39,137 nucleotides of DNA, from positions 1 through 39,137 of IMG/VR virus record IMGVR_UViG_3300018083_000067, one strand, 5' to 3'. The notes below the pieces were generated by a model. It saw only the letters and a list, made by a program, of their open reading frames with translations, had not been told where the DNA came from and did not search any database. A program made the position numbers and the translations under genes. This document shows positions 1 through 39,137 of this stretch, piece after piece; position 1 is the stretch's first letter; every line of letters starts with the position of its first letter. This stretch comes from a virus.

Positions 1-351
1 GGATTGGCCAAGAGTGCTCACAGCACTGTTTAGAACCGGATCCTCGTTAATGAGCATAACTTGTTCTTGAAGGATTATGTACGTACCGTACCAGTCAATC
101 CTAGCATCCACGTCAAGCGCGGTAAGCTGTTGAGCTGGGGGATCTACGATACCATTTCCCAAAGGAATAGGTGCAGTAAGCAAGTTCTGATAACGTCTAC
201 GTCTCAGAATATCGCCAGCTTGTTGATCCATGGTAATAGGATAACCCATGGTTGTGTGGATTAAGTCCGGCATTGGTCTTGCTAGCAATTTCATTGATAA
301 TTGCTGCTGAACTGCCGGAGGCAAAATCGAGGTCGTAGTAGGACCACTCAT
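1..351 (-). CDS. Major capsid protein, N4-gp56 family, N-terminal part (runs off the window)
   Basis: Encodes the first 117 residues of the shell subunit of the capsid. The ATG at 351 lies six bases after a GGAGA ribosome site, and the frame stays open to base 1. Seen: an early segment QQLSMKLLARPMPDLIH, then APIPLGNGIVDP, IDWYGTYIILQEQV and NEDPVLNSAVSTLG, in the order typical of N4-gp56 capsid proteins as I remember them. The C-terminal half is at 38745-39137, also minus strand, and the two open frames are in phase if the ends are joined. It follows the scaffold-like gene, the usual scaffold-then-capsid order. Family members have roughly 70-90 more residues between the two parts, so some sequence is probably missing. 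Family call is firm; continuity is inference. Confidence 0.85.
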   Translation of the reverse strand, partial: MSGPTTTSILPPAVQQQLSMKLLARPMPDLIHTTMGYPITMDQQAGDILRRRRYQNLLTAPIPLGNGIVDPPAQQLTALDVDARIDWYGTYIILQEQVMLINEDPVLNSAVSTLGQS

Positions 352-356
352 TTTCA

Positions 357-374
357 ATCTCCGTTATAGGAGAC
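357..374 (-). promoter_or_regulatory. Hairpin masking the capsid gene ribosome site
   Basis: On the minus strand GTCTCC and GGAGAT flank a six-base loop (TATAAC). The 3' arm is the Shine-Dalgarno sequence of the capsid gene, six bases before its ATG. A six-pair helix (five Watson-Crick, one G-T) could hide the site or, because the loop is small, act as a stabiliser. Seen in the sequence; the regulatory role is inference. Confidence 0.4.
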
Positions 375-397
375 GAAGCTAACCATGTAAAGCCGTT

Positions 398-1123
398 TTA
401 CTTGCGAGAAGCTGCAAGAGTTTCTTTCCAAAGCGCAGCTTTTTCCTGTCTCGACATCTTCGAATTGGATAAGGCAGCCGCAGCAGAAACAGCCTCAGAG
501 CGAACCCCTAGACTTCCCAACTTTGGTTTTGTATCTTTTTCATCGACGCGTTTTTGCTCTTGAGACACAGATGCTTTCGTTTTGAAATCTCTTAGCTCTT
601 GTCTTTCTAATTCTTTTTTGATTAGTGAATACACTTTTCTCAAAGGATTGGCAGCTTTCTGTACAGCTTCCTGGTTGTCTTCGTCGTTTCTGATATATTT
701 TTCAATATTTTCAGGCGTAACGACGGTCTTGAAGTCGGCAAATTCTGTGGCTGTCTCAAGTACTTGAAGCTTCTGATTCGCTTCAGCAATCCGCTTATCT
801 TTTTCGTTAAGCTTCTTGTTGAATTGGTTGAAAGCTTTAGCAATATTTTTCCCATCCGGGAATTCTTGTTGCTCTAACTGTCTATAATCATATTCTTCTT
901 CTTCAGGTTCTTGTGAGGTCTGCTTTTGCTGATACTGCGCTTGCATCTGCATCTGCTTCTCATACATTTCTCGTTCTTTCTGTGCTTGCCAAAGTTGCCG
1001 TTCAAGATCCTCTTTAGCCTTTCGAAGCTCTGCAAAACTCTCTTGCGGAGACTTCTTCTCATGGGTTTCTAGAGCCTGGTCGACCACTTCAGGTAATTGG
1101 GTCTGTACTTCTTGTGAACTCAT
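398..1123 (-). CDS. Scaffolding-like coiled-coil protein
   Basis: A 241-residue, strongly charged protein rich in Glu, Gln, Lys and Arg with long predicted helices (roughly residues 30-95 and 100-140) and no hydrophobic core segment. It sits directly upstream of the major capsid gene, the normal place for a scaffold that templates procapsid assembly and leaves before DNA filling. I chose the ATG at 1123 because AAAGGAA lies five bases before it; an in-frame ATG 13 codons upstream (1162) has no ribosome site and would run into the promoter of the opposite-strand gene. The basic C-terminus (MSRQEKAALWKETLAASRK) could be the coat-binding end. Scaffold role rests on composition and position; no sequence motif proves it. 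Confidence 0.65.
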   Translation of the reverse strand: MSSQEVQTQLPEVVDQALETHEKKSPQESFAELRKAKEDLERQLWQAQKEREMYEKQMQMQAQYQQKQTSQEPEEEEYDYRQLEQQEFPDGKNIAKAFNQFNKKLNEKDKRIAEANQKLQVLETATEFADFKTVVTPENIEKYIRNDEDNQEAVQKAANPLRKVYSLIKKELERQELRDFKTKASVSQEQKRVDEKDTKPKLGSLGVRSEAVSAAAALSNSKMSRQEKAALWKETLAASRK

Positions 1124-1162
1124 GCTTTTCCTTTGAGATTGGCGATGTCTCAGTTGCGCCAT

Positions 1163-1193
1163 TTGTCAAAATTGTATTTGACAGCTATATAAT
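1163..1193 (+). promoter_or_regulatory. Sigma70-like promoter for the 1245 gene
   Basis: TTGTCA at 1163-1168, a 17-base spacer, then TATATA at 1186-1191 (TATAAT two bases further, 1188-1193). A second perfect TTGACA lies inside the spacer. It points to the plus-strand gene at 1245 and lies in the gap upstream of the scaffold start. Confidence 0.5.
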
Positions 1194-1244
1194 CACAGGT
1201 ATATATAAATTTTTAAATATATATCAATAAAAAAGTTGAGAAAT

Positions 1245-1706
1245 ATGGTTAGAAATTCTAGCGAGACTTACGGGCAACTAATGGAGAAAGCCCGAAAAAT
1301 GACGGATAGGCAAGAAATCGGCGAGACAATGCCTGCTATTATGGATAAGTTAAAAGAGATTATTGAAGAATGTGTGCAGAAAGAGCACGAAAGAGGGACG
1401 AAAGGCAGATATTACATACATATCTGGGTACAGAAAGAGCCGTATGCCCAGAATGCTTTGCGTATATATCCACAATGCAGAAGAACAAGGCCAAGCCCAT
1501 ATCAAGGACATGACCATTATTTATGGAGTGTTACCGATGGTGGAAATGTAAAATTTGAATGGTGTATCCCAAACAAAGAAACACTCAACTACATCATTGC
1601 CAATCCAAGCAAATTTGATGCCAAGTATGTAGCTATGCTGCGTAAATATTGCGCTGATAAAATTGATAAGATTGAAGATTATATGATAAGTGGGAAGATT
1701 GCTTAA
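1245..1706 (+). CDS. Plus-strand protein of unknown function within the virion gene block
   Basis: A 153-residue protein lying opposite to the surrounding structural genes, with its own promoter-like sequence at 1163-1193. The N-terminal third is helical and charged (METAL-free, one Cys), the middle has aromatic and His-rich stretches (YYIHIWVQKEPYAQNALR; YQGHDHYLWSVT) and the C-terminal third reads like a small alpha/beta domain (FEWCIPNKETLNYIIANPS). I chose the ATG at 1245; a TTG three codons upstream is also in frame and neither has a strong ribosome site. I do not recognise the family. Its opposite orientation, own promoter and isolation suggest a moron, that is a gene expressed independently of the virion operon. 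Confidence 0.6.
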   Translation: MVRNSSETYGQLMEKARKMTDRQEIGETMPAIMDKLKEIIEECVQKEHERGTKGRYYIHIWVQKEPYAQNALRIYPQCRRTRPSPYQGHDHYLWSVTDGGNVKFEWCIPNKETLNYIIANPSKFDAKYVAMLRKYCADKIDKIEDYMISGKIA

Positions 1707-1712
1707 TCTCCC

Positions 1713-1850
1713 CTACCTAACCATTTTAGCTCCCCCAAGATAGAGCGAGCGATTACTATGAGCTGATCCTTGGGATGTCTTGGAAATATAGCCAACTGCG
1801 GGCTTTCTAAGTCCTGGAAGTTTCTTGATCTTTTGGGGGATCATAGTCAT
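1713..1850 (-). CDS. Small basic protein, 45 aa, unknown
   Basis: Begins one base after the stop of the 65-residue protein upstream, so it is probably translationally coupled. Lys/Arg-rich with a short central Gly/Ser part (LRKPAVGYISKTSQGSAHSN); ATG at 1850 with another ATG two codons later. Last of a run of small basic proteins between portal and scaffold. Function unknown; packing inside the head or DNA contact is a guess from charge and position. Confidence 0.5.
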   Translation of the reverse strand: MTMIPQKIKKLPGLRKPAVGYISKTSQGSAHSNRSLYLGGAKMVR

Positions 1851-1851
1851 C

Positions 1852-2049
1852 TTAGCCACCATGTTTTTTCATATGCTTAGCTGCTTCGTGCATATCTTCT
1901 TTTGAATGCTTTTTAGCCTTTTCGACCATGCGAACTGCAACTTTTCTAGAGCCTTTTTTCAGGCTTTTTTCAGACATTTTTGGTTTAACTGCTTTTTCTT
2001 CTTTATGTAAACCCTTAGTACCAGACCAAGGAGCAACTGGTTTGTTCAT
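1852..2049 (-). CDS. Lysine-rich small protein, 65 aa
   Basis: About one third Lys/Arg/His (for example KMSEKSLKKGSRKVAVRMVEKAKKH and a C-terminal HEAAKHMKKHGG), no Cys, predicted helical after residue 25. The ATG at 2049 follows the stop of the previous gene at once. Compositionally close to the 59-residue protein at 20115-20294, which suggests two copies of one kind of basic protein. Possible nucleoid or head-internal protein by charge; not recognised as a family. Confidence 0.6.
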   Translation of the reverse strand: MNKPVAPWSGTKGLHKEEKAVKPKMSEKSLKKGSRKVAVRMVEKAKKHSKEDMHEAAKHMKKHGG

Positions 2050-2050
2050 A

Positions 2051-2173
2051 TTATTTACATCCTTTCATTGCTTTCTTCATCTTAGGAACTTCCTTCTTCA
2101 TCATCTTACCAAACAATTCTTTATCTTGCTTAGCATCGGAATGCTTAGCCTTTGGTTTTGGGCTGTTTTTCAT
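2051..2173 (-). CDS. Very basic 40-aa protein
   Basis: Forty residues with many Lys and Met (FGKMMKKEVPKMKKAMKGCK) ending in a Cys. The ATG at 2173 lies within the 3' end of the preceding frame (29-base overlap), and its stop is one base before the next ATG. Part of the small basic cluster. No family recognised. Confidence 0.5.
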   Translation of the reverse strand: MKNSPKPKAKHSDAKQDKELFGKMMKKEVPKMKKAMKGCK

Positions 2174-2321
2174 TATATCCACCTGATCGGTTATATGATT
2201 TTTCTAATTGCAATGGTGGCTTTCCACCAGGGGCTCTAAATCTTGGCACTGTCTCATTGAGATTGCTAGATTTTGGTACAGAAGGTTTGACTGCTTCTGG
2301 GATGATCTTGATTCTTGACAT
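2145..2321 (-). CDS. Small proline-rich basic protein, 58 aa
   Basis: Fifty-eight residues, Pro/Lys/Ser-rich and probably disordered (VKPSVPKSSNLNETVPRFR; PGGKPPLQLEKSYN). AAAGGATAATATC precedes the ATG at 2321, giving a plausible ribosome site. Overlaps the next small gene by 29 bases in another frame; both are kept because each has the cluster's basic composition and a usable start. Function unknown. Confidence 0.5.
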   Translation of the reverse strand: MSRIKIIPEAVKPSVPKSSNLNETVPRFRAPGGKPPLQLEKSYNRSGGYNEKQPKTKG

Positions 2322-2399
2322 GATATTATCCTTTAAAAAGGTGGGTTTCTATTTAACATACCGTCAAGGATATGCCAACACCTTACTCCCCACACAAAT

Positions 2400-2609
2400 T
2401 TATTTATTATTCATCTTTTCGCGAGTATATGGCTTATGAGCTAAAGCACGATCGTCTTTTGCATCGATCTTCTTTCTTACTTGCTCATAACTATTGCTTG
2501 CGCCAGCTGGGGGCTTTGGATCGACATTCTCTTTAATTGGAGAATAATGCGCCCCGGTATTACCTTTACCGCCACCACCCATCGATGTATTCTTATAGCT
2601 CTGTCCCAT
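2400..2609 (-). CDS. Glycine-rich small protein after the portal gene, 69 aa
   Basis: Overlaps the portal stop by 17 bases, so it is almost certainly co-translated with it. The N-terminus is Gly-rich (MGGGGKGNTGAHYSP), the rest charged and probably disordered (YEQVRKKIDAKDDRALAHK). Position between portal and scaffold fits a small head or portal-associated protein. No family recognised. Confidence 0.55.
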   Translation of the reverse strand: MGQSYKNTSMGGGGKGNTGAHYSPIKENVDPKPPAGASNSYEQVRKKIDAKDDRALAHKPYTREKMNNK

Positions 2610-4629
2610 TTCGAACCTCTTGTTGTTTTAATTCTTTCTCATCTTGTCTTTTTGTAATATTTTCTATCAACTGAAAAACCTTTACAAAGTTGTCAACACC
2701 CATAGTTTCAACTTCCTTCGCAGCTTTAATTTCATCCAAGTGAGCAGATGCAAGCTCGTGTTTAGATTTATTATGTGCAGTTGCAATCTGGAATTGTTCT
2801 AAGTGTCCTTTTTGAATACGTTCTTGTGCAAGTGCACGATCGCTCATTGCCTTAGATTGTAAGCTCTCATTGACAATTCTTTGGTTTTCCATTTGCAACT
2901 CAGCCATCTTCTGTTCTTGTTGCTGTTGGGCTTCTTGTTGTTTCTTAATGCCTTCGATCATCTTATCTTTATCTTGCAGGTCAACATCGCTAAGCAACTG
3001 ATCGATAGGTATAGGTAAACCGTCTTTCCATAATTGGTATTTCTGAGCAAAAGCTAATTGTCTCGTGGTATTAGTAAGCTGCGCATTTGCAACAACTGCG
3101 TCATACTTTTGGAAAGATTTGTCACAGAATTCATTGGTCGGCTCTTCAGCAAGCATCCTTCGGATTTTTCCAAGAGTATAGTTCTTCTGAATAATAGCCC
3201 AATGTAAACGTCCAGCATTTCTCTGGGATAGGTCAAGATTATCGAACAATTCTTGCAATGTTGTGAGCGCTGCCCCTTGACGTAATTGCTCAGTGATACC
3301 AACATCCGAATCTTCCGCTTGCCCAAGCAATTCTGGGGTGACGCCCGCAAGGGACTGAACATTTTCTTTATATCGTGCAGTAACTTCGAAGTTCGCAGGG
3401 TTGATATTAGCTCCTGGCTTGTCCACGATAGCATTCAATCTTCCTTTCTTCAAATATCTTACTTTACCCGGTCCCACCTTAAATGCGTCACTATCATCAA
3501 TAAGCGCATCTTCCTCCACATCCACACCAGAGAATTGTGCAGCAAGTAAATCACTCTCTAATTGTGTCCTGTAGTTCAAAAGGTATTGAGAATCACGAAT
3601 ATTTCTAATAATCCCTTGATAGCGAAACGAATAGTTGTTATTAGCAAGATCGTGATACCCGACAAAAGGAGTAAAGGGATACATATCCACTCCCAAAGGA
3701 TTTGGCCCATCATAAAAACATACTCCATTGATAATAATCGCTAGATGTACTGTAGGAACCTTTTCTTTCACAATGACAATTTTAGGAAATTGATGCTTTA
3801 ACCTATCCATTTCATCTTTCGTGAAATCTACTTCTGTACTTTCGTATGTCTCAGGGTCTACGATGAAAGTCCCCATGCGCTCTGCTTGATACCAATATTC
3901 ATCCCAAGCAAGGAAACCCTTTCTTCGAATGTTATATTGCTGCGGCATGAAAGTAAATTTAGTATCAAAATAGGCTTGATCATTGAGCATGTCAATATCG
4001 GAAGCACGCTCAGGAATAAGTTGTTTAACTTGCTCTTTGTGTAGATATTTCCTAGTGCGAATAAACTGGCAATCGCTCAATCCCATGTCGCGCCAAAAAG
4101 CATCCATCATTATCATATCACCACTGAGCATCTCAGTCCGCAAGTCGCCACAGATAGGATCGTTCCTGTAGTCTATCCACGAATGCATTAATGAAAGTCC
4201 GGTGATAACTGCACCTTCTTTAAAACATGAGCTTATAGTGTTGTACGTGTCATCGAGATTGTAGGCTGATTGGATAATCTTTGTAGCTTGGCTAGATGTA
4301 TGCGAGCTGCTTCCATGAACTGGAACCATTTGTGTGGCTTTTCGGTATTGGCGTTGTCTGCCACATACCATATTCGCCACAGGCATACTATTGTTGAATA
4401 TCCACTTTTGATGCTCGTAACTTAATCCAGAATATTGATTAAGGTAGCGTTGATCGCCAAGATAGACCTTTCTATCAATACATTGTTCATAGTGAAAGAG
4501 TTGCCAAGCAGAAAGGTTTTGTTGGTAACGTGAATCTGCCTCGTTGACAATACCACGATCACCGTCTTTATAATATGTCTGATATACGTTAGGAACGACT
4601 TGACTGCGTTCCAGCATTCCACTGGTCAA
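2593..4629 (-). CDS. Portal protein, P22-like
   Basis: The 678-residue protein that forms the dodecameric ring at the DNA-entry vertex, docking the terminase and then the neck. Length and gene position fit the P22-type portal family, which is larger than the siphovirus type. Seen: an N-terminal helical part, a segment around NIRDSQYLLNYRTQLESDL (stem and crown region), a GVTPELLGQAEDSDVG loop and a Gln/Glu-rich coiled-coil tail (about residues 540-670). The start is a TTG at 4629, six bases after AAGGAAGG; the next ATG (4617) is 18 bases from that site. That ribosome site lies in the arm of a 12-bp inverted repeat. First gene of the head operon. Family call good, start choice moderate. Confidence 0.85.
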   Translation of the reverse strand: MTSGMLERSQVVPNVYQTYYKDGDRGIVNEADSRYQQNLSAWQLFHYEQCIDRKVYLGDQRYLNQYSGLSYEHQKWIFNNSMPVANMVCGRQRQYRKATQMVPVHGSSSHTSSQATKIIQSAYNLDDTYNTISSCFKEGAVITGLSLMHSWIDYRNDPICGDLRTEMLSGDMIMMDAFWRDMGLSDCQFIRTRKYLHKEQVKQLIPERASDIDMLNDQAYFDTKFTFMPQQYNIRRKGFLAWDEYWYQAERMGTFIVDPETYESTEVDFTKDEMDRLKHQFPKIVIVKEKVPTVHLAIIINGVCFYDGPNPLGVDMYPFTPFVGYHDLANNNYSFRYQGIIRNIRDSQYLLNYRTQLESDLLAAQFSGVDVEEDALIDDSDAFKVGPGKVRYLKKGRLNAIVDKPGANINPANFEVTARYKENVQSLAGVTPELLGQAEDSDVGITEQLRQGAALTTLQELFDNLDLSQRNAGRLHWAIIQKNYTLGKIRRMLAEEPTNEFCDKSFQKYDAVVANAQLTNTTRQLAFAQKYQLWKDGLPIPIDQLLSDVDLQDKDKMIEGIKKQQEAQQQQEQKMAELQMENQRIVNESLQSKAMSDRALAQERIQKGHLEQFQIATAHNKSKHELASAHLDEIKAAKEVETMGVDNFVKVFQLIENITKRQDEKELKQQEVRNGTEL

Positions 4630-4632
4630 GAG

Positions 4633-4669
4633 CAACCTTCCTTTTTTGCTTTAATGTAAAGGAAGGTTG
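4633..4669 (-). repeat. Perfect 12-bp inverted repeat holding the portal ribosome site
   Basis: CAACCTTCCTTT and AAAGGAAGGTTG are exact complements separated by 13 bases. On the minus strand the second arm contains the AAGGAAGG ribosome site of the portal gene. No T-run follows, so it is not an intrinsic terminator. It may mask translation, stabilise the message, or be an operator, since the likely promoter overlaps it. Confidence 0.75.
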
Positions 4670-4696
4670 TATATAATTCAAATTTTATATTTACAA
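4668..4696 (-). promoter_or_regulatory. Candidate promoter of the head operon
   Basis: On the minus strand TTGTAA (4691-4696), 17 bases, TATACA (4668-4673); each hexamer matches four of six consensus bases. Transcription would start about 4661, inside the first arm of the inverted repeat that covers the portal leader. Confidence 0.35.
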
Positions 4697-4720
4697 CATA
4701 TTAATCATTATATTTATAAA

Positions 4721-4776
4721 AGCAGAAATTGGGATTCGAACCCAAATCTTCAAGTTTTCAGCTTGCTATTTTCCAC
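4721..4776 (-). tRNA. tRNA-Phe(GAA)-like element lacking a D arm (degenerate tRNA or attachment-site remnant)
   Basis: The 3' half is textbook: anticodon arm GCAAG-CTGAAAA-CTTGA (anticodon GAA, four pairs plus one mismatch), a four-base variable loop, T arm TTGGG-TTCGAAT-CCCAA and a 3' acceptor strand TTTCTGC. The only good 5' acceptor, GTGGAAA (five Watson-Crick and two G-T pairs), lies three bases before the anticodon stem, leaving no room for a D arm. The discriminator base would be T, unusual for Phe, and no CCA is encoded. Either a truncated tRNA, a true D-armless tRNA, or the tRNA 3' half typical of phage attachment sites. Confidence 0.45.
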
Positions 4777-4837
4777 GACCTCAACTGCGTACGACAGCCA
4801 ACGTTTCTCGTGAACCATTTAAACTATTCCCGCGTAA

Positions 4838-5080
4838 TTATTCTTTATCTTTGAATGCCACATCATTTGGGTCATAAAAAGATGAAATGTATTCACGTCC
4901 CGCGGTAATGTTTCGCTGTGCTCTAATCTCTGGATTTTTCCAAGTCCAACATTCACCACCCAAATCTTGAAAGCAAACCCAAAGTAATTCATGTTCAATA
5001 CCTTGATCAATTAAAGCATGGGCTAAACCTTTGCCTTTTGGGGTGAAAATTGGAATAGGTGGGTTTAGTTGGATGATCAT
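4838..5080 (-). CDS. Conserved-type phage protein of unknown function, 80 aa
   Basis: Starts MIIQLNPPIPIFTPKGKG, a beginning I associate with short phage proteins of unknown role (an 'LNPPIP...TPKGKGLAH' family), followed by LLWVCFQDLGGECWTW and PEIRAQRNITAGRE. Its ATG at 5080 overlaps the upstream stop as TAATG, after AAGGAAAA. Lies at the promoter-distal end of the accessory operon, beside the tRNA-like element. Function unknown. Confidence 0.7.
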   Translation of the reverse strand: MIIQLNPPIPIFTPKGKGLAHALIDQGIEHELLWVCFQDLGGECWTWKNPEIRAQRNITAGREYISSFYDPNDVAFKDKE

Positions 5081-5292
5081 TATTTTTCCTTAACAAAATC
5101 GAATGTATTAATCAAATCTTGTATTCCTTGAAATTCTTTTAGGTATTTTTCATTTAATCTAGGGATAAATGATTTTTTATTCTTTAGAAAAAGAATATTA
5201 TATTCAGTAAGTCGATTAAGTTCTTCAAGAAATTCTAATAGAGTCTTACTTTCTTGAATCGTAAGCTCCTGTTTCTTTATTAAACATTCCAT
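5080..5292 (-). CDS. Helical small protein, 70 aa, unknown
   Basis: Charged, Leu-rich helical protein (QELTIQESKTLLEFLEEL). I chose the ATG at 5292 with AGGA four bases ahead; an in-frame start ten codons upstream would lie deeper inside the preceding gene. It overlaps the previous gene by 47 bases and the next by a TAATG. No family recognised. Confidence 0.5.
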   Translation of the reverse strand: MECLIKKQELTIQESKTLLEFLEELNRLTEYNILFLKNKKSFIPRLNEKYLKEFQGIQDLINTFDFVKEK

Positions 5293-5503
5293 CCTGCGCA
5301 TAAGGCCAATAAGAACCATCATCCATTAATTTTGGGTCAAATTTGTCATCACAATGCACAATATCGGGATACTCACTTCTTATTCTTTGATAGACTGCAT
5401 TAAAGCTGCTAGGGGCATAGGTTGATCGCCTATCACAATAGCGTCGCGCCCAATGAAGGAGATTTATTAAATCATCTTTGTCTATTTCCATTTTATCATT
5501 CAT
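5246..5503 (-). CDS. Phage accessory protein, 85 aa, unknown
   Basis: Contains IDKDDLINLLHWARRYCDRRSTY and a C-terminal FDPKLMDDGSYWPYAQDGMF; the former reads as a helix with conserved-looking aromatic and Arg positions seen in small phage hypothetical proteins. ATG at 5503 just after the preceding stop; a TTG four codons upstream overlaps that stop. Function unknown. Confidence 0.6.
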   Translation of the reverse strand: MNDKMEIDKDDLINLLHWARRYCDRRSTYAPSSFNAVYQRIRSEYPDIVHCDDKFDPKLMDDGSYWPYAQDGMFNKETGAYDSRK

Positions 5504-5504
5504 A

Positions 5505-5912
5505 TCAATTATCAAACCCTATAATCACTCTAATATTTCTTTCATCTTCTTTTGATAATGATCCACACCATGAACATAATCTGGGAATAATTTCCTCACA
5601 AAAAATCTTAAAATAACATTTATCCAAACCCACAAGTTCCCAAGGTGCTGCAAGGATTTCATTAAGATAAGCATGAGTGATAGAATGATCGGAGCAATCA
5701 TAAAAATGCTGGTCAACAGAAGAATCTTCAGGAACTCTACGATCTTCAAATTGTGGTTTAATTAAACTATTTCCATAATTTCGAACGTTAGCCAAGAACG
5801 CAAATAATAAATAATTCCTGTCATCTGGCAATAATCTTTCATCTATCTCAATCTTTTGCCACTTCCCTTCTTTATTTTTTTGCTCAAAGTATAGATGAAT
5901 GTCACACCCCAT
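5505..5912 (-). CDS. MGCDIH-family phage protein, 135 aa
   Basis: Opens with MGCDIHLYFEQKNKEGKW and has RNYLLFAFLANVRNYG, then a block around PEDSSVDQHFYDCSDHSITH. The MGCDIH-x-E opening followed by 'Y-LF--LA-VRN' is a pattern I know from uncharacterised phage proteins. Conserved Cys3, Asp4 and His6, plus later Asp/His residues, look like a possible metal site, but no activity is known to me. In the middle of the minus-strand accessory operon with near-zero spacing to both neighbours. Confidence 0.7.
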   Translation of the reverse strand: MGCDIHLYFEQKNKEGKWQKIEIDERLLPDDRNYLLFAFLANVRNYGNSLIKPQFEDRRVPEDSSVDQHFYDCSDHSITHAYLNEILAAPWELVGLDKCYFKIFCEEIIPRLCSWCGSLSKEDERNIRVIIGFDN

Positions 5913-5917
5913 AACAA

Positions 5918-6226
5918 TTAACCTTTTTTAGCTTGTTCATCATGAATCTTTTCCAATCGCTTATATAGATTTCCGAATCTTGCCTTAACAGTAGCTAGTT
6001 TACCCCCGCTAGTCTCAGCTAATTTAGATATCAGGTAAACTGTGCGAATCATTCGTATAGTTGAAACTTGATCTTTTCCAACATAATCTTCCACCCAATC
6101 AGCATTTTCCTCAATATCGTATAATTCGGTTAAAGGGATGGTGCATTCTAGGAATGTAATTAAAGTTCTAACATCGAATACTTCTAGGAATTCATTAATT
6201 TCTTGTTGTAAGTCTTTTTTAGCCAT
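5918..6226 (-). CDS. Helical protein, 102 aa, unknown
   Basis: Predicted all-helical and acidic in its first half (EFLEVFDVRTLITFLECT), basic at the C-terminus (LYKRLEKIHDEQAKKG). Tight spacing: the upstream gene stops one base before its ATG at 6226. No motif recognised. Confidence 0.6.
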   Translation of the reverse strand: MAKKDLQQEINEFLEVFDVRTLITFLECTIPLTELYDIEENADWVEDYVGKDQVSTIRMIRTVYLISKLAETSGGKLATVKARFGNLYKRLEKIHDEQAKKG

Positions 6227-6430
6227 CTAACCCTTATTTTTATAGTCAGTTTCGTAGAATCCAGAGCCTTTGAAGTGAATGCCTGCTGGAGAACTTATCA
6301 TTTTAGAAAGTGATTCTTTTTTATCTGTTCTAATCCAACAGAGTTGGCAATATAATTCATCAGGATTAGTATTTCCTAAAACTTCATGGATATTTCCACA
6401 TTTTGTACATTTATAGTCATACATCGGCAT
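6227..6430 (-). CDS. FmdB-type zinc-ribbon protein, 67 aa
   Basis: The sequence MPMYDYKCTKCGNIHEV, a second pair CQLC, and the tail PAGIHFKGSGFYETDYKNKG match the FmdB family of small zinc ribbons found in bacteria and phages: two CxxC knuckles, then the 'AGIHFKGSGFYxTDY' signature. Cys8/Cys11 and Cys33/Cys36 would bind one zinc. The role of these proteins is unclear; transcription-related regulation has been proposed. Overlaps the next upstream gene by 14 bases. Confidence 0.85.
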   Translation of the reverse strand: MPMYDYKCTKCGNIHEVLGNTNPDELYCQLCWIRTDKKESLSKMISSPAGIHFKGSGFYETDYKNKG

Positions 6431-6695
6431 TATTTTTATCCATTTCCAATATTGAAAAATTAAATATTCTATTTAAATATTCTGAAAATTCCGAATTTGT
6501 AAAAGATTTCCCATGAAGAAAAACATTAAGGACAATATCTTTTTTTAATCTATCAAGTAATCTTTCAGCTGTTTCTTGATTTAAATGAAAATCATTCCAT
6601 CTTCTACTATAATCAAATAATTCTTCAGATGTATCAAACCATTTTCCTTGAAAATAAAAATTCTTTTCATTTTTTAAATTAATATCGTCATTCAT
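6417..6695 (-). CDS. Accessory protein, 92 aa, unknown
   Basis: Contains NFYFQGKWFDTSEELFDYSRRW and a helical C-terminal half. I chose the ATG at 6695; the frame extends 14 codons upstream but those overlap the 39-residue zinc protein. Function unknown. Confidence 0.55.
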   Translation of the reverse strand: MNDDINLKNEKNFYFQGKWFDTSEELFDYSRRWNDFHLNQETAERLLDRLKKDIVLNVFLHGKSFTNSEFSEYLNRIFNFSILEMDKNNADV

Positions 6696-6807
6696 AATAA
6701 GTTCCAGTTTGAGTAAACATACATTCGCAAAAAGCACAAAAGATAGTTTGACTAGGATAAATCAATTTATATTTATTTCCGCAGCGTGGGCATATGTAAA
6801 GATACAT
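6688..6807 (-). CDS. Mini zinc-ribbon protein, 39 aa
   Basis: Thirty-nine residues with two Cys pairs, YICPRCGNKYK and IFCAFCECMF, spaced like a single zinc ribbon. ATG at 6807; its stop overlaps the next start by eight bases. Neighbour of the FmdB-type ribbon, with which it may have a common origin. Function unknown. Confidence 0.55.
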   Translation of the reverse strand: MYLYICPRCGNKYKLIYPSQTIFCAFCECMFTQTGTYYE

Positions 6808-6809
6808 AG

Positions 6810-6989
6810 TTATATATGGTTATACTCAATTTTGGGTATAAGTTTATCATCAACCCATTCGCTCCCGAGTTTTTCTAAAATAGTATCACAAACACTATAA
6901 TCATTTTCCTCAAAGGTAAGCATGTCAGAATTATTAGAAAATTGATAATGCAAAAACTCCCATTCTTCTTTAGTCAGGTTTATTTTCAT
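6810..6989 (-). CDS. Small acidic protein, 59 aa, unknown
   Basis: Begins MKINLTKEEWEFLHYQFSN, and is acidic throughout. ATG at 6989 chosen over one three codons upstream because the opening matches the related start of the neighbour at 7125 (MKIDLSKEDLKVL), suggesting the two are distant paralogues. Overlaps the upstream gene by 20 bases. Confidence 0.5.
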   Translation of the reverse strand: MKINLTKEEWEFLHYQFSNNSDMLTFEENDYSVCDTILEKLGSEWVDDKLIPKIEYNHI

Positions 6990-7125
6990 TTTCCTCAATT
7001 TTTTTTAAAACAATTTTATAATTACAAAAATTAGGATGTTTTTCAAAAAACAAATTAATTTTATTTATATCATCTTCTATTTTTTGTAAAACTTTCAAGT
7101 CTTCTTTTGATAGATCTATTTTCAT
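6970..7125 (-). CDS. Small helical protein, 51 aa, unknown
   Basis: Opens MKIDLSKEDLKVLQKIEDD and is helical and charged, with FFEKHPNFCNYK in the middle. ATGA overlap with the stop of the YkgJ-like gene. Shares its MKI-(D/N)-L-(S/T)-KE opening with the next protein. Function unknown. Confidence 0.5.
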   Translation of the reverse strand: MKIDLSKEDLKVLQKIEDDINKINLFFEKHPNFCNYKIVLKKIEENENKPD

Positions 7126-7538
7126 TTCAAATACTCTTTAGTCCATTTTTTAATGATATCTTTACCTTTTTTAGATCCCCACTCTTTTTCTAAAAATGGT
7201 TTTATTTTAATCCAATTCTCAGAGAGCATATCATGATGAGCATATTTTCCCCCCAATGGTTTCAATCCTTTATCATGTAATTCACATTTGCCCTCTTTCC
7301 AGAAGGAGCAACCTAAAGAAGAAGAAGTATTAAATGGTGCTTTACCTGATTCATATCCTTTTAATGCAGGATGAATATCAGCAACTTCACCAGGCCAATC
7401 ATCTAAGCAAAGTCTATCCCCATAACCAGCGTCAATAATAGCTTTGATATCATCAGGAGTACCTGTACAAGGAGAATGACACATTGAACTACACTTAGGA
7501 CAATCGCATTCTGAGAAAACAAACATTTCTATTTTCAT
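7122..7538 (-). CDS. YkgJ-like cysteine-cluster protein, 138 aa
   Basis: Cys-rich protein with CDCPKCSSMCHSPCTGTP near the N-terminus, a central LCLDDWPG and a C-terminal CSFWKEGKCELHDKGLKP. The arrangement of an N-terminal Cys cluster and a later C-x7-C-x-LH resembles the YkgJ family of zinc or iron-sulfur cluster proteins and phage relatives. The following AHHDMLSENW adds His ligands. Starts ATG 7538 with a four-base overlap to the gene upstream. Function of the family is unknown. Confidence 0.65.
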   Translation of the reverse strand: MKIEMFVFSECDCPKCSSMCHSPCTGTPDDIKAIIDAGYGDRLCLDDWPGEVADIHPALKGYESGKAPFNTSSSLGCSFWKEGKCELHDKGLKPLGGKYAHHDMLSENWIKIKPFLEKEWGSKKGKDIIKKWTKEYLK

Positions 7539-8086
7539 TGACTCGCCAAATCCCGGTAAAACTGTGCCATTTCAGAATTTTCCTGAGCACTCTCTAGCAT
7601 TTCTTTAATATCGTACCATTCGTCAATACAAGCACACCCATAGTCCAACATTATTCCCATCAAAATAGCTACTCCTTTTGAAATAGGTATATTTGGAGCA
7701 GCTATTACTAAAAATACACTCCAGGCAGTTTTAGTGCGTTCTCTATCAACTAGATTAGGCAATAGCCAACACTTATCTTTACAAGCAATGAATTCTTCAT
7801 ATGCTTTCTTTGCGTGCCAATCAGCATTTGCAATGTAAGTTGATCTTGTTTTAGGTGACAATCTTCGATCAGGATAATAATTATCCCAGAATTGTTCTAT
7901 TTGAACTTGAGCACGTGGAGAATATTCATAGGCATGTACTTGCGGAGAGAAATACCATTCGCCCCAAATAACACCTATTAAAAGAAGGATATAACGCCAA
8001 ATATAACGCTTTTGGAATCCTTTAGAATAGATTGAAGTTCCCATAATTATGGCATAAAGAATAGTTCCATGTACAATTTGTCTCAT
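7535..8086 (-). CDS. Putative membrane protein, 183 aa
   Basis: Strong ribosome site AGGAGG before the ATG at 8086. Two hydrophobic segments: about residues 29-46 (YILLLIGVIWGEWYF, ending near VHA, possibly a signal peptide or anchor) and about 118-145 (SVFLVIAAPNIPISKGVAILMG, split by polar residues). Between them is a soluble helical stretch with several Trp and two Cys (ACKDKCW). No enzyme motif. In a genome without a visible holin this is one candidate for a lysis-related membrane protein, but that is a guess from topology only. Confidence 0.55.
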   Translation of the reverse strand: MRQIVHGTILYAIIMGTSIYSKGFQKRYIWRYILLLIGVIWGEWYFSPQVHAYEYSPRAQVQIEQFWDNYYPDRRLSPKTRSTYIANADWHAKKAYEEFIACKDKCWLLPNLVDRERTKTAWSVFLVIAAPNIPISKGVAILMGIMLDYGCACIDEWYDIKEMLESAQENSEMAQFYRDLASQ

Positions 8087-8397
8087 TTTAGCTCCTCCTT
8101 ATAAATCTCATTCATTTGCTTCAATATCTCGATCAATTTTTCTTTAATTGAATCAGTTCTAAGAGAGAAATCAATTACTTCGCCTGTATTATTCTCAATA
8201 GACAATGAATTAATATTGACCAAAGCAATCATCATCATGTAATGAATTTCTACAGGGAAAGGAATCGGCAATGATTTTTCCAATCTAGCTAGAAATGTTG
8301 TCATTTGAACCGATATGCCCAACAATGTTTGAATAAATGTAACTTTTTCTTTATTCGTTAATCTATTTATGTTTTTAGATACTATTTCTAAATTCAT
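8083..8397 (-). CDS. Helical accessory protein, 104 aa, unknown
   Basis: Predicted alpha-helical (KEKVTFIQTLLGISVQMTTF, then VEIHYMMMIALVNINSLS), moderately hydrophobic in the middle but not clearly membrane-spanning. Four-base overlaps with both neighbours show tight translational coupling. No family recognised. Confidence 0.6.
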   Translation of the reverse strand: MNLEIVSKNINRLTNKEKVTFIQTLLGISVQMTTFLARLEKSLPIPFPVEIHYMMMIALVNINSLSIENNTGEVIDFSLRTDSIKEKLIEILKQMNEIYKEELK

Positions 8398-8783
8398 TTC
8401 CCAACCTTTTTATTTAACTTTACCCATTTCAACCTACCTCCACGACGAAGCTTTTTATAATATGGCTTGTTCTTTGCCAAAATCTTCATAACTCGGAACG
8501 CTCTGCCCCATACGACATACTTTATTCCAATAGTACCTCTTGCCATTAAAGGAGTAGAGTAATATGGCCGTCTAACAATGATTTCTTTATATCTAATTTC
8601 ACCAGCATCCAAAGCTTTTTTGGGAAGTTTTTCAATAGTTCTTTTGGCTAACTGAAACCAATCATTCGTCTCCAGATCGCCTTCAAATGCCATTTCATTT
8701 AAAAATATGTAATTTCCAAATTGCAATCCAAAATAAGGTTTTCCATCTATAATCTCTCGGTCTACTTTCTCATGTTTAATCAT
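8394..8783 (-). CDS. Basic accessory protein, 129 aa, unknown
   Basis: N-terminal half acidic-neutral with beta-like segments (GKPYFGLQFGNYIFLNEM), C-terminal half very basic (AKNKPYYKKLRRGGRLKWVK), so it may bind nucleic acid. Overlaps the next upstream gene by eight bases and the downstream one by four. No motif recognised. Confidence 0.6.
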   Translation of the reverse strand: MIKHEKVDREIIDGKPYFGLQFGNYIFLNEMAFEGDLETNDWFQLAKRTIEKLPKKALDAGEIRYKEIIVRRPYYSTPLMARGTIGIKYVVWGRAFRVMKILAKNKPYYKKLRRGGRLKWVKLNKKVGK

Positions 8784-8883
8784 TTAACCCCAACGCTTCC
8801 CAAAATTCTTCCAAAGTCTCATGCTCGATCAATTCCACATCCTCGTCGACTTGTCTCAATGCTTCAAGTGTCTCATCATTCAT
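8776..8883 (-). CDS. Acidic micro-protein, 35 aa
   Basis: Thirty-five residues, about one third Asp/Glu (RQVDEDVELIEHETLEEFWE). ATG at 8883, one base after the previous stop, and overlapping the next start by eight bases, so spacing supports a real gene. A short acidic helix could be an inhibitor or DNA mimic; this is only a possibility. Confidence 0.45.
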   Translation of the reverse strand: MNDETLEALRQVDEDVELIEHETLEEFWEALGLND

Positions 8884-8884
8884 A

Positions 8885-9208
8885 TTAGCTAGCCTGCTTA
8901 TTTGATTCTTCAACTTCAAATTCTTTAAGTTTTTCTTTAAATTTTTCTATTAGCAAGGGTGCTTCTTTTTGAAATTCTCGATAAGTTTCTTGTTTTTCTG
9001 TAGACCATGAATCAAATACTTTCTTTCTAAATTGATCATCAGGAATGTATTGCATTCCAATACCATCATAAAGAGTACGACCTTCAATTATACTTTCAAG
9101 ATTACTAATTTGATCGTGCATCCTACAAATACAATAGCAAGCTCCTTGTTCTTTGATTTTGCATCCATTAACTAGACATCTTTTACTACAACAAGGTTTG
9201 TATTTCAT
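8885..9208 (-). CDS. Cysteine-rich N-terminus plus helical tail, 107 aa
   Basis: The first 30 residues hold seven Cys (KPCCSKRCLVNGCK; GACYCICRMH), likely one or two metal sites, followed by a charged helical region (EKFKEKLKEFEVEE). ATG at 9208. The pattern is not one I can assign to a named family. One of six small Cys-rich proteins in this genome. Confidence 0.6.
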   Translation of the reverse strand: MKYKPCCSKRCLVNGCKIKEQGACYCICRMHDQISNLESIIEGRTLYDGIGMQYIPDDQFRKKVFDSWSTEKQETYREFQKEAPLLIEKFKEKLKEFEVEESNKQAS

Positions 9209-9250
9209 AAATTTTCTTTAATCCTATTGTAACTCGGCTATCCTGATTAT

Positions 9251-9451
9251 TTATTCTTTGGGTAATTCTGGCAATGGCATCCAATGTGTCACACCCTCTA
9301 TCCTGGTCTCAGTAATGGAATACCAAGAATCCCATTCAAAATCACTATTAGAAGGTCTAAATCGATATCCCTTGTAAACTGAATCACCATCTGTAAATAA
9401 AATTTCTTCTAGTGATTCAGGTAATTTATCATAAACATCAATCCAATTCAT
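9251..9451 (-). CDS. DUF551 protein, copy 1, 66 aa
   Basis: MNWIDVYDKLPESLEEILFT at the start and THWMPLPELPKE at the end are the two ends of the DUF551 family, short phage and prophage proteins of unknown function. Usual length. A second, more divergent DUF551 copy is at 9908-10081, so the family is duplicated here. Confidence 0.85.
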   Translation of the reverse strand: MNWIDVYDKLPESLEEILFTDGDSVYKGYRFRPSNSDFEWDSWYSITETRIEGVTHWMPLPELPKE

Positions 9452-9563
9452 ATTAAATACTTTTGTTTGGTCTGATAATATATATTATGTTTAGTTTTTA
9501 AATTAATTGTGCCCTCTTAAATATACTTAAATCAGGCACTTTAAATTTGACATATTTAATCCC

Positions 9564-9812
9564 GAAAGATTATATAGTTTCAATCTTTTCAAATACATAT
9601 TCATAAAATCCAGCATCCCTAAAAGTAAAACCACAATCATAAACAATCTTAGAATATCTTTTAAAAGCCGATATAGATTCTTTTTTTGAAATAATTCCAG
9701 CTATGCGCAATCTATGAAAAGACATTATCAATTCTTTTAATCTTTCTTTTTGTCTTTCTTCGTCCATTTTAATTTTACCATATTAATATTTGAAAGATTA
9801 TATAGTTTTAAT
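9564..9812. repeat. 17-bp direct repeat flanking the 65-aa gene (9564-9580 and 9792-9808)
   Basis: GAAAGATTATATAGTTT occurs at 9564-9580 and again at 9792-9808; with one mismatch the match extends to 21 bases. On the minus strand each copy contains CTATATAATC, a -10-like box, at the 3' end of a gene. Could be two copies of one minor promoter or operator, or a scar of a small duplication. Confidence 0.6.
9570..9767 (-). CDS. Helical basic protein, 65 aa, unknown
   Basis: Helical and charged, with KERLKELIMSFHRLRIAG and a C-terminal YEYVFEKIETI. ATG at 9767. Flanked on both sides by the 17-bp direct repeat, as if the gene were inserted or duplicated with it. Function unknown. Confidence 0.5.
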   Translation of the reverse strand: MDEERQKERLKELIMSFHRLRIAGIISKKESISAFKRYSKIVYDCGFTFRDAGFYEYVFEKIETI

Positions 9813-9906
9813 GGCATCTTATAGCTCTCAGAATGCTGTGAATACCAAAACATAAAAACATAAATGTAAATGGGTATTCATAAATTGATTCAAGAATATC
9901 TTTCAT
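9808..9906 (-). CDS. Single-pass membrane micro-protein, 32 aa
   Basis: A short N-terminal helix followed by one hydrophobic segment (FTFMFLCFGIHSILRAI) and a basic end. ATG at 9906 with AAGGAAT at the end of the DUF551 gene as ribosome site. Resembles other tiny phage membrane proteins in shape only. Confidence 0.4.
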   Translation of the reverse strand: MKDILESIYEYPFTFMFLCFGIHSILRAIRCH

Positions 9907-9907
9907 A

Positions 9908-10081
9908 TTATTCCTTTGGAGGCGATGGCATCGGCATCCAATGAGTAGCTTTAATAGAATAGCCTTCGTCTGTTTCAAAATAACCTTTACAGAAAAAATA
10001 TTCTCCAACGTGCTCGTTGTCAGAGGCTATGACTTTCTGATTTTCTTTTGGAGATCTGTCGCTGCACTTGATCCAATTCAT
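9908..10081 (-). CDS. DUF551 protein, copy 2, 57 aa
   Basis: Starts MNWIKCSDRSPKENQKVI and ends THWMPMPSPPKE, the DUF551 framing motifs; the W-I-x-C/Y-D start and HWMP-P end are shared with the copy at 9251-9451, while the middle is different and nine residues shorter. ATG overlaps the upstream stop as ATGA. Function of the family is unknown. Confidence 0.8.
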   Translation of the reverse strand: MNWIKCSDRSPKENQKVIASDNEHVGEYFFCKGYFETDEGYSIKATHWMPMPSPPKE

Positions 10082-10251
10082 TTCGCCCTCATATCAATCA
10101 TCCAAGCCTCTTCAAATAATTCAGGTAATGTATTGACCCATTTATAATACCTTCTACGGCTTTTTAATATCCATTTTGGCGAGGTGAAACCTCTTCGTCT
10201 CATATTATTCTTATAACGAATGTAGTTAAGTTTTCGTGTTCGGCTATTCAT
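10078..10251 (-). CDS. Very basic small protein, 57 aa
   Basis: Arg/Lys/Tyr-rich (NSRTRKLNYIRYKNNMRRRG; SPKWILKSRRRYYKWVN), followed by an acidic tail. ATGA overlaps at both ends link it to the neighbours. The charge suggests nucleic-acid binding. No family recognised. Confidence 0.55.
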   Translation of the reverse strand: MNSRTRKLNYIRYKNNMRRRGFTSPKWILKSRRRYYKWVNTLPELFEEAWMIDMRAK

Positions 10252-10400
10252 TTCTTCATCCCAGCAGTCAAATGCTTCACTATTGCCAAGGCCAAATCAT
10301 GCCCAATCTTCCACTTGCGTTGAAGATATGGGACAGAAAGTCTGCGATGGAGCGCGTAGTCTTGCTTAATCTGATTTAATAAATTGTGGTCTATTTTCAT
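10248..10400 (-). CDS. Small helical protein, 50 aa, possible DNA binder
   Basis: Begins MKIDHNLLNQIKQDYALHRR, then RKWKIGHDLALAIVKHL, which could form a short helix-turn-helix-like unit, though too short to call. ATG at 10400, first gene downstream of the tRNA-Leu. Four-base overlap with the next gene. Confidence 0.5.
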   Translation of the reverse strand: MKIDHNLLNQIKQDYALHRRLSVPYLQRKWKIGHDLALAIVKHLTAGMKK

Positions 10401-10411
10401 AATTTTCCTAT

Positions 10412-10510
10412 TGAACGCGGCAGGAGTTGAACCTGCTCACCGCCCTACATATAAAAGGAGTCTTAATTCTTAAATTAATAGTGCTAAATGATTTCACCAC
10501 AAACGCGTTC
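10412..10510 (-). tRNA. tRNA-Leu, probable anticodon UAA
   Basis: Acceptor arms GAACGCG and CGCGTTC pair perfectly over seven bases; T arm GCAGG-TTCAACT-CCTGC is canonical; D arm has a GTG/CAC stem with a GTGAAATCATTTAG loop; the long variable arm (about 26 bases) marks a class II tRNA. The anticodon arm is unusual: TTAAT pairs with ATTAA across a six-base loop TTAAGA, from which TAA is the likely anticodon. Discriminator A, typical of Leu; no encoded CCA. It begins one base after the J-domain gene stop. Identity firm as class II, anticodon moderately sure. Confidence 0.8.
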
Positions 10511-10511
10511 G

Positions 10512-10973
10512 TTATTCATAACCAAACACTGTCTTTATTTTATCTGCTAGGGATCTATTTTTATGTTTGTCCCGCTCTTGAATCAGTTCTTGCTTATTCT
10601 CTTTAAGCTGAGTATTTAAATCAGTGATTACTTTTTCAAGACCTCTTTGAATTCTCACTTGCGCATTATAACTATCTCTATCAAATGACCTGCCTATCGT
10701 TAAAATGTCTATCTCACTTCTTAATCGATGAACCAATCCATTCAATTCACTAATTTTCTGCTCATACACACTATCTAATGATAGATTAGAATGCCTAGTA
10801 AACTTCATATTGAAATTGTGCGCCTCGTATGACGGTTTCCAATCATCATATTGCTTCTTCAATTCAATCATTAATGACTCTTCCCCTCCCTTATCGGGAT
10901 GAAAATGTTTGCATAATCTCTTGAATGTAGATTTAGCTTCTTCCTGGGTCTTGCAGTCATTAAAGAAATCCAT
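10512..10973 (-). CDS. J-domain (DnaJ-like) protein with coiled-coil tail, 153 aa
   Basis: Residues 1-45 look like a compact J domain: AKSTFKRLCKHFHPDKGGEES contains the HPD triad at 25-27 that stimulates DnaK/Hsp70 ATPase. From about residue 65 on the protein is a charged coiled coil with no zinc or substrate-binding domain. It therefore probably recruits host DnaK rather than replacing DnaJ, for example in replication or assembly, as lambda uses host DnaJ. Lies between terminase and tRNA-Leu. The J-domain call is firm from the HPD context; the role is inference. Confidence 0.8.
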   Translation of the reverse strand: MDFFNDCKTQEEAKSTFKRLCKHFHPDKGGEESLMIELKKQYDDWKPSYEAHNFNMKFTRHSNLSLDSVYEQKISELNGLVHRLRSEIDILTIGRSFDRDSYNAQVRIQRGLEKVITDLNTQLKENKQELIQERDKHKNRSLADKIKTVFGYE

Positions 10974-10976
10974 AAA

Positions 10977-11096
10977 TTATTCTATTTTCCGTTCTTCTTT
11001 TGTCTCTTTCACCTCCGGTTCATTACCCCAACGAATCATTCGAAGAGCAATCCAGCATGTTAAATTACCAATAAAAAAACCAATGAGCACAGCCAT
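10977..11096 (-). CDS. Single-pass membrane micro-protein, 39 aa
   Basis: MAVLIGFFIGNLTCWIALRMI is one membrane helix, followed by a charged tail (WGNEPEVKETKEERKIE). GGAG lies seven bases before the ATG at 11096. The shape (N-terminal helix, charged cytoplasmic tail) is shared by many tiny phage membrane proteins. Function unknown; located between terminase and J-domain genes. Confidence 0.55.
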   Translation of the reverse strand: MAVLIGFFIGNLTCWIALRMIRWGNEPEVKETKEERKIE

Positions 11097-11168
11097 ATAA
11101 TCTCCATATGTTACGGATGATACGCGAGTTTAAAGAATTTTAAAATAAAAATGAATTTGTTTACATTT

Positions 11169-12527
11169 TTAGCGAATGAAATGGGTTTGATTAGGCATTG
11201 GCCTAGGTACTGAAGGTGGTTTATATACACCGGCTTGCATTTTGATTTTGTCGAGCTTGTCTTTAGTCATTGAGCCAGGACCGCGGCCATACTGGATGCG
11301 TGCATTTGCCATATAACGGCAACTGTCGGCACAATGGCTCGTCCAATCATGTAATGGTGTCTCGCTATAGCTTTGTGTCTTTTCGTTGAATTTCTTGTGG
11401 TAATTCTCAAGGCATTTGATTAGATGAAGGCATTTTGTTTGGTCGATGTAGGCAATGGAAAGCATGGATCGCACTGCATCGATACCTATGGAGATATCAA
11501 TTTCTCTCTCAAGAACTGTGGTTTTAAGTCCCACGTCATATGCAACATCCTGCAATGTGCGCCCTGTCTGAATACTACCAGAACCGGCATCATGAGGCAT
11601 ATAATGAGTGCCATAGACGTAAGGTTTATTCTGAAGAATCTTAGCATAATGGGCTATTCCTTCCCCTTGGTTTTCATAGAAGTCGATGATTCGCAATTCG
11701 CCCCCAACTTCTTGCCAGAAAGTAATAGATGTGCTGTCCCCATAACCAATATCGAAAGCCGTATGTACAGGCGAACGCGTATCATAAGGAACATTGCAGA
11801 TTCGGCCTTCATCTCTAGCTTTTTCAATAAGCCTACCATAATACGATCCTTCGACTCCCCTGTTAAAGCTGCAATAGAATTCTTGTTGGATATGTTCTTC
11901 CGATACGCCCTCATTTCGCATCGTCTGTATCTCTTCTTCACTCAATACCCCTGTTTCATTGATAGGCAATACTTCACAGAACCAGCTAGGCGAAGATTGA
12001 GCCATGTTCTTTAGATCGTAAAAATGATTCTTACCTCGGGGAGTGCTAATAAATATAGCGTAACCCTTATTAACATCAAGAATAGGACGTAAATAATCCC
12101 AGGCAGCAGGCGACTGAATAGCGTATTCCGAAAATATGATAATCTTTGGATTGCTGCCCACGAGGCTATCGATATTATCAGAGCCAATAAGCTGATAGAG
12201 AGATCCATTCGTTAACCTTATTTGCATTTGCTGGCCGTTCTTGCTCTCGACCACTTCTTTAGGAATGTAATCAAGTATACGCTTACCGTCATTTGTGGAC
12301 GAGTCCCAAATAACTTTTTTTGCTTGCGAATATGTAGGTAAAATATGGAATGCCGTCCATCCGGGATTAAGCATCAATTGAAGAATAGCCCAATTGAACA
12401 TGGTAACATCCTTGCCCCCACGTCTATGAACTACCCATACAGCACGCTTTGTGCCACTATTTAGAGCTTTGATTATCGGTATCTGATACGGACGAGGTTG
12501 AAACGTCAACTCCACTTGCAAGGCCAT
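11169..12527 (-). CDS. terL: Terminase large subunit
   Basis: The DNA-packaging motor, an ATPase plus nuclease that translocates DNA into the prohead through the portal and cuts the concatemer. Seen: an adenine-binding Q-motif region (PRPYQIPIIKAL, 11-22), Walker A-type HRRGGKDV (34-41), Walker B KIIIFSEYA (about 128-136, catalytic Glu 134), coupling motif ISTPRGKNHFY (160-170), and an RNase H-like nuclease with Asp259 and Asp264 (FDIGYGDST), PHDAG (311-315) and a late Asp in HCADSCRYM. At 452 residues it is of normal length. ATG at 12527 after AAAGGAA, inside the 3' end of the small subunit gene (71-base overlap). Confidence 0.95.
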   Translation of the reverse strand: MALQVELTFQPRPYQIPIIKALNSGTKRAVWVVHRRGGKDVTMFNWAILQLMLNPGWTAFHILPTYSQAKKVIWDSSTNDGKRILDYIPKEVVESKNGQQMQIRLTNGSLYQLIGSDNIDSLVGSNPKIIIFSEYAIQSPAAWDYLRPILDVNKGYAIFISTPRGKNHFYDLKNMAQSSPSWFCEVLPINETGVLSEEEIQTMRNEGVSEEHIQQEFYCSFNRGVEGSYYGRLIEKARDEGRICNVPYDTRSPVHTAFDIGYGDSTSITFWQEVGGELRIIDFYENQGEGIAHYAKILQNKPYVYGTHYMPHDAGSGSIQTGRTLQDVAYDVGLKTTVLEREIDISIGIDAVRSMLSIAYIDQTKCLHLIKCLENYHKKFNEKTQSYSETPLHDWTSHCADSCRYMANARIQYGRGPGSMTKDKLDKIKMQAGVYKPPSVPRPMPNQTHFIR

Positions 12528-12879
12528 TTCCTTTTACCTCTACGATGATTTTTTGGGCATTATTCTGATTAGATAAAGAAGGATCGCTTTGTCTTAATCT
12601 ACACTTTCCTAACCAAATTAAAAGAGTATTATCTCCAGCTAAAGCCTTACTAAATTGAACTTCTCTTAATATAGAATCGCCTTTTGCTTTCTTTTCTTGT
12701 GAATATTCTGAAAAAAGTATGCCATTATCAGTCCAGCATCTATCGTATAGATTTGCAGGCTTTATACCCAATCTAGCAGCAATTTCGGTTCCTGAGCAAT
12801 CAGCCTGTAATAATTTATCAACGTATTGCCATGAAATGTCAGTAGCAGGTCTACCACGCTTTTCTTTTTCTGAAGTCAT
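12457..12879 (-). CDS. terS: Terminase small subunit
   Basis: A 140-residue DNA-recognition subunit: after a basic start (KEKRGRPATDISWQY) comes a helix-turn-helix (DCSGTEIAARLGIKPANLYDRC, about residues 30-52), then a region ending in an acidic/Ser-rich tail. It selects phage DNA for packaging and regulates the large subunit. Order and overlap with the large subunit gene (71 bases) support the pairing. ATG at 12879, AAAGGGAA ten bases before it. A perfect TTGACA -35-type hexamer lies upstream at 12953-12958, without a convincing -10 box. Confidence 0.8.
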   Translation of the reverse strand: MTSEKEKRGRPATDISWQYVDKLLQADCSGTEIAARLGIKPANLYDRCWTDNGILFSEYSQEKKAKGDSILREVQFSKALAGDNTLLIWLGKCRLRQSDPSLSNQNNAQKIIVEVKGNGLASGVDVSTSSVSDTDNQSSK

Positions 12880-12971
12880 GTAAAATTCCCTTTATTCATT
12901 GTTTTCAAGTTATCCAAGAGTAAATATTAATGCAATAAATTACTTTAATAACTGTCAAGTTTGTTGTTTTG

Positions 12972-13000
12972 TTGGATGAAAGAAGGAATATTGGTATAAT
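12972..13000 (+). promoter_or_regulatory. Sigma70-like promoter of the 13025 cassette
   Basis: TTGGAT (12972-12977), 17-base spacer, perfect TATAAT (12995-13000). It faces the plus-strand pair at 13025-13340 and is back to back with the terminase small subunit gene. Confidence 0.65.
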
Positions 13001-13024
13001 TCACGATCTAACAAGTAGGATTTT

Positions 13025-13150
13025 ATGGATCACGCGACAAAAATATTATATTTAACTTTAATAATTAAGGCAATTTGTGAAGAAAATGAAATAAATAAAG
13101 ATGTGGTTATTGAAGATTTTATTGATTTATTGAAGCAAGAAAATGCCTAA
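13025..13150 (+). CDS. Small helical protein, 41 aa (first gene of plus cassette)
   Basis: MDHATKILYLTLIIKAICEE then an acidic helix ending FIDLLKQENA. GTAGGA lies about eight bases before the ATG. Its 3' end overlaps the start of the next gene by eight bases, so both are translated together from the promoter at 12972. No family recognised. Confidence 0.6.
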   Translation: MDHATKILYLTLIIKAICEENEINKDVVIEDFIDLLKQENA

Positions 13151-13340
13151 AGTAATACAGCTAGATTTCTTTCAAGATGATGAAATGTCGGCATTGAAGG
13201 CTGATTTCAAGGAAGTCAAGGATTCGTGCGATCGCGTGCGGAAAAAGCAATTCTCTGAAATTGGCAAACTAACAAAAGTTGTTAATGACTTGGTGGAGCG
13301 ATTGGAAATTCTCGAACGAAACATTTGCAAAAATCAATAG
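13143..13340 (+). CDS. Coiled-coil protein, 65 aa (second gene of plus cassette)
   Basis: A short opening MPKVIQLDFFQDDEMSAL followed by a long helix with heptad-like hydrophobic spacing (IGKLTKVVNDLVERLEILER). ATG embedded in the end of the preceding gene; the cassette ends in a terminator at 13389. Likely an oligomeric small regulator or adaptor, but no family is recognised. Confidence 0.65.
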   Translation: MPKVIQLDFFQDDEMSALKADFKEVKDSCDRVRKKQFSEIGKLTKVVNDLVERLEILERNICKNQ

Positions 13341-13388
13341 AAATCCCTATATTCCATAGCGATCTTAAGCGATACGTTATCGGATCGG

Positions 13389-13412
13389 GGCACCACAGGG
13401 GTGCCTTTGATT
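13389..13412 (+). terminator. Terminator of the plus-strand cassette
   Basis: GGCACC and GGTGCC form a six-pair GC-rich stem around a five-base loop, followed by TTTGATTT. Lies 49 bases after the 13143 gene and abuts the stop of the converging minus-strand gene. Confidence 0.6.
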
Positions 13413-13801
13413 TAAATTTTATTCCTATTGTTTTTATACATCCAACTTTCGTCATAGTTAAGTCGTTTCCATTCAGCGCGTCGATTAAGTTCATCGTAGG
13501 AAAGACCCTTCTTTTTAGGCTTATCTAAATCAATAAAACTTTTCTTTAATCTTTCCTGTGCTTTTTGATTTCTTAGATGTAGATCGTAACATTGCGTGTT
13601 GCAGAATTTATTTTTAGTTGGTTCGCCACAGTTTTTGCATTGTTTATCTGCTTTTGCTAAAGAAATATCTTTTACTTTTCTTTTTTGACAATATAATTTC
13701 TTGAATTTACATGTGTCTGTGCAGAAATTTTTATCCGCCTCAAAGGTAAGATATCTTTTTTCGCAACGTTCGCATATTTTGCTAAATGGTTGATTTACCA
13801 A
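13412..13801 (-). CDS. Double zinc-knuckle protein, 129 aa
   Basis: Two treble-clef-like Cys clusters: CERCEKRYLTF...FCTDTC (about residues 10-31) and CKNCGEPTKNKFCNTQC (about 55-71), then a basic helical tail ending RAEWKRLNYDESWMY. Both clusters have the C-x2-C ... C-x3-C spacing of small zinc ribbons used in DNA binding or nucleases. Last gene of the replication/recombination operon, next to the RusA-like gene. DNA recombination role is inferred from position. Confidence 0.65.
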   Translation of the reverse strand: MVNQPFSKICERCEKRYLTFEADKNFCTDTCKFKKLYCQKRKVKDISLAKADKQCKNCGEPTKNKFCNTQCYDLHLRNQKAQERLKKSFIDLDKPKKKGLSYDELNRRAEWKRLNYDESWMYKNNRNKI

Positions 13802-13811
13802 ATTGCGTCCC

Positions 13812-14363
13812 TCACCAACTTATTTCAATTTTAACATAATACTTTTTGAACTTAACTTGATCGTATTGAAAAGTAAAACCCTTATTCCCATCGGCCAAGC
13901 CTGGTCTTAGATCTCCAGTCAATTCCGCACAAGTCTGGTCGCAAATCCACTTGAAACTCATAGGCAAATTGTCATGAGCATCTAGAGTTTTTGGCGCATA
14001 GCGTGTAAAACGCAACGTGCATGGAAGTTTTATAATTTCCTTGCAATTCAGTAACGCTACGAAAATCGCTTTCTTTTGCCCTTTGTGACGCGCGTGACGT
14101 TTTCGCCAAGGCTCGGCATGGTTAGCCTCGTTTGCGGCCTTGATATCGAGGATAAGCGTAATTTGCCTATCCCCGATGAAGGTTCCGAATTCAACAGGAG
14201 GCTCAGAATCGATTATTTTAGATCGCCTGACTCTTTTTACGTTTGAATCTCGTTGAGCGATTGGCGACCCCAAAGAATTAGAAATAAGGCTATCGGCGAT
14301 CGGATTTGCAATCTCAAAACGGCGTACATTGCGTATCTGCCACCTCGTCCATTGAGGTGGCAA
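13812..14363 (-). CDS. RusA-like Holliday junction resolvase
   Basis: The C-terminal 110 residues fit RusA-type endonucleases: NHAEPWRKRHARHKGQKKA (N-terminal basic helix), LRFTRYAPKTLDAHDNLPMS with the Asp-rich metal site (Asp128, Asp131), then CDQTCAEL, and the strand pair FQYDQVKFKKYYVKIEI. These dimers cut four-way junctions, here probably in replication concatemers. Unusual: a 70-residue N-terminal extension, no in-frame ATG before residue 135, so a TTG (14363) or another non-ATG start must be used. It overlaps the upstream gene by 50 bases, across an eight-pair hairpin. Family call good, N-terminus uncertain. Confidence 0.7.
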   Translation of the reverse strand: MPPQWTRWQIRNVRRFEIANPIADSLISNSLGSPIAQRDSNVKRVRRSKIIDSEPPVEFGTFIGDRQITLILDIKAANEANHAEPWRKRHARHKGQKKAIFVALLNCKEIIKLPCTLRFTRYAPKTLDAHDNLPMSFKWICDQTCAELTGDLRPGLADGNKGFTFQYDQVKFKKYYVKIEISW

Positions 14364-14634
14364 TCGGGGAAGTGTAGTGTTTTTCTTCGCATTTGTTTAA
14401 AAAGTTTTTAATTTGCATGTCCATGCTGCGACTTTCAGGCAGATAGCCTTCAACCTTCACATTTTTTCCATTTCTCAATTTCACAAAATGATCTGCTTGC
14501 GCCCACCATTCACGCCCTTCATATGTTTTTTTTGCATATGAAACCAAATGTTGATCATCAAGGCATATTGTGCAAATTGCCTTTACAGACTCGCTGTCAT
14601 ATTTTTCAAAACTAATTTCCTGAATATTGGTCAT
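14314..14634 (-). CDS. Accessory replication-region protein, 106 aa, unknown
   Basis: Contains CTICLDDQHLVSYAKKT and EWWAQADHFVKLRNGKNVKVE, suggesting a small alpha/beta protein with a beta hairpin; two Cys early (C-x2-C). The C-terminus overlaps the RusA-like gene. Located between helicase and resolvase. No family recognised. Confidence 0.6.
   Translation of the reverse strand: MTNIQEISFEKYDSESVKAICTICLDDQHLVSYAKKTYEGREWWAQADHFVKLRNGKNVKVEGYLPESRSMDMQIKNFLNKCEEKHYTSPIATSMDEVADTQCTPF
14339..14361 (-). repeat. Eight-pair hairpin at the RusA-like gene start
   Basis: GCCACCTC and GAGGTGGC are exact complements around a seven-base loop. The hairpin lies at the overlap of two genes, right after the presumed TTG start, and contains a GAGGTGG ribosome-site-like sequence. 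Confidence 0.55.
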
Positions 14635-14806
14635 TTGAATTTCCTTTTAAAATTATTAAATCAATTTCATTAACTCGTTTCATAGCCAAGGAGATTAAGT
14701 TTCTATCGACATTTCCATTCATGGATTGATTAAAGACATAATCCCAATGGATGTCCGCTTCTTCTTTTTCGTTTTTTATCCAATCATCATTCGTCATCAT
14801 CGTCAT
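14612..14806 (-). CDS. Small acidic protein after DnaB, 64 aa
   Basis: Starts MTMMTNDDWIKNEKEEADIH; a shorter start three codons on (14797) is equally possible. Helical and acidic then neutral. Overlaps the helicase stop by 20 bases and the next gene by 23, so it is within the operon's continuous overlaps. No family recognised. Confidence 0.5.
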   Translation of the reverse strand: MTMMTNDDWIKNEKEEADIHWDYVFNQSMNGNVDRNLISLAMKRVNEIDLIILKGNSNDQYSGN

Positions 14807-16214
14807 CGTTGGCGTAACGCTCTGCGTATCCTAAGCGTCGAACTTTGCTTTCTGGAACTACTTCCTTCAAATGCTCGTGAATCTCATTTAGTTCTTGATA
14901 GTTTTCGTTTTTAGTACTATCGCAATAAAACTCAATGGTCTTTCTTGTTCCCATGATTCTATTTTTATCGATAATTACTTCCATTATTCCAATTTTTTCC
15001 GTTTTATTATAATACTCTGGCCTGTGAAGCAGCAAACATGCATCCGAATCCTCTTCAATCGATCCTGATTCCTTGAAATCAATCATGCTTGGCCTGGTTT
15101 TCGTTGAACTTACCGCCTGCCGATTCAATTGCGCGAGTATGACAATTGGAATATCAAGACTTTTGGCCAACGCTTGCAACGATTTCGTTATCTCATCGAT
15201 CTCCAAATGCTTACTAAAATATTTACCATTGCATTTGATTCGTGTCAAATAATCTATAAAAAGAATGTCGATTTTCTTTCCTTGCTTGAACCTTTTAGCG
15301 CGAGCTTCAAGCTTGCTGGTTGTTAGGCTGGCCTCGTCATCAATGAACAGCGGAAGCTTTGAAAAACGCTCTTCAATTAACGCAACGCGCCTTATATCGC
15401 TTGGCGAAACTTTGCCATCGTAAAAATCCCGATATCGAATTCCAGCTTCCATGCATGCTAGTTTCGCGTAAATGATTTGCGCCGACATTTCCAAGGAAAA
15501 CACGCCGACGCGCTTGTTTTTAACAATATTTCTTATCAAGTTGAGCATGAATGTAGTCTTGCCCATGGATGTCCGGGCGCCAATGGTGTAAATATAGCCA
15601 TTCTGGAAAGAACCAAGTATATCATCCAACATGTCAAACCCCGAGGATATACCTTCGTAAGTCTTTAATCCTAAACGATATTGATTACATCTCCATTCCA
15701 AGTCCTGCTTGAAGTCGCGGTTTTTATTGAAGCTGGCACTGATTTCCTCGGCCGACTGAATAGCTTTTTGAGCAATGCCTTGAGCCTTTAACATACAATC
15801 TTGATGCTCGCTTAAAATCTTTTCGGGATTGGCATCATCCTTGCATGAATCTTCGATCATCGTCTTTGACGAATGTACGATTTTCCTAAGCATCGATAAT
15901 GTCTTTAATTCGCTGACATATTGCTCAAATGGCATACCAGACCAGTATGCAAAATGAAGATCGGTAATATATGCCTTGTCAACTTCGCCCTTTTTGTCAT
16001 GCTTAGTCATTTCAACCAAGATCGATTGCAATGTGACATAGACCCCTTTATGAAACAGGGACTTTACGCAATTAAATATTATTTTATGCTTAAAGCTAAA
16101 GAAATCGTCTTCTTCACATCTCTCTACGATATCGCCAAGAGCATGATTGCTGTTAACGGCTGCGGTTAATACCAGAATTTCAAGTTTTTCATTGGTTGGC
16201 AAGTTTACATTCAT
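14787..16214 (-). CDS. dnaB: DnaB-type replicative helicase
   Basis: A 475-residue hexameric 5'-3' helicase for phage replication. Residues 1-110 match the DnaB N-terminal primase-interaction domain (NEKLEILVLTAAVNSNHALG). The RecA-like core has a fold-typical GFDMLDDILGSFQNG, Walker A GARTSMGKTT (212-221), SLEMS (240-244), Walker B ILFIDYL (317-323), the polar loop LAQLNR (360-365), and DFKESGSIEEDSDA (379-392) as in DnaB/DnaC-type enzymes. The C-terminus ends in an Asp run. It overlaps the initiator-like gene upstream by 26 bases. No polymerase or primase gene is visible, so host enzymes are presumably recruited. Confidence 0.93.
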   Translation of the reverse strand: MNVNLPTNEKLEILVLTAAVNSNHALGDIVERCEEDDFFSFKHKIIFNCVKSLFHKGVYVTLQSILVEMTKHDKKGEVDKAYITDLHFAYWSGMPFEQYVSELKTLSMLRKIVHSSKTMIEDSCKDDANPEKILSEHQDCMLKAQGIAQKAIQSAEEISASFNKNRDFKQDLEWRCNQYRLGLKTYEGISSGFDMLDDILGSFQNGYIYTIGARTSMGKTTFMLNLIRNIVKNKRVGVFSLEMSAQIIYAKLACMEAGIRYRDFYDGKVSPSDIRRVALIEERFSKLPLFIDDEASLTTSKLEARAKRFKQGKKIDILFIDYLTRIKCNGKYFSKHLEIDEITKSLQALAKSLDIPIVILAQLNRQAVSSTKTRPSMIDFKESGSIEEDSDACLLLHRPEYYNKTEKIGIMEVIIDKNRIMGTRKTIEFYCDSTKNENYQELNEIHEHLKEVVPESKVRRLGYAERYANDDDDDE

Positions 16215-16863
16215 TCTCTTTCATCTCTTCATGGTGGATTTTGGCAATCGAGGTCAAAAGACCGCGCGGATTGGTTTTGATTTTTACTTGTTCATATTCG
16301 TCCATAGCAATGGATATTGTCTTGATAGAAAAGCGGCGGATCAAAGAGCCGAGGAAGGCGGAATCCAAATCAACGGAATGCTTTTCGAGGATGTCATCAA
16401 TCAAGGCTTGCTTTTTGGTCTTTTTGGAAGTTGAAGAAACAACGCACGCATTTGGTTGTTGTTGTATTTTTGTATTGTATTCTTCTTTTATGGCTCTATC
16501 TTGGCTCACAGTTGGCTCACTTGTTGGCTCACCTGTTTTTAATTTTACACCCCACAATATGGTGAAAATGCTTTTTGTGTGTCTCACTTCTTGGCTCAGA
16601 ATTTCAACTTCAACAAAACGCGCAATCGCGCGTTGAACATCATTTCTAGATACATTTGCATATTCAGCAAGTTTTCTTTCTGTACACATAAATTGACCCG
16701 GTAAAAGATCAATCACAAAACCGTGATCGTCAAATTTACAGGGTAGATAAGTAGCTCGATCTAGGATCGTAATTAAAACCCAACGATATGCGGGAGGAGC
16801 AGAAATAACAGATTCATGTCTTAGTAGATCATGCAGAATTTGAACGAAACCAGAATTAGACAT
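16189..16863 (-). CDS. Replication initiator or helicase loader with winged helix, 224 aa
   Basis: The N-terminal half resembles phage replication organisers: a hydrophobic start (SNSGFVQILHDLLRHES), PPAYRWVLITILDRATY, then a winged helix GQFMCTERKLAEYANVSRNDVQRAIARFVE. A Ser/Thr/Lys linker leads to a C-terminal helical domain (SLIRRFSIKTISIAMDEYE; LTSIAKIHHEEM) like the part that contacts DnaB-type helicases. Position right before the helicase gene with a 26-base overlap supports initiator plus loader roles. ATG at 16863 is preceded by GAGGTG. Promoter, inverted repeat and terminator lie upstream. Confidence 0.7.
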   Translation of the reverse strand: MSNSGFVQILHDLLRHESVISAPPAYRWVLITILDRATYLPCKFDDHGFVIDLLPGQFMCTERKLAEYANVSRNDVQRAIARFVEVEILSQEVRHTKSIFTILWGVKLKTGEPTSEPTVSQDRAIKEEYNTKIQQQPNACVVSSTSKKTKKQALIDDILEKHSVDLDSAFLGSLIRRFSIKTISIAMDEYEQVKIKTNPRGLLTSIAKIHHEEMKENECKLANQ

Positions 16864-16884
16864 TACACCTCACAACGGTATTGC

Positions 16885-16890
16885 ATTATA
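16885..16890 (-). promoter_or_regulatory. Candidate -10 box for the helicase operon
   Basis: Perfect TATAAT on the minus strand, 22 bases before the initiator-like ATG; TTGTCT lies 21 bases upstream, longer than the usual spacer, inside an inverted repeat. The terminator at 16947 separates it from the preceding genes, so a promoter here is expected. Confidence 0.4.
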
Positions 16891-16897
16891 TTCCGTG

Positions 16898-16937
16898 AGA
16901 TGCTAAGATGGAGACAACCACGTTTCCATCTGCATCT
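16898..16937. repeat. Imperfect 13-bp inverted repeat in the operon leader
   Basis: AGATGCTAAGATGGA pairs with TCCATCTGCATCT (two-base bulge TA) across a 12-base gap. It lies between the terminator and the -10 box and could be an operator. Confidence 0.5.
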
Positions 16938-16946
16938 TACGATGTT

Positions 16947-16983
16947 AAAAAAGCTCCGATTGCAAGTCGGGGCTTTTTGTTTT
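16947..16983. terminator. Bidirectional intrinsic terminator
   Basis: AAGCTCCGA and TCGGGGCTT form a nine-pair stem with a seven-base loop, flanked by an A-run and a T-run, so it works on either strand. It ends minus-strand transcription from the 17026-17617 genes before the helicase operon starts. Confidence 0.8.
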
Positions 16984-17025
16984 TCTATACTATACTTTTC
17001 ATTTTTAAACTTCCATCTAAATATC

Positions 17026-17334
17026 TTAGCACCAACACAGGTACTTAGCCCCATCTTCCTCGACATATTTCTCAATGACATGCAGCTTGACAAGCGATTG
17101 CCATTGATGCAGCTCGCCTGTAAGGACGATGCCTTTAAGCTCAAGAAACTTGATGACTGGCATAAGGCATCGCTTAGTTTCCTTATCCGCATCATCAAAG
17201 AAGACAAGGTTTTGCTTGTTTTGGTTAACATAGACAAAGCAGAATAGATCGAATACTGGGCCACCATATGAGTTAATCCTTTGTCGGCATTTCTTGCAAA
17301 TTTTGAGGTATTTATGAGAATTCGTATTCGTCAT
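17026..17334 (-). CDS. CxxC-containing protein, 102 aa, unknown
   Basis: A possible single zinc finger near the N-terminus (YLKICKKCRQRI, only one clear Cys pair), then VFDLFCFVYVNQNKQNLVFF and a helical part with ALELKGIVLTG-like spacing (VIKFLELKGIVLTGEL), which may be a winged-helix domain. I chose the ATG at 17334, nine bases after GAGG; another ATG at 17343 is in frame. Overlaps the upstream gene by 23 bases. Likely pair with it; role unknown. Confidence 0.5.
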   Translation of the reverse strand: MTNTNSHKYLKICKKCRQRINSYGGPVFDLFCFVYVNQNKQNLVFFDDADKETKRCLMPVIKFLELKGIVLTGELHQWQSLVKLHVIEKYVEEDGAKYLCWC

Positions 17335-17617
17335 CGCTGTCATCCTCTAGTCTGTCAAAGGCAATCAGTTCGATGTAGTAAAAGACAGGGCTAGATTCAA
17401 AGGAAAGCAAGCCTTCCTCCATCAAATTAACCAATCGATTTCGGAAAACCGTCGGAGAAATGAGGAAATTAGTGAAGATGTCTGACTTGTTGATTGCGAG
17501 TGCGTAATTGGTGTTTTTGGAGCCCCAAAGTTTACAATAAAGCAATGCACATTCAGGGAAGTGGCGAAGTATTTGCATGAAATAAGGGCATGGCGGGAAG
17601 TCACTATAATCCATCAT
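17312..17617 (-). CDS. Winged-helix-like protein, 101 aa
   Basis: Begins MMDYSDFPPCPYFMQILRHF, continues with DIFTNFLISPTVFRNRLVNL and MEEGLLSF, which looks like the recognition helix and wing of a winged-helix fold found in phage replication proteins, and ends in an acidic tail (DRLEDDSDDEYEF). First gene of the minus-strand unit that starts at the control region. Could be an initiator partner or an early transcription factor. Confidence 0.5.
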   Translation of the reverse strand: MMDYSDFPPCPYFMQILRHFPECALLYCKLWGSKNTNYALAINKSDIFTNFLISPTVFRNRLVNLMEEGLLSFESSPVFYYIELIAFDRLEDDSDDEYEFS

Positions 17618-17681
17618 GAAGGTAAAATCCTATTGCAGTTTAATCCCCACTTCCGGATAATGGTTGCCACATTTAGCATTC

Positions 17682-17723
17682 ATATCGAGAGCGGGACAAA
17701 TAACGAGGTGTCGCTCTTGATAT
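17682..17723. repeat. Large inverted repeat in the control region
   Basis: ATATCGAGAGCG and CGCTCTTGATAT pair over 12 bases (one G-T) with an 18-base loop. No T-run follows on either strand. It sits in a 144-base gene-free gap beside a very AT-rich tract (17724-17761) with a TATAAT box on the minus strand (729-734 within the 17 kb block, that is 17729-17734). Possible leader hairpin, operator or origin element. Confidence 0.6.
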
Positions 17724-17761
17724 CATAAATTATAATTTTATTTCTTAATAAATAAATTTCT

Positions 17762-17962
17762 TTACAATAATTTTCCCTCTTCTTCAAAATCTTTTAAAGT
17801 TACTTTTCCATTGGTAATCAATTGGATATGTCTCACTAATGTCTTACTCGGGTGTCTAAAACCATTCGCAATTCCGCTCATGTGTATCCTAGAAATTCCT
17901 ACAAGTTTCGCAAAATCAGTAATTGTTGTCTTTTCAAAATATAGATAATCTTTTAGTTTCAT
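17762..17962 (-). CDS. Cro-like helix-turn-helix repressor, 66 aa
   Basis: MKLKDYLYFEKTTITDFAKLVGISRIHMSGIANGFR has the layout of a small XRE/YdaS-type helix-turn-helix (TDFAKLVGISRIHMSGIAN, about residues 15-33), followed by a short C-terminal part (GKVTLKDFEEEG) typical of Cro-size proteins. AAGGGAA precedes the ATG. It is transcribed divergently from the plus-strand early genes across an operator-rich gap, as expected for a genetic switch. No second, longer CI-type repressor is visible. Confidence 0.75.
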   Translation of the reverse strand: MKLKDYLYFEKTTITDFAKLVGISRIHMSGIANGFRHPSKTLVRHIQLITNGKVTLKDFEEEGKLL

Positions 17963-18006
17963 AATTCCCTTGTCATTTGTTCATATCACGGCAAGACCCT
18001 AACAAA

Positions 18007-18069
18007 AAACATATTTATGTTTCAAGTGTTACATTTCTCTTGTATCAAATGTTACTCTATGTTACATTT
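18007..18069. promoter_or_regulatory. Operator region: palindrome plus TGTTAC boxes
   Basis: AAACATA-TT-TATGTTT is a perfect 16-base palindrome at 18007-18022. TGTTACATTT occurs at 18027 and 18060, with a third TGTTAC at 18050. They lie between the Cro-like gene and the divergent early gene, and could bind the Cro-like protein. TTTCAA (18021)-17-TATCAA (18044) is a weak candidate early promoter. Confidence 0.55.
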
Positions 18070-18092
18070 GTTTCATTAACGGGAGATTAAAA

Positions 18093-18260
18093 ATGCCATA
18101 TCATGATTGGGACGAGTTAGCAAAAGTTGGAATCTATGACTATACGGACATTTACACCGATGAGGAAATAGAGGAATTTCGTCGCCAAAAGTATGAGAAG
18201 GAATACGAGTCTCCTGTTTCAATGGAATCTTTAGGACTATCATGGAGGGATTTTTTTTAA
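18093..18260 (+). CDS. Acidic early protein, 55 aa, unknown
   Basis: First plus-strand early gene, GGGAG seven bases before the ATG. Strongly acidic and Tyr-rich (YDYTDIYTDEEIEEFRR), ends LGLSWRDFF. Stop overlaps the next start as TAATG. Charge and position just upstream of recombination genes would fit a host nuclease inhibitor or DNA mimic, but nothing proves it. Confidence 0.55.
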   Translation: MPYHDWDELAKVGIYDYTDIYTDEEIEEFRRQKYEKEYESPVSMESLGLSWRDFF

Positions 18261-18439
18261 TGAGTAATATACAAAAAACGATCGATGCACTGAAAGAAGC
18301 TGAAAAGTATCTAGATAAAGAAGTATCTGACCCAAAGAAATACAATAATCCAATGTCACAGGCACTTGAAATTTTATCCTGGGAAATAAGCAGCAATATT
18401 TCGAGACTTCAAGAAGAATATTATTGGTTTGGAAGATAA
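18260..18439 (+). CDS. Helical early protein, 59 aa, unknown
   Basis: Starts MSNIQKTIDALKEAEKYLDK at 18260, overlapping the previous stop, with GGAGGG about nine bases upstream. All-helical, ends RLQEEYYWFGR. No family recognised. Second gene of the early operon, followed by a strong hairpin. Confidence 0.6.
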   Translation: MSNIQKTIDALKEAEKYLDKEVSDPKKYNNPMSQALEILSWEISSNISRLQEEYYWFGR

Positions 18440-18444
18440 AAAGA

Positions 18445-18470
18445 GAGAGGGAAGGTTATAACCCCCTCTC
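18445..18470 (-). terminator. Hairpin between early genes; terminator-like on the minus strand
   Basis: GAGAGGG and CCCTCTC form a seven-pair stem with an inner GGT-TATA-ACC hairpin. Read on the minus strand it is followed by TCTTTTTATC and would stop antisense transcription; on the plus strand no T-run follows, so it may only attenuate or protect the early message. Confidence 0.5.
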
Positions 18471-18490
18471 CAAAAGACTATTGGAGTCCC

Positions 18491-18559
18491 ATGAAAAAAC
18501 GAGGAAGGTATGCAAGTCCCTTCCCGTATTTTCATCATACAAAATTTATTATTTATTGA
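18491..18559 (+). CDS. Possible micro-protein, 22 aa
   Basis: Reads MKKRGRYASPFPYFHHTKF and three more residues, with GGAG five bases before the ATG; aromatic and basic. It stops 10 bases before the annealing-protein start and could be a leader peptide. Supported only by the ribosome site. Confidence 0.3.
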   Translation: MKKRGRYASPFPYFHHTKFIIY

Positions 18560-18569
18560 AAGGAAAATT

Positions 18570-19385
18570 ATGACAAAAGAAGTGGAAATATCAAAAGAAT
18601 ATCAAAATAAAAGCATGGCTGTAATTGAAAATGTTATGGTTAAAGGGGATCTATCAAAACTATCTGATTTCGAGCGCGTCAATTATTACAAAATGGTTTG
18701 CGAATCCATGAACCTTAATCCATTGACCAAGCCATTCGATTACATCCTACTTAATGGCAAGTTGACCTTGTACGCTACAAAGAATTGCACAGAACAGCTT
18801 CGCAAGCTTAATGGCGTATCCATAGAATCACTTGATGATAAGGTCGTAGATGACCTTTATATCGTTAAGGCGATGGCTCGCGACAAACATGGTAGAACCG
18901 ACACCTCTACAGGGGCCGTAAATATTGGCAACCTAAAGGGAGAAGCTAAGGCGAATGCCATCATGAAGGCCGAAACTAAAGCAAAGCGACGAGTAACTTT
19001 AAGTATTTCTGGCTTAGGATGGTGTGATGAAAGTGAAATTGAATCAATTCCCGGCGCTAAAACAGTTCCTGTAAACATGGAAACAGGAGAAATTTCGGTA
19101 GAATGTGAGAAAATCACACAAAAACAAGATCCTATCATTGAAACTTTAGAAATTGATTGTGGTAATTCACAACAATATGAGAAGATTTCGGCCCAACAAC
19201 ACCATGATATTGCAGTATTAGAATCTCGTGTAGATGCAGATTGTAAGAAAAATTTTAGAGCATACATATATAATACATATAAAATAAAAGAATTGAGCGA
19301 TATTCCTGTGGAAGGATATGCATCCTGCATACGTGGTTTAAATAATAATATCCGTATGCATGAAAACAACAAGCAAGGTGAATAA
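18570..19385 (+). CDS. RecT/Redbeta-like single-strand annealing protein
   Basis: A 271-residue protein with the layout of phage recombinases of the RecT/Redbeta superfamily: FERVNYYKMVCESMNLNPLT then FDYILLNGKLTLYATKNCTE (core strands and helix), a variable loop, and the highly typical NAIMKAETKAKRRVTLSIS-GLGWCDESEIESIPGA segment. The last 80 residues are a linker and small helical domain. It would anneal single strands made by the adjacent exonuclease. ATG at 18570 after AAAGGAAA; a longer frame begins 20 codons earlier without a ribosome site. Stop and next start overlap by one base. Family call good, subfamily uncertain. Confidence 0.8.
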   Translation: MTKEVEISKEYQNKSMAVIENVMVKGDLSKLSDFERVNYYKMVCESMNLNPLTKPFDYILLNGKLTLYATKNCTEQLRKLNGVSIESLDDKVVDDLYIVKAMARDKHGRTDTSTGAVNIGNLKGEAKANAIMKAETKAKRRVTLSISGLGWCDESEIESIPGAKTVPVNMETGEISVECEKITQKQDPIIETLEIDCGNSQQYEKISAQQHHDIAVLESRVDADCKKNFRAYIYNTYKIKELSDIPVEGYASCIRGLNNNIRMHENNKQGE

Positions 19386-19981
19386 TGATAGTGATCCCAA
19401 TTGCGCAAGGATCTGAAGAATGGCTAGAGTGGCGGAGTGAGAGAATAACTTCCAGCGATGCCGCCGTAATTCTTGGATTAAATAACTATTCCAATGCCAA
19501 CAAGCTTTGGCATGAAAAGATGGGGTTAGTTCCTCGAAAGACGACCAATCACCACATGGAACGAGGAACTCGACTAGAGCCAATTGCTAGGCAATTATTT
19601 ATTGAAACTACGGGTATTCATGTTGAACCATTAGTTGTTGAAAGTAGTGAATTCTTTTGGATGGGTGCTTCTCTTGATGGAATTGATAAATCTAGAAGGA
19701 CAATTGTAGAGATAAAATGCCCGGCATGGTCACAGCATGAAAATGTGATAATGCCTATGTACAAAGCTCAAGTTCAACATCATCTTTATACAACCGGGGC
19801 AGAAATGTGTTTTTACGTAACCTACATCGAACATCTAGAGCAGAAAATAAATATTATTGAAGTAAGTAGGGACGAACAATTTATGCAAAACATGGTGGCT
19901 GCCGAACTTGCATTTTATAAGGAGTTCCTATGCAGTTTCAAACAACCACCACTTAGATGGAAATATAAAAATGCGGCCTAG
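19385..19981 (+). CDS. YqaJ-type (lambda exonuclease-like) recombination nuclease
   Basis: The 198-residue protein has the YqaJ/lambda Exo core: EWLEWRSERITSSDAAVILG (start), ERGTRLEPIARQLF (acidic residue after the GT), GASLDGID (metal-binding Asp), IVEIKCP (Glu-x-Lys) and YKAQVQHHLYTTG. Such enzymes digest one strand of double-stranded ends, feeding the annealing protein encoded just before it (one-base overlap). Together they make a two-component recombination system, here also likely needed for concatemer formation. Its TAG overlaps the stop of the opposite-strand lipoprotein gene. Confidence 0.88.
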   Translation: MIVIPIAQGSEEWLEWRSERITSSDAAVILGLNNYSNANKLWHEKMGLVPRKTTNHHMERGTRLEPIARQLFIETTGIHVEPLVVESSEFFWMGASLDGIDKSRRTIVEIKCPAWSQHENVIMPMYKAQVQHHLYTTGAEMCFYVTYIEHLEQKINIIEVSRDEQFMQNMVAAELAFYKEFLCSFKQPPLRWKYKNAA

Positions 19982-20100
19982 AAATCGGGGGAAAATTCCT
20001 CGTGGACAAAATCTTCGAGGATTTCTTCAATTTCTTCCTTCAATGGAATTGAACAACTTACCAAGATAATAGATAATAAGAAAAAATAAAGATAACGCAT
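19978..20100 (-). CDS. Small lipoprotein, 40 aa
   Basis: MRYLYFFLLSIILVSCS is a short lipoprotein signal peptide with lipobox LVSC (Cys16 acylated), followed by a 24-residue acidic tail (KEEIEEILEDFVHEEF). Phage lipoproteins of this size occur as outer-membrane spanins and as superinfection-exclusion proteins; no partner spanin was seen. The TAG at 19978 lies in a CTAG shared with the stop of the exonuclease on the other strand. Last gene of the minus-strand unit starting at 20752. Confidence 0.6.
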   Translation of the reverse strand: MRYLYFFLLSIILVSCSIPLKEEIEEILEDFVHEEFSPDF

Positions 20101-20114
20101 GTATCTGCTCTATT

Positions 20115-20294
20115 TTAATATTCGTGAGCCTTTTTTGCTTTTTTCATTAGCATCTTAGAGGCACTCGCAGCTTCTTTTTCTTCTATTTTTTCATGCTTCT
20201 TTTTTACACCCTTTTCTTTTTTTGCTTTCTCATGATATTTAGAAGCATCTTTTTTGAGGGCTTTGGCACACTTCATTTCGATCTTTTTGTGCAT
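20115..20294 (-). CDS. Lysine/alanine-rich protein, 59 aa
   Basis: About 40 percent Lys (KKIEMKCAKALKKDASKYHEK; GVKKKHEKIEEKEAASAS), a long basic helix. ATG at 20294, which is inside the previous gene (56-base overlap). Similar composition to the 65-residue protein at 1852. Possible DNA-condensing or nucleoid-like protein; no family recognised. Confidence 0.5.
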   Translation of the reverse strand: MHKKIEMKCAKALKKDASKYHEKAKKEKGVKKKHEKIEEKEAASASKMLMKKAKKAHEY

Positions 20295-20448
20295 TTTCTT
20301 TCCTTATATCTTTTATCATTTTTAATATATCAATTACCATTTGTTCGCCATCTTCTAAAGAAAAAGACTCAGAATGAATTTTCTTTTTACTAAAATAATC
20401 AGTAAAAGTAAAATCGATTTTATTGTCTTTTGTTTGTATGGATAACAT
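20239..20448 (-). CDS. Small protein, 69 aa, unknown
   Basis: Begins MLSIQTKDNKIDFTFTDYFS, probably beta-rich, then a helix (EQMVIDILKMIKDIRKEN) and a basic end. ATG at 20448, four bases after the previous stop. Overlaps the Lys-rich gene; both are kept because each has a usable start. Function unknown. Confidence 0.5.
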   Translation of the reverse strand: MLSIQTKDNKIDFTFTDYFSKKKIHSESFSLEDGEQMVIDILKMIKDIRKENAQKDRNEVCQSPQKRCF

Positions 20449-20450
20449 GA

Positions 20451-20567
20451 TTATTTTTCTTCTTCTATTTTGAAATATTCAAGACAAGCATCCATAATAG
20501 CTAAGAATTTATCTTCTTCATCATTTTCTAAATAATAATTCAATGAATTTTCAAGATATTCTTTCAT
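20451..20567 (-). CDS. Acidic micro-protein, 38 aa
   Basis: Reads MKEYLENSLNYYLENDEED and ends YFKIEEEK, one amphipathic acidic helix. ATG at 20567, AAAGAT upstream; stop two bases before the next ATG. No family recognised. Confidence 0.45.
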   Translation of the reverse strand: MKEYLENSLNYYLENDEEDKFLAIMDACLEYFKIEEEK

Positions 20568-20575
20568 AATCTTTC

Positions 20576-20752
20576 CTATTTTTTAGGTATTTTTGCACCT
20601 TGTTTACGCGCTTCTGATAAAGCAATAGCAACAGCCTGAGGCTTACTTGTAACTTTTGGACCGTGCTTTGATCCACTATGCAATTCACCTTCTTTGAACT
20701 CGTGAAGGACTTTCTTAATCTTAGGTTTCCCTTTACTCTTCCCTTTATCCAT
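20576..20752 (-). CDS. DUF6496-type protein, 58 aa
   Basis: After a Lys/Gly-rich start (MDKGKSKGKPKIKKVLHEFK) it has EGELHSGSKHGPKV and QAVAIALSEARKQGAKIPKK, the signature of the DUF6496 family, short basic proteins common in phages and bacteria and of unknown function. Usual length, intact. ATG at 20752, first gene of the small minus-strand unit facing the plus-strand promoter at 20732. Confidence 0.85.
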   Translation of the reverse strand: MDKGKSKGKPKIKKVLHEFKEGELHSGSKHGPKVTSKPQAVAIALSEARKQGAKIPKK

Positions 20753-20760
20753 GCTATAAC
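20732..20760 (+). promoter_or_regulatory. Candidate promoter of the 20791 gene pair
   Basis: TTTACT (20732-20737), 17-base spacer, TATAAC (20755-20760). Overlaps the 5' end of the divergent DUF6496 gene, which would make expression of the two directions interfere. Confidence 0.4.
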
Positions 20761-20790
20761 CCTTGTTAAATTTTAAATAGGATTTTACAC

Positions 20791-20853
20791 ATGAAAAAAT
20801 TATTAGCTAGCGGAATGTTTGTTTTTTTGACACTTAGCGTTAGTTTGAAGTAA
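20791..20853 (+). CDS. Hydrophobic leader peptide, 20 aa
   Basis: MKKLLASGMFVFLTLSVSLK, a Lys-start and hydrophobic stretch like a cut-off signal peptide, directly followed by the next start four bases after its stop. TAGGA lies about nine bases before the ATG. May be a real micro-protein or a leader peptide. Confidence 0.4.
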   Translation: MKKLLASGMFVFLTLSVSLK

Positions 20854-20857
20854 TAAA

Positions 20858-21103
20858 ATGTCTACCATTGACACAAGAAAAATTATCAATACTACCTTTA
20901 GAGTAAGATTAAGAAATAAATATATTCCAACTCTTTCTTTAACATTTTCTCTTAAAAAAGAAGCAGAAACTTGGGTTGAAGAACATGAAGAAAAATATTT
21001 AGAAAATCCTGAAATTTACCATAAATGGATTAAAGAAAATAGAAAATCAATTAAAAAAAATGGAATATTTCATATTCATATCCCATTAGAAAGATTTAAT
21101 TAA
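20858..21103 (+). CDS. Small basic protein, 81 aa, unknown
   Basis: Beta-strand-like start (TTFRVRLRNKYIPTLSLTF), then a charged helix with EAETWVEEHEEKYLENPEIYH, and a short end (FHIHIPLERF). The pattern of a strand pair followed by a helix resembles small Arc-size or AP2-like DNA-binding folds only loosely. Plus-strand, convergent with the fibre gene at 21110. No family recognised. Confidence 0.55.
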   Translation: MSTIDTRKIINTTFRVRLRNKYIPTLSLTFSLKKEAETWVEEHEEKYLENPEIYHKWIKENRKSIKKNGIFHIHIPLERFN

Positions 21104-21109
21104 ATCTAT

Positions 21110-22291
21110 TTATCGTGGATTAGTTAATATTTGTTGAAAATAAAATAAATCTATCAAAATTGTGCTTGACGCTATTGTACCAGCACTAAAAGCAAGTACA
21201 AAATTAGGAAAAATTGTTGTAGTAGGTAAAGTAGTTGCAATTACACCCAACGAAACCCCATCCATAAAAAATTCAGCAGAACTTCCTGCTGCATTTATAA
21301 CAATTTTCGCATGATGCCATCCTACTGAAGCAGGAGTTGAGGTGTTAGTAGTTGTTGGAGAAGTATTATTATTTGTATTAAGAGTCCAATTACCGGAATT
21401 TACATTGTCTGAATATCCGAACCATATACCATTTGTCCAAGCTGCTGACGTGTTTGTATCTCCAATTCCTAAAGCTAAATTGTATCTATTGCCACTTGAA
21501 GCAATTGCAATATTAAAAACCCAATCTAATGTTATTATTCCTCCACCTAAAACAATTGTACCAGATCCTTGCGAAGGTAAAGTCATGGAAATGGATCTTG
21601 CGGTTGAAGTCATTGACGAATTACCAATTACTCCAGGATGATCACTTGTTGCATTTGCTAATGATAATAACCAAGCAGATACTGTATTAAATGACCAAGC
21701 AGATGTTCCTACCAAACCACTTGTTGAAGGGAATGAAGCAACAAAATCTTCATAAATATTAAATACTGAATTTGGTATGAATAATGTTGCAGAAGAAACG
21801 CTATTGAAATTTGTCCCATTAGAAGTTAGAATATTTCCACTAGTTCCAGCTGTTGCAGGATAAGTAGCCGTTGAATAAACTGGATCAGCAGAAGCACCAC
21901 CAGATTGTAAAACTTGTCCAGAAGATCCAGGTCCTACTTTAGTAATTGTTGCAGTTCCTGCACCAACCAAAACGGTATGATTTGTCAAACCTGTAAGCTG
22001 TGTTGTAAGCGTAGAACTTGATCCATCTATTGTTATTGATCCAGTTCCTATTGTATTAAAATTATTAGAACCATCAGGATTGAGTTGTCCACCAGTATTT
22101 CCTGTTAAATGCTCAGTTGCTACACCTCCTCCAGTTAAAGAAATTACAGGACTACCTGATACACCATCGCCATTTGTTATAGCAATGCCTGTTCCGGCTG
22201 TTAGCGTTCTTCCTTTAAAAATACCATTAGTATTATCAAAAGACTGAAATCCTGATTCGCCTATATTTAAATCGTTTGCAGCACCAACCAT
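21110..22291 (-). CDS. Tail fibre or receptor-binding protein with lectin-like C-terminus, 393 aa
   Basis: Low-complexity Gly/Thr/Ser/Asn-rich repeats in the first 180 residues (for example SSGQVLQSGGASADPVYST; SGNILTSNGTNFN) as in phage fibre shafts. Residues about 190-390 look like a concanavalin/LamG-type jelly roll: IYEDFVASF, SGNRYNLALGIGD, WHHAKIVINAAGSSAEFFMDGVSLGVI. This fold usually binds host glycans. ATG at 22291 after AGGA. Last gene of the fibre block; probably a tail-spike-like adhesin. Adhesin role is inference from composition and fold. Confidence 0.65.
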   Translation of the reverse strand: MVGAANDLNIGESGFQSFDNTNGIFKGRTLTAGTGIAITNGDGVSGSPVISLTGGGVATEHLTGNTGGQLNPDGSNNFNTIGTGSITIDGSSSTLTTQLTGLTNHTVLVGAGTATITKVGPGSSGQVLQSGGASADPVYSTATYPATAGTSGNILTSNGTNFNSVSSATLFIPNSVFNIYEDFVASFPSTSGLVGTSAWSFNTVSAWLLSLANATSDHPGVIGNSSMTSTARSISMTLPSQGSGTIVLGGGIITLDWVFNIAIASSGNRYNLALGIGDTNTSAAWTNGIWFGYSDNVNSGNWTLNTNNNTSPTTTNTSTPASVGWHHAKIVINAAGSSAEFFMDGVSLGVIATTLPTTTIFPNFVLAFSAGTIASSTILIDLFYFQQILTNPR

Positions 22292-22303
22292 ATAAAAATC
22301 CTA

Positions 22304-22807
22304 TTAAGCTAAAATAAAAGTTCCCGAAGAGGAAATACTATGCCACGTTAAGTCTGAAAGCCTGAAGACCAACGTTACAATATTTCCTTGAGCCGTGCTA
22401 GTCGCTGTGCCTGCTACAGATGATAAAGTCTGACTGATTTCAATTGATTGACCTGCGCCTGCTTGTAAAACAACAGCAGAGGCTATATCTACATAAATAA
22501 TAACTGTTGATCCGGTTACAAGACTTGCAGTTGGCAAAGTTACTGTCAAAGCTGCCGTACAAAAGTATCCATTTTGTGACGAAGCTGCAAAACTAACTGC
22601 CTGATCTGACCAGGGAAAGCCATCATTAACAACGTTAATTTTTATTTGATTAGATGCGCCTAATGCAGTCAATGTTCCAGATCCAGAAGTAACAGCAATA
22701 ACATTCGCTAAAGGAACTGCGCTATTTCCATCATCTAACAGAAAAGAAGTTGGAATAATCGGAGGAATAGGGCCGCTGGAAGTTAATGTCTTATATATTT
22801 GGCTCAA
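22304..22807 (-). CDS. Fibre-associated protein starting with TTG, 167 aa
   Basis: Beta-rich and Ser/Thr/Ala-rich (IAVTSGSGTLTALGASNQIK; NGYFCTAALTVTLPTASLV; VLQAGAGQSIEIS), the last being the pattern of small carbohydrate-binding or fibre-tip domains. There is no internal Met, so translation must start at the TTG (22807), three bases after AGGTGA. Between two other fibre-block genes. Role inferred from neighbours. Confidence 0.55.
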   Translation of the reverse strand: MSQIYKTLTSSGPIPPIIPTSFLLDDGNSAVPLANVIAVTSGSGTLTALGASNQIKINVVNDGFPWSDQAVSFAASSQNGYFCTAALTVTLPTASLVTGSTVIIYVDIASAVVLQAGAGQSIEISQTLSSVAGTATSTAQGNIVTLVFRLSDLTWHSISSSGTFILA

Positions 22808-22814
22808 AGTTCAC

Positions 22815-23138
22815 CTACTCTTTCAAATAGAAATAAGATACTGAGAAATTGCCTGTACCTGCGCCATCAGCGTAAATACTAATTCCTTTTGGCAATGTAT
22901 AAAGATCGTCATCTATAATGATTGCTTCTGCTGCCGGGAATGTATGCCATCGAATCAAAGTTGTTCCACCATCTCGTGAAAAGTATAAAATAACCTCATC
23001 GTCCGACTGATTATCCAATACTAATTTCACAGGACTGAAAAGAAGACTCCCAAGCAACACAGGGGTTGGTCCTCCTGTCATGGCTTCAATTAATTCTTCA
23101 GCAGGCAACATCAATTGATTATTCCAATAATTTGACAT
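22815..23138 (-). CDS. Small virion-type protein, 107 aa, unknown
   Basis: Begins MSNYWNNQLMLPAEELIEAM, then beta-like segments (EVILYFSRDGGTTLIRWHTF; GISIYADGAGTGNFSVSYF) that look like a small jelly-roll or fibre module. ATG overlaps the previous stop. Function unknown; sits in the fibre block. Confidence 0.5.
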   Translation of the reverse strand: MSNYWNNQLMLPAEELIEAMTGGPTPVLLGSLLFSPVKLVLDNQSDDEVILYFSRDGGTTLIRWHTFPAAEAIIIDDDLYTLPKGISIYADGAGTGNFSVSYFYLKE

Positions 23139-23338
23139 TAATCCACCACTTCAGGGGGTTCATTAGATTCAGGTTTTTTCTCTTGGGCTTGTTTAGATTG
23201 TTGCATCTTTCCTAATAAAAATGCATTAAATTGATTGTTTGCATCTAATGCATCTTGTAAAGGCGAGTCAGGATCGCATGAAAATTGATAGTCTTTTCCG
23301 TTAATTTCGATAGTCATTACTGATTTGAGTTTTAGCAT
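23138..23338 (-). CDS. Small protein, 66 aa, unknown
   Basis: A beta hairpin (VMTIEINGKDYQFSCD) and an acidic, Pro-rich C-terminal tail (EKKPESNEPPEVVD). GAGG four bases before the ATG at 23338. First gene after the fibre-gene terminator; function unknown. Confidence 0.55.
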   Translation of the reverse strand: MLKLKSVMTIEINGKDYQFSCDPDSPLQDALDANNQFNAFLLGKMQQSKQAQEKKPESNEPPEVVD

Positions 23339-23358
23339 AATGCCTCATGGTTGATGTT

Positions 23359-23400
23359 TGATAAAAAACTCTTTATACATACATAAAGAGTTTTTTATCA
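23359..23400. terminator. Strong intrinsic terminator, 18-bp perfect stem
   Basis: TGATAAAAAACTCTTTAT and ATAAAGAGTTTTTTATCA are exact complements around a six-base loop. A and T tracts inside the stem allow termination on both strands. It follows the 825-residue fibre gene and partly isolates 21110-23338 from it. Confidence 0.8.
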
Positions 23401-23410
23401 ATATTTTAAT

Positions 23411-25888
23411 TTATCCTATCAACCACCAAGTAATAGTTACGTTGCCATTCAATGCCGCTGCACCATTATTCTTTGTATATACTTCAAATGATCCTGCAAG
23501 TCGTTTTACACGTTGAATAGTCATCTGAGCATCGTTTGCGCCTTCGTTTGCTATTGAAACAAAAAGCTGCGATGTTGCCGAAACTAAGCTATTAGTAATC
23601 GTGAATGTTTGAGTACCTGCGGAGGCAGTTGTAAATCCTGTGAAGGTTGCTGCACCAACGTTAAAGTTTTGCGTTGATGAAGCTGTGGGGCTTGCAACGG
23701 ATGCAGCATTAGCGACCATTGTTACAGCTCCAGCCGAGCTAAGATCAATTGAACCACCACCTGTAGTAATATCAATACCACCCGCAGCATTAGAAGCAGT
23801 CAAGACAATCGCGTTTGCGACCGCTTCAGTTGCAGTGATGTTAATGCTTGATCCAGTTGCTATGATGTCTATATCTTCACCAGCTGCAGCACCAGAAGCT
23901 AGAATATCAATACCACCTGCGGTAGATTCAATTTTGATTGAATCTTGAGCTGATTCGGTAGCTGAAATTACAACAGAACCACCAGAAGATGAAAGTGTCA
24001 AGTCTATCGAAGCACCTGTTACGGTAAGATTAGAAGCTAATGAAGCATCTAAAGAAATAGCTCCAGTAGTTAGCACATCAAAGCCACCAGTGCTGGAATC
24101 AATATCGATACCACCTCCAGCAGTATTTGCTTCAAGATTGATAGCATTCGAAGTTCCAAGACCTCCGGCAATTGTAATGCCGCCTACATCCGAATGAATG
24201 TTTACAGAGGAAACCGCTGTACCTTGGTCAGCATGCAGATCAATTGTTTCAGTTATACCACCGTTAGCATGTAGATAGATCGCTAGGGCTGCGTTTTCTG
24301 TTGATGAAACTAGAACGCTACCCAAGACTGAACTTAATGTTAAATCAATTCCTGCTCCTGTAGTAGTAACATTAGAAGCGGCTGTTCCGTCAATGCTGAA
24401 GGCAACTGCATCTAAGGTAATCGCTGTTGCTAATGAGTTACCAATCGCGACAGTTCCCGTTGATGTCCCTGTATTAATATTTGTATTACTATTTTGAGAT
24501 GCGTTTACGTTAGCAACGCCAAGCAAATTAAATGTCGTTCCACCATCGGCATTACCCAGGGTAGCTGTCTTTGTTCCTGTACCCGTCATTAGATTCAAGG
24601 CCATAGTTCCGGCAGCTCTATTTCCTGAAGCAATCGACGTAGTATGAGTACCGGAAGTCACCGCACCGGAAGCTATGTTCGTAAGAACTTGACCTAAAGT
24701 CACACCTCCAGTGTTTACATTAACGGTTTTTACTGAGTTGGCGTTAGTCGTTGCACCATCTGGACCAATATCAATAGTATCGGTCACGGCAGCCACTACG
24801 ACAGTTCCGCCACCAATGGTAATAGTCCTAGAAGCAGCAGGAGCCACATCAACCAAGCTTGCTACTGTCAATCTAGGATTGCTACCCATTAACAATTGTG
24901 CTGTGCTTGTTGTTCCTGTTCCTGAAAGTATTCTAACTATGCTTGAGGCTCCAGAAGCACCATTAGCAATATCGATAACTTGGGCAGATGCATTAGCAGC
25001 ACTTCCGATATCTATGTCTTGACCAGCGGTTGAAAGACCTAAAGTAATTAAACCAGTTTGGGCAACATCACCAATTGTTGTCGTGGCTGTCACCGCTCCA
25101 TCAATTAAAACATCGCCTGTGCCTGCTTGTAAATGCAGAGAAGCTGCTCCAGTTTGAGATCCAATTACTATAATATTAGCTGCAGCATCATCGCCAATAT
25201 GGATTTCATTTCCTCCACCATTAACTTGAAAGTCACCAGTCCCAACATCAATAGTGATTGCCCCAGCAGCAGCATTTCCAATAGTTGTGGTCCCTGCACC
25301 CACTGTATTAACTGTGACCGTTCCATTAACAGCTAATCCCGCAAGCGTAATAGTTCCATCGACAAGAAGATTCCCTACAACATGGGCATCCCCATTTACT
25401 AATAAATCATCTCCAATTGTGGCATCATCTACTACACTTAAATCAGTCCCAACAGTCATTGTAGTTGTGGAAGCAATAGAACCAGGAGCAATAAAAGTAT
25501 TAGGAATAGAGAAAATAAGCTCATGAGTTGGTGCGCTAGCCGTGACGACAATTTGATTTGAATTAACGCCAACCAAGGCAATATTACCGCCTAATGGGGA
25601 AACTGTGGTTACTCCATTAGAAAGAGTATTTAAAACACCACCGCTATTTGAGACAAGTGTCCATGATGGGACGCCTGCTACATTACCACCTTGATAGTAC
25701 ATGTTTCCCGATCCGGTAGTCCCATCGGAATTTCTGATATCAAGACTGGATAGCCATAAATAACCGGCAGCATATTGTTTATCTGTTGTATTGCTTGGAT
25801 TTCGTCCGGCAATAATCATCGGCATTAAGGCTCCGCCTTGAGGAGCATCATTATATGTAAAACTGGAAGGGAGAAAGGGAGATGACAT
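23411..25888 (-). CDS. Long repetitive tail-fibre shaft protein, 825 aa
   Basis: Almost wholly Gly/Ala/Thr/Ile/Val/Asp with a recurring 'T-x-G-(N/D)-x-(A/G)-x-x-I-x-I' pattern (for example TIGNAAAGAITIDVG; GASSIVRILSGTGTT), as in beta-helical fibre shafts. The N-terminus (MPMIIAGRNPSNTTDKQ, GYLWLSSLD) looks like a virion attachment segment; the last about 100 residues (ITNSLVSATSQLFVSIANEG) leave the repeat and could be the tip. ATG at 25888 after AGAGG. Largest gene of the fibre block; ends in a strong terminator. Shaft call from composition, target unknown. Confidence 0.75.
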   Translation of the reverse strand: MSSPFLPSSFTYNDAPQGGALMPMIIAGRNPSNTTDKQYAAGYLWLSSLDIRNSDGTTGSGNMYYQGGNVAGVPSWTLVSNSGGVLNTLSNGVTTVSPLGGNIALVGVNSNQIVVTASAPTHELIFSIPNTFIAPGSIASTTTMTVGTDLSVVDDATIGDDLLVNGDAHVVGNLLVDGTITLAGLAVNGTVTVNTVGAGTTTIGNAAAGAITIDVGTGDFQVNGGGNEIHIGDDAAANIIVIGSQTGAASLHLQAGTGDVLIDGAVTATTTIGDVAQTGLITLGLSTAGQDIDIGSAANASAQVIDIANGASGASSIVRILSGTGTTSTAQLLMGSNPRLTVASLVDVAPAASRTITIGGGTVVVAAVTDTIDIGPDGATTNANSVKTVNVNTGGVTLGQVLTNIASGAVTSGTHTTSIASGNRAAGTMALNLMTGTGTKTATLGNADGGTTFNLLGVANVNASQNSNTNINTGTSTGTVAIGNSLATAITLDAVAFSIDGTAASNVTTTGAGIDLTLSSVLGSVLVSSTENAALAIYLHANGGITETIDLHADQGTAVSSVNIHSDVGGITIAGGLGTSNAINLEANTAGGGIDIDSSTGGFDVLTTGAISLDASLASNLTVTGASIDLTLSSSGGSVVISATESAQDSIKIESTAGGIDILASGAAAGEDIDIIATGSSINITATEAVANAIVLTASNAAGGIDITTGGGSIDLSSAGAVTMVANAASVASPTASSTQNFNVGAATFTGFTTASAGTQTFTITNSLVSATSQLFVSIANEGANDAQMTIQRVKRLAGSFEVYTKNNGAAALNGNVTITWWLIG

Positions 25889-25978
25889 AGTAAAACCTCT
25901 TGTTTAAGAAGCTTCACTATGTTTTAATGAAATTAAAATTTAAAGTATCTCATTTATACACGTTTGATCACGGTGAAC

Positions 25979-26182
25979 ATGGACCAAGAGTTTTATAGTA
26001 TCAAGGAAGTGGCTGCAGTTTTTGCCGTGCATCAGATAACCATTAGGCGAGCAATCAAAAAAGGGTACCTTGTAGCTATTAGGATTGGCGGTGGAAAGCG
26101 CAGTCCATATAGGATTTCTAAGAGAGAGATTGAAGCTATTCACCACTCTATGATACAATCACTGGCTTCAAAGAAAGGATGA
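25979..26182 (+). CDS. Excisionase/MerR-like helix-turn-helix protein, 67 aa
   Basis: Reads DQEFYSIKEVAAVFAVHQITIRRAIKKGYL, then a basic IRIGGGKRSPYRISKREIEA, the pattern of the HTH_17 'excisionase family' DNA-binding domain (helix-turn-helix, wing, recognition arm). ATG at 25979 with GGTGA just ahead; a TTG five codons earlier is in frame. Opposite to the fibre genes, paired with a membrane protein downstream. As no integrase is seen, it may instead be a regulator of the moron pair. Confidence 0.75.
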   Translation: MDQEFYSIKEVAAVFAVHQITIRRAIKKGYLVAIRIGGGKRSPYRISKREIEAIHHSMIQSLASKKG

Positions 26183-26186
26183 TGTT

Positions 26187-26402
26187 ATGGAGCAAAAAAA
26201 CTGGTTTGTGCATGTAGAATGGGTTGTCGTATTGGTCACACTATTAGGTGGATTTTATCTTTTAGATGGCAAGATTGAAAGACAAGGGGCGCGAACCGAT
26301 CGTCTATATGAAATGTATTGCGATGTTCAGAAGCAAATGAAGGATGAAATTCTTTGCATGAAGAAAGAGCAGTATGAATTTATGAATGAAAATAGGAAAT
26401 AA
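26187..26402 (+). CDS. Membrane-anchored coiled-coil protein, 71 aa
   Basis: An N-terminal membrane helix (VEWVVVLVTLLGGFYLL) then a charged coiled coil (RTDRLYEMYCDVQKQMKDE) in the cytoplasm. AAGGA seven bases before the ATG. Same design as the plus-strand protein at 30370, though sequence identity is low. Could work in superinfection exclusion or as a holin-like partner; not shown. Confidence 0.6.
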   Translation: MEQKNWFVHVEWVVVLVTLLGGFYLLDGKIERQGARTDRLYEMYCDVQKQMKDEILCMKKEQYEFMNENRK

Positions 26403-26495
26403 TCACTTCTTTTTCTTCTTAGCATCTTTCTTTTTACCATGCGCCTGAAGGAAAAGGAGTAAAGTACCTAGAGTGTCTTTTTTATCTTTCTTCAT
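26403..26495 (-). CDS. Lysine-rich micro-protein, 30 aa
   Basis: A short helix between two Lys runs (MKKDKKDTLGTLLLFLQAHG, then nine mostly Lys residues). ATGA overlap with the previous gene's stop. Convergent with the membrane protein gene. Its lysine run echoes the Lys-rich C-terminus of the upstream virion protein. Confidence 0.4.
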   Translation of the reverse strand: MKKDKKDTLGTLLLFLQAHGKKKDAKKKKK

Positions 26496-28123
26496 TTCTT
26501 TTTCTTCTTCTTTTTAGCTTGTACGGCTGGTTCATATGCGCTGTAGATTGGCTCATGAGTTTCTTCATACTCATTGCCTTTACCACCTCTTTCAGTTTGC
26601 AATTTACGAATAAGTTTTGACAGTGCTGCTCCAATTGGTGATTTTGAGCCCGCTTTCCATGCTCCAATGAAGTTTTCTCCAGAAGTTTTGCGTGTTGAAA
26701 GGATGTCCGTAAGCAATGCCGCATCTTCAGATGAGATATTACCGTATTTGTAAAGCTTACCTGTATGAGGCAAGAATTGCAGGGTGTTAGTTTCAGGATT
26801 GTAACCAGCCCATTGCACCATGCGCGAAACATCTTCGCCCGTCTCAGATTCTATTCCTTTAATAAGATCGTCATATAGTGCAGCTAAATCCTTCTCAGGA
26901 ATTGGGGATGCTTCAAGTTCATCTTCATCAACTTGATGTTTCTTACCATCAACTTCTACAATAGCTTTGCCATTGCGTATTTCTTTAACCTCACCAACAC
27001 CATGCGGAGTTGCTACGGTTTCGTTTTTGGTTATTGCTTTTTGTTCCTTTGATTTTTCATAAAAATCAGCAAATTTCTTAAGATCTTCAACAGATTTAAT
27101 TTGACCAGCATCAAAAGCAGGTTTGGCAGCTTGTAATAAATTGTCTTTTACACCGGCAAATGTATCTTTACCCTCTTTTAATGCATCAAAAATACCTTTA
27201 TAAAGGTTATCAGAAAGTGCACCCCCACCCATTGTCTTAAATGCTGCCTTGAATCCTAATTTATCATCTTCAATTTTTTCGGGCACGCCATGAGGAAGTT
27301 TTTGTTCGTCCTTCGGTTCTTTGGCATAAGCATCAATATTAGCTAACAATTCAGGATCAATTTCTCCACGAACTTTACCCGCCCCACCTTTCATACCTAA
27401 AACAGCGGCAGTTTGCTCTGGGCTATTCCCAAGCTTGAGTAGATCATCAACCTTATCTTTAATTCCCAATTTCTCTAAATATTCTCTAGGATTAATAATT
27501 CCTTCAGGTTGCGTAACTTGTTGAGGTTGTGTTACACTTGTAACATTACTTAAACCTGGGGGTTGTAATGTTTGCTGTAAGTTTGATTGGTTTTGCATTT
27601 GGGGTGCTTGTGTCATGGCTGGTGAAGGCATAACATGAACACTTGGAGATGTCGGTCCTGGGTGAGCTGCTGGATTAATTCCAGTTTGTGCCGCTGTTTG
27701 TGCTGCGCCTGGTATTGCTCCCCTTCCAAATATTTGCGGGGCAGCTCTTCCTAATGCACTTCCTGCACTTCCCAAAGCTGCACCTATTGCCGGACCGGCA
27801 GCGTATCCGGCTGCTGCCGCTGGAGCTGCCATTGCTGCGGATTCTAGGATTGATTTAATGTTCTTTTGAGTTTTTGGTTCTCTGTAAGCTATTCCTCTAG
27901 CTTTTTCTTCTTCAGTTCGACCGCGAAGCATCTTGTTTTTTTGACTATATGAAGCGGATTTTCCTTTTTCTAAATATTCTCCAATTTCATCTTCATTATA
28001 TCCTTGTTTCAATGCTTCTTTAATCGATTTAGCCAAAGGGGTATTCATAGCAAGTATGGACTTGATTATTTTTGATATTGAGTATCCTTGTCCTAATGCT
28101 GTTGTTAGAGTTGCAAAAGTCAT
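26492..28123 (-). CDS. Putative internal virion (ejection) protein with KTSC-like domain, 543 aa
   Basis: N-terminal helical part (LTTALGQGYSISKIIKSIL), an Ala/Gly-rich membrane-active-looking stretch (AAMAAPAAAAGYAAGPAIG, about residues 95-115), Gln/Pro linker, helical middle, then an SH3-like segment (GVGEVKEIRNGKAIVEVDGK) and a C-terminal domain with NTLQFLPHTGKLYKYGNIS and RKTSGENFIGAWKAG that resembles the KTSC domain. It ends in a run of seven Lys. Order (between two other large helical proteins and the fibres) fits ejection proteins that cross the host envelope. Domain call moderate, role inferred. Confidence 0.6.
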   Translation of the reverse strand: MTFATLTTALGQGYSISKIIKSILAMNTPLAKSIKEALKQGYNEDEIGEYLEKGKSASYSQKNKMLRGRTEEEKARGIAYREPKTQKNIKSILESAAMAAPAAAAGYAAGPAIGAALGSAGSALGRAAPQIFGRGAIPGAAQTAAQTGINPAAHPGPTSPSVHVMPSPAMTQAPQMQNQSNLQQTLQPPGLSNVTSVTQPQQVTQPEGIINPREYLEKLGIKDKVDDLLKLGNSPEQTAAVLGMKGGAGKVRGEIDPELLANIDAYAKEPKDEQKLPHGVPEKIEDDKLGFKAAFKTMGGGALSDNLYKGIFDALKEGKDTFAGVKDNLLQAAKPAFDAGQIKSVEDLKKFADFYEKSKEQKAITKNETVATPHGVGEVKEIRNGKAIVEVDGKKHQVDEDELEASPIPEKDLAALYDDLIKGIESETGEDVSRMVQWAGYNPETNTLQFLPHTGKLYKYGNISSEDAALLTDILSTRKTSGENFIGAWKAGSKSPIGAALSKLIRKLQTERGGKGNEYEETHEPIYSAYEPAVQAKKKKKKK

Positions 28124-29646
28124 TTTTTACCCTTAAATAAATCAAAGACATTTCTTTTCCCACGCAAAACACTATTTAAATCCATTCTTTGAGGTATCGA
28201 AAGTTCCGGTCTTTCTTGTCTTTGAAAGTCACTTAAATATAAGCCATCTTTTATAGCCATATTTAAAGCTCTATTGAAAATCTCATCAGGATATCGATTT
28301 TGAATTGCATAGTCACGCGCTAATATTAATGAATCTTCAGGACCAAGATTTTTTAATCTTTCTGCTAATTTATTTGTTAATTCTTCTCTTATTTTATCTG
28401 GAACGGGTGATAATCCAATTTTAGGTCTATGAATTGAAGGCTCCGGATATTTAGGAATCGAATCCAATGATTTTTTTGTCTTATCGCTCAAATTTGATAC
28501 AGCATAGGCGGCTTGTGCAACACCAAAATCCTTAGCCAACATTTCAGTTCTATATTTTTTACGGAGATAATTATTAACTTCTCCTTTCAATTCTTTAGGA
28601 AATTGTTCACTTGTAGGAGTATTTTCAATAGATTTTAAATGATCCTGTATCATACTTCTTGAATCAGAGACGGCATCGGCCACCGCTTCAGGTTTTAAAG
28701 CAGAAAAATAAGGCAATGAGGGCCCTGTATCTGTAAAAGCTGCTAAAGGTTGTTCAACCATTTGGTTATAACGTTGGTTAGTATCCCTAAATCTAGCTTC
28801 ATCGCTACCAATATCCTCATTGGTTCTAGCAATACCTTTCCAAATATTTTCCTCTTCTGGTCCCATGCCAGGAAATGTTTCTTTCAATGCTGGATCTACA
28901 GCTTTGAAAAACCTGTCATCTTCTTTTGTTCGTGCTTCTTGATAATCTTTTAAATTCTCGAAACCTTCTTTGGCTGCTGCATATTGCTCTTTTTGATTTT
29001 GAATAAATTGATCGATATATTGATCTTGCAGTTTAGGATCTACAACACCATCTTTTCTAAGCTCTGAACGCATTTTATTTAGTTCGGTTGGCCCAATAGG
29101 TTTAGGTGGTCTAAGAGGTTTTTGAGGTCTTTTTGTTTCTGTAGAGAGAACATTTTCTGCTTTCTGAGCATACGGAAAATATTGCTCTCCCATTTTTTTT
29201 TCAATATTTCCACTAACTTGATCAAAAGTAGGTTGAGGAGTTTCTAATTGCTGACCTGCTACTTTATATTGTGGCTCTTGTTGTTTTTGACCAAATCCAG
29301 GCAATTCAATACTAGGATTTCTTTGATCAAGCATCGATTGAATACTTTCTAGAGCTTTTGTGGCCCCAGGAGCAGTTTGTTGATTAGATTGCATGATCTT
29401 TGCGATTTCAGGCATTATCGCTTCGGCATATTGCGCACCTTGTCGCGTTCCTGCTACCGATGAAAGCATATCAAGTAACGGCTTTAATTGCGGATTTGAT
29501 TCGGATAATTGGCCTAATCCTTTCTGAATTTGACCTCTTTCCATCCCTCTTTCAACTGCACCTGGAAGATTTTGACTTATTTGCTGACCGATTTGCTGGT
29601 CTAAGACTTGCCAAGGAGATCTTGCAGCAGGTAATATAGTAGTCAT
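28120..29646 (-). CDS. Putative internal virion protein, 508 aa
   Basis: Gln/Pro/Glu-rich, largely helical and disordered, with no enzyme motif. Contains QQIGQQISQNLPGAVERGME at the start and long charged helices. Stop overlaps the next ATG by four bases and spacing to the upstream gene is 18 bases, so the three proteins 26492-30285 form one unit. Such trios occur in podoviruses as internal core or ejection proteins. Role is inferred from order and composition. Confidence 0.55.
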   Translation of the reverse strand: MTTILPAARSPWQVLDQQIGQQISQNLPGAVERGMERGQIQKGLGQLSESNPQLKPLLDMLSSVAGTRQGAQYAEAIMPEIAKIMQSNQQTAPGATKALESIQSMLDQRNPSIELPGFGQKQQEPQYKVAGQQLETPQPTFDQVSGNIEKKMGEQYFPYAQKAENVLSTETKRPQKPLRPPKPIGPTELNKMRSELRKDGVVDPKLQDQYIDQFIQNQKEQYAAAKEGFENLKDYQEARTKEDDRFFKAVDPALKETFPGMGPEEENIWKGIARTNEDIGSDEARFRDTNQRYNQMVEQPLAAFTDTGPSLPYFSALKPEAVADAVSDSRSMIQDHLKSIENTPTSEQFPKELKGEVNNYLRKKYRTEMLAKDFGVAQAAYAVSNLSDKTKKSLDSIPKYPEPSIHRPKIGLSPVPDKIREELTNKLAERLKNLGPEDSLILARDYAIQNRYPDEIFNRALNMAIKDGLYLSDFQRQERPELSIPQRMDLNSVLRGKRNVFDLFKGKK

Positions 29647-29664
29647 TTTTTTAATCCTTTATTT

Positions 29665-30285
29665 CTAACTAAGCCAATTAGACATTTGATTTCCCATTGC
29701 ATTTCCATAACCTTGAGATAATCCCCCAAACATGGAAGATGCAATATTTCCACCAAAGCCAGGTGCGGCAGGAGTATATTGATTTTGTGTAGGCTGAAAA
29801 GCTTGTTGCATTTGAGTCATCCAGTTTGAAACAGGCTGTTGAGCGTATCCGAGCATTTGTGGAATAGCCCCTTGCTGCATTTGTCCGCGCTGAGCAGCCA
29901 AGTTACTAGATAAATTTTGTCCTTCTCTAGCCATTACATTACGAAATCCAGTCGAACCCGTCGATCCAGATCCCATGCCAGCGAATCTGTTTCCTATATC
30001 GCCTTGCAATTCATCAAATTGTCGCATTGCTGGAGCTTCAAATTTATTGAAAAATTCCGGATCATTAAATAATGAATTAAAGAAGTCATTTCCTTGTTGA
30101 AAACCTTGCTGTTGGGTAATATCTTGCTGAGGTCCTCCCATACCGCCCTTAATGCTTTGAATAAGTTGATCAAGTCCCTGAAGTTGACCTTTATTATATG
30201 TAGAACCTTGTTTCGCCTTATCTCCTGTTAGTCCACTTATAAGAGCTAAAACAGAAGGAATAGCCATCATCATTGCAGGATTCAT
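29665..30285 (-). CDS. Gln/Gly/Met-rich virion protein, 206 aa
   Basis: An N-terminal hydrophobic stretch (MMMAIPSVLALISGLTG), then Gln/Gly/Asn-rich sequence with a repeated aromatic pattern (FFNSLFNDPEFFNKF; GFGGNIASSMFGGLSQGYG). GAGG before the ATG at 30285. Composition resembles small ejection proteins of short-tailed phages. First gene of the ejection-type unit; its transcription follows the nozzle block after a plus-strand gene interruption. Confidence 0.55.
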   Translation of the reverse strand: MNPAMMMAIPSVLALISGLTGDKAKQGSTYNKGQLQGLDQLIQSIKGGMGGPQQDITQQQGFQQGNDFFNSLFNDPEFFNKFEAPAMRQFDELQGDIGNRFAGMGSGSTGSTGFRNVMAREGQNLSSNLAAQRGQMQQGAIPQMLGYAQQPVSNWMTQMQQAFQPTQNQYTPAAPGFGGNIASSMFGGLSQGYGNAMGNQMSNWLS

Positions 30286-30369
30286 AGAAACCTCATAGTT
30301 TTTTCTTTAATGTATCATTTAATGAATTTCTATGGTATGATATATTGCCAAAACAAATAGGATGTGAAT

Positions 30370-30624
30370 ATGGATGAAAATATCTGGAAGGTTTGTGAGT
30401 TAATAATTTGTTTAGTTGGAATACAAACAACTGTAATTATTGCTGCGTTTGGCGGAATGTGGTGTGCTATAAGTAAACGTTTTGATGCGACAGAAAAACG
30501 ATTAGACAAAATTGATGAAAATTTAACAGATGTAGACCGTCGAATATGCCGAATTGAAGGGGCTTTAAACAATAAAGAATGTTGTATGTTAAAGGATTCA
30601 AGATTGAAGGAAAAAATAGATTAA
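30370..30624 (+). CDS. Membrane-anchored coiled-coil protein, 84 aa
   Basis: A membrane helix (ICLVGIQTTVIIAAFGGMW) then a heptad coiled coil (RFDATEKRLDKIDENLTDV) and an extra Cys pair (KECCML). I chose the ATG at 30370, seven bases after AGGA, over a GTG two codons upstream. Convergent with the minus-strand gene ending at 30621 (four-base overlap). Same architecture as the plus-strand protein at 26187. Confidence 0.65.
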   Translation: MDENIWKVCELIICLVGIQTTVIIAAFGGMWCAISKRFDATEKRLDKIDENLTDVDRRICRIEGALNNKECCMLKDSRLKEKID

Positions 30625-31160
30625 ATTCCATTAGTTCCAGCTCTTATAAATTCACAAACAATGAAACAATAATATTGAGTAAGATCTACTGTAGTAGTTA
30701 CCGTAAGCACCAAGTCGGTCATAGTAAAACTAATCCGCGAGTCGCCTTGATTAGAAAAGCTGAAAAAATCTGCATCACCTGCATTTAATGCACTTGGCGG
30801 TTTACTGCAAGTCCCCCATATATGCCACATAAGAAATTCAGGTTGTATATTATCAATCGGAAAGGCCGGATCGCTATTGGCATCAATAACTAGCACCCCT
30901 GCATTTGGTAAACCATTGATAAATACAAAACTTTGGTATCCATTACGAGTTTCCTTAGTATTTGCATACCAATGCTTATTACCATTTAATGTTGGTGTTT
31001 CCTCGATATAGACTCCAATCTTTTTATCATTAATCACATCAGCATATGATGCAAAAAGATCAACTAAGAACGTTTTTAAACGATCTTCCTCCTCTGGAAA
31101 GTTAACCGTAGTCGGCAAAAAAGGTGTAAATGTCTCTCTGGGATTTGAAGGTGTTGTCAT
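30621..31160 (-). CDS. Tail-associated protein, 179 aa, unknown
   Basis: Begins PRETFTPFLPTTVNFPEEED, with beta-like segments later (YQSFVFINGLPNAGVLVID; RISFTMTDLVLTVTTT). Overlaps the nozzle-like gene stop by four bases, hence translated with it. Position after the nozzle suggests a tail-tip or fibre-connecting protein. No family recognised. Confidence 0.55.
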   Translation of the reverse strand: MTTPSNPRETFTPFLPTTVNFPEEEDRLKTFLVDLFASYADVINDKKIGVYIEETPTLNGNKHWYANTKETRNGYQSFVFINGLPNAGVLVIDANSDPAFPIDNIQPEFLMWHIWGTCSKPPSALNAGDADFFSFSNQGDSRISFTMTDLVLTVTTTVDLTQYYCFIVCEFIRAGTNGI

Positions 31161-33691
31161 ACTAAACGGCCTCCAGGGCGCACATACATATTCATACTTA
31201 ATAATTCAAAATCGCTCTGAGAAATACTGTCGACGGCCATTTGCTCATCTGTAAGATACAAACTTAATTGCAGCGTCTGCGCTTGAGCCTCGCAATAAAA
31301 CCTATATATTGTCTCAGGACCTCCTCCTACTTGATAAGGATTTATGGTAGTCAATATGACATTAGACTGTGGATTATCACTTAACGGTGTATTTACTGGC
31401 ACATCGCTAGAATCTGCCAATACGTCGCAAGTCAATTGACCAGCATTCGTGACATCCATGTAAAAGTCGATCTTATTTAATCTTGCGCGTTGAGCATTAC
31501 CAAAGAAGTTAAAAAACTTAGTCTGAATCCCGATATTGCTAATTTTTGTTAACTCTCCACTATCAGGAGTATAAACCCCAGTCGTTGCAACAATGGCTAG
31601 TCCTTGATCGTCGGCATAGGAAACAACTCTAATTGCTACAGGCGAAGCAGCAATTGCAGGATTGAAATTAAGGATTATCGCCCCGGTTGTATAATTAATT
31701 TGACCTTGACCCAATGCGCTAGCTTCAAATAATGCGCCATCTAGATCAGTATCTTTAAATACAAGTGCGCCAACGTTAATTTGAACTGATCCTGGGATAA
31801 TTGGCACATATCCAATTGAAGTTGTATAAGTCAATCCTGTAGCCAATCCACCGTCTATAACCTCAAATTCGCTAATAGTAAAATCATTATCCGTGGTCAA
31901 AACTTTCGATATCTTGAAATTCCTTCCATTGAGAGAAACACCATCATCGCTAGTTATTCCTATAATTCCAGATAGCTTTATCCAAGTTCCATCAGGTAAG
32001 TTATTATTTGTTACAGTGAATACGCCAGGATTTGCAGCAGTAATATTTGCAATTGTTAATGAAGGAACGTTAACGCCGCTAGTCTGTTCTAGTTTGAATA
32101 CATAGCCTTGCTGATTCCCCGCAACAATAGTTTCAAAGCCACTAGCCGAAACACCACTATTCCAAGCTGTAGTCCCATATGATGACCAAGGCTGAGTCAA
32201 TTCAGCCCATGTTTCACCGGAACTTGAAGGATAAAAATATCCGAAACAAGTAAAGCAATCATCAAAAAATGCCCAAGTTTTTGTTTCATAGTTGAAAACT
32301 AGCACTTTATCGGGGAAAGTGCCATCCGGGTTTTCTTTATCTGGAAATGTCCAATAATTTAATTTTGTTTCAAATGTTCTGATTCCTTGAACGCGTTGAA
32401 AACCAAAATTAGTAGCTCTTATTTGAAATATTTCATCAGGGATTTTTTCATCGAAACGCTGTGTATCATTGCCATCACTAATGACAATTCCACGGTTTCC
32501 AATAGCCATCAATCCTTTATCAAATGGAATCGCACTTCCTGTGCAGTCGCTGCCAAGCTCGACATTAACTCTCTCCCAAACAAAAGGATTCTGCGCATTA
32601 TTAACAAAACGCAAACGCCAAGTAGAACGAGTGAAATAAACGACGAGTATATCACGAATAAAAGCAGCAGCCACAATAGCTTCATTAGTTGGAGCATCAG
32701 TAGCCCCGCCTCTTCCAAAAAGATCGTCACGCGCTGCATTAATATCAACTCCTTGAAGATTAGGAAAACTAGGTACAGGTTCAGAATAATACGGTGTACC
32801 AATTTGCGTCCATCTTGCTCTATTTGTATAAGGATCTGTACCCTGATCATTACCTTCAATTGTACTTAAGAAAACAAGATAGCCTCGATAAGGGAAAATT
32901 AGAAGCGCACCTGCAAGAACATTAGTAATATCCACAGGAGGATTATAATTAGCCCACCCAGTTCCATTAGTGAGGACTCCATAGTATCTTATCCCGTCTT
33001 GTCCGGTAATGTTTCTAGAAGCATCTAAAACCATACCTTTTGCAGAATCTCCATTTGTCCATGTAAATGTTGAAGATGCTTTTAATCCTGTTGCTCTCAC
33101 TGTAAATGGATTTCCGGCAACGGTTACCACTGCTAATATAGCAGCATTATTTTGAACAGCAGCATCAAGATTAATGAAATAAACTTGATCTCCAACTTGA
33201 ACGCCATTTCCGGCAGAAAGAACATTAACCGTGGCTAAATTCCCTACACCCGCAGAAGCCGTAAATGTTCCTGGGCTCGATAAATTCCATCCATGCAATC
33301 CTTCTTTTCCATTAGTTGCCCAAAAAGCATTAGCATAATTAGCAGTATAGAAAAAGTCGTGATCCGCTCCATTCCAAAGAGCAGTTGTAAGAGTTCCTGA
33401 AAAAACTAAAGGTATAAATGCTGTACCATTCCATTCATAGGAAGTTGTTAAATCAAAAGCTACCAAACTTTGGATATTGATACCAAACTGTTCTCTCGTT
33501 TTAAGCCCCATTACAGGCGTTCCATTATCGAGATTACCTAGCAGTGTATATCCAGGCCTCTTGACGATTCTACCGCGAAATTGATATGAATTAAGCAATT
33601 CTTCGAAGCTATCTTCCGGTGTTGCCCAAGGTCGCGTGTTCTTTGTGACACCATCCTTGATCGGTCCTATTAGAAATTGTTGTGTCGTCAT
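31157..33691 (-). CDS. Tail nozzle-like protein (T7 gp12/P22 gp10 position), 844 aa
   Basis: N-terminal LNSYQFRGRIVKRPGYTLLG resembles the 'RPG' start of tail nozzle proteins, followed by long beta-rich repeats (for example FYTANYANAFWATNGKEG; VFNYETKTWAFFDDCF) like a beta-propeller. Contains a FCCH-like insertion (GVQVGDQVYFINLD; FTVTNNNLPDGTWIKLSG) and a GQINYTTGAIILNF module shared with the adaptor at 35521. Length, place between neck and ejection genes and fold hints make a nozzle likely. ATG at 33691 after AGGG. Call is inference from motif and order. Confidence 0.6.
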   Translation of the reverse strand: MTTQQFLIGPIKDGVTKNTRPWATPEDSFEELLNSYQFRGRIVKRPGYTLLGNLDNGTPVMGLKTREQFGINIQSLVAFDLTTSYEWNGTAFIPLVFSGTLTTALWNGADHDFFYTANYANAFWATNGKEGLHGWNLSSPGTFTASAGVGNLATVNVLSAGNGVQVGDQVYFINLDAAVQNNAAILAVVTVAGNPFTVRATGLKASSTFTWTNGDSAKGMVLDASRNITGQDGIRYYGVLTNGTGWANYNPPVDITNVLAGALLIFPYRGYLVFLSTIEGNDQGTDPYTNRARWTQIGTPYYSEPVPSFPNLQGVDINAARDDLFGRGGATDAPTNEAIVAAAFIRDILVVYFTRSTWRLRFVNNAQNPFVWERVNVELGSDCTGSAIPFDKGLMAIGNRGIVISDGNDTQRFDEKIPDEIFQIRATNFGFQRVQGIRTFETKLNYWTFPDKENPDGTFPDKVLVFNYETKTWAFFDDCFTCFGYFYPSSSGETWAELTQPWSSYGTTAWNSGVSASGFETIVAGNQQGYVFKLEQTSGVNVPSLTIANITAANPGVFTVTNNNLPDGTWIKLSGIIGITSDDGVSLNGRNFKISKVLTTDNDFTISEFEVIDGGLATGLTYTTSIGYVPIIPGSVQINVGALVFKDTDLDGALFEASALGQGQINYTTGAIILNFNPAIAASPVAIRVVSYADDQGLAIVATTGVYTPDSGELTKISNIGIQTKFFNFFGNAQRARLNKIDFYMDVTNAGQLTCDVLADSSDVPVNTPLSDNPQSNVILTTINPYQVGGGPETIYRFYCEAQAQTLQLSLYLTDEQMAVDSISQSDFELLSMNMYVRPGGRLV

Positions 33692-33692
33692 A

Positions 33693-34298
33693 TTATGCCC
33701 TAGATATTGCTAGCCAAGTAATTGAAAAAACACCCGTTGCATTTGAATTTATATTAAAAGTATTGCTTGCAGTAATTGCCGTTGAAATAGAAAAAGGTGT
33801 TGGTGTTCCACTTGTAGTCATATTATTGGGAATTGCAAGAGCTGTTAAAATTTGAGTTCCTCCAGGAACTAATGTAACTGCTCCTGTTGCCGTAACCGTC
33901 CCAAAATGCAATAAATACCCACCTGGTAAAAAACTTTGAAATTGATTGGGACCTACAGTGTCGACGGTACTTTGAGTTAACTGCATCCCAATATTTGGAG
34001 CATCCGTACCATCTGTTGAAGTCGGTAAAAACTTCATAATTTGAGCAAATAATTGCGGCTCTGTCCCGGAATTGGCAACTGCATCTTTGCAATATAAATT
34101 AACTTTATCTTGCAATACCCCGGGATCGCTTGCTTGCTTTTCAAGAACAACAGATTCGTGATCGCCCTGATTTTTTGTATTCAATGCACTATGATTTACA
34201 AGAAATTTTAATGCATATTGAGCAAAGTTAGTCTGAATTTGCGCTTGTGTGGCTGCCGGTGATGGCTGAGATTGTGGTGTAATTGGCGAATATGTCAT
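33693..34298 (-). CDS. Fibre-like paralogue 3, 201 aa
   Basis: Third of three tandem related proteins. Shared N-terminal pattern: TQAQIQTNFAQYALKFLVNH then GDHESVVLEKQASDP; shared beta part FQSFLPGGYLLHFGTVTATG and end FSITWLAIS. The 'LPGG-x-L-x-x-x-G' start of the second half recalls gp53-like fibre tip domains. Overlaps its upstream paralogue by four bases. Most divergent of the three. Role as a tail-side adhesin or collar protein is inferred. Confidence 0.55.
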   Translation of the reverse strand: MTYSPITPQSQPSPAATQAQIQTNFAQYALKFLVNHSALNTKNQGDHESVVLEKQASDPGVLQDKVNLYCKDAVANSGTEPQLFAQIMKFLPTSTDGTDAPNIGMQLTQSTVDTVGPNQFQSFLPGGYLLHFGTVTATGAVTLVPGGTQILTALAIPNNMTTSGTPTPFSISTAITASNTFNINSNATGVFSITWLAISRA

Positions 34299-34918
34299 AT
34301 ATTACCTATTACTAAATAAAAATAAGAAAACCCTGTTGCTATATTAAATAAATTAGCAGCTCCAATCTTACCGAAAGGATCTTTATTAAAAGTAACTGTT
34401 GGACTAACTGCAGGATTATTAGATTGAGCACAAAAATAACACGAAATTACATTCGACATTACATAAGGAGGAAAAAAGATAGTGTTTTTATTAGGAGATC
34501 TTGGTAAATCTCCCACTCCAAAATAAACTATTATATTGCCTGGTAAGAATGTAAAATAGGATATTTGCCAAGCTAAGTTTTGTGCGGGATAAATTTGATA
34601 AGTTGTTACTTGAACTTCTTTTCCTGATGCACTTCCACCTTGATATCTTAAAAATAATTGATTTGTTTGATCACTTACCATTTTAGAATATAAAGAAATT
34701 TCACCAACACTTGTTTCTGGTCCTTTGCCTTGTTGCATTAATTCAATATTAGTATGGTTTCCGGGAGTCAAAACCGTGTCATCTAAAGCCACATGATTTC
34801 TTGCGAAGGCATTATATAATTGCCCGAAATTGGCTAAAAAATCATCTTGAGAAACAGCAAGAAAATCATTTGGACCGGGAATTATTGGATCGTATTCATC
34901 TTTTGGTGTAATAGTCAT
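34295..34918 (-). CDS. Fibre-like paralogue 2, 207 aa
   Basis: Same layout as its neighbours: SQDDFLANFGQLYNAFARNH, GNHTNIELMQQGKGPET, then SYFTFLPGNIIVYFGVGDLP. I chose the ATG at 34918, which overlaps the previous stop as TGATG; a TTG one codon upstream is in frame. Probably arose by tandem duplication with the genes on both sides. Role inferred as for the others. Confidence 0.6.
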   Translation of the reverse strand: MTITPKDEYDPIIPGPNDFLAVSQDDFLANFGQLYNAFARNHVALDDTVLTPGNHTNIELMQQGKGPETSVGEISLYSKMVSDQTNQLFLRYQGGSASGKEVQVTTYQIYPAQNLAWQISYFTFLPGNIIVYFGVGDLPRSPNKNTIFFPPYVMSNVISCYFCAQSNNPAVSPTVTFNKDPFGKIGAANLFNIATGFSYFYLVIGNI

Positions 34919-35517
34919 CAATTGCCTATCGCTAAGTATTGGACGTCTCTAGTTTGTCCAGGATGAACCTCAAATCGTATAGTAAATGAAGTCCCAGCTA
35001 TATTTGTAGGGATAGCCCATCCAATTAATAAATTTCCACCTGGCAAATTACTTACACCAGAAAAATTCCTTGAACAAAGTAATACGGTTCTTAATGTAGT
35101 TGCAGGACCTGTGATTGCTAAATTAATCACATCTCCATCCATTGGATTGCTGATAAGCCCTCCATAAACCACAAAAGGGCCTGCAACAAAACTATACTGC
35201 TGACTTAATGCTGAAGAAACATTAATACTTGGATAAGTCATCTGAATAGGCGTTTGATTATTATTAGGTCTATAGAAAAGATTGGGTATCGTTGCAACTA
35301 ATTTATTATAAATTGCTGTTTGATTCGCTGTCGTTGCCGGATCAGCTCCTTGGGGACGAAGAATCAATATGTTATGTTTTCCCTGTGTATCCGGTGGACC
35401 GAGTTTTAAATGATTCTTAGCAAAAGCATTGTAAATAGCAGTAAAGTTTGCCTTGATTTGCTTTTGAGAAATGACGCGCTTTGATGCTGCTTGAGGAATT
35501 GAACTATTGTAGGACAT
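34918..35517 (-). CDS. Fibre-like paralogue 1, 199 aa
   Basis: First of the trio: SQKQIKANFTAIYNAFAKNHLKL, GKHNILILRPQGADPAT, and a second half with YSFVAGPFVVYGGLIS. The N-terminal helix with the repeated N-F-x-x-(I/L)-Y-N-A-F-A-(K/R)-N-H is strongly shared with paralogue 2. Lies directly downstream of the neck adaptor. ATG at 35517 after AGGA. Confidence 0.6.
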   Translation of the reverse strand: MSYNSSIPQAASKRVISQKQIKANFTAIYNAFAKNHLKLGPPDTQGKHNILILRPQGADPATTANQTAIYNKLVATIPNLFYRPNNNQTPIQMTYPSINVSSALSQQYSFVAGPFVVYGGLISNPMDGDVINLAITGPATTLRTVLLCSRNFSGVSNLPGGNLLIGWAIPTNIAGTSFTIRFEVHPGQTRDVQYLAIGN

Positions 35518-35520
35518 AGA

Positions 35521-36552
35521 TTAATTTCCTGAATATTGTGTGCCATAGAACCAACTAGCTAAAGGACGTCCAGGATGACTAAATATAGTTGCTGCTCTCT
35601 GGCTCCCCATTTGTCTCAAGGTGCGTCTCTGTGCCATTTGCAATTGATCTTGATAGATTGGCATCAAATAGGCCATACCTTCTGGATCAGGAAAATCTGT
35701 ATAGATAAGTTTGGCAGCGATGGCGCAAATAAAAAGGTACCATTCATCTAATTCAGGCGCGTCACTATCAGCAATTAAATCAGTTGGTTGTTGGCTAATC
35801 TGAAATTCAACTTGATAAACCTGCTGAGGAACTGGTCTAAAAGTTATCTGTTGATTATAGAAAATTACATCCGTGGGTCGCGATGATTGGTAAGGAACCA
35901 CAGCAGCAAAAATAGGAGTGTTAGCAGGGATAACCAAAGAAAAAGAATAGGCTCCAGTGACATAATTCACCAATCCTACAGGTAAATTGTTTGAATCAAC
36001 TAATAAACCAGTATTAGAATTAATTTGTGGAATATCAGTTAAAGAAAAGCTAAATCCGGAATTATCATACCCTGAAATAATCACCGCTGCTTCTGTGACA
36101 TTCCCAAAAATATCTTGTTGTGCTCTCAAAAATGGAGTCGATGGTATTGTTCCGGTATATACGGTTAAAGCACCGGTTCCGGTATCAATTTGCTGGTTAA
36201 CAGATAGCTTAGGCCAACGATTATAAAATACAGATTTATCCTGACTATATCTTAAAATATATCCTTGACAATATACTGGGGGGCTTATGGTGATATTTCC
36301 TGGTGTTGAGCTTACGGATTGCCCTTGGTTATTAGCCGGATTATTTTCATATAAGAAGGCGTATGTATCAACATTTGGAATAGTAGTAAATACATAAGGC
36401 TTTGTTAGCTTTAAATTCTTAAATTGTTCTGGAAAATGCAGTGTGTAGGCTAAATTAATATATCGATCAATCTGGGTATCCGGCATTTGAGCAGGGCTAT
36501 ACCTGGCTGTCATCCTTCGTACTGTATTCCTCATTTCTAATAATTGTACCAT
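35521..36552 (-). CDS. Head-to-tail adaptor-like protein, 343 aa
   Basis: N-terminal helices (MRNTVRRMTARYSPAQMP; TQIDRYINLAYTLHFPEQF) and a C-terminal helical part (DEWYLFICAIAAKLIYTDF; QDQLQMAQRRTLRQMGSQR) flank a beta-rich middle, the layout of neck adaptor proteins that sit below the portal. The insertion GLVNYVTGAYSFSLVI matches a module in the nozzle-like protein. GGAG precedes the ATG at 36552. Adaptor call is inferred from layout and from its place before tail genes. Confidence 0.6.
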   Translation of the reverse strand: MVQLLEMRNTVRRMTARYSPAQMPDTQIDRYINLAYTLHFPEQFKNLKLTKPYVFTTIPNVDTYAFLYENNPANNQGQSVSSTPGNITISPPVYCQGYILRYSQDKSVFYNRWPKLSVNQQIDTGTGALTVYTGTIPSTPFLRAQQDIFGNVTEAAVIISGYDNSGFSFSLTDIPQINSNTGLLVDSNNLPVGLVNYVTGAYSFSLVIPANTPIFAAVVPYQSSRPTDVIFYNQQITFRPVPQQVYQVEFQISQQPTDLIADSDAPELDEWYLFICAIAAKLIYTDFPDPEGMAYLMPIYQDQLQMAQRRTLRQMGSQRAATIFSHPGRPLASWFYGTQYSGN

Positions 36553-36965
36553 TAGACTGCTCCTGCATTATACACTACACCCTCAAACGAATCCTGATTA
36601 CCATATCCTAATGGTTTTGGGGGAAGATAAGGCCCCGAGCTATTAGGAATTACCGATGGGTTAGTAAAGGCCGATGGTAAAGGATTCGGATAAGAAAATA
36701 TATTAAAATTACTTGAATCCAAATCTAAAGTTAAAGTATCAGATGTTACCGAAGTTACTTGTACGTTTATTTCGTTCAACTGAGTCATGCCAAATGCTAT
36801 AGGAATCAAAAACCTAACCTTCATTCCTGCCACATACCCATGATCATTCACTGTCGTTACAACGCAAGGATTTGCATTTGTCACCGATTCAATCGTTTTA
36901 CAACGCAAATTCTCTTGCACTTGAGTCTGCGAATAACCTGGATAATAAGTGACTACTGTCGCCAT
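36552..36965 (-). CDS. FCCH-module virion protein, 137 aa
   Basis: After a short start (MATVVTYYPGYSQTQVQE), residues about 25-105 form an FCCH-like module: VVTTVNDHGYVAGMKVRFLIP, then INVQVTSVTSDTLTLDLDSS. The Pro-rich tail (SAFTNPSVIPNSSG) resembles the end of the 37628 protein. I chose the ATG at 36965; the open frame extends 65 codons upstream but that part overlaps the previous gene in another frame. Probably a small head decoration or neck protein. Start and domain moderately sure. Confidence 0.65.
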   Translation of the reverse strand: MATVVTYYPGYSQTQVQENLRCKTIESVTNANPCVVTTVNDHGYVAGMKVRFLIPIAFGMTQLNEINVQVTSVTSDTLTLDLDSSNFNIFSYPNPLPSAFTNPSVIPNSSGPYLPPKPLGYGNQDSFEGVVYNAGAV

Positions 36966-36990
36966 GTAAAACCGCTTTACATTGTTAAAA

Positions 36991-37509
36991 TCAAAATGTC
37001 GTAGGAACAAACGCATAACTTTTATTCGACGTATCCACATGGTGAATATTTGTTGGATTGCTTGGGTCCAACTCGCCTTCTTTCTGGATAAACTTAGGTC
37101 TATGGTAATACTCATTAATCTGATCGGCAAACCCACGTGGAATCGTGTAGACTGCGCCATCGTTGAATGTGTACCACTTCACAGGGTCATCTGCATATTT
37201 CATATATGTCAGTTTTGCTGAATTACCGGGTGCGCGACGATTCATAAAACGGCCTGTTACCTTGACATTGTCATAGGCTTTCTGTGCTTCAATCTTGTTG
37301 CTTAATGCCTGTCCTTCAACTCTGACTGAAAGCAATTTCTCATTAGCTTTCTTCTCAATAGCATCCAATTCTCTTGGAACGCGAATTGATTCAGTGAGTT
37401 CTTGTTTCTTAGCTTGAAGCTCTTCAATCTCTAATTTTGTCTTCTGCAATTGAACCCTAACCAAATCCAATTCTTGATTTAGCACTTCAACTTCTGCTTC
37501 ATTCGTCAT
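36991..37509 (-). CDS. Coiled-coil virion-region protein, 172 aa
   Basis: N-terminal long coiled coil (VLNQELDLVRVQLQKTKLEI), then a folded C-terminal part (NSAKLTYMKYADDPVKWYTF; PRGFADQINEYYHRP). I chose the ATG at 37509, five bases after GAGG; another in-frame ATG 15 codons upstream follows no ribosome site. First gene after the head-operon terminator. Role unknown, possibly a head completion protein. Confidence 0.55.
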   Translation of the reverse strand: MTNEAEVEVLNQELDLVRVQLQKTKLEIEELQAKKQELTESIRVPRELDAIEKKANEKLLSVRVEGQALSNKIEAQKAYDNVKVTGRFMNRRAPGNSAKLTYMKYADDPVKWYTFNDGAVYTIPRGFADQINEYYHRPKFIQKEGELDPSNPTNIHHVDTSNKSYAFVPTTF

Positions 37510-37590
37510 TGGAACCTCTGATTTTGTTTCTATTTTTCTTTTTCTTTTTACCATATATCAAACTCAAATTTTAAATTGATAAAAATATGC

Positions 37591-37619
37591 AAAAAAAGGG
37601 AGGGGATTATTTTCCCCTC
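37591..37619 (-). terminator. Intrinsic terminator of the head operon
   Basis: On the minus strand GAGGGG and CCCCTC form a six-pair GC stem with an eight-base loop, followed after CC by seven T's. It lies nine bases after the stop of the 37628 gene and ends the portal-scaffold-capsid unit. Confidence 0.85.
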
Positions 37620-37627
37620 ACCAATTA

Positions 37628-38734
37628 TTAACTACTAAACGACTGTTCTACTGTCGTTGCTTCCCAATACCATGCTGAAACATCGCTACCGATGATCCCG
37701 CCTGTTGAAACTGAGTTTGTACCATCTCCAGCACCAATAAGCACACCGCGAGATCCTAAGTTTTGTCTTGCAAAACCTAAAATGTTCTGATTTGCGTAAG
37801 GTAATGGAGCAGGAACTATCCCAAAAGATGAAAAGTTGTTAATGTTTCCTTCGCCTTGTGGAATCATTACAGGTAAACTAAATGGATAATCAGCAGCCAA
37901 AGGCCACGCAAAAGCTGTAAATGCTGTAGAATCTACGGCAAGAGTTACAGTTTGTGTGCCTACAGCATTATTCACAGCAATAACTGTGAATTGCACTGGT
38001 AATCCATTTGATGTAGAATTAAGATCCTGCATTCCAAAAACGGTTGGAATGTCAAATCTAACAACATTTCCTATCTGGTAATTTTGTTGAACCAATGTAG
38101 TGACCACCATAGGGTTAGCTAAAGTGATTTTTGCAATTGCTCTATATTGTGGGTAATACAAAGAACAATCCATAACGGCAGCATTACCAACTTTATAAAC
38201 AGATCCGACGCTTGTTAAAGAATTGGTAGAGTCTAATAAAGTAGTAAATTGATTAGTGCCGTTAGTAGCCGTAACAGTCATGATCAATCCGCCTAATTCC
38301 GGAGCGGTTGTCATACTCACGATTCTTACATTGTCGCCAACTTGAAAACCGTGGTTTGTTCCTGTTACAAATACTGTTGGTTGACCAGGTGTGAAACTGG
38401 ACACTGCAATAGTTGGTCCTTTAGTACAAATTGAACTATCGTAAAGGCTAAAGCCATTGATAGTCATCGCACCATTTTCTAAAGGAGCAATCGTTCCCGC
38501 TACAGTACCATTCATTTTAATGATACCTGTGCCAGAAGCCATATAAGAAGGGAGAAAAAGTCCTTCCACGATCACATCCGATGTCAAAGATCCAGAAATT
38601 CCAAGAGCTGTTTGACCGGAAGCAGTCAAGTTCCACAATTGAAATTTGGAAATTTGATTCGGAATAGCTATATACTTTGGTGTAGATGCAACATTAACAA
38701 ATGTTCCATTTACAATTTGTGTTGATCCAGCCAT
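37628..38734 (-). CDS. Head decoration-like protein with two FCCH-like modules, 368 aa
   Basis: Directly follows the capsid gene. The first 100 residues form a beta-rich domain (IPNQISKFQLWNLTASGQTA). Two FCCH-like modules follow: TGTNHGFQVGDNVRIVSMTT (about 125-185) and AKITLANPMVVTTLVQQNYQ with IGNVVRFDIPTVFGMQDLN (about 200-280). The tail contains IGADVSAWYW-like Gly/Ser-rich sequence (GSRGVLIGAGDGTN). The FCCH fold recurs in phage virion proteins and may stack on capsids or tails. ATG at 38734, six bases after AGGAGG; a TTG two codons upstream is in frame. Decoration role inferred. Confidence 0.65.
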   Translation of the reverse strand: MAGSTQIVNGTFVNVASTPKYIAIPNQISKFQLWNLTASGQTALGISGSLTSDVIVEGLFLPSYMASGTGIIKMNGTVAGTIAPLENGAMTINGFSLYDSSICTKGPTIAVSSFTPGQPTVFVTGTNHGFQVGDNVRIVSMTTAPELGGLIMTVTATNGTNQFTTLLDSTNSLTSVGSVYKVGNAAVMDCSLYYPQYRAIAKITLANPMVVTTLVQQNYQIGNVVRFDIPTVFGMQDLNSTSNGLPVQFTVIAVNNAVGTQTVTLAVDSTAFTAFAWPLAADYPFSLPVMIPQGEGNINNFSSFGIVPAPLPYANQNILGFARQNLGSRGVLIGAGDGTNSVSTGGIIGSDVSAWYWEATTVEQSFSS

Positions 38735-38744
38735 ATTCAACCTC

Positions 38745-39137
38745 CTATATTGCTACGCCGAGCGTGCAACGTAAGTTGACGATCCAGCTTGTGTTAGTGA
38801 TGTTGAATACTTGAGCCATCTTCCAACCAGCCGTTTGATATAATCTCAAACGTGGAGAAGCGATTTCAGGCGGTGCATAGATGAATTGAGCGGAATAACC
38901 GTCCAAGTCCACCATGTCATATGATTCTTGGCCTGGGATAAAGATGTTATAAACATCCTGACCATTGGCAGAAGCATTTGGAGAAATCGATCCTAAAGAT
39001 GAAAGAAGGAATCGAATATTACGCATTACTCCCCATTCGCTCTGAAGCAAATTGGCTGTATTTGAGTACTGAGCAACGTTCTGGAAGCTCACCATTTGAT
39101 CTAAGTCAGCACTTAAATTAGTGTGAGTTAAACCAAA
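38745..39137 (-). CDS. Major capsid protein, N4-gp56 family, C-terminal part (starts outside the window)
   Basis: A 130-residue open frame with no start, entering from the right edge in phase. It contains FGLTHTNLSADLDQMVSF, QSEWGVMRNIRFLLSSLGS and VDLDGYSAQFIYAPPEI, the C-terminal pattern of N4-gp56-type capsid proteins (E/D-W-G-x-x-x-N-I-R-F). It is the natural continuation of 1-351 around a circular molecule. Its TAG at 38745 overlaps the ribosome site of the next gene. If the two ends are joined directly the protein has 247 residues, shorter than usual. Confidence 0.85.
   Translation of the reverse strand, partial: FGLTHTNLSADLDQMVSFQNVAQYSNTANLLQSEWGVMRNIRFLLSSLGSISPNASANGQDVYNIFIPGQESYDMVDLDGYSAQFIYAPPEIASPRLRLYQTAGWKMAQVFNITNTSWIVNLRCTLGVAI

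Follow-up and report, generated by a model that had tools for sequence, protein, structure and literature searches.

Phage-encoded tRNAs are tRNA-like genes lying among the other genes of a phage genome, and they have been discussed for anticodon-loop changes or for tRNA supply (PMC10264068, PMC11555353); PMC10264068 makes no mention of the D-loop, the D-arm or insertion. Irregular allo-tRNA-like RNAs have been described from soil metagenomes, some with five-stem junctions, extra loops or G3:U70, and the forms with possible five-stem junctions failed in translation in E. coli (PMC7609411). An enlarged D arm is also a property of tRNA-Sec, which combines a 6-pair D stem and a 4-nt loop with a long variable arm (PMC7609411). 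Archaeal tRNAs can hold introns in the D loop. Finally, engineered aptamer-tagged tRNAs carry a hairpin on the tRNA scaffold, but these are artificial, their hairpin is in the variable arm, and the fusions usually lost translation activity (PMC7590224).

The window analyzed here is a virus record of 39,137 bases, apparently from an uncultured, soil-borne phage. With moderate confidence, we read positions 4721-4833 of its minus strand as a putative tRNA-Phe(GAA)-type gene of 113 nt, against about 73 bases for an ordinary tRNA, with a D loop enlarged by a 41-nt hairpin. This reading draws on a pattern scan, shuffles, ARAGORN on the insert-deleted form and ensemble folding. The shape is unusual among bacterial or phage tRNAs and a 41-nt D-loop hairpin would be an extreme case; what appears to be new is the structure of the element, while its function is putative. 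Like the known phage tRNAs, it lies among other phage genes. The allo-tRNA-like RNAs of soil data seem to be the nearest published parallel (PMC7609411): soil origin and irregular form are shared. They can have an 8/4 acceptor branch, and here RNAfold prefers 8/4 although 7/5 can form as well. The phage element has a variable loop of only 4 nt in place of a long variable arm, has a D stem of at most 4 pairs in place of a long one, and carries its extra hairpin in the D loop. Similarly, it resembles tRNA-Sec in the enlarged D arm but lacks the 6-pair D stem, the 4-nt loop and the long variable arm. Archaeal D-loop introns and aptamer-tagged tRNAs resemble it in outline only. An archaeal-type intron was rejected on inspection of the insert fold, which contains no bulge-helix-bulge and is instead closed by an unbroken helix of 6-7 pairs, and no splicing gene was recognised among the window proteins scanned.

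In RNA letters, the 5' to 3' order is GCGGGAA UA GUUU AAAUGGU, 41 nt, A AAAU A and the anticodon arm. The 5' acceptor strand GCGGGAA (4833-4827) forms 7/7 pairs with UUUCUGC at 4728-4722, including the wobbles G3.U70 and G5.U68, with pair probabilities of 0.84-0.99. It is followed at 4826-4814 by U8 and A9, the 5' strand of the D stem (GTTT, 4824-4821) and the start of the D loop, AAATGGT, which supplies A14, A15, G18 and G19; this part was placed from the sequence, with shuffles and ARAGORN. The insert occupies 4813-4773 and folds as a hairpin, TCACGA..TCGTGG, with an inner stem TTGGCTGT/GCAGTTGA. Beyond it lie A21, the 3' strand of the D stem (AAAT, positions 22-25) and A26 (4772-4767), again from the sequence and from ARAGORN on the insert-deleted form. 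The D loop is thus of greater than ordinary bacterial length, with G18G19 present and 41 extra nt. ARAGORN also delimits the anticodon arm GCAAG-CTGAAAA-CTTGA (4766-4750), with the anticodon GAA at 4759-4757, four stem pairs plus a G27.A43 mismatch, and a 7-nt loop CTGAAAA containing U33, and the T arm TTGGG-TTCGAAT-CCCAA (4745-4729), with 5/5 stem pairs and a loop that fits the bacterial-type TTCRANY. The sequence ends with the 3' acceptor strand TTTCTGC (4728-4722) and the discriminator U73 (4721), where tRNA-Phe usually has A73; CCA is not encoded. The first-pass annotation had recognised the GAA anticodon arm, the T arm, the 3' acceptor strand and the T discriminator, and all of these hold on the minus strand at 4721-4766, as does the tRNA-Phe-like character that it proposed.

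Its neighbors are two genes of the same strand: one whose stop codon lies 4 nt before the element, and the portal gene, which follows after about 90 nt. Codon usage in 17 ORFs of the window is 27.3 per thousand for TTT and 11.7 for TTC, values that inform only in comparison with a host. Separately, a nine-pair hairpin CAACCTTCC..GGAAGGTTG at 4633-4669 (minus strand) sits directly ahead of the probable TTG start of the portal gene (4629-4627), and it would cover a Shine-Dalgarno-like GGAAGG.

ARAGORN and Rfam both call a tRNA (Phe) at 4721-4788 on the minus strand, with an Rfam score of 33.1 bits. On the present reading, the true 5' half lies upstream of this 5' end, which the standard tools set 45 nt too far in. 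Numbered by eye, the standard positions are held by U8, A9, A14, A15, G18, G19, A21, A26 and U48. Core residues stay in register across the insert: U8-A14-A21 and A15-U48, which are usual tRNA core contacts, and G18G19 with the T loop TTCGAAT. When the insert is deleted, ARAGORN returns a clean tRNA-Phe cloverleaf of 72 nt. Acceptor 7/7, U8, R9, A14, R15 and GG occurred together in 129 of 100,000 dinucleotide shuffles (0.13%) of the upstream 185 nt, and at a single site, the real one, in the whole window on both strands. Since this combination was formulated with the sequence already seen, nearly the same criteria were also run on related contigs (894 kb, both strands, 250-nt reach), where they returned canonical tRNA-Thr, -Asn and -Gly, odd tRNA-like elements, a doubtful one in L093, and this element. 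The D-arm sequence, TAGTTTAA-GGT-AAAA, recurs free of any insert in a canonical tRNA-Gly(UCC) from a related phage, and we therefore placed the insert between positions 20 and 21.

G+C content is 56% in the insert and 37.5% in the rest of the element. Of 5000 shuffles, 42 reached closure by 6 pairs, and folding as good as that of the real insert was seen in 7% of its shuffled versions. In the unconstrained ensemble of the 113-nt RNA, probabilities were 0.84-0.99 for the acceptor pairs, 0.6-1.0 for the insert hairpin, mostly near 0.8 for the T stem and near 0.5 for the anticodon stem; the 4-pair D stem is weak, near 0.01. The total folding energy is unexceptional (z = -1.09), so that the case for the 113-nt element rests on position-specific tRNA features and not on energy. 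An alternative with the D stem GTTT/AAAC and a second, pseudo-anticodon arm GGCTG-TCGTACG-CAGTT was rejected, being 6 to 11 kcal/mol worse than the models with the insert hairpin and having C33 and C37 in its loop. As for the source of the insert, no further copy was present in the window or in the related phage loci examined, and exact pieces occur elsewhere in one near-identical contig only.

Some 40 IMG/VR contigs encode a portal protein that in most cases shares 74-100% identity with that of the window, but identity to named phages such as Burkholderia phage JC1 is only about 23%, and genome contigs searched with the portal yielded no relative. One contig, L041, bridges the end and the start of the window with 219 nt between them, which indicates a circular or circularly permuted genome. 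A contig from a separate metagenome (L038) has the same 113 nt unchanged and is 99.92% identical over 5.2 kb; an assembly error of a single contig is hence an unlikely origin of the element. The nearest relative covering the site (L039, about 83% identical DNA) has the same two neighbor genes without the element. Presence in the former and absence from the latter point to a recent gain or loss, and in the data seen the element appears confined to one phage species. We found no independent homologue that bears an insert in the same place, and no insert-free version in viral contigs with a degenerate pattern. By blastn, the match to the closest named phages was limited to 37 nt of the 3' half and fell in tRNA-Arg genes.

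What the analysis shows for the element is its sequence and its pairing potential; its transcription, processing and charging are inferred. It would be transcribed in the mRNA of the flanking same-strand genes. Its location right behind a stop codon in a same-strand gene run suggests release from the mRNA by RNase P, which would cut the 5' end; the 3' end would be trimmed and the host would add CCA. The product, a stable RNA, would measure about 116 nt, its hairpin jutting from the elbow. Positions 20 and 21, which flank the insert, mark the outer corner of this elbow, a place where D-loop length differs among natural tRNAs. Processing and charging of the RNA would show that an elbow can accept a large natural insert, and an RNA kept out of decoding would speak for phage tRNA mimicry. 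The use of the RNA is the least certain part. The GAA loop is intact, in favor of a role in reading Phe codons or in replacing the host tRNA-Phe in infection, while U73, G27.A43 and the elbow hairpin argue for a tRNA-like RNA that decodes little and keeps the processing and stability features of a tRNA, a kind of RNA that relatives of this phage clearly possess. U73, G27.A43 and G3:U70 would be ill-suited to PheRS, and G3:U70 is the main AlaRS element (PMC7609411). Most likely, a phage tRNA-Phe was turned into a hairpin-bearing tRNA-like RNA. Between a tRNA-like RNA that the phage maintains and a dead gene, we slightly favor the former.

We then considered other tRNA-like RNAs in the window and in related phages. 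Among 89 related records, 23 gave a tRNA hit in Rfam (E up to 0.1), and the canonical tRNAs among them are Asn, Thr and Gly. Others bear hairpins or expanded loops in other arms. For example, L030 and L040 have nearly identical bodies with anticodon arms of 26 nt and loops of 12-14 nt. Similarly, L004 (6186-6274) and L065 (1501-1586) have His-like bodies in which G-1:C73 provides the signature of tRNA-His; their enlarged anticodon arms have a GTAAAG loop in common and a stem that differs between them. A further class is found in L057 (1501-1605), L059 (1501-1585, minus strand), L108 (3291-3395) and L142 (near 5560-5665), with an invariant body TAGCTCAGCAGTGAGAGCGC..TGATCC..GGGGAGAGGTCG..GGTGCAATTCC, a longer hairpin that replaces the anticodon arm, a D loop without GG and a T loop TGCAATT. 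Across these four phages, 7/7 acceptor pairs are changed on both sides while the body is nearly invariant, with a covariation score of 0.667, compared with 0.224 for shuffles and no more than 0.119 after sliding. This compensation is good evidence that the clade maintains tRNA-like RNAs which would be unable to decode. In this clade, tRNA-like RNAs diverge freely in the lower half while the acceptor and the T arm remain paired. In the class with the compensated acceptor, a stretch ahead of the hairpin resembles a kink-turn (a 3-nt bulge, then GA/GA). The window itself holds a second, Leu(UAA)-like element at 10412-10510 (minus strand; Rfam 18.4 bits, below the cut-off), with a perfect acceptor GAACGCG/CGCGTTC and a perfect T stem, a 6-nt anticodon loop, a D loop without GG and a long variable region.

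The main rival, possible although we consider it unlikely, is that the element is a decaying tRNA gene: slippage or recombination would have brought 41 bases into the D loop of a former phage tRNA, leaving neutral debris. G3.U70, G5.U68, G10.U25, G27.A43 and U73 would all weaken the element, and its restriction to one phage species, with a relative of 83% identical DNA lacking it, fits such a history. However, the core residues are intact on either side of the insert, the D loop is the only part broken among the arms, and the insert itself is folded with closed ends, as its rarely matched 6-pair closure attests.

The element could also be a maintained, non-decoding tRNA mimic, serving for example as a decoy or shield against tRNA-cutting defenses of the host or as mRNA punctuation cut by RNase P, and we judge this quite unlikely. 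It would agree with the non-decoding tRNA-like RNAs that the clade keeps between structural genes, one class of which has 7/7 acceptor pairs compensated, and with reports of phage tRNAs that act against anticodon nucleases (PMC10264068) and against retron effectors (PMC11555353), but the anticodon loop of the element is canonical and the defense target is only hypothetical. Improbable is a naturally occurring, active phage tRNA whose elbow hairpin binds a protein or RNA and in which the AlaRS-type pair G3:U70 and the GAA anticodon together would place alanine at Phe codons or make a dedicated tRNA mimic. If this were true, the element would be one of many hairpin-bearing tRNA-like RNAs in the clade that have so far gone unrecognised.

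The shorter readings of the locus were rejected for weaker pairing and broken invariants. That the compact 68-nt tRNA-Phe called by ARAGORN at 4721-4788 is the real gene seems very improbable: the call exceeds the Rfam gathering score, but it requires two U.U acceptor mismatches, A8 for U8, G9, the loss of A14 and a 2-pair D stem, and 174 of 200 shuffles fold at least equally well. Harder still to credit is the proposal made initially, a D-armless tRNA of 56 nt (4721-4776) in which GTGGAAA, next to the anticodon stem, serves as the acceptor partner. The pairing as such stands, with 7/7 pairs (two G.U) when the 56-mer is isolated, and a designed D-armless tRNA was functional in E. coli (PMC11551756). 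Yet the heptamer is also used on the 3' side of the insert hairpin, and ensemble folding favors this hairpin; given the longer transcript, the acceptor strand takes GCGGGAA, 57 bases further 5', as its partner. The isolated 56-mer does fold without a D arm, at -10.4 kcal/mol, but no better than shuffles (z = -0.69; 49 of 200 fold equally well). The claim of a missing D arm proved wrong, since a full D arm with its invariant residues lies in register upstream, split by 41 bases. The weakest proposal, an attachment-site core copied from the 3' half of a host tRNA-Phe, has only the general habit of phages to carry such halves in its favor and is largely refuted, because the exact 22-nt 3' end is found in 0 of 84,980 species genomes (a collection from which the real host may be absent) and, among viral contigs, in two near-identical relatives only, and because the 40 window proteins scanned against PHROGs include no integrase, as the first-pass annotation had noted; the element moreover has a 5' half, and use of the tRNA gene as an attachment site is unlikely.

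Some further observations concern the surroundings of the portal gene and related contigs. Upstream of position 2846 in L019, a terminase-like frame has an apparent intein-like end (..IVHNCSHAADS) that is absent from relatives. In the window, an intergenic slot 3' of the portal gene holds a 53-nt closed-stem RNA, GTGGGGAGTAAGG..AAATAGAAACCCAC, at 2341-2393 (minus strand), which has no Rfam match and has close copies in L045 and L088; the changes in L088 look compensating. Some 60 related phages have a slot about 190 bp 3' of the portal gene, mostly with differing closed-stem RNAs, and its contents include tRNA-like elements, several shared motifs of unfamiliar type or a plain hairpin. When twelve of these loci were compared with Rfam, only tRNA matches were returned. 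One motif, CCGTGGCYGYGCAAACGAGAG..CTCARGCCAC, recurs in the slot of L069, L074, L091, L102, L104 and L037. Overall, undescribed phage RNAs seem to cluster in the portal slot.
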